Shown here piece after piece: positions 1-64,000 of a stretch of DNA of 64,000 bases; the first letter of the stretch is position 1; every line of letters begins with the position of its first letter. The notes beneath the pieces were generated by a model. It had not been told where the DNA came from and did not search any database. It saw nothing but the letters and a program-made list of their open reading frames with translations. Source of the DNA: Phycisphaerales bacterium (GTDB taxonomy: Bacteria > Planctomycetota > Phycisphaerae > Phycisphaerales > UBA1924); NCBI GenBank assembly GCA_030149165.1, contig JASBRY010000009.1, positions 248,001-312,000 of the forward strand, given 5' to 3'. Both the position numbers and the translations under genes were made by a program.

Positions 1-493
1 ATTTCTCGGGATTGTAGTTTGGGAGCAGCGAACGCCATCCGACAAGCTGGATCGGGGTGTCGAAGTTTGCGTGGATTGCTTTGCCGTACCCGTCCTTGGT
101 ATATGAAGCGAACTTCTCAGGAGTGTCACAGACGACCTGAGGCTCGAAAGACCTCGTGATGGTGTTGTATCGTGCTTCGGCGTTAAAGGTCTCGTGGTTC
201 CCGAGTGGATCCATCACGATGAACAGCGTGGCCGCGATCAGCAGTGCCGCGGCGTATCCGATCCACTTTCCAGAGAATCGTGGTGAAGTATGTGCTTGAA
301 CGATCGCTATTGGTTCAGATTCTTCAGCGATGATCGAGAGTCCGGCTTCTATAGAGCGAAGCATTTGGAGCTTGGCGCTGAGTTCTGGATTGGATTCGAG
401 TTCGCGCTCAAACGCGAGCTGCTCAGATTGTGTCAGTTCCCCATCGATGTACGCGAGGAGCCGATCATCATTGATGTGCTGATCATCAGTCAT
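1..493 (-). CDS. Anti-sigma factor-like membrane protein (partial, runs off the window edge)
   Basis: The reading frame starts at an ATG at 493 and is still open at base 1, giving 164 residues. The N-terminus (about 1-50) is a helical, acidic cytoplasmic domain with YIDGEL near residue 15, as in planctomycete anti-sigma factors; the zinc-binding His/Cys pattern of zf-HC2 is not evident. One membrane helix lies at about 78-94 (WIGYAAALLIAATLFIVM), followed by an extracytoplasmic part. The start overlaps the end of the upstream ECF sigma gene by 8 bases (486-493), so the two are translationally coupled. Role inferred from position and layout: a membrane partner that holds or releases the sigma factor. 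The C-terminus is not visible. Confidence 0.7.
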   Translation of the reverse strand, partial: MTDDQHINDDRLLAYIDGELTQSEQLAFERELESNPELSAKLQMLRSIEAGLSIIAEESEPIAIVQAHTSPRFSGKWIGYAAALLIAATLFIVMDPLGNHETFNAEARYNTITRSFEPQVVCDTPEKFASYTKDGYGKAIHANFDTPIQLVGWRSLLPNYNPEK

Positions 494-1106
494 GTTTAGC
501 TCCTTTCTTCGTAATAGTCTCGCTTTGATCTGGGGTATGAAGGATGTCGAGCAGGTTCGCTCGTGCTCGGAACACATGACTCCGAGCGGTCGCGGCGGGC
601 ATCTCAAGAATCTCGCCGATCTCGGTATACGAATGATCCAGCAGCGATCGAAGCAGCAAGCAGGTCCGCTGATGCACGCTCAGTGTCTCGAGCGCTTCGC
701 GCAGCTTGGTGTCAAACTCGGGTGGGAGGTGCACTTCAGGTCCTTGATCGCTTGGGGTGATTCTCGCGATTGGTTTCGCATCGACCACGGCGTCCTTCGT
801 GCGAGATCGAGCTTGGATGAGTTTGGGTCTGCGATTGATCCTTCTTTTTTCTGATCGTCTCTGGTTCCGAGCGACCCCTCGAACGATTGTGGAGGTCCAC
901 GCTTTGAAGTTGGTGCCAGGCGTGAACTCGTGCAGGTGCTTGAGCGCGACGATCGCGCTGTGCTGGACGATGTCGTCCGCAAGACTGAAGCCGCATTCCG
1001 CTGCCGCGACAATCCGGAGGGTGCTCCGCGATTGTTCGAAGAGTTCGGAGAAGCGTGCTTCGTCGAGTTGTTCCTTCTGATCGATGTCCACGCGTGTCCT
1101 GTACAT
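486..1106 (-). CDS. ECF-type RNA polymerase sigma factor
   Basis: A sigma-70 family factor of the short extracytoplasmic-function type. Region 2 is visible around ADDIVQHSAIVALK and FTPGTNFKAWTSTIVRGVAR. Region 4 is the helix-turn-helix around LSVHQRTCLLLRSLLDHSY and MPAATARSHVFRARANL. The spacing resembles the Rhodopirellula/Verrucomicrobium ECF families. The open frame extends to a TTG at 1187, but a promoter-like sequence at 1139-1166 would start RNA near 1132, so the ATG at 1106 (206 aa) is preferred; an ATG at 1133 is also possible. Coupled by overlap to the anti-sigma-like gene and divergent from the cupredoxin gene. The promoter it recognises is not known. Confidence 0.85.
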   Translation of the reverse strand: MYRTRVDIDQKEQLDEARFSELFEQSRSTLRIVAAAECGFSLADDIVQHSAIVALKHLHEFTPGTNFKAWTSTIVRGVARNQRRSEKRRINRRPKLIQARSRTKDAVVDAKPIARITPSDQGPEVHLPPEFDTKLREALETLSVHQRTCLLLRSLLDHSYTEIGEILEMPAATARSHVFRARANLLDILHTPDQSETITKKGAKHD

Positions 1107-1138
1107 GCAAGGGAACGATGATTGACCGATCATAGCCG

Positions 1139-1166
1139 TTGATACAAAGTTGACGCATTGAGTCAA
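1139..1166 (-). promoter_or_regulatory. Putative sigma-70-like promoter of the ECF sigma operon
   Basis: Reading the minus strand, TTGACT (1161-1166) is followed after 16 bases by TATCAA (1139-1144), placing a start near 1132. The -35 hexamer lies inside an inverted repeat, GTTGAC-N7-GTCAAC at 1149-1167, so a regulator bound there would cover the promoter. Pattern-based only. Confidence 0.4.
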
Positions 1167-1194
1167 CACCTTGTAGAGGTCCACCAAATGGTGG
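1149..1194. repeat. Two perfect inverted repeats in the sigma/cupredoxin divergent region
   Basis: The first repeat is GTTGAC-N7-GTCAAC at 1149-1167. The second is CCACC-AAAT-GGTGG at 1181-1194. Both sit between the divergent ECF sigma gene and the cupredoxin gene. They are candidates for operator sites; no transcription terminator T-run follows either. Confidence 0.5.
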
Positions 1195-1317
1195 GATGTT
1201 GCATGTTTGAGGAAAATCTATCCAGCCGCAACATCCGAAAGCGGGGTGGACCTTGTACCTAGAGGGACGGCTGCTCTGGAGCAGGATCCGATCAGTCAAC
1301 GCACTACATATCTAGAT

Positions 1318-1323
1318 GGAGGA
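1318..1323 (+). promoter_or_regulatory. Ribosome binding site fixing the cupredoxin start
   Basis: GGAGGA lies 4 bases before the ATG at 1328. It supports that start over the in-frame ATG at 1316, which would place the Shine-Dalgarno sequence inside the gene. Confidence 0.6.
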
Positions 1324-1327
1324 ACAG

Positions 1328-2554
1328 ATGAATCGCACGCACATCACCACAGGATTGCTGCTCACGATCGGGACAGCCGCTGGAGCACAGACCACGCAGA
1401 CAGGCCCCAGTGTCTTTCGCGTCGAATCAGGAGTTATGTTCGAGCTCGATAACGCAGGCGCTTCGGACTACCTATTCAACTGGACTGATTCGAGTGGATC
1501 GGTCGTCAACGAATCGGGCCCAACACTCGTGCTCACTGCTGGAGAGACCTACATCTTCCGCAGAATCACTGGGTCGCATCCGTTTGTCATCACAGACGAC
1601 ACGCTCCCAATCACTGGGACCGACGGCTCGTACCAGCGGACGACCTTCGATGGCGCTGTGATTGATGCCGCGACGCTCGATCCGATCGAGGACTTCACGG
1701 CTGATCCTGGACCCACGACTGATCTGATCATGTGGACTCCAATGCCGGGAGATATCGGGGAGTACTTCTATACATGCCGTGTGACTTCGCATGTGACGAT
1801 GACCGGGCGTATCGAGGTCGTCGCGCCAGCAGGTATTGATGAGAAAGACATTCAGATCCGCAGCGTGGACTTTGATGCTGGTGTCGTCGAGTTCTTCAAC
1901 TACGGCGACGACGATCAGGACCTGAGTGGATGGCGCACATGTACGCACGACTTTGATGAGGTCCGCCGATACTCATCCTCGACTGGTTTCAACGGGTTGA
2001 TGATCGAAGCGGGGACTTCTATATTCTTGCACTACAACAACGATGCGCCGGTAGGTCCTGACAACCACAACATCTCCGCTATTGGTGGGGCATTCGCGCA
2101 ACCACTCGATCAGGACGCGTACGGCTTCCAGTTGTACCATCCAGACGAGAACGGCTCGCTCTCGTTCGGGAACAGCCAACTGATCGCGGATCACCTTCAA
2201 TGGAATATCAACGGCGAGGGTGTTGGGGGTGCTGAGACACGCACAAGCCAGGTCGTCTCGGTCGGTCTCTGGACAGCAATCGGTGACTTCATCGCGACCA
2301 CCGCGGAGTCCTCTTCGCTCGAACTCACGGACTTTGGTGATGGTCGATTGCACGGCCCGAGCAACTACAGTGTTGAGGAACCAGTCTGTATCCCAGACTT
2401 CACTGGCGAGGGACAGTTGAACTTCCTCGATGTGTCCGCGTTCCTGAGCGCGTTTGGGAATATGGATCCAGCCGCGGATCTGACAGGTGAAGGCAACTTC
2501 AACTTCCTCGATGTCTCGCTGTTCCTCCAGTTGTTCGGGCAGGGCTGTCCGTAA
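1328..2554 (+). CDS. Secreted cupredoxin / lamin-tail / dockerin-like protein
   Basis: 408 aa. Residues 1-20 form a signal peptide ending AGA. Residues about 25-165 resemble a plastocyanin/azurin-like cupredoxin: His84 (GSHPFVIT), then YTCRVTSHVTM with Cys150, His155 and Met158, a plausible type-1 copper ligand set. Residues about 175-330 resemble a lamin-tail domain (VVEFFNYGDDDQDLSGW). The last ~55 residues are two dockerin-like repeats (GEGQLNFLDVSAF, GEGNFNFLDVSLF) bounded by a Cys and a terminal GCP. It is likely extracytoplasmic and may bind copper. A terminator follows at 2584. Divergent from the ECF sigma operon, which might control it. The Cys-His-Met spacing is one residue shorter than in azurin, so copper binding is an inference. 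Confidence 0.8.
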   Translation: MNRTHITTGLLLTIGTAAGAQTTQTGPSVFRVESGVMFELDNAGASDYLFNWTDSSGSVVNESGPTLVLTAGETYIFRRITGSHPFVITDDTLPITGTDGSYQRTTFDGAVIDAATLDPIEDFTADPGPTTDLIMWTPMPGDIGEYFYTCRVTSHVTMTGRIEVVAPAGIDEKDIQIRSVDFDAGVVEFFNYGDDDQDLSGWRTCTHDFDEVRRYSSSTGFNGLMIEAGTSIFLHYNNDAPVGPDNHNISAIGGAFAQPLDQDAYGFQLYHPDENGSLSFGNSQLIADHLQWNINGEGVGGAETRTSQVVSVGLWTAIGDFIATTAESSSLELTDFGDGRLHGPSNYSVEEPVCIPDFTGEGQLNFLDVSAFLSAFGNMDPAADLTGEGNFNFLDVSLFLQLFGQGCP

Positions 2555-2583
2555 CAGCAGTGCATGAGATTTGGGAGAGAGAG

Positions 2584-2605
2584 CCCCGCGCATGCGGGGT
2601 TTTTT
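2584..2605 (+). terminator. Rho-independent terminator after the cupredoxin gene
   Basis: A stem CCCCGC/GCGGGG with a GCAT loop is followed by six T residues (2600-2605), 30 bases after the stop codon. It separates this gene from the rhamnose operon. Confidence 0.9.
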
Positions 2606-2770
2606 CATGTCTTATGCATCGATATGGAGCACGAATTGGGCGCTTTGGGGAGGTGCGGGGAGTCCATATTCTCACGGCTTGCATATCGTAGTTGATGGGT
2701 TGTGTTGATCCGCAGCCGTACATCGACCTACCTGATCTCGCGACTGACTGGCGCTATTGAGAGAGTTCCC

Positions 2771-3829
2771 ATGACCATCATGATTACAGGCGGTGCGGGT
2801 TTCATCGGCGCGAACTTCGCGATTAATTGGCTCAAGCAGACAGACGAGGTCGTCCTGAATCTCGACAAGCTGACCTATGCGGGGAATCTCGAGAACCTCA
2901 AGTCGCTTGAAGACAACCCGTCGCACATCTTCGTGCGTGGAGATATCGGAGATTCCGAGTTGGTCGATCAGTTGCTCGAGCAGCATGCGCCTCGCGCAAT
3001 CATCAACTTCGCGGCTGAGTCGCATGTGGATCGTTCCATCGAAGGTCCGGAAGCGTTCATACAAACCAATGTCGTGGGGACGACCCGATTGCTTCAGTGT
3101 GCACGCAGGTACTTTGAATCCATGCCTTTCGATCAGCAGTCGTCGTTCCGCTTTGTGCATATCTCGACCGATGAGGTGTACGGCTCGCTGACTCCGGATG
3201 ATCCCGCGTTCACAGAACGCAATCGCTATGAACCCAACAGTCCCTACAGCGCGAGCAAAGCGGCATCGGACCATCTGATCCGCGCGTACCACCATACCTA
3301 TGGCTTGCCTGTCCTGACGACCAACTGCTCGAACAACTATGGTCCGTACCAGTTCCCTGAAAAACTCATCCCGCTGATGATCCACAACGCACTCAAAGCG
3401 AAGCCGCTCCCGATCTATGGCGACGGGCAGCAAGTCCGAGATTGGTTGTTCGTGTCGGATCACTGCAGCGCGATCCGGAGGGTGCTCGATGCTGGAACAG
3501 TGGGGGAGGTGTACAACATCGGTGGTCTCAACGAGAAGACAAACATCGAGATCGTGCATCACCTCTGTGACCTGCTCGATGAGCTGAGTCCAAAAACCGA
3601 CGGGGGGTCCTATCGATCACAGATCGAGTTCGTCAAGGATCGTCCGGGGCATGATCGCAGATACGCGATTGATGCAACCAAGGTCCAGCGCGAGCTGGGA
3701 TGGACACCACGCTACACCTTTGAGCAAGGCATCCGTGAAACAGTCGAGTGGTATCTCGCTCATCCGGAATGGGTCGAGCACATCACGAGCGGTGAGTACC
3801 TCAAGTGGGTGCAGAGGCAGTACACATGA
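2771..3829 (+). CDS. rmlB: dTDP-glucose 4,6-dehydratase
   Basis: 352 aa, normal length. Converts dTDP-glucose to dTDP-4-keto-6-deoxyglucose, the second step of dTDP-L-rhamnose synthesis. It is an extended short-chain dehydrogenase: the NAD loop GGAGFIG is at 7-13, the catalytic STDEVYG has Thr133-Asp134-Glu135, and YSASK has Tyr159 and Lys163. The frame is open back to 2702, but MTIMITGGAGFIG at 2771 is the family N-terminus. First gene of an rmlBDAC operon; its stop overlaps the next start (ATGA, 3826-3829). Confidence 0.96.
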   Translation: MTIMITGGAGFIGANFAINWLKQTDEVVLNLDKLTYAGNLENLKSLEDNPSHIFVRGDIGDSELVDQLLEQHAPRAIINFAAESHVDRSIEGPEAFIQTNVVGTTRLLQCARRYFESMPFDQQSSFRFVHISTDEVYGSLTPDDPAFTERNRYEPNSPYSASKAASDHLIRAYHHTYGLPVLTTNCSNNYGPYQFPEKLIPLMIHNALKAKPLPIYGDGQQVRDWLFVSDHCSAIRRVLDAGTVGEVYNIGGLNEKTNIEIVHHLCDLLDELSPKTDGGSYRSQIEFVKDRPGHDRRYAIDATKVQRELGWTPRYTFEQGIRETVEWYLAHPEWVEHITSGEYLKWVQRQYT

Positions 3830-4710
3830 GCATCCTGCTGCTTGGCGCCAATGGACAGGTAGGCTCGGCGCTGCGAAAGTCATTGCGTCCGATGGGGACG
3901 CTCATCGAGTGCACGCGCGATCAAGCGGATCTGGAAGACGCGACGGCGCTGCGTTCGTTTCTCACGGATATCAAACCGAGGGTGATTGTCAACGCCGCGG
4001 CGTATACGGCGGTCGATCGAGCGGAGGATGAACCCGATCGCGCGAAGCGGATCAATAGCGACGCTGTGGAAGTGCTTGCTCAATATGCTGCGCGGACTGA
4101 TGCATTGCTCGTGCATTACTCGACGGATTATGTGTTTGATGGTGAAGGCGATAAGCCGTATGCGGAAACCGATGATCCAAACCCACAGAGTGTCTACGGA
4201 AAGACCAAACTCGATGGTGAGCGAGCGATCCAATCGAGTGGTTGCGAGCATTACATATTCAGAACGAGCTGGGTTTACAGCGACACAGGGAACAACTTCG
4301 TCAAATCCATTCGGCGTCTCGCAACAGAACACGAGGAGCTCACGATCGTAGATGACCAGATCGGAGCTCCCACCAGTGCAAACTTGATCGCGTCGGTCAC
4401 TGCGGATGTCTTGTCACAGCACACTCAGGGAACTAGGCAACGCACCGGGCTGTATCATCTCACGGCATCTGGAGAAACGAGTTGGTACGGATTCGCTCAG
4501 CACTTCTTGGAAGCGGATCGGACATCGGGAGCTCGCATCGCAAGGGTGCTCCCGATCCCGAGCGAGTCGTATCCGACCAAGGCAACGCGTCCGAAGAACT
4601 CAAGACTTGATACGCAGAAGCTGCGGGATGCGTTTGGTGTGGTGCTCCCGGATTGGCGCGTGGATGTTGATTCGTTGCTTGCTACGATGCGATTGCAGGA
4701 GACTCTATGA
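3826..4710 (+). CDS. rmlD: dTDP-4-dehydrorhamnose reductase
   Basis: 294 aa. Last step of dTDP-L-rhamnose synthesis, NAD(P)H reduction of dTDP-4-keto-rhamnose. The Rossmann N-terminus is [23 protein letters not shown] and the Tyr-x3-Lys motif VYGKTK are present, as is the WVYS segment typical of RmlD. The start at 3826 overlaps the rmlB stop by 4 bases; the in-frame ATG at 3805 would overlap rmlB more deeply and is less likely. The end overlaps rmlA by 4 bases, so translation is coupled through the operon. Confidence 0.95.
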
Positions 4711-5591
4711 ATCGCAAGGGCATCATTCTGGCAGGTGGATCGGGAACACGGCTGTATCCGGCGACCCAGGTCGTCTCCAAGCAGTTGCTCCCTGTGTACG
4801 ACAAGCCGATGATCTATTACCCGCTCTCGACGCTTATGCACGCGGGGATTCGTGAAATCCTGATCATCTCGACGCCGAGGGATCTACCACGCTTCGAGGA
4901 TCTCTTTGGTGATGGATCACAGTGGGGCATCGAGATCCAGTACGCTGAGCAGCCATCTCCTGACGGACTCGCGCAAGCATTCCTGATCGGTGAGGACTAC
5001 ATCGATGGGCATCCATCGGCGCTGATCCTCGGGGACAACATTTTCTATGGTCATTCCATGCATTCGATCCTGACCGATGCGGACGCGGCCGACAGTGGAG
5101 CGACCGTATTCGCGTACCATGTCCAGGATCCCCAGCGCTACGGCGTGGTCGAGTTTGATCAGCATGGGACCGCGATCAGTCTGGAAGAAAAACCCAAAGT
5201 CCCCAAGTCGCACTTCGCGGTGACTGGGTTGTACTTCTATGACAATCAAGTGGTTGAGTTTGCCAAACAACTCAAGCCTTCCGCACGCGGGGAACTCGAG
5301 ATTACGGACCTCAATCGGATGTACCTCGAGCGGGATGAACTGAGCGTTCAGCAGCTCGGACGCGGATACGCTTGGCTCGATACCGGAACTCACGAGAGCT
5401 TACTCCAGGCGCAGCACTTCGTGCAAACGATCGAACACCGTCAGGGGTTGAAGATTGCGTGTCCTGAGGAGATCGCGTTCCATCACGGCTGGATCAGTGC
5501 TCAAGAGCTTAGCAAACTCGCTGAGGCGCACAACGGCAACGAATACGGCAAGTATCTCCGGATGATTGTCGAAGAGGGGCGAGCAGAATGA
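4707..5591 (+). CDS. rmlA: Glucose-1-phosphate thymidylyltransferase
   Basis: 294 aa. Makes dTDP-glucose from dTTP and glucose 1-phosphate, the first committed step. The nucleotidyltransferase signature [11 protein letters not shown] is at 10-20, followed by [28 protein letters not shown] is the acceptor/metal region and EEKPK is conserved. Length is that of the short RmlA family. It overlaps rmlD and rmlC by 4 bases each. The gene order B-D-A-C means all four rhamnose steps come from one message. Confidence 0.96.
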
Positions 5592-6148
5592 AGTTCACCC
5601 AGACCCAGATCCAGGATGTTTATGTGGTCGAGCCGAGGGTATTCGTCGATGAGCGCGGCTGGTTTACAGAAAGCTTCCACGCTGGGAAGTTCGAGAAAGC
5701 GATCGGCATCCGTCCCAACTTCAAGCAGGATAACCATTCGAAATCCACGAAAGGTGTGCTCCGTGGTCTGCATTTCCAGACGACTCCGTATGAGCAAGGG
5801 AAACTGGTTCGCGTGGTAGAGGGCGAGATTTTCGATGTCGCGGTCGATATCCGTCCGGGCTCTCCCACATATGGGAAATGGGTCGGAGAATATTTATCAG
5901 CAGAGAATCATCGTCAGCTTTGGATCCCAGAGGGATTCGCGCACGGCTTCCTGACACTTTCAGAAACCGCACAGGTGCTGTATAAAGCAACGAGTGTGTA
6001 CGCGCCTGAGCATGAGCAATCCATCGCATGGGATGATCCGGAAATTGGGATTGATTGGCCCAAGGTTGATGAGATTGTGCTTTCTGAGAAAGATCGTCAA
6101 GCACCATCGATCTCGATGATGTTGCAAGCCGATGAGCGGATTGATTGA
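5588..6148 (+). CDS. rmlC: dTDP-4-dehydrorhamnose 3,5-epimerase
   Basis: 186 aa, standard length for this cupin-fold enzyme. It epimerises C3 and C5 of dTDP-4-keto-6-deoxyglucose. ERGWFTESF and RGLHFQ (catalytic His62) are visible, then the conserved [13 protein letters not shown] and VLYK with the active-site Tyr132. Overlaps rmlA by 4 bases, and its last 17 bases overlap the exporter permease gene, which ties rhamnose supply to polysaccharide export. Confidence 0.95.
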
Positions 6149-6959
6149 GGATCACAGCGTGGGTCAAGCGAGACAATCCATCTGGTCCAGGCGTGCATTG
6201 ATCCAGCAGCTTGTTTCTCAGCAGATCAGCGCTCGGTACAAACAATCCGTGCTCGGTGCTGTGTGGGCCGTGGTGAATCCACTATTGACATTGATGGTCT
6301 ACGCGTTTGTGTTTCTTGTCGTCTTTCGGCCGCGCGTGGAAACTGGTGCGAGCGATTCGACAGCGTATGTACTGAGTCTGTTCAGCGGGATCGTGATCTT
6401 CGGCGTGTTTTCTGAGGTCGTGTCGCTGTCGCCGATGATGATTGTGAATCGACCCTCGCTTGTGAAGAAGGTGGTCTTCCCGATTGAGGTGCTCCCAGTT
6501 GTTGCTTTCGGGACCGCTTCCGTTTTCGGGGTCATCGGATTGGGTTTGCTCTTGTTGGCAACTCTGATCTTTGGGATTGGACTGGGATTCAAGCTGTTCT
6601 TGTTGCCTGTGATCTTCATCCCGTTGTATCTTGTGACTGTCGGTCTGGGTTGGTTCTTTGCATCAACCGGAGCGTATTTGCGTGACACCCAGCATGTGAT
6701 CCGAGCTGCATTGCAGTTGTTGTTCTTTATGACACCGATTGTGTGGACCATTGATGTGCTGCCAAGCGAACGGATGCAAACACTGATCCTGCTGAATCCG
6801 ATCGCGGTGGTGGTTGAGTCATCACGCTTGGTTATTTTGCAAAACCAGTACCCCGCTTGGTATTGGCTCTTGTACGCGACGATCGTGGGAATATTCGTGT
6901 ATGCCTTCGGTCGCTGGTGGTTTGAGCGGACACGAGGGGGGTTCTCCGATGTCGTCTGA
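6132..6959 (+). CDS. wzm: ABC-2 type polysaccharide exporter permease (Wzm-like)
   Basis: 275 aa. Membrane component of an O-antigen/teichoic-type ABC exporter. The cytoplasmic N-terminus has the family motif ISARYKQSVLGAVWAVVNP, followed by about six hydrophobic segments (for example LMVYAFVFLVVF and AALQLLFFMTPIVW). The start lies inside rmlC (17-base overlap), and the end overlaps the ATPase gene by 11 bases. With Wzt it should flip a completed undecaprenyl-linked glycan across the inner membrane. Confidence 0.92.
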   Translation: MSGLIEDHSVGQARQSIWSRRALIQQLVSQQISARYKQSVLGAVWAVVNPLLTLMVYAFVFLVVFRPRVETGASDSTAYVLSLFSGIVIFGVFSEVVSLSPMMIVNRPSLVKKVVFPIEVLPVVAFGTASVFGVIGLGLLLLATLIFGIGLGFKLFLLPVIFIPLYLVTVGLGWFFASTGAYLRDTQHVIRAALQLLFFMTPIVWTIDVLPSERMQTLILLNPIAVVVESSRLVILQNQYPAWYWLLYATIVGIFVYAFGRWWFERTRGGFSDVV

Positions 6960-8367
6960 TTCGAAACAAACTCCAGGAAAAGATGAGCACGCTGTGCGTG
7001 TGCGAGATCTTGGGAAGATGTACGAGATCTACAACAAGCCTGCGGATCGACTCAAGCAATACATTTTCGGGAAGCGACGCCAGTTCTTTACGGAGTTCTG
7101 GGCGCTCCAGAAGATCAGTTTCGATGTCCATCAGGGAGAAACTCTGGGGATCATCGGCCGTAATGGTGCCGGGAAGACCACGCTGCTGCAATGCATCGCC
7201 GGGACACTGAATCCCACAACAGGCACCACGGAGACCAAAGGCAGAATCACGGCCATGCTTGAACTCGGGAGTGGATTCAACCCTGAGTTTACAGGCCGTG
7301 AGAATGTGTTTCTCAATGGCACCGTGCTTGGAATCTCAAAGAAAGAGATGCAGTCCCGTCTTGAGAGCATCGAGTCATTCGCGGACATCGGTGCGTTCTT
7401 TGATCGTCCTGTGAAAACCTATTCCAAAGGGATGTACGCAAGACTCGCGTTCAGTATTCTTGCGAATATCGATCCCGATGTGTTCATTGTCGATGAAGCA
7501 CTCGCGGTCGGAGACGCCATTTTCCGGCATCGGTGCATGCATCGGATCAATCAAATGAAAGAGCGCGGCGTGACGATCTTGTATGTCGCACACGACGCCT
7601 CCTCCATGAAACGATTATGTGATCGCGTCGTATGGATCGAGGATGGTTCGCTGAGAATGATCGGTGATGCAAGCGATGTCGTGGATGCCTATCTCGAGCA
7701 TCAGTTCAAGATCACCAGCGATGTGAGTGATCGTAAACCAGTCGTTGCTGCGCAAACGCAATCAGAATCGGTTGATGCTGAACCCAATGAGCCTGCAGAC
7801 TTAAAGCCGCAGCATCAAGTCAATGACTGTAGTACGAGTAGTGAATCACTGTTCGGAGGTCATGAGATGACGATCCCTGCAGGGGATTATCGAGTGGGCG
7901 ATAAGCGGCTCGAAGTCCAAGGTATCGGTGTCTATGACGAGCACGGCAGGCAGTTACAGTCCATCGAATCAGGGGATCCAATCTGGTTGAGGATGAGCTT
8001 CAAGAACAACAGCATCCATGATCCAGAAGCGAAGCTCCAGACCGGTTGGACAATCCGCGATCTTCAGGGCGAACCGATTTCGTCAACCAACACTGGGACA
8101 GAGGGGTCTGAGGTGCCTTGCCCCGCGATCGGAGAGTTCACCACAATCGCATGGAAACTCTCGATGCCAATGCTCCGAGGCGGCAGCTACTCCATCACGA
8201 TGGGGTTGAGCGTGCTCGATGATGATGGACATCCGCAGGTTGCTGATCGTGTGGTCAACGCGACGATCATTCAAATCCATGCAACGAATCAAGTACATGG
8301 CTTGATACGAGTCCCGGTTGAGATTGAGTACCAGACGGATTCCTGTCTCGCAGGGAAGGACGCATGA
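6949..8367 (+). CDS. wzt: Polysaccharide ABC exporter ATPase with C-terminal glycan-binding domain (Wzt-like)
   Basis: 472 aa. Walker A GRNGAGKTT is at 70-78, the signature YSKGM at 158-162, Walker B VFIVDEAL at 178-185 and the switch His at 215. Residues about 330-465 form an extra beta-rich domain (GVYDEHGRQL, GSYSITMGLSVLD) like Wzt-C, which in E. coli O8/O9a recognises the capped end of the glycan. A non-conserved linker lies at about 255-320. The start is set at 6949 (overlapping wzm by 11 bases); the frame is open upstream but runs inside wzm. Its stop overlaps the sulfotransferase start by 4 bases. The Wzt-C domain suggests the chain is terminated by a modification before export. Confidence 0.93.
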   Translation: MSSDSKQTPGKDEHAVRVRDLGKMYEIYNKPADRLKQYIFGKRRQFFTEFWALQKISFDVHQGETLGIIGRNGAGKTTLLQCIAGTLNPTTGTTETKGRITAMLELGSGFNPEFTGRENVFLNGTVLGISKKEMQSRLESIESFADIGAFFDRPVKTYSKGMYARLAFSILANIDPDVFIVDEALAVGDAIFRHRCMHRINQMKERGVTILYVAHDASSMKRLCDRVVWIEDGSLRMIGDASDVVDAYLEHQFKITSDVSDRKPVVAAQTQSESVDAEPNEPADLKPQHQVNDCSTSSESLFGGHEMTIPAGDYRVGDKRLEVQGIGVYDEHGRQLQSIESGDPIWLRMSFKNNSIHDPEAKLQTGWTIRDLQGEPISSTNTGTEGSEVPCPAIGEFTTIAWKLSMPMLRGGSYSITMGLSVLDDDGHPQVADRVVNATIIQIHATNQVHGLIRVPVEIEYQTDSCLAGKDA

Positions 8368-9122
8368 TGCGTGTTGGCTTTCTCCTATGCGGCGTACAGA
8401 AAGCTGGGACCAGCGCGATGGATCAATACCTGCGTCAGCATCCACAGTTGTGTCTCGCGGATCGAAAGGAAGTGCACTACTTTGACGACGACAAGCATTC
8501 CGCGCATGAATCGTCTGATCATGAGTGGTATCACCGATGGTTTGCTCCGACAGAGCAGCACACGCTGATCGGAGAGTGCACACCGGCATATCTATACTGG
8601 GATGACGCGATGAAGAGGATTCAGGAGTACAACCCTGAAATGAAACTCATCGTGATTTTGAGAAACCCGATCGAGCGTGCATACTCGCACTGGGCAATGG
8701 AGACCGGACGCGGTCAGGAAGATCAACCGTTTATCGATGCGATCAACGATGAGTCTGAGCGACTCGGATATGAGACACACCAATGCTTGGTTCGTTCATA
8801 TCTTGATCGCGGGTTTTATAGCAAGCAGCTCACACGGATGTGGTCGCTGTTTCCGAAGGAGCAAACACTCATCCTTCGCTATGAGTCGCTGTCCAGACAG
8901 CCGCAAGCGCTGCTGGATGAGGTCTTTGAGTTTCTGGAAGTAGACCAAGCGGTACAGATTCAGCCGGCACTGGTTCATCAAACTGAGTATCCGCGTTCGA
9001 TGTCCAAAGCTGAGCGAGATCTGCTGATCGAGATCTTCTTCGATGAGATCCAGCGACTCGAGCAGCTCCTCGGCTGGGATTGTCGCGATTGGGTCAATCG
9101 ATCCTCTGTTGGGGCTCCATAG
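8364..9122 (+). CDS. Sulfotransferase (heparan-sulfate-type, Sulfotransfer_1)
   Basis: 252 aa. Transfers sulfate from PAPS to an acceptor, here probably a sugar. The 5'-phosphosulfate loop is GVQKAGTSAMDQYL (10-23, Lys13) and the 3'-phosphate site is LRNPIERAYSHW (Arg100, Ser108). The EVHYFDDD and GECTPAYLYW segments resemble heparan sulfate N-/3-O-sulfotransferases. It starts within the wzt stop (4-base overlap), so it belongs to the polysaccharide operon. Acceptor unknown. No signal peptide, so it would act in the cytoplasm before export. Confidence 0.88.
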   Translation: MMRVGFLLCGVQKAGTSAMDQYLRQHPQLCLADRKEVHYFDDDKHSAHESSDHEWYHRWFAPTEQHTLIGECTPAYLYWDDAMKRIQEYNPEMKLIVILRNPIERAYSHWAMETGRGQEDQPFIDAINDESERLGYETHQCLVRSYLDRGFYSKQLTRMWSLFPKEQTLILRYESLSRQPQALLDEVFEFLEVDQAVQIQPALVHQTEYPRSMSKAERDLLIEIFFDEIQRLEQLLGWDCRDWVNRSSVGAP

Positions 9123-9253
9123 CGGCTTCTGGGGGCATTTGGCTGGAAGATTGCATGATCCGTATTCCTAGGGGCTTATACTTCTTATCGCCGAAGAACT
9201 GCGGGAATTGGGGACCATCAGCTCGAAGATCTCCGGATAAATGTAGTCGTTTT

Positions 9254-9260
9254 GGGAAGG
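9254..9260 (+). promoter_or_regulatory. Ribosome binding site of the trimodular glycosyltransferase
   Basis: GGGAAGG lies 3 bases before the ATG at 9264. It supports that start rather than the upstream in-frame TTG at 9252. Confidence 0.45.
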
Positions 9261-9263
9261 TCT

Positions 9264-12200
9264 ATGAGCAACGCACAGGACGCACACAATCAGCCGAACC
9301 AGAATCCCGGCCGCGATCATGGTGATTTCGCCGAGGATCAGACGCGCCGTCCCAACGCGCTGCTGGTGCTTGGGATGCATCGGAGCGGGACGAGCGTGCT
9401 TGCTCGATCACTCGGGTTGATGGGGTGTAAGCTACCGACCAACCCGATGGGGCCCGCAGAGGACAATCGGACGGGATTCTGGGAGCCGGTTTCGATTGTT
9501 CGTGCTCATGATGAGTTGCTCAGAGCACTCGACATTGCGCATGATTTCCCGATCGACGAACGCATTGGGGGGCGCGATATTCTCGAGATGATCCGCGCTC
9601 AGGGATCAGAGTCCGAGTGGATCGATCGACTCGCGGATTGCGTCAGACAGGAATACGGGAGTGTGGATCCGACCGAGTGCATCGTGATCAAAGATCCTCG
9701 GATGTGCCGACTGGTTCCGCTCTGGATGCGTGTTTTAGAGTCTCTGGGGCGTACTCCAGCTGCGGTGATTCCAGTCCGGAATCCTGTCGAGGTCGCGGGA
9801 TCACTCCGCGAGCGTAACCAGTTCCCAAGCGGAAAATCATACTGGTTGTGGATGGATCATGTGCTCAGAGCAGAGCACGACACACGATCGATTCTGAGGG
9901 TTGCCGTTCGCTATGAATCCTTGATTGAGGATTGGCGATCACAACTACATCGAGTAAATGACTCGCTGGGTCTGCACTTTGCAGCATTTGATCGAGCTGA
10001 GCAGATTGATCGGCTCGTTTCAGATGAGCATCGTCATCAGGTCGCTGATGCCCGTTCGCTCAAGAATCTGCCCGATCTGGTGCGTGATACCTACGAAGCG
10101 GCTTGCGAAGCCGCGGAGTCTGATGGAGCAATCGACAGCCAGCATTTCGATAAGCTCGGCAGTAGATTCGAGCAGTCTCGGAAACTCAGTGCGGACTGGA
10201 TTCTTCGATCCGAGCGTCGAGCGAACGAACTGTCTGCTGAAGTCACCAAGCTCAGCGCCTCGATTCAACGATCGTCGATTGAGCATCTAGGGGCGATCAA
10301 CAGTCATGTCGCAACAACGCGTGAACTCCGTTCACAGATCACCTCGTTGCAGAATCAGATCGAGAACGATCGGAAGCGTTCGCACGAGCAAGCGATGCAA
10401 TCGCAGAAGTTGGCTCAGAGAGTCGAATCGCTCAAGCATGAACTGGAGCGGTCGAATGCCCAGATTCAAAAGAGTCAGGCGCAACTGAAAGCCGCTCAAG
10501 AGAGAACTCAATCTGCTGAACGATCGAAACAACAAGCGGAAGAGAAGTTGATCGCCGAGCGAGCGTTGTCTGATCAACAGCACTCTACCCAGCGTGATCT
10601 GATCAACGATCTGCGAGCACAAAGCCAGTCAATGCAATCGCAGTTAGAGGGTCTGAAGAGTCTGCAAGGCGCTCATCAGTTAGCGATTCTCGAACAGCAA
10701 CGATTGCACGCGTACATTGACTCCGTGCATCAGTCTGGGTCTTGGCGGATCACCAAGCCGCTGCGTGCTGTGAGCATCGCGACGAAGACATCAGCAAATA
10801 AAGTCAAGTTCACAATCGCGCGAATCCTCGAACGGTGTGGGAAGCTGGTGAAGCACTCGCTCCCGCTTTCAGAGCCGATGGAACGGCGTTTGGAATCGTT
10901 GTTTTACGGCTTCACTGGGCCGCTCCTCAAGCACACCGCTGGATACAGCAACTACAAGTCGAAGCGCAATCGAGAGCAGCAGCGCATGACCGCTTCCATG
11001 ATCGAGCCGACGGCAAAAATTCCGTCTGCCTCGATTTCAGCAATAGATATCAACACAACAAATGAAGAGCAAGGCTTCGATCTTGATCGAGTTCCTGAAG
11101 CGATGCTCTTCTTTGGAGTGATCGATTGGTACTTCCGTCATCAGCGCCCTCAACACATCGCGGCTGGAATGGCGGATCGTGGTCATCGCGTGTTCTACCT
11201 TTCGCCGCAGTTTGTGAATCAATCAGAACCGGGGTATGTCGCTGAGGAGATCACTACGGATTCGAGCAGACGGGGAGCCGCGCGTGTTGTGCAGATCCGA
11301 TTGCATGTGAAGGGGTCCCCTTTGATCTACGAGGGCGATCTCTCTAAGTCTCAAAGAGATCAGATCCGCACTGGGATATCAAAGGTGCTGATCGATTTTG
11401 GTGTTGGACAATCCGTCTGCATGGTTCAGCATCCCGGCTGGTCGCCATTCGCGTACGACATTCCGAATGCGATGCTTCTGTATGATTGCATGGACAATCA
11501 TCACGGCTTTGCTGAAACTGGACCAGCTCTTGAGCAACTCGAACAGAGATTGTTGCGAGACGCGGATCTCACGGTGGTTACGAGTGATTGGTTGCAAGAA
11601 TACGCACAACCACGCGCTCGCAACACAGCGATGGTTCGCAATGCGTGTGAGTACCAACACTTCGCGGATCAGGATCCCCGAGATATCCCGAAAGCATTCG
11701 ATGGGATCACTCCAGATCGAACGGTTATTGGGTATTACGGCGCGATCGCCCAATGGTTCGATGCCGAGCTTGTTGCACGCGTCGCGGAGCAATATCCCGA
11801 TGCTCTGATCGTATTGATCGGCGCGGATTCAGATGGGGTCTCCGTGAAGCTTCGTAAGTATGCCAACATCATGATGCTGGGAGAAATCCCGTATCGTGAG
11901 CTTCCTGGGTATGTTGCTCGCATGGATGTTTGCATGATCCCGTTCGTGCTCAACGACCTCATCCGCGCCACGAATCCAGTCAAGATCTATGAGATGCTCG
12001 CGGCAGGGAAGCCTGTGGTGACTACAGATTTGCCCGAGCTCCGTGAGCATGAGATCGATAAACTGATCCATCGAGCAACCAACCACGACGAGTTTGTCAA
12101 GCTCGTTGGATTGTCGATGTCAGAGACCGACAACAAAGAGCTTGTTTCGAAGCGACAGCGCTACGCGGAGGGACAAGATTGGTCGGCGCGATCCATCGCA

Positions 12201-13034
12201 CTGGACCAAGAACTCGCGGCACTCCGAGCAGACACAGATCCTGAATCACTCGTCAGTATTGTTGTGGTGACATGGAACAATCTTGATCTCACCAAAGCAT
12301 GCGTCGAGAGTGTGCTCGCGGACACTTCGTATCCAAACATCGAACTGGTGATCGTGGACAACGCGAGCTCTGACGAAACCCCTCAGTATCTCCAAGAACT
12401 CGATGAGCGAGAGCAAAGAGTTCGTGTGATCCTCAATGACGAGAACACTGGGTTCTCAAAGGGCAACAACATCGGACTCCACGCTTGCAAAGGCAACTTC
12501 GTCGTGCTGCTCAATAACGACACCGTCGTTACCCAAGGCTGGGTCCGCACGATGGTCAACCATCTCAGCCGAGATGAGAGCATCGGTATCCTCGGCGTGA
12601 TCACCAACAACATCGGCAACGAGGCACGCGTCGAAACACAATACGAGTCCGTCGAGCAGATGCCTCGCGAAGCGTACATGCTCACGCGGGAGAGTTTGGG
12701 TGATGTGTTTGATATCCCGGTTGTCGCGTTCTTCTGCTGCGGCATGCGTCGCGAGGTTTATGACCAGATTGGTGATCTGGATGAGAACTTCGGTCTCGGA
12801 TTCTTCGAGGATGATGACTATTGTCAGCGTGTCCGACAGCTCGGCCTGCGTGTGTGCTGCGCCAACGATATCTTTGTTCATCATCACTTGTCTGCGAGCT
12901 TTAACAAGATCGGATCTTCGCGGAAGGATCGGTTGTTTGTAAAGAACAAAGAGTACTATGAATCGAAGTGGGGCACCTGGGTGCCGCATTGTGAACGCGG
13001 CAAACCCGGCGCGGTCAAAGCAACAGCACGCTGA
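9264..13034 (+). CDS. Sulfotransferase-coiled coil-GT4-GT2 fusion protein
   Basis: 1256 aa, multidomain. Residues about 30-280 are a sulfotransferase-like fold with the PAPS loop LVLGMHRSGTSVLARSL near 34-50. Residues about 310-500 are a long Gln/Glu/Arg-rich coiled coil ending in SGSWRITKPLR, a motif often seen before glycosyltransferase domains. Residues about 610-975 are a GT4-like glycosyltransferase (FFGVIDWYFRHQRPQHIA; late EMLAAGKPVV). Residues about 994-1225 are a GT-A family 2 glycosyltransferase (VSIVVVTWNNLDLT, VDNASSDET, LLNNDT as the metal motif, GFFEDDDYC). It probably adds two sugars and a sulfate, or uses the sulfotransferase fold for binding. A 141-base gap separates it from the upstream gene. 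The acceptor sugars cannot be named. Confidence 0.85.
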   Translation: MSNAQDAHNQPNQNPGRDHGDFAEDQTRRPNALLVLGMHRSGTSVLARSLGLMGCKLPTNPMGPAEDNRTGFWEPVSIVRAHDELLRALDIAHDFPIDERIGGRDILEMIRAQGSESEWIDRLADCVRQEYGSVDPTECIVIKDPRMCRLVPLWMRVLESLGRTPAAVIPVRNPVEVAGSLRERNQFPSGKSYWLWMDHVLRAEHDTRSILRVAVRYESLIEDWRSQLHRVNDSLGLHFAAFDRAEQIDRLVSDEHRHQVADARSLKNLPDLVRDTYEAACEAAESDGAIDSQHFDKLGSRFEQSRKLSADWILRSERRANELSAEVTKLSASIQRSSIEHLGAINSHVATTRELRSQITSLQNQIENDRKRSHEQAMQSQKLAQRVESLKHELERSNAQIQKSQAQLKAAQERTQSAERSKQQAEEKLIAERALSDQQHSTQRDLINDLRAQSQSMQSQLEGLKSLQGAHQLAILEQQRLHAYIDSVHQSGSWRITKPLRAVSIATKTSANKVKFTIARILERCGKLVKHSLPLSEPMERRLESLFYGFTGPLLKHTAGYSNYKSKRNREQQRMTASMIEPTAKIPSASISAIDINTTNEEQGFDLDRVPEAMLFFGVIDWYFRHQRPQHIAAGMADRGHRVFYLSPQFVNQSEPGYVAEEITTDSSRRGAARVVQIRLHVKGSPLIYEGDLSKSQRDQIRTGISKVLIDFGVGQSVCMVQHPGWSPFAYDIPNAMLLYDCMDNHHGFAETGPALEQLEQRLLRDADLTVVTSDWLQEYAQPRARNTAMVRNACEYQHFADQDPRDIPKAFDGITPDRTVIGYYGAIAQWFDAELVARVAEQYPDALIVLIGADSDGVSVKLRKYANIMMLGEIPYRELPGYVARMDVCMIPFVLNDLIRATNPVKIYEMLAAGKPVVTTDLPELREHEIDKLIHRATNHDEFVKLVGLSMSETDNKELVSKRQRYAEGQDWSARSIALDQELAALRADTDPESLVSIVVVTWNNLDLTKACVESVLADTSYPNIELVIVDNASSDETPQYLQELDEREQRVRVILNDENTGFSKGNNIGLHACKGNFVVLLNNDTVVTQGWVRTMVNHLSRDESIGILGVITNNIGNEARVETQYESVEQMPREAYMLTRESLGDVFDIPVVAFFCCGMRREVYDQIGDLDENFGLGFFEDDDYCQRVRQLGLRVCCANDIFVHHHLSASFNKIGSSRKDRLFVKNKEYYESKWGTWVPHCERGKPGAVKATAR

Positions 13035-13076
13035 GCTCGGGTCGAAGCGACCTACTCTTGAGATGAAACGGCCAAG

Positions 13077-13964
13077 ATGACCACAGGAACACACAGCTCA
13101 GCGTCTTCACAGCAAGATGCCAATGCAATACTTGCCGGCGCGAAACCAATGTTCTTATTCGGGGCGGCTCGTTCGGGTACTACCTTCCTGTGCAGGATTC
13201 TCAATGCGCATCCGAAGGTGATCATGACGAACGAGTCCGCTGTGTTTCTCCAGTTGGGTGAGTTGATCCGGCGTAGTCATATCGGCATTTCTGAAGGCAT
13301 CATCTTCGGAAAGTCGTACTACAAGGTCTGGTCAGAAGTCTTACGAGACGAGAGCCGGAGATTGATCGAACAGTTCTATGCTCAAGTCGCTCAGCAGGAA
13401 TCGGATGCAGGTAGCGAAAGCAGCCAGGTCGCGTACTACGGCGATAAGCACCCTCACCTTTTTACATGCTTTGACCTGCTTGAGCAGGTCTATCAGGATG
13501 CGGTCTGTATCCATCTTGCTCGTGATCCAAGAGATGCGGCTTTGTCAATCGCAAAGATGAGCGGAGACTCATACCAAGATTCGCTTCGCAACTGGAAGAT
13601 ATTTGATGACCACAACCGGGCGTTTATCGAGCGCGCAGATCCCTCGATGATCCGCTGCGTGAAGTATGAGGATTTGGTCGAGGACCCGATCGGAGTGACC
13701 AAGACGCTCTTCCAATCGCTCGGGCTCGATCAGCACCAGCGAGTGATTCAGTATCTGGAAGAGTACGCATCTGTGGATGCCCACACGATTAAAGATCACG
13801 ACGGTTCAGGCACCGGAGGGAACACGGATGCCTTTGTGCAGAGAACGAACCTGAATCTAGGACGATGGAAAGAAGTGCTCACGCAAGAAGATCAGGAGTT
13901 CACCGACGAGCTGATATGCGATGCGCTCAATCATTACGGCTATCCATTGTGTTCGAAGGCGTAG
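13077..13964 (+). CDS. Sulfotransferase (Sulfotransfer_3 type)
   Basis: 295 aa. The PAPS 5'-phosphosulfate loop is GAARSGTTF (29-37), and the 3'-phosphate site is ARDPRDAALS with Arg149 and Ser157. KYEDLVEDP near 190-200 is typical of the family. Not closely alike to the upstream stand-alone sulfotransferase, so a different acceptor position is likely. It follows the trimodular glycosyltransferase by 42 bases on the same strand, consistent with the same message. Confidence 0.87.
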   Translation: MTTGTHSSASSQQDANAILAGAKPMFLFGAARSGTTFLCRILNAHPKVIMTNESAVFLQLGELIRRSHIGISEGIIFGKSYYKVWSEVLRDESRRLIEQFYAQVAQQESDAGSESSQVAYYGDKHPHLFTCFDLLEQVYQDAVCIHLARDPRDAALSIAKMSGDSYQDSLRNWKIFDDHNRAFIERADPSMIRCVKYEDLVEDPIGVTKTLFQSLGLDQHQRVIQYLEEYASVDAHTIKDHDGSGTGGNTDAFVQRTNLNLGRWKEVLTQEDQEFTDELICDALNHYGYPLCSKA

Positions 13965-14009
13965 AATCAGTTGCTTTCGAGGATACTTTGAGAATGGTGG
14001 TATACAGAC

Positions 14010-14780
14010 ATGGACATGATCAAGTTTGAGTGCAATATCTGCGGCCAGCAAAACAGGGTACATCAAGATCAGCTTGGCCGAGAGACAGGATCCTGCTCGA
14101 AGTGCAACTCAACTGTGCGCATGCGATCGATCGTGCATCTCCTGAGCATGGAACTCTTCGGAGAGAGCCTGTCGCTCACAGAGATGAATCCGGATAAATC
14201 GATTGTTGGGATGGGGATGAGTGACTGGGAGCCGTATGCCAAGCCGCTCGCAAAACTGTTCTCGTATACGAACACCTATTACGATCGCGAGCCGATGGTG
14301 GATATCACGAATCCAGATCCATCATTGATCGGGACACTGGACTTCCTGATCTCAACCGATGTCTTTGAGCATGTCGCCCCTCCGGTCGAGATCGCGTTTG
14401 TCAATGCACGCAAGCTGCTCAAGCCGGACGGTGTCTTTGTGTTCAGCGTGCCGTTCTCTCTAGCGGAACAGACTGTTGAGCATTTCCCAGAGCTCCACGA
14501 GTTCACGATCACCAAAGATCGCAAGAATCCAGTTCTCATCAACACCACACGCGACGGTCGGACGCAGGAGTTCCGCGATCTGGTCTTCCACGGCGGAGAA
14601 GGCGCGACGCTTGAGATGCGCGTTTTCAATCAACTCGGACTCGAAGAGCAGCTCAGCAACGCAGGGTTTGCAAAGCCTGAGTACCACACTGAGCCCTGCT
14701 GGGAACGAGGGATTTACTTCCCTCAGCAGTGGTCCCTCCCGTTGGTCACACGGCCGCAGCCTGTACTCTCCGCGACCTAA
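14010..14780 (+). CDS. SAM-dependent methyltransferase with N-terminal zinc ribbon
   Basis: 256 aa. A four-cysteine zinc ribbon (Cys8, Cys11, Cys29, Cys32) precedes a class I methyltransferase core; ISTDVFEHVAPP resembles motif II/post-II of the type 11 family, followed by LLKPDGVFVFSVPF. The zinc ribbon plus methyltransferase layout occurs in glycan-modifying enzymes. Placed in the polysaccharide locus, it probably methylates a sugar, possibly the cap read by Wzt. It ends 10 bases from the convergent membrane protein gene. Confidence 0.8.
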   Translation: MDMIKFECNICGQQNRVHQDQLGRETGSCSKCNSTVRMRSIVHLLSMELFGESLSLTEMNPDKSIVGMGMSDWEPYAKPLAKLFSYTNTYYDREPMVDITNPDPSLIGTLDFLISTDVFEHVAPPVEIAFVNARKLLKPDGVFVFSVPFSLAEQTVEHFPELHEFTITKDRKNPVLINTTRDGRTQEFRDLVFHGGEGATLEMRVFNQLGLEEQLSNAGFAKPEYHTEPCWERGIYFPQQWSLPLVTRPQPVLSAT

Positions 14781-14790
14781 GAGAAGACGA

Positions 14791-16740
14791 TTACTCTTCG
14801 AAGAGTGGCTTGGGTGGATTCATCTCGCTGTATCGCAGAGGTGAAGGCGTCTCTGTTTCAGCATCAAAGCCTTTGATCGCGACATGCCAGTTCGCGTGTT
14901 CTCCAAGCTCGATGAGCTTTCCGAGCTCAACGAGACGCTTGTATTCTTCGATGATGCGTTTGTCGTCGGCGACATGTCCGATGTCGCGCACGATGAAGCC
15001 GGTGATGTTGGGATCGTACCAATGCCCCTCGAATGCTTGGAACTGAGTAGGGGGCATAAACACCGCACGCTTCTCGAATCCAGGGATGAAACGCAGGATC
15101 GCGTAGGAGGATCCAACCATCCCAAGCCGTTGGTTGTCGCCATCAGCATCGAACAACATCTGATTGATCGCGGGAACCCCGAGTTGGCTGCGCTGCTCAA
15201 TCTGCGACTGTGCGAGCTTCTGTCCATCGAGCCCAATCCATCCAAAGACTGAGACCCCTACGAGCGCTACAAACACAAGAACAACAGGCACGAACGCTCT
15301 CGATTCCTTAAGATCCGCTTGTTGTGAGGTCTCAGATTCTTCATGATTCCGTTCATCCAACTTCATTCGGATTGCATTGGTCAGTTGGTAGATCAACGCG
15401 ATGGTCCCTGAGATCCCGACCGCCATTGCAGGGACGGCATAGGCCATATTCCGTGTGCTGTAGCTGAACCCCAGAGCCCAGACCACCCAAGAGGGGATCG
15501 CGACGCACAGCACGACTGGACGCGTGACTCTGTGGAATATGCCGAGCACTGAACTGAGCAGGAATGCCCAAACGATGTATGAACCATCAATCTCGCGTCC
15601 GATCGTAAGCGGCGGCACAAGCCGCTCGAATGCGGTGATGAATCGACCTCCGATGCTCGGACGCGGATGGAAGTTGCCCATGAGTTCTTTGCCGATAAAC
15701 GAGTCTTGTCCTGACCAGATCAGGTAACTCGAATAGGAGTACCAAGGGAGCAGCACGGCAAGGAGCACGCCGAGCGCAACCAACGCGAGCTTCCAACGAC
15801 GGATGTCTGGATTCGCGAATCGAGTTGTGAGAATCAGCAGCGGAAGCGAGACGATGAGGATCAAACCCGCTTGTTTGCTGACCGCGGCGACGCCTCCAGC
15901 GAACGCCCCCCAGAGTACTGTACGGATCGCTTGGGATCGATCATTGATCCCAGCTCCACGCAGCACCAAGCACCACGAGAGCGTCATCAACGCAGCGACC
16001 GGGATGTCCATATATCCTGAGACAAAGAACGGCTTGTAGAGAACCCAGATCAGGATCATTGTGATCGGGATCGCACGCATCAGGATTGCGGATTTTCGTG
16101 CGACCGCTGCGATGAATAAGCTGCAGAGCATGAGCAGTGGGAAGAGTCCTTGAATGGATTTCGCAAACTGCTGGATCTCTGTGTGTCCGATGAGGATGTA
16201 GCTGATGCTCCAAGTCGCCGGGAGCAGTTGTGGGTAGTCCCGCGCGCGGATCGCTTGGCCTTCAACGGCCCATTCCATCGCCCAGCGATTCCAGCTCGCG
16301 ACGGCATCCCACATGAAGAAGGTCTGCCCGATCGCTTGTATGCCGATGAACGCGCAGACGAGCATCGTGAGAACTGCGAGCGTTGTGAGCTTCCCGGAGT
16401 CGGATTCAGACTCAATCGAATCTCCAAACATAGTTATTTGTGTTCTTGTTCTCGGCTTACGAGCATCTCGCCAGCACAACAACCCCAGCACGCAAAGCTC
16501 AAGAATCATGAATGTCATCACAGCAGATTTGCTGACCATCCCTGTCAGACTGAGCAGCAGGATCAGCATGAGATTGATCCACAAACTCGCGGCGAATCCG
16601 ACACACAATCGCGTGAGCCAACCCTGGATGCGGATCGCTTTGGTCAGCACATAGCCTGGGAGCCAGATCATCTGAACCACGGCGATCATGCCCCAGACTG
16701 TGTCCACAGAGGTGACGGCGCTTTGGACAGTTGGACTCAT
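14791..16740 (-). CDS. Polytopic membrane protein, GT-C glycosyltransferase-like
   Basis: 649 aa with about 12 predicted membrane helices, then an extracytoplasmic C-terminal part (about 520-649). The first large loop contains FMWDAVASWNRWAMEW (Asp145), like the acidic motif of GT-C enzymes such as PMT/ArnT that use polyprenyl-phosphate sugars. Such enzymes act on the periplasmic face. It lies on the strand opposite the wzm/wzt genes and starts 21 bases downstream of a methyltransferase gene of the same strand, so the two are probably co-transcribed. Function is inferred from topology and location; donor and acceptor are unknown. Confidence 0.7.
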   Translation of the reverse strand: MSPTVQSAVTSVDTVWGMIAVVQMIWLPGYVLTKAIRIQGWLTRLCVGFAASLWINLMLILLLSLTGMVSKSAVMTFMILELCVLGLLCWRDARKPRTRTQITMFGDSIESESDSGKLTTLAVLTMLVCAFIGIQAIGQTFFMWDAVASWNRWAMEWAVEGQAIRARDYPQLLPATWSISYILIGHTEIQQFAKSIQGLFPLLMLCSLFIAAVARKSAILMRAIPITMILIWVLYKPFFVSGYMDIPVAALMTLSWCLVLRGAGINDRSQAIRTVLWGAFAGGVAAVSKQAGLILIVSLPLLILTTRFANPDIRRWKLALVALGVLLAVLLPWYSYSSYLIWSGQDSFIGKELMGNFHPRPSIGGRFITAFERLVPPLTIGREIDGSYIVWAFLLSSVLGIFHRVTRPVVLCVAIPSWVVWALGFSYSTRNMAYAVPAMAVGISGTIALIYQLTNAIRMKLDERNHEESETSQQADLKESRAFVPVVLVFVALVGVSVFGWIGLDGQKLAQSQIEQRSQLGVPAINQMLFDADGDNQRLGMVGSSYAILRFIPGFEKRAVFMPPTQFQAFEGHWYDPNITGFIVRDIGHVADDKRIIEEYKRLVELGKLIELGEHANWHVAIKGFDAETETPSPLRYSEMNPPKPLFEE

Positions 16741-16761
16741 TGGTGCTCCGATTGGGACTGC

Positions 16762-17451
16762 TCAGGAGGCGCGGTACGCGACGATGCCTTGAGTCAGAAT
16801 GATGGGCCAGTTTATCTGAGATTTCAGTTTGATGCCAAGCGTGGACGCCGTGGATTCGACCTCAGGGAACCTGAGCGGTCGTTCGTCATGGAAGATCCAC
16901 TTCCCCATCATCTCCGCGAGCGATCGCGTCGTTCGATAGAGCAGAGTTGGTGTCGGGAAGGTGATGACCACCAACCCCCCAGGTTTGCACAGCGTGAAAT
17001 GAGAATGGATCGACTGGGCTGTCTGCTCAGGATCAAAGTGCTCGATGAGCCCAACACTGAACACGATGTCCGCTTGCTCGAACGATCCCAATCCCTGCTC
17101 ATCGAGCACATCTGCTTTGTGCGCCGAAGCTTTCTCTGACTCTATATCTGGAGCGAATCGATTCCTAAACAGATCGAGGCCGTACTCGTTCATGTCGAGC
17201 ACTGAGTAGTGTGAAGGAGCAAGCTCATTGCGCAACCGCTCATAGAAGCACGAGTTGGCACCACCGATCTCGATGATCCGAGGATGCTTTCTGTGGTGCT
17301 CCTGATTCCAGAGGGATAGATAGCGCACAAGTAGGTTTGCGGTGCGTTCTCTCGTGAAAGTCGTCGCTTTGAACGGCGCTTTGTAGTAGCTCGTCCAATC
17401 GGTCTCGTCGGGAGAACAAACACTGGTTTCGATCTGTGCGGACTCATTCAT
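16762..17451 (-). CDS. SAM-dependent methyltransferase
   Basis: 229 aa. Class I methyltransferase: motif I IIEIGGANSCFYE at 59-71, an acidic LDMNEYG segment after strand 2, ADIVFSVGLIEHF and LCKPGGLVVITFP as later motifs. Substrate not evident. Lies between the GT-C-like protein and the GT2-GtrA fusion on the same strand with short gaps (21 and 13 bases), so it probably modifies a sugar or lipid carrier in the same pathway. Confidence 0.82.
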   Translation of the reverse strand: MNESAQIETSVCSPDETDWTSYYKAPFKATTFTRERTANLLVRYLSLWNQEHHRKHPRIIEIGGANSCFYERLRNELAPSHYSVLDMNEYGLDLFRNRFAPDIESEKASAHKADVLDEQGLGSFEQADIVFSVGLIEHFDPEQTAQSIHSHFTLCKPGGLVVITFPTPTLLYRTTRSLAEMMGKWIFHDERPLRFPEVESTASTLGIKLKSQINWPIILTQGIVAYRAS

Positions 17452-17464
17452 GGTGTGTAGGCGC

Positions 17465-18616
17465 TCACGATGCGATGGATTTGCGTTGGGTGGTTTGCGG
17501 GAAAATGAGCAGGCGCTGGATCGAGAAGTTCGCGATCAGGAGCAGAGTCTCGGAGATCACTTTGAGCAAGACTAAGTTTGTTTCCCAGACCAGCGCTCCT
17601 GCGGTCATCAAGCCGTAGGACACGAAACCTGAGAGCAGCACAAGCGTCGCGTACCACAGAGCGGAGGTCGCGACGGGTCGGCTGGACTTGAACACAAATA
17701 CTCGGCACGCATGGAACTGATAGATCCCAGCGACAAGACGCGCGATCGCCATCGACAGCGCGATGTTGTCGCTGATGCGGATCATGATCGAGAACATCAG
17801 CACATCGATCATGAATGTTGCGAACGAGGTCGCAAGGAATCGCGTGAAAACCGAGTAGATCCGCATCGAGTCCGTGAATGCTCGGAAGTGCGAGGTCGGA
17901 TTCCCGGGCTCATACACCGTTTGGATGTCACACTGATGGAACTCGACGCCTTGGACACGGAGATCGATCAGCATGCGCATCTCAAACTCGTACCGATCGC
18001 CGCTGATCTGGAGCACATCCGGGATCAACGAGGTCGGGATCCCTCGCAGGCCGGTCTGTGTGTCGTTGAGTTTCGTGGGGGTGAAGAATCGGTAGACATA
18101 CTTGGTCGCGGTATTCCCGAGTCTTGATCTCAATGGCACGGAGTCTTCAAACGCTCGCGTCCCCAGAATGAGCTTCTTGGGGTGCTCAAAGAGGGCGCAT
18201 GCGACCTTCCGGATGTCTTCTGGAAGATGCTGGCCATCGGCATCCGCAGTAATCACTCCCGCGAAGTACGGATGCCGAACCGCGAGGTCGTTGAGTCCTG
18301 ATTTGAGCGCGGTTCCTTTACCCAAGTTCACAGCATGTCGGAGCACGCGGACATCGTGCATCTGCTCGATCGCATCGAATATGTGTCTGAACTCTTCTCC
18401 TGATCCATCGTCGATGACCAGAATCTCGCCGTATTGATCTTGGAGCAGCGATTGGACGAGCTTGATCGTCGTCTCGTCAGGCTTGTACGCTGGGATCAAC
18501 ACTGAGACTCGCGACAAGTCTTGATCTGTTTGGTGACGATCTTGGTCTGCATTCGGAGCGGCTTGAACCTCCATCGGTTGAGAGATCATCGAACTGGGAG
18601 TTTCAGCGGAGGTCAT
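17465..18616 (-). CDS. GT2 glycosyltransferase fused to a GtrA-like membrane domain
   Basis: 383 aa. Residues about 30-250 are a dolichyl-phosphate-mannose synthase-like GT2 domain: VSVLIPAYKPDET, VIDDGSGEE, and ADADGQHLPED as the DxD metal motif. Residues about 258-380 have four membrane helices of the GtrA type (FLATSFATFMIDVLMFS, SETLLLIANFSIQRL). Such proteins make and/or flip polyprenyl-phosphate sugars, a donor a GT-C enzyme would need; the adjacent 649-residue protein is a good candidate user. The ATG at 18616 begins a three-gene minus-strand unit with a TATAGT box at 18627-18632. Confidence 0.86.
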   Translation of the reverse strand: MTSAETPSSMISQPMEVQAAPNADQDRHQTDQDLSRVSVLIPAYKPDETTIKLVQSLLQDQYGEILVIDDGSGEEFRHIFDAIEQMHDVRVLRHAVNLGKGTALKSGLNDLAVRHPYFAGVITADADGQHLPEDIRKVACALFEHPKKLILGTRAFEDSVPLRSRLGNTATKYVYRFFTPTKLNDTQTGLRGIPTSLIPDVLQISGDRYEFEMRMLIDLRVQGVEFHQCDIQTVYEPGNPTSHFRAFTDSMRIYSVFTRFLATSFATFMIDVLMFSIMIRISDNIALSMAIARLVAGIYQFHACRVFVFKSSRPVATSALWYATLVLLSGFVSYGLMTAGALVWETNLVLLKVISETLLLIANFSIQRLLIFPQTTQRKSIAS

Positions 18617-18781
18617 GAGCGGGCATACTATAGGGGAAGAGCCGTTGCACGACCGAATCGAGGGGACACAACCCAGATCGTGCTGCGGAGAAAGCTTCAG
18701 AGGGGTGTGGGGAACCCTATACTCGTTGGCTGGGGCTCGAACCTCAGTTCAATCTCGCCGGACAGCGACCGGAAGGGTGTC
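18617..18781. promoter_or_regulatory. Divergent promoter region between GT2-GtrA and wecB
   Basis: Minus-strand -10-like TATAGT lies at 18627-18632, 11 bases before the GT2-GtrA ATG. Plus-strand -10-like TATACT lies at 18718-18723, 58 bases before wecB. No convincing -35 boxes were seen for either. Confidence 0.3.
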
Positions 18782-19960
18782 ATGTCACGCATACTTGTAG
18801 TACTTGGAACACGACCCGAGGCGATCAAACTCGCGCCAGTCATCCATGCGCTTCGTGAGCACGCACGAGATGATGACGAAGTCGTGGTCTGCTCGACTGG
18901 ACAGCATCGGGAAATGCTCGCACAAACGCTCGGAGCGTTTGGGATTACGCCCGATCTGGATCTGGATGTCATGGAGCCGGGACAATGCCCCTCGGATGTC
19001 GTCGGGAAGCTGATGATCGAGCTCGGAAAGGTCTACAAGCAGACCTCTCCCGACTGGGTCGTGGTTCAGGGTGACACCGCGACCGTCGCGGCGGGGGCGC
19101 TCTCCGCGTTCATGCATCGCATCAAAGTAGCCCATGTCGAAGCGGGACTGCGCACACACGACAAATCCAAACCATTCCCAGAAGAAATCAACCGTCGAGT
19201 CGCTGGAGTGGTCGCGGACATGCACTTCGCGGCGACCGAGCAAGCGAGCGATCACCTGCTCAGAGAGGGCAACGCGCCCAATTCGATCATGGTGACGGGT
19301 AATACCGTCGTCGATGCACTCCGCTGGATGTCCGACAAGATGCGGCAGAACACCGATTCATCAGTGAACGGCCATGCCGACAACGCACGATTGGTACTGG
19401 TGACCGCTCATCGCCGGGAATCGCATGGCGAACCAATCCGCGAGGTCTGCCGAGCATTGAAAGAGATCGCTGAGCAGCACCACGACATCCGGATCGTGTA
19501 TCCCGTCCACATGAATCCCAATATCAGTGGTCCGGTCCGTGAGATCTTGGAAGGTGTCGAGCGGATCACACTCTGCGATCCGCTGGATTACCCAAGTTTC
19601 ATGGAGCGCATGTCCAACGCGTACATGATCATCACCGATTCAGGGGGTATCCAAGAAGAAGCATCCGTCATCGGCGTCCCCACGCTCCTGCTCCGCGAAT
19701 CCACCGAGCGTCCCGAAGCGGTCCAAGCGGGGGTGGTGCTCCCTGTCGGTACCGATCATGACCTGATCGTCAAGAGTGCGGCTGCCTTGCTGACCGATCC
19801 AGAAGTCCATGCCCGAATGGCAAAGCCGGTTTCTGTTTTTGGAGATGGACAGGCTTCCCAACGGATCGCGTATGAACTCTTGGGACTTGGTCGATTCGAT
19901 GACATCACACAACAACGCTCAGTCAACTCGTCATTCGATCGAGTCGGTTCAGGACACTGA
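18782..19960 (+). CDS. wecB: UDP-N-acetylglucosamine 2-epimerase (non-hydrolysing)
   Basis: 392 aa, family length about 375-390. Interconverts UDP-GlcNAc and UDP-ManNAc. The N-terminus MSRILVVLGTRPEAIKLAP is diagnostic; VEAGLRT, FPEEINRR, HRRES and ITDSGGIQEEA (substrate binding) are present. The frame is open upstream to 18521 over the divergent gene, but the family N-terminus fixes the start at 18782. Provides UDP-ManNAc or its derivatives for the surface glycan. Followed 3 bases later by a glycosyltransferase gene. Confidence 0.95.
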   Translation: MSRILVVLGTRPEAIKLAPVIHALREHARDDDEVVVCSTGQHREMLAQTLGAFGITPDLDLDVMEPGQCPSDVVGKLMIELGKVYKQTSPDWVVVQGDTATVAAGALSAFMHRIKVAHVEAGLRTHDKSKPFPEEINRRVAGVVADMHFAATEQASDHLLREGNAPNSIMVTGNTVVDALRWMSDKMRQNTDSSVNGHADNARLVLVTAHRRESHGEPIREVCRALKEIAEQHHDIRIVYPVHMNPNISGPVREILEGVERITLCDPLDYPSFMERMSNAYMIITDSGGIQEEASVIGVPTLLLRESTERPEAVQAGVVLPVGTDHDLIVKSAAALLTDPEVHARMAKPVSVFGDGQASQRIAYELLGLGRFDDITQQRSVNSSFDRVGSGH

Positions 19961-19963
19961 TCC

Positions 19964-21100
19964 ATGCGTGCGCTCTGGTTGGTCCGTAAATCCCTGACCG
20001 AGTTTCCAGGTGGTGACACCACCCAAGTCCTGCAGACGAAAGCATCCCTAGAACAACTCGGAGTCCAGGTCGAGATTCGTTCTGTGGATGAACTCCCCAC
20101 CAAAGACGATGCGCAGCAATACGACCTCATCCACCTCTTCCATCTCGACCGATTGTGGGAGAATCTCCCTGCGGCACAAGGCGCCCAGAAACTCGGTATC
20201 CCGTACGCACTGAGCACCATCTATTGGCCGACGACGCGATTCGACCAGTCCGCACGGCGCGGGATTAACGGCATCCTCGCTCGATCAATGGGAGAAAGCG
20301 CCTTTCAGAGTTTCCGTCAGATTGAGCGTTGGGGGCACGCGCGAGTGAGGGAGAAAGCCGCGATCAAGTGGTCGATGCACGCGATGCGGTTCGAGTTTGG
20401 CGCTCGAAAACTCTTAGAGCACGCTGCGGTCTGTTTGCCCAACAGTGCAGTGGAAGCGGATCGCATCAACGATCGATTCGGGACAGACATTGCAATGACG
20501 CGCATCCCCAATGCGGTGGGGGATGCGTTCGTCAATGCGCCACGCAACACGGATCAGCAGCGCCAAGGCGTGTTGTGTGTTGGGCGCATCGAGCCGAGGA
20601 AAAATCAGCTTGCACTGATCCGAGCGGTGTCCAAGCGATATGGGCAACCACTCAGTCTGACCATCGTCGGATCACACGGACGATTCAATAAAAAGTACTA
20701 CGAACAATGCAGAACTGAAGCCGGGGACCATGTGCGATTCATCTCGCATCAAGGTATCGACGAGCTCATCAAGCTCTATCAATCCGCATCGGTGCACGCG
20801 AGTGTGAGTTGGTATGACACACCTGGACTCGTGAATCTCGAAGCGGGAATGTGCGGCTGTCCATTGGTGATCGGTACTGAAGGATCCAGTACCGAGTATT
20901 TCGAAGATCTCGCGTGGTACGCGGATCCCGAAGACCCCGCTTCGATCCGCGACGCGATCGAGCACGCGATGCATGATGAACAGGTTCACAATCGCACGCA
21001 CAACATGCAGAAGCGAATCGCTGAGAGTTACACATGGGATCACGCCGCTCAAGCAACACTTCAGGGATACGAGCACGCGCTCAGTGCAGCACCAGTTTGA
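19964..21100 (+). CDS. Glycosyltransferase family 4
   Basis: 378 aa. GT-B fold: the C-terminal half has GRIEPRKNQLALIRAV and the donor-binding segment YDTPGLVNLEAGMCGCPLV with its conserved Glu; LPNSAVEADRI marks the end of the N-terminal domain. Three bases downstream of wecB, so likely co-translated, which makes an N-acetylhexosamine donor plausible but unproven. Ends 3 bases from the convergent efflux permease gene. Confidence 0.87.
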   Translation: MRALWLVRKSLTEFPGGDTTQVLQTKASLEQLGVQVEIRSVDELPTKDDAQQYDLIHLFHLDRLWENLPAAQGAQKLGIPYALSTIYWPTTRFDQSARRGINGILARSMGESAFQSFRQIERWGHARVREKAAIKWSMHAMRFEFGARKLLEHAAVCLPNSAVEADRINDRFGTDIAMTRIPNAVGDAFVNAPRNTDQQRQGVLCVGRIEPRKNQLALIRAVSKRYGQPLSLTIVGSHGRFNKKYYEQCRTEAGDHVRFISHQGIDELIKLYQSASVHASVSWYDTPGLVNLEAGMCGCPLVIGTEGSSTEYFEDLAWYADPEDPASIRDAIEHAMHDEQVHNRTHNMQKRIAESYTWDHAAQATLQGYEHALSAAPV

Positions 21101-21103
21101 CGC

Positions 21104-22372
21104 TTACTCGTGACGCAGCGCTTCGATCGGATCCAGATTCGCGGCTCGCATCGCGGGATACATCCCGAAAATGATCCCGATCCCCACACTGATCACCACC
21201 GAAAGCATCACACTCCAAGGAGTCACCACCGTCGGCATGTCCGCGACAATCGTGATGATCCATGGGATCAGCAGTCCGATCCCGATCCCGATGAGCCCGC
21301 CGGTCATCGAGAGCACGACGGTTTCGATGAGGAACTGACCGATGATCTGCTTGCGCTGGGCGCCGATCGCTCTGCGGATTCCGATCTCGCGCGTGCGTTC
21401 AGTGACGGACGCGAGCATGATGTTCATAATGCCGATCCCGCCAATCAGCAGCGAGATTCCAGCGATTGATCCGAGCACGATATTGAATGTGCGCTGAGTG
21501 GATTCCGCTTGGCGAAGCAGCGCCAAAGGCACACTCATTCTGAAGTCACCCTTTGGATGGAAGACGGAGAGCATGCGTTCGATCGAAGCCGCAGTGGATT
21601 CAACATGCTCGCGTTTATCGACCTCGACAATGAGTTGGTGGAGTTCGACCAGTTCGCGTGAGCGTGAGCCGTTGCCTCGGATCGTTGTGATATCTCCGAA
21701 GCGTTCGATTGCGACATTAAGCGGGATGTACGCGTCGATGTTCTGGTCCGGAGTCTGCATGGATCCGGATTGGGTGCTCTCGGACTTGATCACCCCAATA
21801 ACTTTGTAGTACCCCTGGTTGATCAAGACCTCTGTGTCGATCGCTGTGCGTCCGGCGAGCAGCTTGCGAGCGCCGTGTTCCGTCAGCACGACGACATTCG
21901 CGTTCTGCTCCACATCGCGATCGAGCAGCTGTCGTCCCGCAAGGATCTCGCGTTGCACAAGGTCAAACCACTCCGGCGTGGTCCCGACCAATCGGAGTTC
22001 TTGTGATCGACCAGCGACACGCCCCTCGCTCCGGATGAGTTTCGCAGGAACAGCACGCACAACGGTGTCATAGCTCGACTGAATCCGTTCGAGATCAGCG
22101 TACAGCAAGCCGTAGATATTCATCCGGATTCGCTGGGAGTTCTGACCACTGTTCTCTACAGCTTGCTGCGAGTTGATGATGATGTTCTGGCTCCCGAGCC
22201 TGCGGATCTCATCGAGCGCCTTCTTGCTCGCGCCCTCTCCCACGGCGAGCATCGCGATGACCGCCCCCACGCCGAATACCATACCCATCATCGTGAGGAT
22301 GGAGCGCATCTTGTGGAGCAGGAGGGTTTTCACACCCAATCGAACATCGCGATACAACCGTTCACCAATCAT
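21104..22372 (-). CDS. MacB-type ABC transporter permease
   Basis: 422 aa. N-terminal membrane helix (about 22-45), a large periplasmic domain, then three helices near the C-terminus (ISLLIGGIGIMNIMLASV begins the second) with the FtsX-type ERTREIGIRRAIGAQRKQI motif. It couples ATP hydrolysis to movement of the adaptor rather than transporting across the membrane itself. Overlaps the ATPase gene by 4 bases. Last gene of the tolC-macA-macB-type operon; the ATPase is a separate protein, unlike E. coli MacB. Substrate unknown (macrolides, peptides or lipids are handled by relatives). Confidence 0.93.
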   Translation of the reverse strand: MIGERLYRDVRLGVKTLLLHKMRSILTMMGMVFGVGAVIAMLAVGEGASKKALDEIRRLGSQNIIINSQQAVENSGQNSQRIRMNIYGLLYADLERIQSSYDTVVRAVPAKLIRSEGRVAGRSQELRLVGTTPEWFDLVQREILAGRQLLDRDVEQNANVVVLTEHGARKLLAGRTAIDTEVLINQGYYKVIGVIKSESTQSGSMQTPDQNIDAYIPLNVAIERFGDITTIRGNGSRSRELVELHQLIVEVDKREHVESTAASIERMLSVFHPKGDFRMSVPLALLRQAESTQRTFNIVLGSIAGISLLIGGIGIMNIMLASVTERTREIGIRRAIGAQRKQIIGQFLIETVVLSMTGGLIGIGIGLLIPWIITIVADMPTVVTPWSVMLSVVISVGIGIIFGMYPAMRAANLDPIEALRHE

Positions 22373-23106
22373 GCAGGGACTCCGGCAGTCGCGTTGTTCT
22401 GAGTGATCGATGCGACCTTCCCATCACGCATCACCAGCTCATGCTGCGCGTGAGCCGCGATCTCGGGCTCGTGCGTCACCATGATGATGGTCTTCCCCTG
22501 ATCATGGAGTTCGGTCAGGATCTCCATAATGGAATCACCGGTCGCGGTATCAAGATTCCCTGTGGGTTCGTCCGCGAGGAGCACCGATGGATCGTTCATC
22601 AGTGCGCGAGCGATCGCGACGCGCTGCTGCTGACCACCCGAGAGTTCCGTGGGGCGGTGCCCCATGCGATCGGCCAATCCAACACGCTCAGCGAGCGATC
22701 TGCTTTTCTTCGCGGCTTCGCTCGCATCCACGCCTTGGTAGAACAACGGGAGTTCGATGTTCTCTTGCACCGTGAGTTGTTGTATCAGGTTGAAGTTCTG
22801 GAAGATGAATCCCAGATAGCTGAGCCGAAGATCGGATAGCTCATCATCGCTCGTCGTCGCGATGTCCTGACCCTCAAGCCGATAGACGCCGCTCGTAGGT
22901 CGATCAAGACATCCGAGCAGATTGAGCATCGTGCTCTTTCCAGAACCGCTGGAGCCGGAGATCGCCCAGAAGCTGCCACGCTTGATTTCCAGATCAACCC
23001 CCGCGAGCGCGTGAACATCCTGATCACCCATCCGATAGGTCTTCCAGACCTGTTCGAGAGAGATGACGGTGTCGCTGTTGCTTCGCTGGGACGAATCGAA
23101 ACTCAA
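22369..23106 (-). CDS. ABC transporter ATPase (LolD/MacB type)
   Basis: 245 aa. Walker A GSSGSGKS is at 51-58, the Q-loop in GFIFQNFNLI, signature LSGGQ at 155-159, Walker B VLLADE at 175-180 and the H-loop His212. Belongs to the LolD/MacB/FtsE class of mechanotransmission ATPases. It overlaps both neighbours by 4 bases, so stoichiometric production with the permease and adaptor is likely. Confidence 0.95.
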   Translation of the reverse strand: MSFDSSQRSNSDTVISLEQVWKTYRMGDQDVHALAGVDLEIKRGSFWAISGSSGSGKSTMLNLLGCLDRPTSGVYRLEGQDIATTSDDELSDLRLSYLGFIFQNFNLIQQLTVQENIELPLFYQGVDASEAAKKSRSLAERVGLADRMGHRPTELSGGQQQRVAIARALMNDPSVLLADEPTGNLDTATGDSIMEILTELHDQGKTIIMVTHEPEIAAHAQHELVMRDGKVASITQNNATAGVPA

Positions 23107-24668
23107 GGCGTGCCCGCCCGTGCTTGTCTTGGACGATTTGAAGACTGCCCAGAGGATGGGTCAGTCGATGGGTTTGCTTTGTCCGAACGCTTGCTGGCGC
23201 TCGCCATCTCTTCGGATCGTTCTAGTGGCGGCGTGAGCAGCACACGATCCCCAGGATTCAGACCCTCGATGATGTGGACCATCGAGTTATTGTCCAGTCC
23301 AGTCACGACTCTGCGGAGCACATTCTCTTTGCCTTCTTTGACATACACCATCGAGTTTCCGGGACTCCCGATGACCGCTTGGATCGGAACAGCGATCGCA
23401 TCTGAGTACTGATCGATTTTGACAGTCGCTTTACAGCTCATCCCAGTTCGGATCTCTTTGTGCACGCCATCAATCATGATCTGCGTGTCGTAGACCTTGA
23501 GATCAGGATTCATGAAGACGGAGGTTGCGTCGGGGAGCGGCGCGATGCGAGTGACCTTTCCAGTGAATGACTTGCCCGCGAGCGCATCGATGGTGATCTC
23601 TGCTGTTTGTCCGACTTGCACCTTTCCGAGCGCGGACTCATGGACACGGATGACGACCATCATCGAGTCAGCCGTGGGGAGGTGGATCAACTCTTGTCGT
23701 TCGTAGACTTCCTGTCCCTCGTCAAGAGGTTCCGTGTCGCCTCTCCAGCTGAACTCCGAGCTTGTTGCGTAAACAACCATGCCGTCGGCTGGGGCGAACA
23801 TCTGAGTCTTCGCAATCTGATCCTCGATCTTTTCGAGTTTCAGTTTTTGACGATTGAGCTCGGCGCCGTACGCACGCTGACGCGCTTCCGCTTGGACAAG
23901 GTTGCTCGATGACTCACGCTTCACACGCTCCAGCGCGAGGCGCTTCTGTTCGATCTCCGAGTCCAACTCATCAAGACGACGCACATGCGTGAACTCCTTG
24001 AGGAGTTTGAGATTCTCAGTCGCCAGCGCGACCTCAAGCTCGGAGCGTTTCTTGGAAAGCTCATCCGCGCGGAACTCGGTTTCCGAGAGATACTTCTCGT
24101 CAAAGAGTTTCTTGGACCAGATGTACGCATCCGTCGCACGCCGGAGATCTTCCTCCGCGAGCGTCACATCCGCTTCTGCTTGCATGAGCGACTTGGGCCA
24201 TTCGCCTTCGAGGTACTTGGTCTTGTCCTCGATCGCGAACTGGTTGTCCTGCTCAGCTTTCGCGATGTTTGCTTGATTCTGGATCCTCACCACTTCGAGG
24301 TTTTCTGTCGCAGAGACATAATCCGCCTCGGTGTTCTCGACCTGAATCTGCTGATCAACCAATCGATCTTGGAGGTTGCTCGAGTCCAGCTCGATCAAGA
24401 GCTCACCCTCTTCGACAACCGTTCCCTCATCGATGACATAGATAATGGATGTGCGTCCCTCGACCTGACTCTTGACGATGTGCTGATCACGAGACTTGAT
24501 CGTCCCAGTCTCAGTGACATTGATCGTCAGCTCTCCGCGCTCGACGGTGTAGAACTCACCTGCGGCTTTATCCGCGCTGTTGCCTTCACCACCAAGTATG
24601 CTCATTCCCCCATACGCAACCGCAGCGAGGAGGGCGATGATCAGCACGGCTTTGATGACTCGTCCCAT
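23103..24668 (-). CDS. Periplasmic adaptor (HlyD/MacA family)
   Basis: 521 aa, longer than typical MacA (about 370). An N-terminal membrane anchor at about 5-22 (VLIIALLAAVAYGGMSI) is followed by the split barrel-sandwich/lipoyl domain, a long helical hairpin (about 95-265, Gln/Glu/Lys-rich) and beta-barrel domains (QTAEITIDALAGKSFTGKV; TGMSCKATVKID). It bridges the permease and the outer-membrane TolC-like protein. The extra length is in the hairpin and in a polar C-terminal tail of about 40 residues. Nine bases separate it from the tolC-like gene. Confidence 0.92.
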   Translation of the reverse strand: MGRVIKAVLIIALLAAVAYGGMSILGGEGNSADKAAGEFYTVERGELTINVTETGTIKSRDQHIVKSQVEGRTSIIYVIDEGTVVEEGELLIELDSSNLQDRLVDQQIQVENTEADYVSATENLEVVRIQNQANIAKAEQDNQFAIEDKTKYLEGEWPKSLMQAEADVTLAEEDLRRATDAYIWSKKLFDEKYLSETEFRADELSKKRSELEVALATENLKLLKEFTHVRRLDELDSEIEQKRLALERVKRESSSNLVQAEARQRAYGAELNRQKLKLEKIEDQIAKTQMFAPADGMVVYATSSEFSWRGDTEPLDEGQEVYERQELIHLPTADSMMVVIRVHESALGKVQVGQTAEITIDALAGKSFTGKVTRIAPLPDATSVFMNPDLKVYDTQIMIDGVHKEIRTGMSCKATVKIDQYSDAIAVPIQAVIGSPGNSMVYVKEGKENVLRRVVTGLDNNSMVHIIEGLNPGDRVLLTPPLERSEEMASASKRSDKANPSTDPSSGQSSNRPRQARAGTP

Positions 24669-24676
24669 GTTAAACC

Positions 24677-26620
24677 TCAGTTCCTTTCGATCGGCTCAGC
24701 TGCCGATGCCTGTTCGTCAGTGAGTCCGAATCCGATGCCCCTCAGAGCTTCCAGATCATATGTTTCTGGATCGAACTCCACCCATCCCCCTTGATTGTTG
24801 ACTTCAAGAACTCCCAGATCACGCTGGAGCCGCAGCTCGCTGATTCGGTAGTTCACGACCGCGTTGGTCAGCGCGTCCTGCGCCGAGTTCAGTGCGTTCT
24901 GAGATTCAAGTAAATCGCGGATCTCGGCGCGTCCCGCTTGCAGGAACAGGTTGGTCGAATCCACACGACGCTGCGCCACACGCACCGCTTCCGCTTGAAT
25001 CCGGATCGTCTCACGAGCTTCAAGCAGCGAGCGGAGCACATTGCGCACATCGAGCTTCACAGCGTCTTCCGTCTCTTGCAGAGCGCGGATGGTTTGCTCG
25101 TACGCGATCAACGCGTTGCGATAGCTGTTGCGCTCGCTTGTGCGTTCGAATGGCAAGTCAATCCCGAGCAGCACAGAGTAGAACCCACGATCGGTGCGGA
25201 GTTCCGCGTCGTCCGAGGTCGCGCTCGATACCGATCGGCTCTCACCAAGCGATGCCGATCCGAGAAGCGTCACATCAGCGCGGAGGTTGTCCGCCGCGAC
25301 CGCGACGCCGCGCTGCGCATCGATGATCTCGCTGACCGCGACACGCAGATCAAGCCGATTGACCAGCGCGATCCGGATCGCGTCGTCTTCAGGAAGTTCG
25401 AGCGGACCAGCGTCCTCATCAGACGGCGGCACAAGATTCACCGGCGCATCCGCTGCCGGGACTTCTGATTCTTGCTCACTGGATTCTGGGTTGAGGTACT
25501 TTGCGTACCGCTCGGATTGCAGCAGCACTTCAAACTCGCCTGGATCCAGTTGGATCACCGCGTCAGTGGGGAGACCAAGCGTGTTCTTGAACTGATCAAG
25601 TGTGCGTTCCGCAGACTGCACCGCGCTGATCCATGAGTTGCGAGCGCGGAGCTCGTCCTGCACCGATTGATCGACCTGAATCTCAGGGAGTCGCCCCGCA
25701 TCCGCGAGTCTTCGTGCTCGTCGTGTCGAGGAAACAACACGCTCGTAGTTCTCAACAGAGTTCTCGACACGATCGAGCTGCTGGAGCACCGAAAGATAAT
25801 CGCTCGCGATCTGCACAGCGAAGGACCGCTTGAAACGCTCGAATCGGTAAATGGAGTACACCACATCCCGCTCCGCTTGCGTCAAAGGCTCGGTCACAAT
25901 AAATCGGCTCGATCCACGCAGCAGCGGGATCGACAAACTGGTATCCAGACTCAACCCTGTCGAGCCTTCTCTAGAGCCGCTTAGGAGTTTGACCAGATCC
26001 ACCGCAAGCAGCCCAGTGAACTCGGCGCCGTTTTTAAATCGACGCGACACACTCAATGAATCGGTGTTCGCGATCCCAGAGGTGTCCGAGTTCGCGTCGA
26101 TGTCGGCGCTGACGAGCGTGTCCACCATCCCAGTCCATGTATTGCGGAATGCATCACGCTCCAGATCAAGCCGGAGCGCCGTTTGGAACACAGTCTCTTT
26201 TTGGGTTTGGTAGTTCCGGCTGTTGAACGCCGCGATCTGGAGTGCTTCCGCAAGCGTGATCTTGGGAGCGCTGAGCGCAACCTCCGCGAGCGATCCATTC
26301 CCAGGCTCTTCGGCAGGATCTCGGAAGTACTCTTCATCCGGCCATTGCTTGATCAACTCGTCATCACGCGATCCACCACTCGCCGGCGCGCTCACAGGGA
26401 GCTTCTGATCGAGCAGCAATCGACGCCGAAGCGTGTCACTCGCCGGCTCGATGGTGAATCCGTCTTTATCACGGCCCATCGCTGATTGCCAAGACTCATC
26501 AAGCACCCGATCCGCGGCTTCATCCGCTTCCACACGATACGACTGCGGCGATCGACACCCAAACGGCGCCAATGCAAGACCCGCCGAGACCACGAGCAAG
26601 AATTTCCGACGATCTGTCAT
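24677..26620 (-). CDS. TolC-family outer membrane channel, probable lipoprotein
   Basis: 647 aa, longer than E. coli TolC (about 470). The start at 26620 (MTDRRKFLLVVSAGLALAP, then FGC) gives a lipoprotein-like signal with a non-ideal lipobox at Cys22; an ATG at 26632 is an alternative. A polar N-terminal region of about 120 residues precedes the helical OEP repeats (ITLAEALQIAAFNSRNYQ; later LQEARETIRIQAEAVRVAQRR, typical of the second repeat). First gene of the efflux operon. Palindromes at 26673-26689 and 26730-26742 lie just upstream, so repressor control is plausible. Confidence 0.9.
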   Translation of the reverse strand: MTDRRKFLLVVSAGLALAPFGCRSPQSYRVEADEAADRVLDESWQSAMGRDKDGFTIEPASDTLRRRLLLDQKLPVSAPASGGSRDDELIKQWPDEEYFRDPAEEPGNGSLAEVALSAPKITLAEALQIAAFNSRNYQTQKETVFQTALRLDLERDAFRNTWTGMVDTLVSADIDANSDTSGIANTDSLSVSRRFKNGAEFTGLLAVDLVKLLSGSREGSTGLSLDTSLSIPLLRGSSRFIVTEPLTQAERDVVYSIYRFERFKRSFAVQIASDYLSVLQQLDRVENSVENYERVVSSTRRARRLADAGRLPEIQVDQSVQDELRARNSWISAVQSAERTLDQFKNTLGLPTDAVIQLDPGEFEVLLQSERYAKYLNPESSEQESEVPAADAPVNLVPPSDEDAGPLELPEDDAIRIALVNRLDLRVAVSEIIDAQRGVAVAADNLRADVTLLGSASLGESRSVSSATSDDAELRTDRGFYSVLLGIDLPFERTSERNSYRNALIAYEQTIRALQETEDAVKLDVRNVLRSLLEARETIRIQAEAVRVAQRRVDSTNLFLQAGRAEIRDLLESQNALNSAQDALTNAVVNYRISELRLQRDLGVLEVNNQGGWVEFDPETYDLEALRGIGFGLTDEQASAAEPIERN

Positions 26621-26672
26621 TCGATTGATCATACTCAAATCGATCCACAACGCGAGGGGTCAGAATCGGCGT

Positions 26673-26689
26673 CCACTCATGATGAGTGG
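26673..26689. promoter_or_regulatory. Perfect 17-bp palindrome upstream of the efflux operon (operator candidate)
   Basis: CCACTCAT-G-ATGAGTGG is a perfect inverted repeat with a one-base centre, 53 bases before the tolC-like start codon. This length and symmetry are typical of TetR- or MarR-family operators. No regulator gene is adjacent. Confidence 0.5.
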
Positions 26690-26729
26690 GGGGTATTTCA
26701 TCCAGTTCAAGACCCAAGTATCCGGTCAA

Positions 26730-26742
26730 CTCACTATGTGAG
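26730..26742. promoter_or_regulatory. Second palindrome upstream of the efflux operon
   Basis: CTCAC-TAT-GTGAG is a perfect 5+3+5 inverted repeat, 40 bases further upstream than the 17-bp palindrome and unlike it in sequence. A further ACGGCA-N9-TGCCGT repeat lies at 26745-26765. Confidence 0.35.
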
Positions 26743-26861
26743 CGACGGCACCAAATAGATGCCGTGCTGAATCATACAGGTCAACATTGGAACAGTTGCG
26801 AGAATCCAGTTCTCACTCGTGAACTCATAAGGGTTCAGAGCGACGGACGAGCAAACTTGAA

Positions 26862-27212
26862 TGGAGCCGGGGGGAATCGAACCCCCGTGCCGGGATTGTC
26901 AGCAGGGTGCTTCTACGGGTGTAGTCGTTGGTTTGATCTCGATCTCGCACCGGGCAACGACACCCTGTGGTTCGATCCAGCATCTTGAAACCTCCTCGCC
27001 AGCGTGCCAAGAGGCGCCACACGCTGACCAGTCCGATGATCGTGATCCACCGCCTCATCGGACGTCGGGCGGTGGATCCGCGGCCACTATTAGGCTGCGA
27101 GTGCGTACTGCGGTTCGGCAGTTATAAAGTTGCGTACTTTTTACGAGGCCAGCACGCTCCTCGACACGCAACACCAAGCCTTCCCAATCCGGTCGAATGC
27201 CATATCGGCCCC
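26862..27212 (-). ncRNA. ssrA: Transfer-messenger RNA (tmRNA)
   Basis: 351 nt. The 5' end GGGGCCG pairs with the 3' end CGGCTCC (one G-U), forming the tRNA-like acceptor; the T-arm GGGGGTTCGATTCCCCC is at the 3' end. The last encoded base is the discriminator A, so CCA is not encoded. The tag frame at 27093-27134 reads RNFITAEPQYALAA followed by tandem stops TAA TAG; the YALAA ending is the universal degron. The sequence AGUA precedes the probable resume codon CGC, parallel to AGUC in E. coli. Rescues stalled ribosomes with SmpB. The resume codon could be off by one codon. Confidence 0.97.
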
Positions 27213-27220
27213 AGTGAATA

Positions 27221-27239
27221 CCTGCGGACCGCCCGCAGG
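27221..27239 (-). other. GC-rich hairpin in the tmRNA 5' leader
   Basis: CCTGCGG-N5-CCGCAGG forms a perfect 7-bp stem that ends 9 bases before the mature tmRNA 5' end. It would lie in the precursor leader removed by RNase P, and may guide processing. Confidence 0.45.
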
Positions 27240-27278
27240 GAACATCTATTCTATACATCAAAAACGAAATAGATGTTC
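27240..27278. promoter_or_regulatory. 11-bp perfect inverted repeat over the presumed tmRNA promoter
   Basis: GAACATCTATT at 27240-27250 and AATAGATGTTC at 27268-27278 are exact inverted copies 17 bases apart. A minus-strand -10-like TATAGAAT (27248-27255) overlaps the left arm and would start RNA about 28 bases upstream of mature tmRNA. Candidate operator. Confidence 0.45.
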
Positions 27279-27416
27279 GCAAGAGATTCGTATATCCCCG
27301 CAAGTCCCAATCCCTACACCGCGAAGGTATCGGACAGGATGGAACCCCCCAGATATTGGATAACCACTAGGGACGCAGCGATTCGTATTCGGTTCCTCCA
27401 ATCTGGAAGAATTGTA

Positions 27417-27444
27417 TTGAATTTCCGACGAGAACCGGTACATT
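27417..27444 (+). promoter_or_regulatory. Putative promoter of the haloperoxidase-like gene
   Basis: TTGAAT (27417-27422), a 16-base spacer and TACATT (27439-27444) form a sigma-70-like promoter with a start near 27451, leaving a leader of about 50 nt before the ATG at 27503. Confidence 0.4.
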
Positions 27445-27490
27445 GACTGTATCGCCGCTGGGAATGCTACTCAGGGGTATTTCGTATCGT

Positions 27491-27497
27491 AGGAGGG
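27491..27497 (+). promoter_or_regulatory. Strong Shine-Dalgarno of the haloperoxidase-like gene
   Basis: AGGAGGG lies 5 bases before the ATG at 27503. It fixes that start over the upstream in-frame TTG at 27443 and is far stronger than most ribosome sites in the window, suggesting high expression. Confidence 0.65.
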
Positions 27498-27502
27498 TCG
27501 AA

Positions 27503-29647
27503 ATGTTTTCCAAGACTAGAACCATGTCGTTGTGCGCTGGACTCGCACTTACCGCGTCGTTTGCGGGTGCAAACGACATTCCAACAACTGTGATGACTAA
27601 GCAGGTCTCCGAATCGACCGCTGAGAAGCGTCAGATTATCCGTGACAATCTTGGCATGCTTCCTCACTCGGTCGCGCGTCAGTGGAACGAGGTCCTCCTC
27701 GATTCGATCCGCAATGACTTTGCGCGTCCCACTGTGCACGCTCGCAACCTGTACCACACCAGCGCTGCGATGTGGGATGCTTGGGCCGCGTATGACGAGC
27801 AAGCCGACCAGGTTTTGCACCACGAAAAACTCTCGGCGAAGGACGTCCAAGCTGCTCGCGAAGAAGCGATCAGCTACGCGATGTACCGCTTGCTGCGTCA
27901 TCGCTTCTTGTTCTCACCAGGTGCTCCGGACGTGCTCCCTGAGTACGACCTGCTTATGGCAGAGCTCGGCTACGACATCAGCTTCACAAGCACCGTGGGT
28001 GACAGCCCCGCTGCACTCGGAAACCGCATCGCGCAGACCATCATTGATTTCGGTATGACCGACGGTTCCAATGAAGCGGGTGCGTACGCGAACCTTGTCT
28101 ATCAGCCATTTAATCCACCTTTGCTTCCTGACTTCCCAGGGAATCCTGACATCCTTGATTTGAATCGATGGCAGCCGTTGGCGCTCGAGTTCTTCGTGGA
28201 TCAGTCCGGCAATCCGATCCCATTCGGATACCCTGAGTTCCTCAGCCCAGAATGGGGTGATGTCACGCCGTTCGCTTTGACTGACAATGATGTTCAGGTG
28301 TATGAGCGTGACGGGTTCGACTGGTCAGTCTGGCACGATCCGGGAGCGCCTCCTTACCATGGTACCCCAGAAGGCGACGCTCGCTACAAGTGGGGTTACG
28401 AGATGGTGGTAGTTTGGTCATCGCACCTCGACCCAACTGATGGCGTGATGATTGATGTTTCGCCTGGCGGAATAGGCAATGCAACATTGCCCGATGTGTC
28501 AGAAGAAACTACATACTACGACTTCACGAATGGTGGAGATTGGGGTAACGGCTGGGACACGAACCCAGTGACCGGTTTGCCATATGAGCCTCAAGTAGTA
28601 CCTCTTGGTGATTACGCAAGAATCCTCGCAGAGTTCTGGGCCGACGGTCCAGACTCCGAAACCCCTCCCGGACACTGGTTCGCTGTTATGAACTATGTCG
28701 CTGATCACCCTCTTTTCGAAAAACGATTCATGGGTGAAGGAGAAATCCTTGATGATCTTGAATGGGATGTCAGGTCCTATTTGGTCATGGGTGGTTCTAT
28801 GCATGATTGCGCGATCTCAGCATGGTCTGTGAAGGGTTACTACGACTATGTAAGGCCTGTATCAGCGATCCGTGCAATGTGTGATCTTGGACAGTGCACC
28901 GATGAAGGGCTCGCGAGCTACCACCCCGGCGGGATCAATCTGATTCCAGACTACATCGAGCTCGTGACGGCAGAGTCCACCGCTCCAGGCGAGAAGCACG
29001 AGCACCTACTCGGAAGCGAAGGCAAGATCGCGATCAAAGCATGGCGCGGTCCAACCGAGATCATCAACCCTGACACTGACGAAGCCGGTGTCGGATGGAT
29101 CCTTGCTGAAAACTGGTGGCCGTATCAGCGCCCGTCGTTCGTATCACCCCCATTTGCAGGATATGTTTCGGGACACTCGGTTTTCTCGAGAAGTGCTGCA
29201 GAAGTGATGACTCTGTTAACAGGTACGCCATTCTTCCCAGGAGGGATGGGTGAGTTCGAAGCTCCGATGAACGAGTTCCTCGTCTTCGAAGAAGGCCCAT
29301 CGATGGACATCACGCTCCAGTGGGCAACCTACCAAGACGCGTCCGATCAGACCTCGCTCTCACGCATCTGGGGTGGTATCCATCCACCCGCGGACGACCT
29401 CCCCGGTCGTCACATGGGACAGGTGATTGGTCCTGAAGCATTCACAGAAGCCCGTCGTTTCTTCGGTGGTCTCAAGTCTTGCCCCGCCGACTTCCAAGGC
29501 GACGGCCGCGTGAACTTCTTGGACATCTCCAAGTTCATCAGCGCGTACATGAGCAACGATCAACTCGCTGACATGGACGGCGACGGTGACCTCGATGCTG
29601 ACGACATCTTCGGATTCATCGATGCGATGAACCAAGGCTGCCCGTAA
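27503..29647 (+). CDS. Secreted vanadium haloperoxidase-like protein with dockerin-type tail
   Basis: 714 aa. Signal peptide 1-23 (ends AGA-ND). The vanadate/phosphate site of the VHPO/PAP2 superfamily is complete: Lys444-x6-Arg451-Pro (KGYYDYVRP), Ser556-Gly-His558 (YVSGHS) and Arg621-x5-His627 (SRIWGGIH). The last ~55 residues are a dockerin-like module ending GCP. It could oxidise halides with peroxide or act as a phosphatase; the sequence does not decide. Codon choice differs from its neighbours (CGT/CGC rather than CGA/CGG, few GATC), and it has its own promoter-like sequence, a strong ribosome site and a terminator, consistent with high expression or a separate origin. Confidence 0.87.
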   Translation: MFSKTRTMSLCAGLALTASFAGANDIPTTVMTKQVSESTAEKRQIIRDNLGMLPHSVARQWNEVLLDSIRNDFARPTVHARNLYHTSAAMWDAWAAYDEQADQVLHHEKLSAKDVQAAREEAISYAMYRLLRHRFLFSPGAPDVLPEYDLLMAELGYDISFTSTVGDSPAALGNRIAQTIIDFGMTDGSNEAGAYANLVYQPFNPPLLPDFPGNPDILDLNRWQPLALEFFVDQSGNPIPFGYPEFLSPEWGDVTPFALTDNDVQVYERDGFDWSVWHDPGAPPYHGTPEGDARYKWGYEMVVVWSSHLDPTDGVMIDVSPGGIGNATLPDVSEETTYYDFTNGGDWGNGWDTNPVTGLPYEPQVVPLGDYARILAEFWADGPDSETPPGHWFAVMNYVADHPLFEKRFMGEGEILDDLEWDVRSYLVMGGSMHDCAISAWSVKGYYDYVRPVSAIRAMCDLGQCTDEGLASYHPGGINLIPDYIELVTAESTAPGEKHEHLLGSEGKIAIKAWRGPTEIINPDTDEAGVGWILAENWWPYQRPSFVSPPFAGYVSGHSVFSRSAAEVMTLLTGTPFFPGGMGEFEAPMNEFLVFEEGPSMDITLQWATYQDASDQTSLSRIWGGIHPPADDLPGRHMGQVIGPEAFTEARRFFGGLKSCPADFQGDGRVNFLDISKFISAYMSNDQLADMDGDGDLDADDIFGFIDAMNQGCP

Positions 29648-29677
29648 GCTAGCATTCGAATCTATCTGAACACACAA

Positions 29678-29703
29678 ACGCCCCCTCTCGTGGGGGTGTT
29701 TTT
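29678..29703. terminator. Bidirectional terminator between convergent genes
   Basis: ACGCCCCC/GGGGGTGT (8 pairs, one G-T) around a TCTCGT loop is followed by T residues at 29699-29703 on the plus strand. On the minus strand the stem directly follows the cysteine desulfurase stop and is followed by TTTG, so it may serve both genes. Confidence 0.85.
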
Positions 29704-30940
29704 ACGCGCTCGCGGAGCTGGATGCCGCGTGCTCTTGCGCGATCGACGCGAGTGTATCGAGGAATCGCTGGACTTCAGTTGCCGTCGTGTTTCGTCCTGG
29801 AGAGACGCGCACCCCGCCTTGATCGCTGTTTCCGAGCGCATGATGCGTCAGCGGCGCGCAGTGGATCCCGCCTCGGACCGCGATGTTGTGCTCTTTATCC
29901 AGAATGCTACCGACTGTGCGTGGACACATCCCCTTGATATTGAACAGCACCACAGGCGTGCGCCCCTTGATGCCATCAACGCCGTAGATCACCGCGTTGT
30001 CGATGGAGCGGAGTCCATCGAGAATCTGCGCAGTTAGCTTCATCTCATGCTCGTGTGCTTCGAGTGTGAGTGCGTCCATCGCGGCGTTGAGTCCAGCGAA
30101 TCCCACAGCGTTGGAAGTCCCGGCTTCGAGCGCATCAGGGAGTTGCGTTGGCATCTCGAGTCCCGGCGCCAGTGAGCCAGTCCCGCCGCGCCGCTCGCAG
30201 AACACGCGAGCGCCATCCTTTGGACAGTTGTCCGGGAATGCTTTGCAGCTCAGGTACAGTGCGCCGGTCCCGGTCGGACCGCCGAGTCCTTTGTGTCCCG
30301 CGACCGCGAGCAAGTCAATCCCCAACGCTTGGACATCGATCGGTATGTGACCAAGAGTTTGCGCTGAGTCCACAAGCACGAGCGCATCAGGAGCAACCTT
30401 GCTGATTGCGTTGATCGCTTCCTCGATCGGCTGGATCGTCCCGACCGCGTTGGATGCGTGCGTCAAGCAGACGAGAGCCGTGCAGGGTTTGCACGCATTG
30501 GCAAGGTCTTGTGGATCGGTATATCCACGCACATCACTCTGCACGAGCGTGAGATCAATCTTCTTATCCGATTCGTAGCAATGGAGTGTGCGGAGTACCG
30601 CGTTGTGCTCGACCACTGAGGACACGATGTGGATCGGTTCTTCGCATCCGTGTCGCTGCGCGGCTCGGATCACGCCGTGGATCGCGAGGTTGAGCGCATC
30701 GGTGCATCCATGCGTGAGCACCACTCGTGAGGGGCTCGGCGCATTGATGAGCTTCGCGATTTTGAAACGAGATTCCTCGACCACATCTCCGGCTGCGCGA
30801 GAGAGCTGATGCCCGCCCCGACCTGGATTCCCCGCTTTGGTCTTGATGAAGTCCGCCATCGCTTCACCCACAGACTCATGCTTGGGCCAGCTCGTCGCGG
30901 CGTTATCAAGATACAGGAACGGTCGATTCGGATCAGCCAT
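29702..30940 (-). CDS. Cysteine desulfurase family aminotransferase class V
   Basis: 412 aa. PLP enzyme of the SufS/NifS fold. LYLDNAATSWPK at the N-terminus, VSSVVEHNA (His ring-stacking), VDSAQTLGH (Asp), AGHKGLGGPTGTG with the PLP lysine, and RGGIHCAPLTHH with the probable persulfide Cys. It resembles the EF2568-type desulfurase family. No SUF or ISC genes are adjacent, so it may supply sulfur for another pathway. The start at 30940 has GAGAGGG before it; a GTG at 30967 is the alternative. Confidence 0.88.
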   Translation of the reverse strand: MADPNRPFLYLDNAATSWPKHESVGEAMADFIKTKAGNPGRGGHQLSRAAGDVVEESRFKIAKLINAPSPSRVVLTHGCTDALNLAIHGVIRAAQRHGCEEPIHIVSSVVEHNAVLRTLHCYESDKKIDLTLVQSDVRGYTDPQDLANACKPCTALVCLTHASNAVGTIQPIEEAINAISKVAPDALVLVDSAQTLGHIPIDVQALGIDLLAVAGHKGLGGPTGTGALYLSCKAFPDNCPKDGARVFCERRGGTGSLAPGLEMPTQLPDALEAGTSNAVGFAGLNAAMDALTLEAHEHEMKLTAQILDGLRSIDNAVIYGVDGIKGRTPVVLFNIKGMCPRTVGSILDKEHNIAVRGGIHCAPLTHHALGNSDQGGVRVSPGRNTTATEVQRFLDTLASIAQEHAASSSASA

Positions 30941-31021
30941 GAAACCCTCTCGTATACTGGTAGACACGCATCATATTCCAAAACAACCCATAATGCCTCT
31001 GAAAAAGCTCTGGAGATCCGC

Positions 31022-31840
31022 ATGAAAATCGCTGTCATCATCCCCGCCGCAGGCATGTCTTCCAGATACAACGCGAAGAACGCGGATGGCGCTGATCCAC
31101 TCGGGATGTCCCGCTCGAAACTCGACGAGGATCTTGGAGGCAAGACTGTGCTCCAGCGGACAGTCGAGCTCTTCAACACGCACGAACTCGTCCATCAGAT
31201 CATTGTCGCCGGACCACATGATCCAGAAGCGATGAGCACCTTCAAACTCCGTCACGCGGATCGTCTCAACTTGCTCGGCGCTGAGTTGGTTGTCGGCGGA
31301 GAACGCGAGCGTTGGCAGAGTGTGCATTCAGCGCTCGAAGCGGTCAATGACAATGCGACACATGTCGCGATCCATGATGCCGCTCGTCCCGCGACTCCTC
31401 CGGAACTCATCGATCGGGTGTTCGATGCCGCGTCGCGATTCGATGCCGTGATCCCTGTTGTTCCTGTGTCGGACACACTCAAGCGTGTGAGCAGCGATCC
31501 AATCGACGACAAATCCGAAGCGGACCCACTCGCGGCGATTCTCGGAGCAGGAGAATCGAATCCGATGCACGAAGTGGTTGAGGGAGTTGATCGAACAGAT
31601 TTAATGCAGGTCCAGACGCCGCAAGTATTCAACAAGGAACTGATCAAACGCGCGTATGCGCAAGTTGATCTATCCTCTACAGATGATGCGGGACTCGTTG
31701 AACGACTCGGAGAACAAGTTGTGACAGTCGTGGGGGATGAGCGGAACATGAAGCTCACCAGATCCGGAGATCTCCCGATCCTCCGCGCCATCATGAAAGT
31801 GCACGCGCCCAAGGCGCGTGCATCTCATAAAAAATTCTGA
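31022..31840 (+). CDS. ispD: 2-C-methyl-D-erythritol 4-phosphate cytidylyltransferase
   Basis: 272 aa, somewhat longer than the usual 230-240. Catalyses CTP + MEP to CDP-ME in the non-mevalonate isoprenoid pathway. IPAAGMSSRY is the CTP-binding loop, HDAARPATPPELI and QTPQVFN are family motifs, and TDDAGLVE is the substrate site. The extra length is an insert at about 22-36 and an acidic insert near 160-180. A 9-bp perfect hairpin at 31801-31821 lies in its last codons. The MEP cyclase IspF is not adjacent. Confidence 0.9.
   Translation: MKIAVIIPAAGMSSRYNAKNADGADPLGMSRSKLDEDLGGKTVLQRTVELFNTHELVHQIIVAGPHDPEAMSTFKLRHADRLNLLGAELVVGGERERWQSVHSALEAVNDNATHVAIHDAARPATPPELIDRVFDAASRFDAVIPVVPVSDTLKRVSSDPIDDKSEADPLAAILGAGESNPMHEVVEGVDRTDLMQVQTPQVFNKELIKRAYAQVDLSSTDDAGLVERLGEQVVTVVGDERNMKLTRSGDLPILRAIMKVHAPKARASHKKF
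31801..31821 (+). other. Perfect 9-bp hairpin inside the 3' end of ispD
   Basis: GCACGCGCC-CAA-GGCGCGTGC within the last codons, 22 bases before the stop. No U-run follows, so it is not a classical terminator; it lies between convergent ispD and lexA and might protect the mRNA 3' end or impede RNA polymerase. Confidence 0.4.
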
Positions 31841-31864
31841 TTGTCTGAACTTTCAGTGGGTTGT

Positions 31865-32476
31865 TCAGTAGCGACGGATCACGCCGCGGACAATGCCTTG
31901 GATCTGGCAGAACTGTACGCGGATCGGCTCAAAGTCCGGATTCGCCGGTTGCAATCGGATGTGGTCCGCTTCTTTGTAGAAGGTCTTGAGTGTGGTCGAT
32001 CCGTCTTCGAGCAGTGCGACAACACGGTCACCGTTCGACGCGACCTGGGCGCGCTGGAGGAGGATGAGGTCGCCGTCGAGGATGCCCTCGTCACGCATGG
32101 ATTCACCATCGACGATGAGCGCGAAGGTGGACCCCGAATCATCAACCGCTCCGAGGAACTCGACGAGATCGACCTCGTCCGCATCCGCGACTTTCTCGAT
32201 TGGGTATCCCGCGGCGATCTTTCCGACGAGCGGGTACTTCATTGGACGCGATTCATCAGGGACGGCGATCCCCTCAGCAATCGACAAAGAGCGTGCCTTG
32301 TTCGCTTCGCGAATCAGCGCGCCTTTTTTGATCAGTGCTTCGACGTGCTCGAACACTGTAACTTTGCTGACGCCGATTTCGTCCGCGAGCTCTTGCATCG
32401 TCGGGGAATAGCCACGGCGAATTCGTGAATCGCGGATAAGCTGGAGAATTCGGAGCTGCTTTGGAGTGAGATTCAT
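31865..32476 (-). CDS. lexA: SOS repressor LexA
   Basis: 203 aa, normal length. N-terminal winged helix (1-65, MNLTPKQLRILQLIRDS; recognition helix SKVTVFEHVEALIKKGAL). Self-cleavage site Ala89-Gly90 (KIAAGYP), catalytic Ser126 (VDGESM) and Lys164 (TTLKTFYK) are intact. RecA-stimulated autoproteolysis should derepress DNA repair genes. The recognition helix differs from E. coli, so its box is unknown; a palindrome CACAG-N4-CTGTG at 32516-32529 lies 40 bases upstream. GGAAGGA precedes the start. Confidence 0.95.
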   Translation of the reverse strand: MNLTPKQLRILQLIRDSRIRRGYSPTMQELADEIGVSKVTVFEHVEALIKKGALIREANKARSLSIAEGIAVPDESRPMKYPLVGKIAAGYPIEKVADADEVDLVEFLGAVDDSGSTFALIVDGESMRDEGILDGDLILLQRAQVASNGDRVVALLEDGSTTLKTFYKEADHIRLQPANPDFEPIRVQFCQIQGIVRGVIRRY

Positions 32477-32798
32477 GGTTCTGATCCTTCCGATTGCTTG
32501 TGCTCACAGGAGTCTGTGCAGTGGTGCATGAAGCACCGGTCATCTGTTCAGCCGTCGTTTGGAGTCGGCTGCGTTGGGATTTCATCAGTCGCTGTCCGCT
32601 CACGAGCATGCCGAGATCGAGCATGCGTTGGCGCCGAGCGACACTTACCAATCCATCACCAGATCCACGATCCGATGATTCCCCTTGCGAAGAGCTCCCG
32701 GGGCGGAGCACGAGTGACCCGATCGCGGCGTGATGATCGTCATACTCGAATGCATAATCGCCGCCGGGGCCGAGCTTGAGAAGTGGTGCGTGTGTCAT
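32274..32798 (-). CDS. Possible small ORF upstream of and overlapping lexA (doubtful)
   Basis: 174 codons from 32798. The first ~105 codons, upstream of lexA, use codons like those of neighbouring genes and begin MTHAPLLKLGPGGDYAFEYD; the rest runs out of frame through lexA and is probably a shadow. There is no good ribosome site and no recognised domain. It may be a short real protein whose end is uncertain, a degraded gene, or chance. Confidence 0.25.
   Translation of the reverse strand: MTHAPLLKLGPGGDYAFEYDDHHAAIGSLVLRPGSSSQGESSDRGSGDGLVSVARRQRMLDLGMLVSGQRLMKSQRSRLQTTAEQMTGASCTTAQTPVSTSNRKDQNHESHSKAAPNSPAYPRFTNSPWLFPDDARARGRNRRQQSYSVRARRSTDQKRRADSRSEQGTLFVDC
32516..32529. promoter_or_regulatory. 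Palindrome upstream of lexA (candidate SOS box)
   Basis: CACAG-GAGT-CTGTG, perfect, 40 bases before the lexA start, where an autoregulatory operator would be expected. It does not match the E. coli (CTGT-N8-ACAG) or Gram-positive (GAAC-N4-GTTC) consensus exactly. Confidence 0.3.
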
Positions 32799-32982
32799 TG
32801 GAATACTCGATTCTTCAACTGGTCTGTCCTCAGCACGAACGACTCATGCCTCGGTTGGTACCAGTTTGATCGGGTCATCCAGAGGTGAACAAACACCTTT
32901 TACTCAACCAATGTTCGGTCAACGATAGCCGATCATCAACCGATCGGCAAGGGCAATTCGCGTTTCTGCAGAGATTCGGACG

Positions 32983-33004
32983 AAAAACACCCCAATATCG
33001 GGGT
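32983..33004 (-). terminator. Terminator-like hairpin downstream of dprA
   Basis: On the minus strand, ACCCC-GATATT-GGGGT is followed by GTTTTTC. The stem is short (5 bp), about 100 bases after the dprA stop. Confidence 0.5.
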
Positions 33005-33040
33005 TATCGGGCACCAAAAATCCCGGCGCAAATCCTGCCG

Positions 33041-33071
33041 TGACCCGAACAAACCATCGGTTATCGGGTCA
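33041..33071 (-). repeat. Long inverted repeat just after dprA
   Basis: TGACCCGA and TCGGGTCA are exact inverse copies 15 bases apart, 30 bases after the dprA stop; the loop can fold further (AACC/GGTT). No T-run follows. It may be an mRNA 3' stabiliser or part of a two-hairpin terminator. Confidence 0.45.
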
Positions 33072-33100
33072 TGTCTGGCTGATTCGCTTCTGATTTGTGC

Positions 33101-34267
33101 TTAACGCGTTCTTTCAAAGTGAGCACCCGAACGCTTGATGCGTCCTTGGATCTCCAGCATCGTCGCCGAGGCGCGAAGCGAGCCGGGATCGATGTTCAAC
33201 AGTTCGCTCAACTGATCCCCAGTGCGAGGCTCATCCAACGCTTCGAGAATCCGTCGGCTCAGCGGATCGAGATCCCCGATTGGTTCAGGTTGGGAATCCT
33301 GATTCGGATTAGAGGTCTTGTTTGTCTGCGGCGTCCGCGCTCCTTGTTTGAGCGATCCCGCGCTGCGTTCGAGAATCTCGATGATCTCTCCCGGCTCACT
33401 CACGAGATGCGCCCCTCCCGACTTGAGCAGCTCGTTGCTCCCTCCCGAAGCACTCGAGTCCACGCGTCCAGGCACGGCGAAGACCTCGCGGGCGTGATCC
33501 TCCACAGCATGACGGGCGGTGATCAACGCACCCGATCGACGCGATGCTTCGATGACCAGGACTCCAAGCGAGAGTCCAGAGATGATCCGATTACGAGCCG
33601 GGAAGTTCTCGCTGCTTGGTGGTGTGTTGAAGGGGAGTTCCGAGATAATCGCGCCGCCTTGCTCGACAACGCGATCGAACAGCTCCGCGTTCTCCTTTGG
33701 ATACACATGACCCAATCCACATCCGAGCACGACGAGTGTCTTTGCTCCCGCGTCGAGCGCTCCGCGATGCGATGCGGAGTCGATCCCTCGCGCGCCGCCG
33801 GAGACGATGGTGAATCCCGCGCTTCCGAGCGAGCGTGCGAATCGTGTTGCTTGTTCTGTGCCGTAGATCGTGCACTTGCGTGATCCGACCATCGCCATGG
33901 GATGCTGGAGTGTAGTCGGATCGAGTGATCCCTTATAACGAAGAATGGGTGGAGCGCCTGAGATCACACGCAGCAGCGATGGATACCAGTCGTCCATGAT
34001 TGAGACGATCGAAGCGCCCGCTTCATCCAGTATTTCCAGTTCTTCATCTACACGCTGCGACACATCCGCTCGGCGCTCGATGATGCTCGAAGCGGTCTGC
34101 GAACCAATCCCCTCGATCCGTTTGAGCTGACTCAATGACATGCTGAGCACTTGCTCAGCAGATCCAGCAGCCCTGATGAGCCGATCAATCCGAACTGGTC
34201 CCAGTCCAGGAATCAGCGTCAGCGCGAGCAGATCACGCGATGCTTGACTGATGGGGCGCGCGGACAT
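33101..34267 (-). CDS. dprA: DNA processing protein DprA
   Basis: 388 aa. Loads RecA on incoming single-stranded DNA during transformation. The N-terminal helix-hairpin-helix region (LTLIPGLGPVRIDRLIRAAG, LKRIEGIGSQTA) precedes the Rossmann-like core (AMVGSRKCTIYG, SGGARGIDSASHRGAL, LGCGLGHVYPKEN, SELPFNTPPSSENFPARNR, EASRRSGALITARHA). A polar linker (about 300-325) leads to a C-terminal winged helix like DML1. Its start shares one base with the stop of the upstream lipoprotein gene. Confidence 0.95.
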   Translation of the reverse strand: MSARPISQASRDLLALTLIPGLGPVRIDRLIRAAGSAEQVLSMSLSQLKRIEGIGSQTASSIIERRADVSQRVDEELEILDEAGASIVSIMDDWYPSLLRVISGAPPILRYKGSLDPTTLQHPMAMVGSRKCTIYGTEQATRFARSLGSAGFTIVSGGARGIDSASHRGALDAGAKTLVVLGCGLGHVYPKENAELFDRVVEQGGAIISELPFNTPPSSENFPARNRIISGLSLGVLVIEASRRSGALITARHAVEDHAREVFAVPGRVDSSASGGSNELLKSGGAHLVSEPGEIIEILERSAGSLKQGARTPQTNKTSNPNQDSQPEPIGDLDPLSRRILEALDEPRTGDQLSELLNIDPGSLRASATMLEIQGRIKRSGAHFERTR

Positions 34268-34725
34268 TAGTCAAACGAATCGACGAGTGTGATCGGCGCG
34301 TAGCCCTTGCCTTTGGTCTTCTCATCGAAGTCCAGTAATCGTCCGACGACCTCAAGTTCTGTATCCAGACGAACGCGCGTGAGCACACGCATCAGCACGA
34401 TCTGCTGCGTGTACACATACGCGGGATCGGGTCTGCGGATCGTGACGAACACGCGCTTGCCATCAGGGGTGCGTTCTGTGGAGTCGAGCCGGAGCGACCA
34501 TCCTGGAGAGGGTGCTTGCATGACGACCATGTGGAACTGCTCGTCCTCTTCGAGCATGATTTGCGGCGCGTTCTGGAGACGCATCGCCGCGTCCTCATCG
34601 CGCTCCCAGATCTTCTGGATGCAACCTGAGAGCGTGAGCATGCAAATCAGTCCCAATCCGATCAGCACGGCGTGCTTCGGTCGATAAGAGTGGCTCGATC
34701 CGACAGCGTTCGTTTGGTTGTCCAT
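34267..34725 (-). CDS. Small predicted lipoprotein of unknown function
   Basis: 152 aa. After a polar N-terminus, a hydrophobic segment (AVLIGLGLICMLTLSGC) ends in a good lipobox (LSGC, Cys about 35). The rest is soluble with a beta-rich part (VFVTIRRPDPAYVYTQQIVLMRVL). No recognised domain. GGGAGA lies upstream and favours the ATG at 34725 over 34731. The stop shares a base with the dprA start, so the two are probably in one operon, though a functional link is not evident. Confidence 0.7.
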   Translation of the reverse strand: MDNQTNAVGSSHSYRPKHAVLIGLGLICMLTLSGCIQKIWERDEDAAMRLQNAPQIMLEEDEQFHMVVMQAPSPGWSLRLDSTERTPDGKRVFVTIRRPDPAYVYTQQIVLMRVLTRVRLDTELEVVGRLLDFDEKTKGKGYAPITLVDSFD

Positions 34726-34806
34726 ACACATTCTCCCAAGTGTTCGTCTTGTGTATGGTAGTGGGAGGGGGTGCGTGATGCAACCAGAAAGACGCTTGGA
34801 GCTGAT

Positions 34807-35133
34807 TTATGCGTAGGTATCAAGCACGCGTCCGGTTGCTGGGATCATCTGTTGATGGAGCCGGATCTCGTGTGCCGCGACCTTCGGACGAGGCTGGGGA
34901 TCGATGATCTCACCCAGTTTAGGAAGCAGCGGCGTGGTCGGGGCGGCGTCTATTTGTGCTTTACATGGTTGGGAAAGCTCGACAAAGTCCTCGATCTTGC
35001 GGTTCGCTTCGAGGAATCGATGGTACGGCACAGTCCCAGGAGCGGCGGTATACGGATCGCGCTGAGGGACATCCCGCTCGCATCGCACGATGGGCGTGAT
35101 GAGGTGTCCATTCTGACTGCTGCAGACGCGCAT
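34807..35133 (-). CDS. Possible small protein or gene remnant, unknown
   Basis: 108 codons beginning MRVCSSQNGHLITPIVRC and ending GRVLDTYA. Codon choice resembles neighbouring genes from about codon 12 onward (GAT CCG, AAC CGC AAG ATC GAG). No ribosome site is visible. An overlapping frame upstream (35279-35134, LELNKHSSGIC) also looks partly coding, so this could be one gene broken by a frameshift. No domain recognised. The rest of the 34726-35306 interval holds nothing else I can support. Confidence 0.35.
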   Translation of the reverse strand: MRVCSSQNGHLITPIVRCERDVPQRDPYTAAPGTVPYHRFLEANRKIEDFVELSQPCKAQIDAAPTTPLLPKLGEIIDPQPRPKVAAHEIRLHQQMIPATGRVLDTYA

Positions 35134-35306
35134 GCCAGTTCAGTGGCGAACATGGTGCCTGACACAGTCCAAAGTGCATCGTCCGAGAGAAACCTTAATG
35201 CGGCACGGATCGTGCAGATTCCTGAACTGTGCTTGTTGAGTTCCAGATTCGGATCATGCCGCGTGTTGCGTAGGAGCAACAGTGGATGGTGCGTACCATC
35301 CTCTCG

Positions 35307-36440
35307 ATGCGCACTGACGAACTCGACTTTGAACTCCCCGATTCGCTGATCGCGACGATGCCCGCTGAGCCTCGCGATTCGTCGCGTTTACTCGTGGTGT
35401 CTCGTTCGGATCCCAGTGTGCTGGAAGATCGAGTCTTCTCGGACTTACCGAAACTGCTCGCGCCCAATGATCTGCTCGTCTTCAATCGCTCCAGTGTTCT
35501 CCCGGCTCGATTCCAAGGGCGCAACATCGAGACCGGCGGTGGATTCGAAGGGCTGTACATCCACGAGGCGCCGCAGAGCAGTCCTGAAAGACTCCTCTGG
35601 ATCGCGTATGTCAAAGCGAAGCGACCACGCGTGGGTCGCCGAGTGGGATTGGTCGACGCGTCTGGGAATCCGACGGATGTCGTCGCGGAGTTTGTTGAGC
35701 CATATCCAGAAGAAGGACCAGGCGCTTGGGTGCTGGAGATTACCGGTTCTGATGGTCAATCCAGCGATGAAGTGCTGACTCGGATCGGAGGGACGCCACT
35801 CCCGCCGTACATCTTGTCACAGCGCAAAGCAAGGGATCAGCACATCGACGATGCGACGGATCGCCGTTTGTATCAGACGATGTACGCATCGCAGGAGGAC
35901 TCTGGATCAGTCGCCGCACCCACTGCGGGATTGCACTTTACTGATCGTGTGATGGATGGATTGAAAGAACAGCGCGTGCAGACCGGCGAGGTGGTCCTCC
36001 ATGTCGGCGCTGGGACCTTCAAGCCCATCGATGCGGAGCGTCTCGAAGATCACGACATGCACAGCGAGCGATGCTCGATGGGATCGGCGTTCGATCAGTT
36101 CTCACAAGGCAAACCCACGGCTGGACGAGTCTTCGCTGTCGGATCAACCAGTGCTCGCACGCTGGAGAGTTTCGCGCACGTCCATGAAAGTGGGGGGGCA
36201 TTGGATCAACCCATCGATACGCGGATCCTCATCTCGCCGGGCTATCGCTGGCGCTGGGTCGATGGCATGCTGACCAACTTCCATCTCCCTCGATCAACGC
36301 TCATCGCGATGGTTGCGAGTATTCTGGACATTGATGGACAGCACTCAGGGATCGAACGCGTGCAGCGGATCTATGCACACGCGATCCACAACAAGTACCG
36401 TTTCTACAGCTACGGCGACGCGATGCTGATCTTGCCGTAG
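35307..36440 (+). CDS. queA: S-adenosylmethionine:tRNA ribosyltransferase-isomerase
   Basis: 377 aa. Adds the epoxy-cyclopentane part of queuosine to tRNA wobble bases. The N-terminus MRTDELDFELPDSLIATMPAEPRDSSRLLV is that of the family. Conserved blocks are LPARF, LPPYI, AAPTAGLHFTDRV, VVLHVGAGTFKP, STSARTLES and LTNFHLPRSTLIAMVA. The in-frame ATG at 35286 adds 7 residues not typical of QueA, so 35307 is preferred. Upstream of murE by about 90 bases, same strand. Confidence 0.94.
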   Translation: MRTDELDFELPDSLIATMPAEPRDSSRLLVVSRSDPSVLEDRVFSDLPKLLAPNDLLVFNRSSVLPARFQGRNIETGGGFEGLYIHEAPQSSPERLLWIAYVKAKRPRVGRRVGLVDASGNPTDVVAEFVEPYPEEGPGAWVLEITGSDGQSSDEVLTRIGGTPLPPYILSQRKARDQHIDDATDRRLYQTMYASQEDSGSVAAPTAGLHFTDRVMDGLKEQRVQTGEVVLHVGAGTFKPIDAERLEDHDMHSERCSMGSAFDQFSQGKPTAGRVFAVGSTSARTLESFAHVHESGGALDQPIDTRILISPGYRWRWVDGMLTNFHLPRSTLIAMVASILDIDGQHSGIERVQRIYAHAIHNKYRFYSYGDAMLILP

Positions 36441-36532
36441 TCCAGGTATGGCGTGCATGTGGTATGGTGGTGGAAAGTACGCAAAAGCCGTCGATTTAGA
36501 CGATAATGGGGATCATTGATCGGGAATCGTCC

Positions 36533-38104
36533 ATGGAACTGAGCAGACTCATCGAAGGCATCGAGCTGGAACCGATCGAGGGATCGGACGCTGATTATGC
36601 TGTGCGCGTCTGTGATCTGACGGAGGATTCGCGGACCGCGATGCCGGGATCGTTGTTCATCGCGCGAGCAGGGACCAAGGACGAGGGCGCCAGGTACATT
36701 GATCAAGCGATCGCGGCGGGCGCCGTTGCGGTTGTGACTGACAATCGCGATGCAAAGGCACCAGAGGGGCATCATCCCGCGATCCTGTACACCCCCGATG
36801 CGTGCGGCATCGGCGCGAAACTCGCAGAACGCTTCTATGGACATCCGAGCGATCAACTCGCGATCGCTGGAGTCACAGGAACCAACGGCAAGACCACGAT
36901 CGCGCACCTGACACAACAGATTCTCAAGAGCGCACACATCAACCACAAACGCATCAAGTGCGGATTGATCGGGACTGTCCAGATCGACGACGGCCGAGAA
37001 TGCAGCGCCGCGCCGATGACAACCCCTCCTGCGATCGAACTGAGCCGAACACTCTCGACAATGGTCGAGCACGGCTGCAGCGCTTGCGCCATGGAAGTGT
37101 CGAGTCATGCACTGTCACAGAAGCGGACTTTTGCGTTGTCGATCGATGCCGCGGGGTTCACGAACCTGACGGGTGATCATCTGGACTACCACGAGACGAT
37201 CGAGTGTTACACGCAAGCGAAGGCGTCGTTCTTCGAGCATCTCTATCCAGGATCGCTCGCGGTGATCAACATCGATGATCCCGCTGGTCAAGTGATGATC
37301 GATGCGTGCAATCAGGGCGTTGACATCCAGAGATGCTCGTTGAGTGATCCCGACGCAGAGTGGTCCCTTGAGATCCAATCCAGATCGCTCGATGGGATGA
37401 TCCTCAAGATCCGCACGCCGATTGGGGATCTGGAATCGAGCATCCCATTCTTTGGGGACTACAACGCGAGCAACACGCTCATCTCGATGGGGCTGTCCTC
37501 TCGATTGCTCTCAAAGCTCGGGAAGACAGATCAACAAATACTCGAGCACTGGTCGCACGCACTGCCGCAGCTCAAACTCCCGAGCGGTCGATTGGAGCGT
37601 GTACACACACACAGCGATGATCTGCGAGTCTTTGTCGACTTCGCGCACTCGGACGACTCGATCCGCAACTGTTTGAATGGTGTCAGAGCCGTGCTTCCCG
37701 ACGGCGCGAAGCTCTGGTGTGTTTTCGGATGCGGCGGGGATCGAGATCGGACCAAACGACCACGCATGGGACAAGCCGCGTGCAGCGGCGCGGATCGTGT
37801 CGTGCTCACCAGTGACAACCCACGCAGCGAGAAGCCTTCAAGGATCGTGGACGATGTGCTCGCGGGTCTTGATCAATCCCAACGCGATCGTGTCGAGGTC
37901 CAAGTGGATCGGGCGCAAGCGATCCGCTTTGCGATCGATCACGCACAAGCCGGCGATGTGATTGTCATCGCAGGGAAGGGGCACGAACCAGAACAGATCA
38001 TCGCGGACCAGAGCGGACGATTGGTGCATCACGAGTTTGATGATCGCGTCCATGCTCGCAAGGCACTCGATGAACGAAAGACCAGATCAGAGGTGAATGC
38101 ATGA
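36533..38104 (+). CDS. murE: UDP-MurNAc-tripeptide synthetase
   Basis: 523 aa. ATP-dependent addition of the third stem-peptide residue in peptidoglycan synthesis. Mur ligase domains in order: N-terminal UDP-binding, central ATPase with P-loop VTGTNGKTT (about 114-122), C-terminal domain. TSDNPRSEKP near residue 428 contains the DNPR motif that marks meso-diaminopimelate specificity. VEVSSHALSQ is conserved. The start at 36533 is preferred to 36506. The stop overlaps murF by 4 bases. Confidence 0.94.
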   Translation: MELSRLIEGIELEPIEGSDADYAVRVCDLTEDSRTAMPGSLFIARAGTKDEGARYIDQAIAAGAVAVVTDNRDAKAPEGHHPAILYTPDACGIGAKLAERFYGHPSDQLAIAGVTGTNGKTTIAHLTQQILKSAHINHKRIKCGLIGTVQIDDGRECSAAPMTTPPAIELSRTLSTMVEHGCSACAMEVSSHALSQKRTFALSIDAAGFTNLTGDHLDYHETIECYTQAKASFFEHLYPGSLAVINIDDPAGQVMIDACNQGVDIQRCSLSDPDAEWSLEIQSRSLDGMILKIRTPIGDLESSIPFFGDYNASNTLISMGLSSRLLSKLGKTDQQILEHWSHALPQLKLPSGRLERVHTHSDDLRVFVDFAHSDDSIRNCLNGVRAVLPDGAKLWCVFGCGGDRDRTKRPRMGQAACSGADRVVLTSDNPRSEKPSRIVDDVLAGLDQSQRDRVEVQVDRAQAIRFAIDHAQAGDVIVIAGKGHEPEQIIADQSGRLVHHEFDDRVHARKALDERKTRSEVNA

Positions 38105-39504
38105 GTTTGTTGGACTGGGACACCATCCAATCCGTAACCAACGGAAAGTGGGCCGTCGCGCCGCAGGAGAATGCGACGACCCCGACAGGAGTCGCGATCG
38201 ATACGCGAGAACTCAAGCGCGATCAGATCTTCGTCGCGTTTGTAGGCCGGCGCGTTGATGGTCACGACTATCTCCAGCAAGCAAAGAAACAAGGCGCGTC
38301 GATGTGCATCATCACGAACGCTTCGAGTGTTCCCGATGGGTTCGATGTCCCGACGCTGGTCGTGGATGACCCTACAGCCGCGATGACCCAACTCGCGGCG
38401 CACTGGAGGTCGCTCCTCGCCGGGACAGTCATCGGCGTGACGGGTTCCAACGGCAAGACCACCACAGCGAGACTCATCCATTCAGTGCTCAATCAAGCGG
38501 GTGACGCGTGGGTGTCCTCCAAGAGTCACAACAACGCGATCGGCGTCCCGATGTCGATCCTCAACACACCGATCGATGTACGCTTCGCGATCTTCGAGCT
38601 CGGGACCTCAAGTCCCGGCGAGATCGATGCACGCGCTCAGCTCGTGCGCCCCGACATCGCGGTCATCACCTCGATCGGCAGAGCGCACCTCGAAGAACTC
38701 GGATCCATCCAAGGCATCTGCCAAGAAAAAGCAAGTATCCTGCGCCACACCACACAGCGTGCCTTCATCGCCGAAGGAGTCCCGGAGCTCGATGCGGTCG
38801 TTGATGCGTTGGGCTTGGAAATCCAGATCCAACGAGTCGGTCCGGAACTGGTGAAAGTTCTTGCGACCACTGATCAGCAAGTATCGTTCGAGGTCGATGG
38901 ATCAGAATACGAAGCGCCAGTTCCCGGCGTGCACAACGCGCACAACGCCGTACTCGCGGTTTTGGTTGGTCGAGCGTGGGGGATGACCAATCGTGATATC
39001 CGTGAAGGGTTATCAAACGCAACGCTCCCAGAGATGCGTTTGGATCGCGTTGAGATCCCGACCCAGAGTGATCCGATCGTGATCTACAACGACGCGTACA
39101 ACGCGAATCCAGATTCGACACGAGCCGCACTTGAGTTCTTTCGAACACTGCACACACAGAACCCTCGCGTGATCATTCTGGGAGACATGCTCGAACTGGG
39201 GGGCGCTACGGAATCGGAGCACGCTTCGATGATGAAAGAGCTCAATGACATCGAAGCACGCATCGTGCTCGTTGGCGAGCACTACAGCAATGCGAGCAAC
39301 GATCAATACGAGCGCTTCCCGAATCCAGACGACCACGCGATGAGCGAGCTGGCGCGGACCATCAATCCTGGAGACATGGTGTTGCTCAAGGGATCTCGTG
39401 GGATTGGTCTGGAGCGTTTGGTGTATATCTTGATCAATCGCTACACGCCGTATGCGAAAGCAGCGGAAGCTCCGATCTCAACTGTGGGTGACGCCGATTC
39501 ATGA
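38101..39504 (+). CDS. murF: UDP-MurNAc-tripeptide D-alanyl-D-alanine ligase
   Basis: 467 aa. Joins D-Ala-D-Ala to the UDP-MurNAc-tripeptide. P-loop GVTGSNGKTTTA at about 114-125, GIDTRELKRDQIFVAFVG-like N-terminal motif (seen as AIDTRELKRDQIFVAFVG), HNAHNAVLAVLV for the C-terminal domain boundary, and YNDAYNANPDSTRAAL, a MurF hallmark. Overlaps murE and mraY by 4 bases at each end. Confidence 0.95.
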   Translation: MSLLDWDTIQSVTNGKWAVAPQENATTPTGVAIDTRELKRDQIFVAFVGRRVDGHDYLQQAKKQGASMCIITNASSVPDGFDVPTLVVDDPTAAMTQLAAHWRSLLAGTVIGVTGSNGKTTTARLIHSVLNQAGDAWVSSKSHNNAIGVPMSILNTPIDVRFAIFELGTSSPGEIDARAQLVRPDIAVITSIGRAHLEELGSIQGICQEKASILRHTTQRAFIAEGVPELDAVVDALGLEIQIQRVGPELVKVLATTDQQVSFEVDGSEYEAPVPGVHNAHNAVLAVLVGRAWGMTNRDIREGLSNATLPEMRLDRVEIPTQSDPIVIYNDAYNANPDSTRAALEFFRTLHTQNPRVIILGDMLELGGATESEHASMMKELNDIEARIVLVGEHYSNASNDQYERFPNPDDHAMSELARTINPGDMVLLKGSRGIGLERLVYILINRYTPYAKAAEAPISTVGDADS

Positions 39505-40697
39505 TCTATATCCTGCTCGACATCATCCGAGGTTGGCTCGTTGATCACGGCTTGTATCCCTACTTCCGTGTGCTCGACGAGATCCAGTTCCGCACGCTCG
39601 CGGCTGCGGGTTTGTCGTTCGCGATCGTTGTGTTTATGGGAAAGCGTGTCATCCGCATGCTCATCAAACTCAAGATCGGTGACGGTGGTGAGACCGACGC
39701 GGCGCTGCTGCGCGAACACGCCGCTAGCAAAGCGAATGTCCCCACGATGGGTGGGATCCTGATCTGTGGCGCAATCTTTGTTTCCAGTTTCCTGCTTGCG
39801 GATATCCGTGTGAACCTTGTCTATACAGGATTGTTCACGCTCCTCTGGATGACGGCAGTGGGGGGCGCGGACGATTACCTCAAGCTTACTGCATCGCGGA
39901 GAGGTACAGGCCGACAGGGTCTGTACTCGTGGGAGAAGCTCGTCTTCCAACTCGGGATCGGACTCATTGTCGGATTCTTCGTGTATCGCTACGGCGTGGA
40001 GTTTCAGAATGGTCAACAGGTCGATTCCATCGCGCATGTGCTCAACCTCCCATTCCAGCGGACCTATGACCCCAACACCAAGTTCGCCGCAGATGGTTTG
40101 ATCTACCTCGGACTCCCAGCGTTCATGATCCTGTCGATGCTCGTCGTCGCCGGACTCTCTAACGCGGTCAACATCACCGATGGCATGGATGGTCTGGCAT
40201 CGGGAACCAGCGCGATTGTTTGCTTTGCGTTGATCCTGCTTTCACTCGTATCGGGAGAGTTGAGCTCGGCGCAGTACCTGTATGTGCCGTATGTCCCGCT
40301 CGCGGATGAACTCGCGGTCATCGCGGGTGCGATGTTCGGCGCGTGCTTGGGATTCCTGTGGTGGAACTGCAAACCCGCACAGATATTCATGGGAGACACC
40401 GGTTCGCTCGCGCTGGGAGGGATGATCGGATACATCGCGATCGTCGTGCGTCAGGAGTTTGTCGTGCTGCTTATGTGCGGCGTGTTCCTCTTCGAAATCC
40501 TCTCAGTGGTCCTCCAGGTCGGATGGTTCAAGTACACACGCATCCGCACAGGGACAGGCAGACGGATCTTCAGGATCGCGCCGTATCACCACCATCTCCA
40601 CCAAGGAGGTTGGGCAGAGAATCAGGTCGTCGCTCGCTTGTGGTTGATCACCATCCTGCTGGTCGTCGTCGCGATGGCTTCACTGAAGCTCCGTTGA
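39501..40697 (+). CDS. mraY: Phospho-MurNAc-pentapeptide transferase
   Basis: 398 aa, polytopic (about ten helices). Transfers phospho-MurNAc-pentapeptide to undecaprenyl phosphate, forming lipid I. VGGADDYLKL is the DDxxK catalytic motif; NITDGMDGLASG and FMGDTGSLALGG are diagnostic; the HHHLHQGG segment corresponds to the HHH motif. Somewhat longer than E. coli (360 aa). The usual downstream murD-ftsW-murG are absent; the last 18 bases overlap a convergent gene. Confidence 0.95.
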   Translation: MIYILLDIIRGWLVDHGLYPYFRVLDEIQFRTLAAAGLSFAIVVFMGKRVIRMLIKLKIGDGGETDAALLREHAASKANVPTMGGILICGAIFVSSFLLADIRVNLVYTGLFTLLWMTAVGGADDYLKLTASRRGTGRQGLYSWEKLVFQLGIGLIVGFFVYRYGVEFQNGQQVDSIAHVLNLPFQRTYDPNTKFAADGLIYLGLPAFMILSMLVVAGLSNAVNITDGMDGLASGTSAIVCFALILLSLVSGELSSAQYLYVPYVPLADELAVIAGAMFGACLGFLWWNCKPAQIFMGDTGSLALGGMIGYIAIVVRQEFVVLLMCGVFLFEILSVVLQVGWFKYTRIRTGTGRRIFRIAPYHHHLHQGGWAENQVVARLWLITILLVVVAMASLKLR

Positions 40698-41927
40698 TTG
40701 CTCGATGAGCACCATCGGGAGTTGCAGGAAGAACTTGTCCTGGATCGGACCATTCTCCGCTGGATCAATCTCAAACTTCAGCATCGCTGCGTTCTCTGGG
40801 AGTTCAAGATTCAGCGTCTCATTGGGAGTCGGTGTCGCGTCGAAACGCTTGCTCCAGAGCGTCTGCACAACACCATCAGTCGTGGTCGTCGTGATGATGA
40901 CCTGGTTGTTGGTCCATCGTTGATTCCACGCGTTGACGCTCATCGTCACCCGGCTCGATCCGACAGGCAGGTTCCAACTCATCGAGATCGGAGATTCGAT
41001 GCGCGCCTTTGTCCGATTGCCACCAACCCAACGCGACACATCGAGCGATGGATCTGGCGCCCAATCCTGATCACCCATCGGCTCGATCATCGCAGGCGAG
41101 TAGCTCTGCAGATCAATCAGCATGCTGGAATCAGAGATCATTTCCACACCCAGCAGTTCGGCATTGAAGGATTGCGACTGATTCCGTGTGTGGATCGGAT
41201 CATCGAGACTCGCAACGATCCCTCGTGCTTGATCCCATTGATAGTCGCTGACGCGGAGTCTTTCCTTCAGTGTGGTCAGGATGTACATGCCGGTGCTGGG
41301 TTCTCCTGGATTCTGCAGCATCACGGCACGGATCTGATCGACAGGATAGTTCCGTGTCAAGGTCTGCCCGTTTGAGGTCGTCTCGATGAGCACGCTCTCG
41401 CCGATACTGATGATGAATCCGAGCACGGTGTCCTCGTTGCTCAGCCGGATCGCGTCGTCCTCGATGCTCGCATCAAAGATCGAGACTGGAGATTGGAAAT
41501 CCCTCGATTCGCTCACCCGGCGTATGGAGCGGATCCGTTCGATCGGGATCGAAACGAGCTGATCGGATTCAAGGCGCTTGCCTTGCACAAGCTCGTCGTT
41601 GTTGGAAGGCTCGATCAGCATCACCACACGCTGACCATCTGTCAGCTCGACATGCATCGCGTGCTCGTAGTCGTCTGTGTCGATCCCATCGCGGAAGACC
41701 ATATCCTGATCGATCCACAAACCCCGGATCTCATCGGGAGTGAATCGGATCGGGATCCCATCACGATCGGTCCCGATGACGCCTTGCGCTGTGCTAGATT
41801 CATCAATCCGGATCGGGGTGGTGTTGAGCTGCTCATCGAGGACATACGCCCAGTTGGGTTCAGCATTGCCGCTGGATGTCGCGAGCGAGAGCACAAGGAT
41901 CAGGATGGAACAACGCATAGACATCAC
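40680..41927 (-). CDS. Secreted protein of unknown function
   Basis: 415 aa with a signal peptide (SILILVLSLATSSGNA). The N-terminal and middle parts repeat a pattern of short beta-strand pairs with IRGLWID, RIRSIRRV, QIRAVML, which recurs like an SH3-type or Sm-like fold read out for DQxVxxxL segments. The C-terminal ~150 residues (SYSPAMIEPMGDQDWAPDPS onward) resemble an NPCBM/galactose-binding-like beta-sandwich; this is an inference. Overlaps the neighbouring secreted terpene-cyclase-fold gene by 4 bases. Last gene of the seven-gene operon, and its tail overlaps mraY by 18 bases. Confidence 0.65.
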   Translation of the reverse strand: MMSMRCSILILVLSLATSSGNAEPNWAYVLDEQLNTTPIRIDESSTAQGVIGTDRDGIPIRFTPDEIRGLWIDQDMVFRDGIDTDDYEHAMHVELTDGQRVVMLIEPSNNDELVQGKRLESDQLVSIPIERIRSIRRVSESRDFQSPVSIFDASIEDDAIRLSNEDTVLGFIISIGESVLIETTSNGQTLTRNYPVDQIRAVMLQNPGEPSTGMYILTTLKERLRVSDYQWDQARGIVASLDDPIHTRNQSQSFNAELLGVEMISDSSMLIDLQSYSPAMIEPMGDQDWAPDPSLDVSRWVGGNRTKARIESPISMSWNLPVGSSRVTMSVNAWNQRWTNNQVIITTTTTDGVVQTLWSKRFDATPTPNETLNLELPENAAMLKFEIDPAENGPIQDKFFLQLPMVLIEQSTELQ

Positions 41928-42979
41928 TTCTGAAAGATCGGCAGATACCGCTTTGGCATTTGAAGAACAATGAGAGACATCGCTGTGCCGTATGCCTTCC
42001 CGGCGGAACGATCGTCCCAGGACCCATCATCGAGCTGGGAATCCAGAAGTTCTCGGCGGATCGCGGGCCACCAAGTCTCCCAGTGCTCACCCCCAGCGAG
42101 GAACATGGACTGGACGGCGTAATACTGTCCATAGAAATAATGCGAACGCGATGGGGTCGTCGCGCCAGGGAGAGCGGTCCCCATCAGATACTCAAGACCC
42201 CGATCGATCGAGTCATCCGAGTAAATCCCGGCGTAATACAGACTCGCGATCCCCGCCGCGGAGCGTGGCCAAGCACTGGAGCCGGCGCTTGCTTGATAGC
42301 GAAATCCGCCGTCGGGATTCTGTGTGCTTCTCACATACTCAACCGCACGATCGATCGTGTCGCTCGAGACCTCGATCCCAGCGTTGCGAGCGCTCCGCAG
42401 CGCCATGATCTGACAGATGGTCACGGAAACATCCGCATCATACGGGACCGGGTTGTAGCGCCATCCACCTTCTTCGTTCTGTGTTTGCTCGATGAGCCGA
42501 ACACCTCGGACGATCGCCTCATGGATGCGTGTGCTGAGGGTAGTGTCGGGACCACCACCAGTCATGCCGTAGACCTCGCCGAGAAACAGCATCGCGAAGC
42601 CGTGCCCGTACATCGGACCGTTGTTCGCTTGCGCCGCGATCAATCCGTTCTCTTTGGTTGAGTCGAGGATGAACTCGACACCTCGCAGGATTTGATCTCG
42701 GTATGGCCCACGCGAAGCCGTGTTGCCATCACCCATCATCGCGAGACACGCCAGCGAGGTGATCGCGACATTCTTCCCGAAGCGTCCGCCTTCCCATGAC
42801 CCATCGTCGCTCTGGGTGGTCGCGAGGTAGTTGAGTCCCTGCGCGATCGATTGATCCAGCGCCTCGGTGATTTCCGCGTCCATCGGATTGGATGCCGCGG
42901 ACTGTCCGGGCTGCGCGATCGATACTTGTGGAGTGACCAACAAGAAAGAGGGCAGGATGAGGCGAAGAGCTTTGTTCAT
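41924..42979 (-). CDS. Secreted prenyltransferase/squalene-cyclase-fold repeat protein
   Basis: 351 aa. Signal peptide ends near residue 22 (VSIAQ). Repeats of the terpenoid-cyclase alpha-toroid are visible: QSDDGSWEGGRFG, QNEEGGWRYNP, QNPDGGFRYQ and QLDDGSWDD, each a Q-x-x-DGS/G-W motif. The catalytic DxDD of squalene-hopene cyclases is not seen, so it is more likely a binding scaffold, as in many planctomycete relatives. 4-base overlaps with both neighbours. Confidence 0.82.
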   Translation of the reverse strand: MNKALRLILPSFLLVTPQVSIAQPGQSAASNPMDAEITEALDQSIAQGLNYLATTQSDDGSWEGGRFGKNVAITSLACLAMMGDGNTASRGPYRDQILRGVEFILDSTKENGLIAAQANNGPMYGHGFAMLFLGEVYGMTGGGPDTTLSTRIHEAIVRGVRLIEQTQNEEGGWRYNPVPYDADVSVTICQIMALRSARNAGIEVSSDTIDRAVEYVRSTQNPDGGFRYQASAGSSAWPRSAAGIASLYYAGIYSDDSIDRGLEYLMGTALPGATTPSRSHYFYGQYYAVQSMFLAGGEHWETWWPAIRRELLDSQLDDGSWDDRSAGKAYGTAMSLIVLQMPKRYLPIFQK

Positions 42980-43611
42980 TCTTCATCCTCCGCGAGTGCT
43001 TTGTAGTAGCGCTCCGTGAGCGTGCGATATAGATCGGAATACGGCTCATCCAATCCCTGACTCAGCGCCTCGCGCAGTCGCTCAGGGAGATTCCCCCAAC
43101 GCGCCACGCCGCTGCTCAGATCATTTGATCCAACTTCCGTCGATCCGCCGGGCATTGAGGAGTCGTTGGGATCTCCGCCGGGATTGGTGGGGGACTGCTG
43201 TTGCTGTGTGCTCTGGTTCGGTTGCTGCTGTTGTCCAGATGACGATGAGGACGACGAGCTACTGCTACTGCTGGAGTTCTGATTCTGCTGCGCCGACTCG
43301 ATGATCTGCTCAAGCTTGCGGATGATCTCTTCTTGCATCCGCTGCGTCGTGAGCCCGGCGTCTTGGGATCCATCGATGCGATCAGCAACCTGACCCATCA
43401 TCCCGACGGCTTTCGTGAACGCTTCCCCGGCTTGCTGAGGGGAGAGCGCTTCATCAAGCTTGCTCTCGTCGGGAGTCTCCGGGGCTTCTTGCAGTCCCAA
43501 CAACTCATCAAGCGAGGGAACGCGCTTTGGTTCGTCCTGCGCATGCACTGAAGCCGCGCAGAGCCCACTGAGCGAGAGGATGAGCATCGATTGTCTCAAC
43601 ATGCGGATCAT
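42976..43611 (-). CDS. Secreted Ser/Gln-rich protein
   Basis: 211 aa. Signal peptide 1-24 (ends VHAQ). A short helical N-terminal part (about 30-105, EAFTKAVGMMGQVADRI) is followed by a low-complexity region with 13 consecutive serines and several Gln runs, then a conserved-looking C-terminus (WGNLPERLREALSQGLDE, LYRTLTERYYKALAE). The last block resembles the C-terminal segment found in planctomycete proteins of the same operon type. Overlaps both neighbours by 4 bases. Function unknown. Confidence 0.7.
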   Translation of the reverse strand: MIRMLRQSMLILSLSGLCAASVHAQDEPKRVPSLDELLGLQEAPETPDESKLDEALSPQQAGEAFTKAVGMMGQVADRIDGSQDAGLTTQRMQEEIIRKLEQIIESAQQNQNSSSSSSSSSSSSSGQQQQPNQSTQQQQSPTNPGGDPNDSSMPGGSTEVGSNDLSSGVARWGNLPERLREALSQGLDEPYSDLYRTLTERYYKALAEDEE

Positions 43612-46600
43612 GGTTGAGTGTCTCCATTCTCCTGTTCGACTGGGGTGGGGTCAGGGTTCATGCTTTGGATGAGTTCTTGCCCCTTCTCCGCGAGATCACG
43701 CTGCATTCGACCGATCTCTCGGACCCGATCCGGATCTTGAGTGCTCTGCTCGCTGAGCGATCGGGTCTGCATCGCCGTGAGTTCTTGGAGTGCTTTGAGC
43801 AACTGCAACTGCGCGACCGGCGGGATGACGGGTTGCTCACCTCCTCCGCCTTGACCTCCACCGCCACCGCCTTGCCCGTCCTCGAAGTCCTCGGATTGGT
43901 TCTGCTGTTGATCGAAGAGCACATCAATCAGGGCTTGCAGGATGCTCGCGATTGCTTGCTGATCGGAGACAATCATCGGATCGATCGAGCGTTCATTGAG
44001 CGATTGCGAAACAGATTCGAGCATGCGATCCAGCTGATCGTGCGCGAGAGAGAAGATCGGCGCGTCACTGAGTTCCTTGGTTTCATCAAGCATCGAGCGC
44101 AGTGACTCACTCAGTTGTGACTCATCACGCGCCAGTTGTCGAGCCGTCGCTCGCTGACGACGATCGAGTGGATCACCAACCAATGGTCGAGTTTCCGTTG
44201 TGATTCGCGCTTGTTCTTTGAGGGTGTCTTGGTACTTTGATCTGAGCTCGTTGCGGAGCTGAGCCGTCTGTCGATCCGCGGCCATCTGATCCTGACGCTG
44301 CGCTTCGTCCAGCGCCGCTTGCAGATGAGTAATCGCCGAGAGTTCCGACTGACGAGCGGATACCAGATCCACAGGGTTCGCCCGCATCGAAGTGATCGCG
44401 TCCGCTTGCGCATCCGCGGCCCGTGACATCGACTCCGCGATGGTCTGTGTTTCAGGGAACGCCGCCGCGGCTTCATCGCGGACCGCGAGCGTATTGCTCC
44501 TCAGTGCGATCATCGGCTGATCGAGATTTTCGTCGCCGTTATCAAGCCGTGCGAGTTCTTGCTGCTGATCTTGGAGGATCCCTTGAATGGACTCGATCAG
44601 CGTCGCGAGCTTGCGGCGCAGCGCCGAGTCACGATTCTTCTGTGCTTGCTCGATCTGCTCGAGCATGTTGTCGAGCTCTTCAAGGACCTGCTGCTGTGTC
44701 CCGGCGGCGGACGCGGTCTGGTTCTGCTCCAGTTCTTCCGCGGCTTGCTCGAGTTGCTCCTCGATACCAGCATTTCTGCCTTGCGTCGCCGCGTCCCGGA
44801 TCCCCTGAGCACCAGTGGGATTCTGCTTGTCCAGCGCATCCGCTTGTTCATCAAGCGAATCGATCATCTCCCGCGCCTCTTCCGCGGCTCGTTTCTGACG
44901 ATCCAGGATCTTCTGGAGCATCGATCGCTGATCCTCGCTGAGCTGATCCAGTGATCGACCACCAGTCTGCGCATCGAGTTGCTGTGTGTCTGACAGCAGA
45001 TCCTCAACCTGTGCTCGCAGATCTTCGATCGAGCGGCGAGCGATCCAGGTATCTTTCCCGCGATCGAGCATCGCGATGGAGCGTTCAAGCTGCTCGCGCA
45101 CGCGATCCATCTGTTCGGTTGATTCTTCAATTTGTTCTTGCTGGAGCGCCTCGCTCGCTTCATCCGAAGAATCGCTTGCTCGATCGAGCGACTCTTCGAT
45201 CGCTTCGAGCATCGGAGAAATCTGCGGATCCGCGATCCGGCTCTCCTGCAAACGCTCGAGCAATGAGCGCGCTGATTCTGCACGCGAACGGATCTGGTCG
45301 CTGATCGAGTTCTGGTTCCTCGCTTGATCTCCGAGCTGAGGTCTCGGTTCCTGATTGATCGCTTCGATGAGCGAACGCTGACGATCATCGAGTCGTTTGA
45401 GGACATCGCTCATAGAACCAAGCTGAGATTCCACGAGATCCACGATCTCCTGATCGTCCACGATCCGAAGCACGCGTGTCGATGACTTCGTTTCCGCGCC
45501 TTGTATATCCACGGCACCGGCAATGATCCCAATCCGTTGTCCCTGCTCAAGATCAAGCGACTGCAAGTCGATCTCGCTCTCAATGATCTGAGCACGCGTG
45601 TTCATGGAGTCCATCGATTCGATCAGCGATGATTGCTGTTCCGAATCGATCAGTTCCATCTCGATGAATGCTTCACGCAAACCAAGGTCGTCCGAGAGCA
45701 TCGCTTCGAGCTCAACCACGGCTCGGCGTCCAACCACACGATCAGTGCTCGGTTGACTCAGCAACACTTCAGGAGGCGCATCCTCAACAACACGCATGAA
45801 CACACCGACCGGTTCACGCGTGGTCAAGCCGTATTGGTCGATCGGTTGTACTGTCGCGGTGGTATTGGATTCAGGAGTCAAGATTCTGGTCAGTGCTTTG
45901 GATGGAGCGCCTTTCTTGCCTTGTTCTTGAACCGCTGTTGAGAATGTCCAGGTCAACTCGACTTCTGAGCCAGCGAGGATCGGTCCGAAGGAAGGTTCGC
46001 TGGGAAGTGTCTCGTGCTCGCCTTGCAAGAAGCGGATCATTTCCGAACCCAGCTGCTGCGCGTACTCTGGAAGCGAGATCGACACTTGGAGTCCAATCAA
46101 CTTGGGTGGATGGACAATCGTGACTCGCTGAGTATCGCTCTGGTCATCATTTGATTGGATCCGATATTCGAGTGTGGATCCTTCAGGGATCGTCGTTGCT
46201 GTCAGCGTGTGGATCGGGATCAGTTGTTCATACGGCGTGGATTCTTGATCCCCATTGCCTTGCTTGTTGAGTCCCAGTGTTGTCCAGCGGACCAGCGATT
46301 CTCCGTCTGGACCAGTGAGCCTCCAGCGCAGCGTCGCGTTTGGATCATCCTTCGAAGGACCGATCTGAGCTTTGGCAATAAAGGCGCGATCCGAGGGGTG
46401 ATGTTTCGCGACCTCTGGGAGATTAATTTCGAAGCGCTTGGGCCAAGCCGTGTTCGTCCAAGGCGTCAGCGTCCGACGCAGACCAACTCCAGTGAAGTGG
46501 TGTTGATTGATCGACACCAATACCATCAGGATGACTCCTACTCCGATCGCAAGCATCTCATACATCGGAGCCGCTCGCATCGGGGTGTTGGATTCATCGA

Positions 46601-47027
46601 GTTCGATCCGAGTGCTCGATCTTCGAGCGACGGCTTCATGCAGCGCCACGCTGATCTCGTCGTTCTCATCATCCGGACGCAGATCAACCATCGCCGCGAG
46701 TCTGGTCGCAGGAGTTGGTAGATTCAGCGCCAGATCACTCCGGCTCGGACGGATCCATTGAGTGCTCCAGATCCATCGACGATACAAGACACACAGCATC
46801 GCGATCCACAGCACGAGCAGCACGCAACGCACTGTTGTATTCAGGTGCATGCCGTAATCAAGCAGCATGAGAATCGCAAGCGTACCAATCGCGCATCCGA
46901 TCCAACGCAGCGTGCCTCTCCAGAGTAGTCGCCGTCTGATCCGTTGGATCATCGTTCCCAAAGCACGCACATAGCCATCACTCTGGAGTGTTGGTTTGGA
47001 TCGGGTTGGGTTGTGGAGTGTGGTCAT
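43608..47027 (-). CDS. DUF4175-like giant membrane/coiled-coil protein
   Basis: 1139 aa. Three membrane helices near the N-terminus (about 42-57, 66-82 and 155-175), a beta-rich extracytoplasmic part (about 180-530), then about 500 residues of helical coiled coil very rich in Gln, Glu, Arg and Ser, ending in a Gly-rich hinge and LTAMQTRSLSEQ. The open frame begins at 47144 inside the upstream gene, but the ATG at 47027 follows that gene by 32 bases and opens the conserved region. Belongs with DUF58/BatA/VWA genes, a widespread but uncharacterised planctomycete set. Probably a large periplasmic scaffold. Confidence 0.75.
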   Translation of the reverse strand: MTTLHNPTRSKPTLQSDGYVRALGTMIQRIRRRLLWRGTLRWIGCAIGTLAILMLLDYGMHLNTTVRCVLLVLWIAMLCVLYRRWIWSTQWIRPSRSDLALNLPTPATRLAAMVDLRPDDENDEISVALHEAVARRSSTRIELDESNTPMRAAPMYEMLAIGVGVILMVLVSINQHHFTGVGLRRTLTPWTNTAWPKRFEINLPEVAKHHPSDRAFIAKAQIGPSKDDPNATLRWRLTGPDGESLVRWTTLGLNKQGNGDQESTPYEQLIPIHTLTATTIPEGSTLEYRIQSNDDQSDTQRVTIVHPPKLIGLQVSISLPEYAQQLGSEMIRFLQGEHETLPSEPSFGPILAGSEVELTWTFSTAVQEQGKKGAPSKALTRILTPESNTTATVQPIDQYGLTTREPVGVFMRVVEDAPPEVLLSQPSTDRVVGRRAVVELEAMLSDDLGLREAFIEMELIDSEQQSSLIESMDSMNTRAQIIESEIDLQSLDLEQGQRIGIIAGAVDIQGAETKSSTRVLRIVDDQEIVDLVESQLGSMSDVLKRLDDRQRSLIEAINQEPRPQLGDQARNQNSISDQIRSRAESARSLLERLQESRIADPQISPMLEAIEESLDRASDSSDEASEALQQEQIEESTEQMDRVREQLERSIAMLDRGKDTWIARRSIEDLRAQVEDLLSDTQQLDAQTGGRSLDQLSEDQRSMLQKILDRQKRAAEEAREMIDSLDEQADALDKQNPTGAQGIRDAATQGRNAGIEEQLEQAAEELEQNQTASAAGTQQQVLEELDNMLEQIEQAQKNRDSALRRKLATLIESIQGILQDQQQELARLDNGDENLDQPMIALRSNTLAVRDEAAAAFPETQTIAESMSRAADAQADAITSMRANPVDLVSARQSELSAITHLQAALDEAQRQDQMAADRQTAQLRNELRSKYQDTLKEQARITTETRPLVGDPLDRRQRATARQLARDESQLSESLRSMLDETKELSDAPIFSLAHDQLDRMLESVSQSLNERSIDPMIVSDQQAIASILQALIDVLFDQQQNQSEDFEDGQGGGGGGQGGGGEQPVIPPVAQLQLLKALQELTAMQTRSLSEQSTQDPDRVREIGRMQRDLAEKGQELIQSMNPDPTPVEQENGDTQP

Positions 47028-47059
47028 CTGTTTGTGGTAGTGTTCATTTCTTGACGGAC

Positions 47060-49375
47060 TTATGCAAGCCGGAGCACGCGCCTGCCGATCCATTCGCCGC
47101 TCAGCAGCAACACAAGCAGCACCAGCACGATCGGACGATCCCACATCGAGGTTGTTTCAGGTGGTAGCGTGGTGATCCTGGTGCGATTCGGGAGCAGCTC
47201 TGGAAGTTGACTGAGATCGGATGACTTTAGCAGTTGCCCGTTTGTTCGTTCGCTCAATGTTTCTAGATACGCGTGGTCTGTATTGAGGTTCACCGATTCG
47301 TCCCACGCTGCGTGCACGCGGATTACCTGCGAGATTGGTTCGTTCCCGATGAGCGGATGCAGCACGCTCAGCGTGTATAGCCCCGGCTCGTTGGGAGTCC
47401 AGATCCCGCTTCGTTGGTCATCACTCCCTCGAAGCGGCAGATCAAACTCCGCGTCAGGCGTTGACATCGGTCGGATGCGTGCATTGAGATCCGTCGGCAT
47501 CGACTCGAGCACCGCGCTGTCGAAAAGCTGCAGACTCACGCGGACATTATCTCCAGGAGCGATCTGAGCGGGAGCGACCTTCAATCCCGCCGCGGAAGCC
47601 CTTCGTGAGATGGTTCCTCTCGCGAGTGTTCTGATCATCGGGAGCCAGAACTGTTCTGTAAGATCCTCGCCGCGGCCGTAGCGCCACCTCCAGATCTCAT
47701 CGGTCCCGACATACCCAACCTGCCCCCCGCCGTATCGCATGGAAGTGACAAGCGCCTCGCTGTTGTCCGAATCGAGTTCCGCCGCTCGCGCAAGCACGGA
47801 GATCCCAGGCTTGAGATCAGCATCGCTGATCGAGTGTGTCCATCGCAGCACAGACCAACCAGTGCTCGGATCGCTCACATCGGAGGTCTCTCCGCTCTCG
47901 GAGATAAGCAGGCCGGCACGAGCCGCATCATCCGTCAGTTTCATCACGCTTGGGGTATCACCTCGTGATTGCGATGAGATCGAATCCGACTTGCCCGCAG
48001 AGTAGGGCAACAGCGAAGCGATTTCTGAACCGGCCCACGAACTTGGGGTAGCGCCCTCGCCAGCGATCCAGAGCAACCCACACCCACGCGTCTCGATGTG
48101 CTCGCGGAGCGTCGTCAGTTGGGTCGTAGAGAACAAGTCAGGACGCAGATCTCCAATGATCACCACATCAAACGGCTCCCACGCTTCCAGTGAATCAGGG
48201 ATCGGGCCGTTGAGTGGTTTGCCTTCCTCAATAAAGCGTCGATCCGATGCGATCAGCATGGTCGTCGCGTCGATCGTCTGCTCACGCATCAGCAGATTCT
48301 TGAGATAGCGATACTCCCAGCGTGGATGCCCGTCGATATACAGCACGCGCATCGGTTCAGTAACCACGCGGAGTGAGATAGGATGCTGATTATTCTCGTT
48401 GATCAAGTCTTGCGTACCAGCTTCTGAACGCAAGCGGACCACAAGTTCCTTCTCGCCGGCTTGTGTGAATGAGTGCGAGAGATCGACAAATGCGGTCTCC
48501 GAATCGAGCGAGTCATCAACCACGAGTGTGTCGTCGCTCAAGACCTGTCCAGTGACTTCATCGACCAACTCGACCTGGATTTCATCGCCCTCAGCGTATC
48601 CATCGGTGCGGACCTGAACGCGGATCGGGACGCGATCTTCTGCGAATACCGCTTGAGGTGATTCGACAACTCCGATCGACGCATCACGGATTGGTTCGGA
48701 CGATCCGATCGGGACGGTGAATACTGGAACCCCTGAGCTCAGCAGTGACTCGATCAACGGCTCAGAAAGTTCGTCGTGTGATCGTCCATCAGAGAATACA
48801 AGCACACCAGAGATCGGGCTCGTGCCGGCATTATTCAATGCTTTACGCACAGACGAGTTGAGTGAAGTCCCCGCACGATCCTGGATGTTCGCGCTATCAA
48901 TGCCCAGATCTTCGGATGAATGGAGTCGATCATCAAATCGGTAGAGATCCACTGATGATCGCTCACGGATCTGAGCGAGCAACGCTTGGTTGGCGCCGAG
49001 GATTCCGTTCAAGGATTCAGCGCGCGTGATTCTCGAACCATCCGGACTCACCTCAGGTGTGTTCATCGAACCGGATGAGTCCATCAGGACGATGATCCGA
49101 TCGGGTTCGATCAGTTCTCGATGCCGTTCCATTTGTGGACCAAGGGCCAAAACGAGTAAGAACCCCAAGGTCAGCACTCGCAGTGATCCGAGCACGAATC
49201 GCGTCCAGGGTCGACCCGCGAGCCCTCGATAACTCAACCACACGAGCAGAGCAATCACAACGATTGCGCTGAGCACGATCCAAGCCGGGACTTGATTCGC
49301 AAGTCCAATCCCACTGTCGGCGCGACCGAAGGTGCCTGATTCAAATCCGAAAATCCAATCAAAGAATTCGTTCAT
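47060..49375 (-). CDS. Membrane VWA protein with GATase-like domain
   Basis: 771 aa. Two N-terminal membrane helices (about 31-48, 62-80), then a von Willebrand A domain with an intact MIDAS Asp99-Ser-Ser-Gly-Ser103 (MDSSGSM). A CARDB-like beta region follows (about 240-370), then a class I glutamine-amidotransferase-like fold (VLYIDGHPRWEYRYLKNLL; FDVVIIGDLRPDLFS; CGLLWIAGEGA) lacking the expected catalytic Cys. A C-terminal membrane anchor is present (PIVLVLLVLLLSGEWIGRR). The start at 49375 overlaps the BatA-like stop by 4 bases. Confidence 0.83.
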   Translation of the reverse strand: MNEFFDWIFGFESGTFGRADSGIGLANQVPAWIVLSAIVVIALLVWLSYRGLAGRPWTRFVLGSLRVLTLGFLLVLALGPQMERHRELIEPDRIIVLMDSSGSMNTPEVSPDGSRITRAESLNGILGANQALLAQIRERSSVDLYRFDDRLHSSEDLGIDSANIQDRAGTSLNSSVRKALNNAGTSPISGVLVFSDGRSHDELSEPLIESLLSSGVPVFTVPIGSSEPIRDASIGVVESPQAVFAEDRVPIRVQVRTDGYAEGDEIQVELVDEVTGQVLSDDTLVVDDSLDSETAFVDLSHSFTQAGEKELVVRLRSEAGTQDLINENNQHPISLRVVTEPMRVLYIDGHPRWEYRYLKNLLMREQTIDATTMLIASDRRFIEEGKPLNGPIPDSLEAWEPFDVVIIGDLRPDLFSTTQLTTLREHIETRGCGLLWIAGEGATPSSWAGSEIASLLPYSAGKSDSISSQSRGDTPSVMKLTDDAARAGLLISESGETSDVSDPSTGWSVLRWTHSISDADLKPGISVLARAAELDSDNSEALVTSMRYGGGQVGYVGTDEIWRWRYGRGEDLTEQFWLPMIRTLARGTISRRASAAGLKVAPAQIAPGDNVRVSLQLFDSAVLESMPTDLNARIRPMSTPDAEFDLPLRGSDDQRSGIWTPNEPGLYTLSVLHPLIGNEPISQVIRVHAAWDESVNLNTDHAYLETLSERTNGQLLKSSDLSQLPELLPNRTRITTLPPETTSMWDRPIVLVLLVLLLSGEWIGRRVLRLA

Positions 49376-51540
49376 GCCGCGACCCCCGTACTTCCCGCAG
49401 TGTGGACGGCGCGGTATGAGCATCGACGAGCAAGCACGAAATCCAATATGCCCAGAACGAGTGCAATCCCAAACAGCAGCAGAGAAATGGACTTGCCAAG
49501 ATCATGGTCGTCCGTGAAGACGCCGTCAGCGAGTGAATCGAGTTCACCCAAATCCTGGACCGTCAGATCTCCGAGTTGATTGGCGAGCAGTTGCTGAGCG
49601 TTCTGTAACTCAGTTGGGTCAAGTGTGGTGTGCCGAGCATCGGGATTGATCAGCACACCTCGCTGTCCGCTCCCGAGTTCATCCACTTGCACATACACGC
49701 CCGCATTGCGTAGATCCGCATCGGCATCCCCGCCTATGAGTCTTTCAAGTTCAGCGTTGATGTCCGTGTGCTCACCCGCGGTCAGAATCATCGGCGATTG
49801 GGATTGTGAGATCAGCGTTCGTGTGAGTTCATGGAGCAGCGCGACAAAGAGTGGCCGCGCTTGCAAATCCGTCCATAGCACATCGAATGCGAGACCAAAC
49901 AACACAATCGGACCCGAACCATCTTGTGACGCAGGTCGTGTCGCGATCGCGATCGGCTTCTGTGCCGAATCCATCAACATCACATTCGCATTTGGTCCCG
50001 GCTCGAGCACAAGCGAACGGCTCAGCAGTACTGAAGATGCGAGCCTTGGATACTCCTGCTCGATCCCAGCAAGGTAGATCGGAGCCGCCGTGCCATCAGT
50101 AGTCAGAGTGCTCGAAAGTCCGATCGGAGGTCCGAAGCTCATCACACGAACTTCTTCGTCCAATAGTCCAGAAGAAAGTTCGTTGAGTCGGTTGGTCCAT
50201 TCAAGCGAGAGTGATCCAGCGTCTGCAGTCAGCACGATTGGCATGCCAGTGTCGTGAAGACTCTGGACCCTCGCCCATCCGCGATCACTCAACGATGCCG
50301 GTGCGAGAATGAATAGGGCATCAAGCGAAGGATCGATACGATCTTCCGCGATGCGTGCTTCGATCATCTGCACAGAGATCACGCCCTCATCAGCACCAAG
50401 CGCGGCACGCACCCATCGGGAAGCACGGATGGAGTTGGGCATCGAGTTGTCAGTGAATGTGTCAATGATCCCGACGCGCATCTCGCTGCGGATCGGAAAG
50501 CCTGTGGTCCTGGTGTTGTCTCTGGGATTGAGGTCATTCTCAACCAGCGATGCACGAACCACTGCCCAACCACCACGCGATCGAATCATCTGATCAGGAC
50601 CCAGCGAGATCGTGACGAGCTTGGAGCTTTGGCCTGCTTCCCATTGAAGTTCTTGCAGGCTCAGTTGATCACCCCTGCTGGGATCGGTGAGTTCGATTCG
50701 GGATTGTTGAGAAGTAGAAGCATCCGAGCGACTCAACTCGATACGAACACCCTGAATCTCATCGCTCAGACTCGCGTTATTCAGTGAACCCAGTGTCGTC
50801 AAAGGACGCAGCGGATTCATGGATTGAATCGCGAAGTTCGATTGTGGCGAGGAAGTTGGTTCATCGATTAGTATCGAATCGAGTTTGGATATCGAGAGGT
50901 CATTGGGTGAGTTGTCACTCGTCCAACCGGATGGACTGAACATCAACGCCGCGTGGATTGTTGAGCTGTCCGACGCATCTGTGATATTGGTTTCAATCAG
51001 CGAGAGCGCTCCATCTATGTCGCGCTCCGCGTCGGTTGCCTCGATGGATTCGATCCTCGAGCGGACCAATCCGAGCTCGCTTGTTGCCGGGATCGCATCG
51101 CCACGAGCAGGAGCCGCGGCGGTAATCAGAGCCGCGCGATCCCCTTTCGTGGGATCGAGCGTGCGCAGTAGTTCCAAAGCACGGCGTCTTTGATATTCGA
51201 TGGACTGCTCACCCGATTCGAGCAATCCAGCGCTGTGGATCGAGTTATCAATCACAAACACGATTGTCCGTCCGCGTTGATCCTGGGACCCCGATCCCAA
51301 GATGAGCGATCCGACAGCGCCAGCGATACACAGAATGATGGCGCAGCGAGTCAACAGCAAGATCAGTTGTTCAAGAGTAATCAGCCGACGGCGTTTCTTG
51401 TACGCTTGCTCGAGGAATCGCATAGCGCCCCAAGAGATCGGACGATGCTTGCGCCGAAGCAGATGCACCAAGATCGGAATCGAAACACACAAGAGTCCAG
51501 CGATCAGCAGTCCAGGATGGAGGACAGATAATCCCATCAT
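49372..51540 (-). CDS. BatA-like membrane protein with degenerate VWA domain
   Basis: 722 aa. The N-terminal BatA domain has two membrane helices (LLIAGLLCVSIPILVHLLRR; ITLEQLILLLTRCAIILCIAG) and the WGAMRFLEQAYKKRRR segment. The VWA-like domain has Asp98-x-Ser100-x-His102 in place of the usual third Ser, so metal binding is doubtful. A long periplasmic part and a C-terminal helix (ISLLLFGIALVLGILDFVLA) follow. The first ATG at 51540 overlaps the DUF58 stop by 4 bases. Related proteins in Bacteroides affect aerotolerance; the role here is unknown. Confidence 0.82.
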   Translation of the reverse strand: MMGLSVLHPGLLIAGLLCVSIPILVHLLRRKHRPISWGAMRFLEQAYKKRRRLITLEQLILLLTRCAIILCIAGAVGSLILGSGSQDQRGRTIVFVIDNSIHSAGLLESGEQSIEYQRRRALELLRTLDPTKGDRAALITAAAPARGDAIPATSELGLVRSRIESIEATDAERDIDGALSLIETNITDASDSSTIHAALMFSPSGWTSDNSPNDLSISKLDSILIDEPTSSPQSNFAIQSMNPLRPLTTLGSLNNASLSDEIQGVRIELSRSDASTSQQSRIELTDPSRGDQLSLQELQWEAGQSSKLVTISLGPDQMIRSRGGWAVVRASLVENDLNPRDNTRTTGFPIRSEMRVGIIDTFTDNSMPNSIRASRWVRAALGADEGVISVQMIEARIAEDRIDPSLDALFILAPASLSDRGWARVQSLHDTGMPIVLTADAGSLSLEWTNRLNELSSGLLDEEVRVMSFGPPIGLSSTLTTDGTAAPIYLAGIEQEYPRLASSVLLSRSLVLEPGPNANVMLMDSAQKPIAIATRPASQDGSGPIVLFGLAFDVLWTDLQARPLFVALLHELTRTLISQSQSPMILTAGEHTDINAELERLIGGDADADLRNAGVYVQVDELGSGQRGVLINPDARHTTLDPTELQNAQQLLANQLGDLTVQDLGELDSLADGVFTDDHDLGKSISLLLFGIALVLGILDFVLARRCSYRAVHTAGSTGVAA

Positions 51541-52547
51541 CGCGCGGCGCTCCGGAGTTTGGACAGCGCCGAGTTGCGACGCGCGACGAAGGACGCGAGC
51601 GTCGGACCAAGCCATTGATGCGTGGAGACGATGTGATGATCAAACCCAAGCGCGCGGATATCGTGCGCGATGGTCGTGTTGTGCTCATTGAACGCGTTGA
51701 GGTAATCTTCCCTCAAAGCACGCGGATCGATCCGGATCGTCGGCTCAAACTCCAATCCCTCAAACGCAGCGCGATCCTCAAACTCGAAAGTCCGCTCCGC
51801 TTTGTCCAGGATCTGCAGCACGATCACATCGTGACCACGATGCTTGCACTTGGCGAGCGCAGACTTGAGATCCGCCGGATCCATGAAACAGTCCGAGAGC
51901 AGCGCGATCATGCATCGGTTGTTGAGCTTGCCCATCATCTGATCCATCACGCGGACGATGTTGGTCTCTTGTTCGACCGGATGCGTCGCGAGCGCATCGA
52001 CGATGGGTTTCCATCCAGAAGTCCGCGCCGATCGCGAGACCATCGCGCGGATCTCATCGGCGAAGATCACCAGTCCCGCGCGATCTCCCTGATGGAGCGT
52101 GATGTGCGCCAGCGCCGCCGCGGTCGCCGTCGCGTGGTCGTATTTGGACCAGTTGATGCGTCCGTCAGGAGATTGAGCCGTCGCTGATCCCGAAGCATCG
52201 GAGAACAGCCGCGATCCGAATCGCATCGATCCCGACGAATCGACCATGATGACGAGGTCGAGGTTGGTCTCCTGTTGGTACTGCTTGACCTGGAGCTTGT
52301 CCGATCGTGCATAGACCTTCCAGTCCAGGTGCCGAATGTCGTCTCCAGCGACATAGGGACGATGGTGCGCAAACTCCACGCTCACACCGGTATACGGCGA
52401 TCGATGCTGCCCCGACCGTACCCCCTCGACGATCATTTTCGCGCGGAGTTCCATCGACGAGAGCCGAGCGAGCGTCTGAGGGTGCAGGTACAGATGCGGA
52501 TCGAATCGATCTGTAGGCGTTGTCGGTACACTCGGAGTCTGAGACAT
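51537..52547 (-). CDS. DUF58 domain VWA protein
   Basis: 336 aa, cytoplasmic. The DUF58 signature GVSVEFAHHRPYVAGDDIRHLDW is split over the early region (residues about 54-77), followed by a VWA MIDAS Asp103-Ser-Ser-Gly-Ser107 (VDSSGSM) and YARSDKLQVKQYQQET. Such proteins normally work with a MoxR AAA+ ATPase; none is next to it, as the neighbour is the divergent pfkA. Leads the seven-gene operon. AGGA lies 7 bases before the ATG. Confidence 0.9.
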   Translation of the reverse strand: MSQTPSVPTTPTDRFDPHLYLHPQTLARLSSMELRAKMIVEGVRSGQHRSPYTGVSVEFAHHRPYVAGDDIRHLDWKVYARSDKLQVKQYQQETNLDLVIMVDSSGSMRFGSRLFSDASGSATAQSPDGRINWSKYDHATATAAALAHITLHQGDRAGLVIFADEIRAMVSRSARTSGWKPIVDALATHPVEQETNIVRVMDQMMGKLNNRCMIALLSDCFMDPADLKSALAKCKHRGHDVIVLQILDKAERTFEFEDRAAFEGLEFEPTIRIDPRALREDYLNAFNEHNTTIAHDIRALGFDHHIVSTHQWLGPTLASFVARRNSALSKLRSAAR

Positions 52548-52650
52548 TGCTTTATCCTACCGTCAATCGCAGTCCGGGCTGCCCTCCCAAGTACCGAATC
52601 GCCGATGAAGTTGTGGTATTGCAGTGAAAGACTCAAAGACGGAAGAATCC

Positions 52651-53772
52651 ATGGCCACCATCCAAGATCGCGTCCCATCGTCCAACATCAAACGCATCGC
52701 TGTCCTGACAGGAGGCGGCGACTGTCCGGGCCTCAACGCCGTCATCAGAGCAGTCACCAAAGACGCGATCAACCACGGCATCGAGGTTTTCGGGATCGAG
52801 GACGGCTTTCTGGGTCTCGTCGAGGATCGCATCAGACCGCTCAATCTGGACGATGTCTCCAACATCCTCACCCAAGGCGGAACGATCATCGGATCCAACA
52901 ACCGATCCGATCCCCAGCACTACCCTGTCGGGAAGGACGAGCAGGGAAACACGATCTTCAAGGACCTGACGGATGTCTGCGTGACGCACCTCAAAGTCCG
53001 CAAAATCGACGCGCTGGTGGTCATTGGGGGTGACGGCACCATGTCCATCGCAAAGAAAATCACGGACAAGGGATTCAACTGCATCGGGATCCCCAAAACC
53101 ATCGACAACGACCTCCACGGCACGGACATCACCTTCGGATTCCAAACCGCGGTCCACATCGCGACTGAGGCGCTCGATCGTGTCCACTCGACCGCCGCGT
53201 CGCATCACCGCGTCATGGTGGTCGAGCTCATGGGACGCAACGCGGGATGGATCACGCTCCACGCAGGAGTCGCGAGTGGGGCTGACATCATCTTGATCCC
53301 AGAGATTGAGTTCGATATCGACATCATCATCGAACAATGCATCAAGCGATCTCAGCGAGGGAAGCGATTCACGATTATCGCCGCGTCCGAAGGCGCCAAA
53401 CCCAAAGGCGGCGACCAGATCGTCGATCGCATCGTTGAAGACTCTCCCGAAGCGATCCGTTTGGGAGGGATCGCGAAATGGCTCGCAGGAGAGATCGAGG
53501 AACGCACAGAGATCGAATCTCGCTATGTCGTGCTCGGACATGTCCAGCGAGGCGGGACCCCAACCGCCGGCGATCGTGTGCTCTCCACACAGTTTGGTCA
53601 CCACGCGATGGAACTACTGAAGTTGGGCAAGACCAATCGACTCGTCGTCATGCAAGGCGGCGTGCTCGGCGATGTCGAGATCACCTCCGCCGCCAACAAG
53701 CAGCGCTTGATCCCGAAGAACCATCCACTCATCGCGGCTGCTCGCAGCGTGTACACCTGTTTCGGTGATTGA
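52651..53772 (+). CDS. pfkA: 6-phosphofructokinase (mixed-signature, group III)
   Basis: 373 aa. Phosphorylates fructose 6-phosphate to the 1,6-bisphosphate. The family N-terminus is KRIAVLTGGGDCPGLNAVI; VIGGDGTM carries Gly after GGD (the ATP-type residue), while PKTIDND carries Lys in place of the Gly usual in ATP enzymes, as in group III enzymes of actinobacteria and trypanosomes. MGRNAGW and GHVQRGGTP are present. ATP use is more likely than pyrophosphate. The start at 52651 has GGAAG before it; a GTG at 52624 is the alternative. Divergent from DUF58. Confidence 0.92.
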   Translation: MATIQDRVPSSNIKRIAVLTGGGDCPGLNAVIRAVTKDAINHGIEVFGIEDGFLGLVEDRIRPLNLDDVSNILTQGGTIIGSNNRSDPQHYPVGKDEQGNTIFKDLTDVCVTHLKVRKIDALVVIGGDGTMSIAKKITDKGFNCIGIPKTIDNDLHGTDITFGFQTAVHIATEALDRVHSTAASHHRVMVVELMGRNAGWITLHAGVASGADIILIPEIEFDIDIIIEQCIKRSQRGKRFTIIAASEGAKPKGGDQIVDRIVEDSPEAIRLGGIAKWLAGEIEERTEIESRYVVLGHVQRGGTPTAGDRVLSTQFGHHAMELLKLGKTNRLVVMQGGVLGDVEITSAANKQRLIPKNHPLIAAARSVYTCFGD

Positions 53773-53817
53773 AAGAATCAACTGCAGATTCCCAATACGC
53801 AGTGGAGGTCTATCACT

Positions 53818-54036
53818 ATGCGATCATCTGGAATCTCATACCTACTCTGGTTGCTCTGCTTCATCGGATTCTTCGGGATCCATCGTTTCTACAACGGCAA
53901 GTGGATCACCGGACTCATCTGGTTTTTCACAGGTGGTTTGCTGCTGATCGGACAGATCGTTGACTTGTTCCTGATTCCCGCGATGACCCAACGCGCCAAC
54001 GCGAAAGCTCGTGCTGAGTTCGCACAGTTCGCGTAG
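53818..54036 (+). CDS. TM2 domain protein
   Basis: 72 aa. Two hydrophobic helices with the TM2 pattern: SYLLWLLCFIGFFGIHRFYNGKW, then ITGLIWFFTGGLLLIGQIVDLF with Asp in the second helix (read as two adjacent segments at about 7-29 and 30-51). GGAGG at 53804-53808 precedes the ATG by 9 bases. Family function is poorly known. It ends 3 bases from the convergent dockerin-tailed gene; 45 bases after pfkA, so possibly in its message. Confidence 0.85.
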   Translation: MRSSGISYLLWLLCFIGFFGIHRFYNGKWITGLIWFFTGGLLLIGQIVDLFLIPAMTQRANAKARAEFAQFA

Positions 54037-54039
54037 AAG

Positions 54040-54930
54040 TTACGGACATCCCATCGAATACTGAGCGAGAAACGCGGAGACATCAGTGAAGTTGAACTCT
54101 CCGTCTTGCGTGAAGTCCGCAGCTGGATCACGATCGGTGTACGCGACGAGAAACGCGGAGATGTCTCTGAAGTCCAGAGAGCCGTCATCCGACAGATCCG
54201 CGAGACACACGCCTTCGCCGTCAATCGTCCAGAACGCCGAGAGCGATCCCTCGCTGAGATCAGCGTCGAGGACTGTCGTCCCTATGTGACCCATCCTAAT
54301 CTGAATCCGATAGCTCCCTGAGTCCGATTCGAGCGGGATATCAAGATCAAAGAACTCGCCGTTGACTTCAAAGTCGAAGACCTGGAACTCAAAGAACGCT
54401 TCGTCGAATCCATCTCCCAAGTCATCTTCACTAAAGACCTGTACGAACGCAAAGTAGCTGATCGATGAAGGTCCGCCGTTGTCGAGGAATCCAGCGATGC
54501 GAAGGGAGCCATCGCCTTGGATTCGGAAGTCGTTTTCCATACCACACCGGAGCGTGTGGGAGAAGCTGATCCCGCCGGAGCCCACGGCTCCGCGCGTTCC
54601 CATGTACTCCGCGCTCCCAGTAAAGAATCCGTTGTCCTCGTTGAAGAAGGACATCATCGTCTGCGTGGTCGCGTGGAACAAGCCGTCATCAGATTCAATC
54701 ATCACGCTGGAAGTCGCGGGACCGAGCGTGTCAATCAGCAAGACCTGGTCTTCGACGACCGATAACACATCTTCTTGGCTCGTGCCGTCGAGACGGATTT
54801 CCGAATAGGACTCGATGCTTGAACGCATTGGAGTGGATGCACCGAACGCCGCTCCCGCACAAACAAAGAGGCACAAGGTCGATACATTCAGCATGGATGT
54901 CCAAGCCATCGGGAGCGTTCTCTCAATCAT
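54040..54930 (-). CDS. Secreted protein with GCP-ending dockerin-like tail
   Basis: 296 aa. Signal peptide up to about residue 30 (VCAGAAFGAS). The middle (about 35-235) is a beta-rich domain of unknown type with FFEFQVFDFEVNGEFFDL and a Cys in LRCGMEN. The C-terminal ~57 residues hold two EF-hand-like repeats (DDGSLDFRDISAF; QDGEFNFTDVSAF) flanked by Cys and the terminal GCP, as in the proteins at 1328 and 27503. The first ATG was chosen; ATGs at codons 8 and 13 are possible starts. Confidence 0.75.
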   Translation of the reverse strand: MIERTLPMAWTSMLNVSTLCLFVCAGAAFGASTPMRSSIESYSEIRLDGTSQEDVLSVVEDQVLLIDTLGPATSSVMIESDDGLFHATTQTMMSFFNEDNGFFTGSAEYMGTRGAVGSGGISFSHTLRCGMENDFRIQGDGSLRIAGFLDNGGPSSISYFAFVQVFSEDDLGDGFDEAFFEFQVFDFEVNGEFFDLDIPLESDSGSYRIQIRMGHIGTTVLDADLSEGSLSAFWTIDGEGVCLADLSDDGSLDFRDISAFLVAYTDRDPAADFTQDGEFNFTDVSAFLAQYSMGCP

Positions 54931-55037
54931 CGCCGCGATTATGCGGACGCACCGCTCCAGCGTACAAAGAGTCTATTGGCATGTGAAGTAAAATCTGCTC
55001 AGAATTCGGATGAAACTCGTCGTGTAACAGCCCCAGA

Positions 55038-56750
<1,713 letters not shown>

Positions 56751-56754
56751 GCAC

Positions 56755-56781
56755 TTGAGGATGGCGGGTTTCCGTTATAAG
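56755..56781 (+). promoter_or_regulatory. Weak promoter-like sequence upstream of pdxH
   Basis: TTGAGG (56755-56760) and TATAAG (56776-56781) are separated by 15 bases, shorter than optimal. It lies in the divergent dnaB/pdxH interval. Confidence 0.25.
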
Positions 56782-56841
56782 CGACAGCTTGATACGATTA
56801 AAAAATCCTGTTTTGGGGAAGAATGTGGATACCCTTCACTC

Positions 56842-57552
56842 ATGAGCACCGATCACGACTCGAACACTGTCCACTTTTACGACGAAGGAGAACGGCTCCC
56901 TGACGATCTTCCCTCGTCACCATTCCCGATCTTCAAGCAGTGGTTCGACCAAGCGTGGGACGAGCGGATCACCCCCAACACCAACGCGATGACCCTCTCC
57001 ACGCTCCACGACGACGGCTTCCCGGACGCTCGGATCGTCCTCTGCAAGGACATCGATCCCGATGGTGGTTCAATTGTCTTCTATACCAACTACAACGGCG
57101 CAAAGGGTAAGCAACTCAAAGCCAACCCATTCGCCGCTGTGGTCTTTCACTGGGATCAGTACGAACGGCAGGTCCGGATCCGCGGCCCGATCGTCCACGC
57201 GAGCGAGGAAGAATCCGATCGCTACTTCGCTTCGCGCCGATTGGAGTCCAGACTCGGCGCGTGGATCAGCGACCAGTCCCAACCGATCGAGTCTCGTCAG
57301 GCGCTTTTGGACAAAGCGAGCGAGGTCATCGAGAAGCTCAACCTCGACGCCGCCGCATTGATGAACGGCGAGGACATCGAGATCCCAAGACCTCCCCATT
57401 GGGGCGGATTCCGACTCCACGCAAAGCAGATGGAACTCTGGGCCGGCGGGGTCGGACGCATCCACGATCGCGCGCGATGGACGAGGGATCTGCGAATCGA
57501 GAACAACCAACCCATCGCGGGCGATTGGTCCTCGACACGACTCCAACCTTGA
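56842..57552 (+). CDS. pdxH: Pyridoxamine 5'-phosphate oxidase
   Basis: 236 aa. FMN-dependent oxidation of pyridoxine/pyridoxamine 5'-phosphate to PLP. Conserved blocks: PNTNAMTLSTL, GFPDARIVLCKDID, VFYTNYNGAKGKQL and NPFAAVVFHW (FMN binding), ERQVRIRG, SRQALLDKA region, and the C-terminal RPPHWGGFRL plus RIHDRARW. The frame is open upstream across the dnaB start, but family alignment places the start at 56842. Ends 4 bases from the convergent fusion gene. Confidence 0.94.
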   Translation: MSTDHDSNTVHFYDEGERLPDDLPSSPFPIFKQWFDQAWDERITPNTNAMTLSTLHDDGFPDARIVLCKDIDPDGGSIVFYTNYNGAKGKQLKANPFAAVVFHWDQYERQVRIRGPIVHASEEESDRYFASRRLESRLGAWISDQSQPIESRQALLDKASEVIEKLNLDAAALMNGEDIEIPRPPHWGGFRLHAKQMELWAGGVGRIHDRARWTRDLRIENNQPIAGDWSSTRLQP

Positions 57553-57556
57553 GTGT

Positions 57557-60106
57557 TCAGATCATTGATCGGACCAGCGCGTTGCGGATCTTGTCCCAAG
57601 TCGGATCATCTACGGCTTCGCCTGTCTGTGTCTCGATGCGAGCCTCGGCGAGTTGTTCGAGTTTCTTCCAGTATCCGAGCAGCATCCCCCACGCCCAGAA
57701 CAGTGAACGCTTGGGATCGTACAGATTCGTGGGTTCGCTTGTGAGTCCGTTGAGTTCGACGATCCCGAACCCCTCACCCTTCGCGAGTTCGTCGAGTGAT
57801 TCACATCGGATATCGAAGCGTCCGATGTCGAAGCCGCGTCCGGCGCGTTGATCAAATCCAGTGATGATCTGATTGATCCGATCAGTAAGTGCAGGAGTGA
57901 TGAGATACGCGCCGTCTGTGAACTTCGCGCCTTGCGCGTGATTTCCCGCGATCCCGAGACGAACCTTCTCGCCTTTGTCCGGAATCCAGTTGAGACGCTC
58001 ACGATTGTGCTCAAAGAACACGCTCGGCTGTGCGCGATGCCGTTTGTGCGAGAGGATCAAGTGACGCAGCGAGTGCTTTCCGTCCCCTCGCAGCGTTGGG
58101 AAGTGCTTGATCGTGATCGCATAGATGTATCCTGGAGGTCCTTCGTAGTCTGGATTCTTGATCGCTTCCTCGTGGCGCATCCACACCACCCCAAGCTCGT
58201 GCGGACCAGCGTGATACCGCTGGAGCACGAACGGCTCATCGCAGTCCGCGCAGTACGAACGGAGTCGTTCTTCGGATCGGATCAGTTTCACGCCGCGCCC
58301 TTGTTCCCCACGATCGGGTTTCGCGATCACTGGATACCCATTGAGTTCGGAATCTTGCTCGATCGCGGAGATCGCCGCACGCGTTCTGGATGGCGCATCA
58401 TGCTCATCAATCAGCACGCAGTGCAGCAGCGCTGTATTCGAATCCGTCCCATCGCCGAGTTTGGTGTTGAGGTCGATTTTGGACTCGCCTTGAATCCCAC
58501 CGTCGTATGAGTATCCAGGATTCACCGCCGTCAACGGCTGGAGACCTTTACGGATCATCCGCTTGAATCCCCAAGTCAACACAGGCGCGTAGATCAGTAC
58601 GCGAGGCCAATACTCATGATTCGTCGCTCGGCGGAACCAGCCACGGATCCGTTGCCGCCCTTCCCATGTCGCTCCGAGTCGGAGGAAGTTGAGTACGCAC
58701 CAACCCAAACCGAGACCGATGCCAAATCCGATGAGCCCGAAGTGTTCGCTGAGTCTGAGAACTTGTGCTCCGAGGATTGCGCCGATCGCAAAGAGCGGGA
58801 GAACAAACAAAGCACTTCGGATCCATCGAAGAATGGTCCATGGGCGGTTGAGTTGGTTGACGCCTCGCACCATCCACCACGCGCGTCCGATGATGAGCCC
58901 GATCGCCGCGATCCCGAAATCCAGCGACATCATCGCGACGAAGGTCATGGCGATGAGCGTTCCCATGATCGGATAGAAGCGGACGACGATGATGACCAGG
59001 AGGATCTGCACACCGATAGGGAGACCCATCAACTCTTTCCCACCAAGATGCAGGAGGCGATCGAACCCGGTGCGCACAGGAACCGGGGCGCGATCGATGA
59101 TCCCGGTTTCAGGAGCAACACCCGGCTGATCATGCCTCTGGAAGAACGGCACGAGCAAGTCGGCCGCTTCCCGGGCTTTGAGGAACGGGATGAAGTGCAT
59201 CGCGTCGAGCATGACCAGTTGTGAGGTCGGGATCAGCTTGTGATGGTGCTCTGCCGAGCGGTCAGGGATCAGGAAATCGTGACGACCGTGCATAATCATG
59301 GTTGGCGTGTGCATGCTTTGCATGAACGCGCCGAGGTCACGCTGATCGGTGTCATCAAAGAACCGGAGGAACGCGCCGCGTTCGGACGCAGGGCCAAGCA
59401 GTCCGAAATGGGGATAGAAGTGGGAGCCGTAGTCGAGAAGCACGCGACCGGCTTTGTACTTGAAGTGCTCGAACGCATATGAACCGGTGCCCTCGGTTTC
59501 CTGCGCCCCGACGGCGGCCAAGAGTGTGAGGGTTGCGACGCGATCAGGAAAATCCTCGATCATCCGCAGCCCGACGGCGCCGCCGTTGGACCACCCGACG
59601 ACATGGACCCGCTCATCGATCTCCATCGCATCCATCATCCTCCAGATGATGTCGGCGTATGTTGCGGATGAATACTCCTCGAACACCGATCCTCTGGTGA
59701 TGGGCTCGGCCTGGGATGCAAACCCCGGGAGATCAAAGTAGATGACGCGTCGCCCGCTGTCAGCGAGCATCGGTGCGATCGTGTCGAATCCGATCGCCGC
59801 CCCCGGAGAGCCATGGATCAGGATGACCGGCGGGAGCGGTGATTCCGGGTCGCCCTCCATGATGATTCTGTACGGCAACGGGTTGAGGTTGATCGGGAGG
59901 CCATCGGTGTCGATCTCAACAGTCAGCGCATCTCTGGAATCCGCGTATTGATTGCCGAAGTACACACGGGCGGCGTCAAGGATCATGTCCACGGCGTTGG
60001 ATGCGAACAGGATCAGCACATATACCAGGAGCGACCACCACGGATGAGCACGCACGATGTCGCGCGTCGTTCGTCGTTGTGGGGTCGGGTCGGGTGTTTC
60101 GTTCAT
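57557..60106 (-). CDS. Alpha/beta hydrolase-membrane-ATP-grasp fusion protein
   Basis: 849 aa. One membrane helix at 22-42 precedes an alpha/beta hydrolase (about 75-325): oxyanion HG at 98-99, nucleophile Ser173 in GWSNGG, Asp277 and His304. Residues about 362-475 hold several membrane helices (GVQILLVIIVVRF, SLDFGIAAIGLIIGR, SALFVLPLFAIGAILGA, GLIGFGIGLGLGW). The C-terminal ~300 residues are ATP-grasp-like: YPVIAKPDRGEQGRG with Lys596, FVLQRYHAGPHELGV, and the metal ligands in GRFDIR and VELNG. This combination is unfamiliar to me. It could join an acid to an amine and hydrolyse or transfer an ester at the membrane. Starts 15 bases after rlmN. Confidence 0.8.
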   Translation of the reverse strand: MNETPDPTPQRRTTRDIVRAHPWWSLLVYVLILFASNAVDMILDAARVYFGNQYADSRDALTVEIDTDGLPINLNPLPYRIIMEGDPESPLPPVILIHGSPGAAIGFDTIAPMLADSGRRVIYFDLPGFASQAEPITRGSVFEEYSSATYADIIWRMMDAMEIDERVHVVGWSNGGAVGLRMIEDFPDRVATLTLLAAVGAQETEGTGSYAFEHFKYKAGRVLLDYGSHFYPHFGLLGPASERGAFLRFFDDTDQRDLGAFMQSMHTPTMIMHGRHDFLIPDRSAEHHHKLIPTSQLVMLDAMHFIPFLKAREAADLLVPFFQRHDQPGVAPETGIIDRAPVPVRTGFDRLLHLGGKELMGLPIGVQILLVIIVVRFYPIMGTLIAMTFVAMMSLDFGIAAIGLIIGRAWWMVRGVNQLNRPWTILRWIRSALFVLPLFAIGAILGAQVLRLSEHFGLIGFGIGLGLGWCVLNFLRLGATWEGRQRIRGWFRRATNHEYWPRVLIYAPVLTWGFKRMIRKGLQPLTAVNPGYSYDGGIQGESKIDLNTKLGDGTDSNTALLHCVLIDEHDAPSRTRAAISAIEQDSELNGYPVIAKPDRGEQGRGVKLIRSEERLRSYCADCDEPFVLQRYHAGPHELGVVWMRHEEAIKNPDYEGPPGYIYAITIKHFPTLRGDGKHSLRHLILSHKRHRAQPSVFFEHNRERLNWIPDKGEKVRLGIAGNHAQGAKFTDGAYLITPALTDRINQIITGFDQRAGRGFDIGRFDIRCESLDELAKGEGFGIVELNGLTSEPTNLYDPKRSLFWAWGMLLGYWKKLEQLAEARIETQTGEAVDDPTWDKIRNALVRSMI

Positions 60107-60121
60107 GCTTAACTATTGATC

Positions 60122-61267
60122 TCATTTTGGTGTGTTGAGAGGTACAAACGCACGCTTGCGGATCTCCGCCGTCCCGAGCTGTCCGCACGCGGCCATCGTA
60201 TCGCGTCCTTTGGTACGACGGCGATTCACAAAGATGCCGTGCGAATAGAGACGATCGATAAACGCCTCGACCTGCTGCTCCGTCGGCGCGGGCCAAGGCG
60301 AATCGCGTCTTGGGTTGTAGGGGATCACATTGAGCAAGCCAGTATGCCCCTTCGCTTTCTCGCGTGTGGGGTCCTTGAGGAACGGCTTCATCCACGCCGC
60401 GAGTTCATCCGCGTGTGTGGGATCGTTGTTGACTCCAGGGATGAGGACATACTCGATCATGATCTTGCGCCCGCCGCGCACTTCGCGGAGCTGGAGGAGG
60501 ATGTCCTGCAGCTCTTGCATATTCCACTTGTTGTTGATCGGCATGAGTTGTGAGCGGACCTCATCGTTTGATGCGTTGAGTGACAAAGCGAGTCCCAAGC
60601 GTTTCCAGCCCTCTTGTTGGACCTGATGCTTGATCCGTTTCAGTCCGTCGATGCGACCAACTGTGGAAATGGTAATATTCGCCATCGGGATTCCAGCGCC
60701 GTAGCGATCCGTCAGGCACGCGATCGCTTTGAACACCTCATCGAGATTATCCAGCGGCTCTCCCATCCCCATAAACACGATGTTGTCGATCTCGATCCCC
60801 TCGATGAACCTCGCCGCATGCCACTGCGCGACGATCTCAGATGCTGAGAGCGAGCGGATGAGTCCCATCTGCGCCGTCTCGCAGAAGTCGCATCCCATCG
60901 CGCACCCAACCTGCGAACTCACGCACAGCGTGTGGGTTTTCTTCCCAGATCTCCCAAGCATCGGGATGATGACGGATTCGATGTCGTCGAAGTCGATCCC
61001 CCGATGCGAGAGACGATGATCTGGATTGAGCAGACGCTGGACAAACTTGATTGTCACGCCTTCATTGACAGGTTCTTCGTGACGCTTGATGATCTCAGGG
61101 AGCGTTACTTTTGCTGGCGCGGAGTGTGTAGCGCCCTCACGGAACACCGCTTTGTAAGCCTCGAGCGCTCGTCCTGGACCGACCCCTTCCTCGGCGCAGC
61201 GCTGCTGGTACGCTTCAAGCGTCATCCCAAGCGGGGAGATCGGTTGGATGTCGTCAGCGCGTGCCAT
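60122..61267 (-). CDS. rlmN: 23S rRNA (adenine-2503-C2)-methyltransferase
   Basis: 381 aa. Radical SAM enzyme that methylates A2503 of 23S rRNA (and A37 of some tRNAs). The cluster cysteines are Cys122, Cys126, Cys129 (GCAMGCDFC), the methyl-carrying Cys361 is in AACGQLG, and MGMGEPLDN and VLIPGVND-like blocks are present (VLIPGVNNDPT). The tail KGRDTMAACGQLG favours RlmN. FCETAQMG differs from the E. coli form but fits a subfamily of RlmN. The membrane/ATP-grasp fusion follows at 15 bases. Confidence 0.92.
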   Translation of the reverse strand: MARADDIQPISPLGMTLEAYQQRCAEEGVGPGRALEAYKAVFREGATHSAPAKVTLPEIIKRHEEPVNEGVTIKFVQRLLNPDHRLSHRGIDFDDIESVIIPMLGRSGKKTHTLCVSSQVGCAMGCDFCETAQMGLIRSLSASEIVAQWHAARFIEGIEIDNIVFMGMGEPLDNLDEVFKAIACLTDRYGAGIPMANITISTVGRIDGLKRIKHQVQQEGWKRLGLALSLNASNDEVRSQLMPINNKWNMQELQDILLQLREVRGGRKIMIEYVLIPGVNNDPTHADELAAWMKPFLKDPTREKAKGHTGLLNVIPYNPRRDSPWPAPTEQQVEAFIDRLYSHGIFVNRRRTKGRDTMAACGQLGTAEIRKRAFVPLNTPK

Positions 61268-61292
61268 GAATCAAGGATAGTCGAGGGTCACG

Positions 61293-61320
61293 AAAAAACC
61301 CGCCGAGCGTGCTCGACGGG
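61293..61320 (-). terminator. Rho-independent terminator after the SPFH gene
   Basis: On the minus strand CCCGtCGAGC-AC-GCTCGgCGGG (10 bp with one mismatch) is followed by six T residues (61298-61293), 23 bases after the stop. It separates this gene from rlmN. Confidence 0.9.
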
Positions 61321-61342
61321 CTGAAGTGATTAACAGCCTTGT

Positions 61343-62944
61343 TTACTCTTCGGCGTCTTTGACCATCTGGTCAAGCATCGTTCCGATGAGCGCGACGGTT
61401 TCGCCGTTGCCATCGGAGGCGCTGCCGTTGGAGACCATCACGCGCGGTGTGATCTCGATGCCTTTCTCACCGATCACACGGAGCACCTCGATCATCGCGG
61501 CGTTCGCTTTCCCGATCTGATCAGCAATCAGTTTGTACGCGTTTGCTTGCGCCTGTGCTTCTATCTGGATCGCCTCGGCTTCTGCCTTCGCTTGGATGAT
61601 GCGCTTGAGTTGATCTTGCTCCGCGATCTGTACCTCGTATGCCGCGGTCGCGAGTCGTTTTTCTTCCTCGGCTTCCTGCTGCGTCTTGGAGAGTTCCTTC
61701 TGTTGGACAGCCGCTTTCTGCTGTTCTTGGAAGGTGATCTGTTCCTGGACCGCGATTTCACGATCACGCTGTGTGTTCAGGAGCTGACCAAGCGTCTCTT
61801 CGTCACCTACATCACCGATGCGGACACCTGTGATCGTCACGCCTGAGCGGGCCATCTCTTTGGAGATCATCGCGAGTGATTGGGACTCCTGCGTCGATCG
61901 TTGGTTCACATAGTCGAGCGCTTTGACGCCTTCGGCGTTGTTTCGGAAGATCGCACGCACGGTCGAGTTAAGCTTCGCGAGCAGCGGATCAGCATCGGAT
62001 CCGAGTTTCGCGACGACGATCGGCGCGTTCTTGGGTTCGATCTTGTACTCGACGCGGACATCGACTGGGAAGGTAAAGCCGTCGGAGGTCCGGACCGTGA
62101 TCTCACGCTGCTCGTTCGCGTTTGCTTCGCTCCGATTGTTCTGCGTGAGCCCCTTTTCCCCAGCAGTAAAGCGGAGGATGGTTTCGCGCGTCGAGACGAT
62201 CGACACGGTGTACGCCTTGGTGTTCACGGGGTACTTGCCGGGCTGGAGTGCTTCCTGAAGGATGCCCTTCTCGCCGGGATTGGCAAGCATGACCGGATCG
62301 TCACCTTCGCTGACGATCACCGATTCCGATGGAGGCGAACCAAAGTTGCTCTTGAGCACCGCGACCGCTGCGGGCGGGACCTCGGTCGTGTCCACCATGT
62401 TGATGGAGAACAGTTCAGGATTCAGACGGTACTTACCTGGAGTCAGCACATTGGACTGTGGACCCTTGCGTCCGTTGCCTTGCGTGAGGAAGAACTTTGG
62501 ATCCTCGATCATCTGCTTGAACTCAGCGTTGGTGACCTCAGGCGCGAAGACCTGTCCCGGATCCAGCGGGAGTCCATCGCGCGACTCAACCAGTCCGATC
62601 TTGTCGGCTGGGATATCAATCAGAGGACGCGTATCGACATCGTAGAGCACGGGCCAGTACCACAGGTGCCAACCCGGCGCCAGGACATCCGCTTGGATAC
62701 CCATCTCGCCGTCGGTCGCGAGGATCTTGCCGGGAGCGAGCGCTGGTCCCAGCGCGTTCTTCTTGACGACACCCACCGACGACGCACCCACATAGCGGAC
62801 GGAAGACATCGCGAATCCCAAGATCAGCACGATGAATGCGAGCAGGATAATTCCCCCTCTCGCGCTCTTGTTGGGGACACGGAAGGCCGAGGCGGCGATC
62901 ATCCCGGCGAGGATGATCCCGATCATCAGAAAGACGCTTGACAT
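61343..62944 (-). CDS. SPFH/band 7 membrane protein (flotillin/prohibitin-like)
   Basis: 533 aa. Two hydrophobic segments at the N-terminus (about 3-20, 30-47), then about 190 residues with three imperfect repeats ([29 protein letters not shown] each followed by a strand-rich part), the SPFH domain (about 265-385) and a long Gln/Glu/Ala coiled coil (about 385-490). Such proteins oligomerise into ring-like membrane scaffolds. GGAG precedes the ATG by 8 bases. Divergent from asnS. Confidence 0.88.
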
Positions 62945-63141
62945 GGTTCTTCTCCATCACCCGATGCGCTCGTCATGGGCGCCCAAGGGGTTTGCTGTAT
63001 GGTACCGGTGATGGAGCCCAAAGCGCACTTACAGCACTCCCGACGACTACGATCCACACCAGTCGTAAAGCGGTTCTCCCCATCTATTGGGAATATCGCG
63101 TCTCGACTTTCATCATCAGATCCCATCATCCGAGGCCCACA

Positions 63142-64000
63142 ATGACCTGGCTCAAGATCAAAGACGCATTCCAAGCCCAGCCGGGACAGACGGTTACTGT
63201 CAAAGGTTGGGTCCGCACCAAACGCGACTCCAAAGCCGACGGCGGTCTCTCCTTCATCGCTGTGCACGACGGCACCTGTTTCGATCCGATCCAAGCCGTC
63301 GCTCGTCACGATCTTTCAAACTACGACGAGGTCTCCAAACTCAACACCGGATGCTCCGTCGAAATCACAGGCGAGCTCGTCGAGTCGCAAGGCAAAGGAC
63401 AATCAGTCGAGATCCAGGCGCACCAAGTCAAGGTCGTGGGTTGGGTCGAGGATCCAGACACTTATCCAACGAGCAACAAGCGTCACTCCTTCGAGTACCT
63501 CCGCGAGGTCGCGCACCTGCGTACAAGGACCAACACCTTCGGAGCCGTCGCTCGTGTGCGGCACGCGCTGGCGCAGTCCATCCATCGCTACATGGACGAG
63601 CTCGATTACTACTGGGTCCACACCCCGATCATCACAGGCTCGGACTGCGAAGGTGCCGGAGAGATGTTCCGCGTGTCGACACTGGACTTCTGCAACATCC
63701 CCAAGACCGATGATGGAGAGGTTGATTTCTCGAAGGACTTCTTCGGGAAGGAATCGCACCTCACCGTGTCGGGACAGCTCAATGTCGAAACCTACTGCTG
63801 CTCGCTCTCGCGCGTGTACACCTTTGGCCCAACCTTCCGCGCCGAGAACTCGAACACTTCGCGGCACCTCGCCGAGTTCTGGATGATCGAGCCGGAGCTC
63901 GCGTTCGCGGACCTGCACGACAACATCGAGCTCGCGTCAGGGATGCTCCGAGCGTGCGCGAGCGATCTGCTTGAACGGCGTATAGATGATCTGGAGTTCT
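63142..64000 (+). CDS. asnS: Asparaginyl-tRNA synthetase (partial, runs off the window)
   Basis: The ATG at 63142 opens a frame that continues past base 64000 (286 residues seen of about 460). N-terminal OB-fold anticodon-binding domain ([20 protein letters not shown]), then the class II catalytic core: [34 protein letters not shown] with [14 protein letters not shown] and motif 2 [22 protein letters not shown]. The SGQL-x-E and Glu-x-x-x-Asn features fit asparaginyl rather than aspartyl-tRNA synthetase. GAGG precedes the start. Confidence 0.93.

Follow-up and report, generated by a model that had tools for sequence, protein, structure and literature searches.

A C-terminal module recurs on about 100 mostly unrelated and probably secreted proteins of this Phycisphaerales genome, and in our assessment it is probably a dockerin-like docking tag, clasped by a pair of cysteines and read by one common, lineage-matched receptor, by which the cargo would be held at one place. 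The domain itself is known and named, being that of NCBIfam NF041540 ("GC-type dockerin domain-anchored protein"), an entry that enters here by name and scores alone, and the fixed spacing of its cysteines is a detail. What merits attention is the case for a single shared receptor, so far unseen, together with a block change of a likely contact residue across many exported proteins. No study of a "GC-type dockerin" was found in the literature searched.

The window (the whole 64,000-nucleotide stretch of DNA analysed here, from a 2.84 Mb genome that is 94% complete) contains three frames with a Gly-Cys-Pro (GCP) end followed by zero to three residues, among stop-to-stop frames of at least 80 aa on both strands (Table 1). 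In all three, a preceding cysteine lies 53 positions before the GCP cysteine (52 residues between), both EF-type repeats are found, and NF041540 scores (39.9, 37.9, and 39.2 bits) exceed the cut-off of 29; thus, the preliminary description of three window proteins with two EF-hand-like repeats, this spacing, and this end, related to modules annotated as GC-type dockerins, is borne out. Pfam Dockerin_1 (PF00404) matched one of the three at E <= 1, with 15.9 bits against a gathering cut-off of 22.9. In protein 1 the NF041540 model spans Cys1 to Cys2; the Cys1 codon begins at 2387 and the stop codon ends at 2554. The Pfam matches of the second protein agree with its earlier designation as haloperoxidase-like (27503), whereas the designation of protein 1 (1328) as a cupredoxin finds no Pfam cupredoxin match at E <= 1, the only match being a lamin-tail domain below cut-off. 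Of the three modules, two deviate from the genome's usual core sequence, whether in a single repeat or in both. The haloperoxidase-like protein has a likely paralog in L043/L127 (at G000:C10:1139844), whose junction before the module is nearly identical (RR.F.GLKSCP).

Table 1. Coordinates, in the window, of the three module-bearing proteins and their GC-type dockerin features.
Feature	Position	Strand	Remarks
Protein 1, 408 aa from ATG 1328	1328..2554 (frame 1316-2554)	+	Weak lamin-tail match and C-terminal GC-type dockerin module
GC-type dockerin module, protein 1	2387..2551	+	Cys1 = residue 354, Cys2 = residue 407; Cys1 to final Pro
Loop position 11 codon, repeat 1 (Leu), protein 1	2426..2428	+	Derived as Cys1 + 13
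Loop position 11 codon, repeat 2 (Leu), protein 1	2507..2509	+	Derived as Cys1 + 40
Haloperoxidase-like protein, 758-aa frame	27371..29647	+	Pfam DUF6851, VCPO_2nd; C-terminal module
GC-type dockerin module of haloperoxidase-like protein	29480..29644	+	Usual core of the genome in repeat 1 only
Third protein, 310 aa, function not assigned	54040..54972	-	C-terminal module, NF041540 match
GC-type dockerin module, third protein	54043..54207	-	Position 11 = Arg and Thr, not the usual Leu and Leu

Across the genome, NF041540 gives 102 matches at E <= 1, of which 83 pass the cut-off. The census set comprises 100 closed frames with a module of at least 25 bits by a profile built in this analysis. Both cysteines are present in 93 of these modules, neither in four, Cys2 alone in two, and Cys1 alone in one; in most modules the two cysteines are retained or lost jointly (Fisher p 1.9e-5 for joint presence, with relatedness ignored). 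The spacing of 52 residues and the terminal GCP had been described as invariant, and a genome search had been proposed as the check: the cysteine pair stands up to it, but the spacing and the GCP end prove to be the commonest state only, with an index difference of 53 in 65 of the 95 measured modules and GCP ends in 74 of 100. The other differences are 26-28 (five modules), 47 (four), 52 or 54-59 (15), 65-72 (five), and 130 (one, in which the nearer cysteine is missing). The residues after the last cysteine vary (GCP, GCE, GCK, GCQ, TCG, GCETSP, GCSAAIR, GCPGSGGTK), and in the own-genome list the module ends at most 11 residues from the stop in all but two rows. Because the pair is retained at many spacings, the constant is a cysteine at each module end and not the number 52; as a constraint in itself, the 52-residue spacing is rejected, since single-repeat modules and modules with loop insertions pair their cysteines at other spacings.

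Five single-repeat modules (L039, L064, two adjacent genes at L065, and L068) carry both cysteines at an index difference of 26-28, and all five fall below the NF041540 cut-off (four of them rescanned); such modules might pair as dimers, rebuilding the two-repeat unit. Modules without Cys2 are present in the group L038 (G000:C10:202320), L334, L344, and L345: L038 and its relatives in the drafts JARGNC and DEXG have the ends AAG, GAG, and SQG, and a similar Cys2-less end (GSP) occurs in NVSM. Because Cys2 is absent both in L038 and in its relatives from other genomes, sequencing error is an unlikely cause. Two frames of more than 1700 aa (L045 and L046, on G000:C10), which were left outside the set of 100, carry an internal dockerin without cysteines, followed by RHS-like repeats (by eye).

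Among 150 genomes of the class, with at most 37 candidates scored per genome, NF041540 matches at E <= 0.001 in 58 and above the cut-off in 30. Large module sets occur in the window's own family (9/9 genomes), in another family of the order (f4), and in one genome elsewhere; five genomes of the own family hold 36, 52, 69, 81, and at least 150 matches at E <= 0.001. The 121 terminal modules examined from relatives have both cysteines in 88 cases, neither in 12, Cys1 only in eight, and Cys2 only in 13; nine of these 13 come from one genome (G119), and most show Cys1 just beyond the segment used (by eye). Modules with Cys1 only occur in f4 in G084 (4 of 12). A further 120 modules were taken from 12 draft genomes (nine labelled Phycisphaerales or Phycisphaeraceae), drawn from the best 80 of 133 relatives by scan patterns that cover position 10, not 11; both cysteines are present in 111, neither in four, and Cys2 only in five, and 104 of 119 ends are GCP.

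Clustered at E 1e-5, the bodies of the 100 module proteins form 62 groups, including 49 singletons. Pfam families recovered by scanning 96 of the 100 comprise FG-GAP repeats as the most frequent, then subtilases, di-haem peroxidases, and M12 peptidases, as well as many families found once. A signal-peptide heuristic, which is too loose to prove export, is positive for 75 of the 100 vs. 14 of 34 control frames; 10 frames lacked their N-terminal part. At three loci (L048, L050, and L058), six to nine GC-dockerin genes lie adjacent, mostly on one strand.

With respect to fold, an AlphaFold2 model of the protein 1 module, built from 57 modules, has a pLDDT of 91.6 and helices at 21-32 and 48-60. 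A profile made from 57 modules finds the cellulosomal dockerin 2y3n at E 1.1e-7, which is a stronger link to dockerins than Foldseek, where the model gave no hit at E <= 0.001 (dockerin 2vn5: TM 0.54/0.60, E 3.9). Alignment columns and model together show two 12-residue calcium loops with ligands at positions 1, 3, 5, 9, and 12, each followed by a helix, as in the two loop-helix repeats of type I and type II cellulosomal dockerins (2y3n, 1ohz). According to the portions of the literature available, cellulosomal dockerins also share with the module a symmetric recognition surface, lineage-specific residues at positions 10/11, and a head-to-tail clasp; the accessible part of one study describes the head and tail as held together by ring stacking (PMC4728124). 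In the GC-type module a cysteine lies close to each matching end, and we infer a disulfide between the two. Among 223 linkers between the repeats, two cysteines occur in seven, one in four, and none in 212. This second pair, found mostly in f4 modules, has its cysteines placed behind helix 1 and ahead of loop 2, and in five of the seven two-cysteine linkers the residues are symmetry mates of the outer pair (by eye); one module (L217) has the inner pair and lacks the outer. We read the outer and inner pairs as the two places where repeat ends meet.

The residues that would form the recognition surface are alike in both repeats and differ between genera: the core is NFLDVSAFLSAF in this genome, TIFDFLAFQN in genus g2, NFADLN.VLS in g3, and DNGDF..FF in g6. 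Identity over seven core positions is.70,.91,.85, and.79 within g1, g2, g3, and g6, respectively, vs..01-.31 between these four, and the agreement between the two repeats of a single protein is.77,.93,.86, and.84. An own recognition sequence, symmetric across the repeats, is clear in these four genera only, and others overlap: in g4, g14, g19, and g95 the within-genus identity (.45-.60) is hardly above between-genera values, which reach.57 (g14-g15) and.63 (g3-g5); the modules of other genomes in this comparison were mostly taken from best-scoring matches. Orthologous subtilases bear the core residues of their own lineage, in G090 (43% identity) and G113 (46%) with the cysteine pair, and in G137 (49%) and G106 (52%) with an incomplete outer pair.

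Among near relatives of this genome the sharpest difference lies at loop position 11. Leu predominates there in this genome and in three drafts, four genomes in all, and Phe occupies it in every recognised core of nine drafts, the latter sampled by 2 to 13 modules each. In this genome Leu occupies position 11 in 75 of at least 81 repeat-1 cores and 85 of at least 93 repeat-2 cores; exceptions in the Leu genomes are a few Ile, Ser, Phe, Tyr, Arg, Thr, or Asp. When 118 Leu-set and 49 Phe-set modules of spacing 53 are compared over 54 columns, only position 11, in repeat 1 and in repeat 2, separates the two sets almost completely (overlaps of.02 and.01, against.23 for the next column): Leu stands at.95 in the one set and Phe at 1.00 in the other, in both repeats. 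The difference also holds between counterparts: of 41 reciprocal-best families, 27 have a member from a Phe genome, and the Leu/Phe difference is present in 27/27, although pairs at 27-35% identity may be paralogs. The protein of this genome is Leu/Leu in 26 of the 27 and Leu/Ile in one, and the 40 rows from Phe genomes comprise 39 Phe/Phe and one with a single recognised repeat (Phe). Reciprocal-best relatives of protein 1, for instance, are Phe/Phe in DEXG, NVSM, and JAJRPN, and Leu/Leu in WUAJ.

Body trees separate the Leu and Phe genomes in six of ten families, and do not in four, one of which has a single Phe tip; because of this split, the most parsimonious history is a single coordinated change along one branch. 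In the available parts of three studies of dockerins, positions 10 and 11 are described as determining the specificity with which cohesins are recognised, within a full set of 10, 11, 17, 18, and 22 (PMC8063739, PMC3413522, PMC5748583). Position 11 is a likely receptor contact residue here, and its coordinated change argues that some partner exists.

No cohesin was recognised as that partner. PF00963 has no match at E <= 10 in this genome (94% complete); in the class it matches 28 of 150 genomes at E <= 0.1, and these include a single genome of the nine in the family, with a score under the cut-off. A cohesin-like match in G096, also under the cut-off, is set aside as a partner, since the protein concerned looks metalloprotease-like (by eye) and is missed by a class cohesin profile. 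The class profile, built from 17 of 20 fetched cohesins, has no match in the nine family genomes at E <= 1; it matches G084 weakly (0.16) and G018 and G056 strongly, although these two are not independent controls, as each gave one row to the profile. Neighbouring non-dockerin genes yielded no clear receptor candidate. The preliminary description had listed a lack of cohesin-like partners, combined with soluble proteins whose tails are intact and unlinked, as a refuting outcome; such partners are absent as far as profiles see, but the coordinated change at position 11 argues for some partner.

Among known export systems, PEP-CTERM/exosortase and T9SS mark many unrelated exported proteins with one C-terminal tag, a short signal or a beta domain that is removed by cleavage; a PEP-CTERM substrate ends in a Pro-Glu-Pro type motif, a membrane helix, and a basic tail. 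The preliminary description had combined sorting or anchoring with C-terminal processing of this kind: the shared module on unrelated proteins, the cysteine pair, and docking-type sorting or anchoring are upheld, but the processing is not. Removal of the module during export by a membrane protease or sortase-like enzyme would fit its closeness to the stop, the predominance of GCP ends in both the genome and the draft sample, the lack of cysteines in the two internal copies, and, by family name only, the matches of two members to a choice-of-anchor B family (best 8.5e-99; L040 below cut-off) and of one to an MXYO-CTERM-anchored family. However, the module ends read have neither the motif nor a membrane helix, hydrophobic segment, or basic tail, the residues after the last cysteine are variable, and a signal destined for cleavage would have no need of paired calcium repeats whose recognition residues match. 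Exosortase is found in 16/16 genomes tested, among them two with cohesins and few NF041540 matches (4 in G018, 11 in G056); being present whatever the number of GC dockerins, it does not track the module and is uninformative as its partner. The T9SS marker SprA_N had no match in 14 genomes, with controls equally silent. Such processing is improbable. It is also doubtful, though less so, that the two cysteines are not bonded to each other and instead bind a metal or a partner (as covalent anchoring), perhaps between chains in the single-repeat modules. DsbB is absent from 14 genomes and VKOR from the nine of the family (present in 2/14 overall), the bodies have no even-cysteine bias (42 even, 41 odd; 25 and 41 once the 17 that have none are set aside), and the five single-repeat modules retain both cysteines, all of which would suit unbonded cysteines; against this, the pair is mostly kept or lost together, the second pair lies mostly at symmetry-related sites of the repeats, the module cysteines are the sole ones in 17 of 83 complete proteins once the N-terminal 30 residues are discounted as likely signal peptides, and head-to-tail clasps are described in dockerins in the part of PMC4728124 available.

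The likeness of the modules might also require no receptor at all. As a calcium-dependent stabilising end cap, the module would owe its shared residues to common ancestry within each lineage, in keeping with the negative cohesin searches (PF00963 and class profile), the relatedness by descent of modules within a genome, the overlapping cores of several genera, and the body trees, whose 6/10 split makes one old change followed by descent possible. Shuffling and descent alone, however, would not single out position 11, which changed in both repeats in 27 families while equally conserved positions did not, and orthologous bodies bear the residues of their own lineage; an end cap without a partner is accordingly unlikely. 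Gene conversion or recent copying is largely excluded as what keeps the modules alike: codons for the same residue agree more often (~.61) than body usage predicts (.435), but 172 cores comprise 152 distinct 27-mers and both serine codon blocks are used at one conserved serine, which is too diverse for recent copying and suggests that the likeness is old and selected.

In the docking tag that we favour, the two calcium-binding loop-helix repeats would pack as a pseudo-twofold unit, closed head to tail by the cysteine before loop 1 and the cysteine after the second helix, most likely as a disulfide in the role that stacked rings play in cellulosomal dockerins. A common extracellular receptor would read exposed residues in the two repeats, chiefly that at position 11, and some 100 exported proteins might thereby be held at one place, such as the cell surface or a scaffold. 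The clasp gives no explanation for the conserved final Pro. Compared with cellulosomal dockerins, the module has a Cys-Cys closing pair instead of stacked rings and no detected cohesin, and its cargo (FG-GAP proteins, proteases, peroxidases, and others) contrasts with one of mainly cellulases; compared with PEP-CTERM and T9SS tags, it is a folded, calcium-binding module that lacks any membrane segment. Dockerin-bearing peptidases have also been proposed, in the accessible part of PMC6461901, to form a surface complex with lamin-tail proteins, the planctosome, in Nemodlikiaceae, freshwater planctomycetes; as outlined there, that proposal rests on cohesins, which were not found here. More tentatively, and at somewhat less than even likelihood, the whole may be a dockerin address system that has no known cohesin, with a receptor of new fold or an unrecognisable cohesin, a covalent cysteine clasp, and at least 27 families that altered one and the same residue of both repeats in step with a change of that receptor. 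The block change at position 11 makes the question of a single partner testable: Leu and Phe genomes should have different receptors, and if one partner reads position 11, a swap of the residue should swap recognition. If true, these modules would preserve, in nature, the trace of a change in the interface between one hub and its many clients, spread over much of a secretome.

Two further observations concern the surrounding genes. One frame of this genome (L034:8903-9502, on G000:C10) ends in VPAPGAMGLLATAGVVGARRRR, which is PEP-CTERM-like by eye, and an exosortase match lies at G000:C10:365048-365839; because of these, a PEP-CTERM system probably exists beside the GC dockerins. In the window, a sigma-factor-like gene (by eye) lies at 486-1187 on the minus strand, divergent from protein 1, and frames similar to it cluster near GC-dockerin loci in this genome, WUAJ, and JARGNC.
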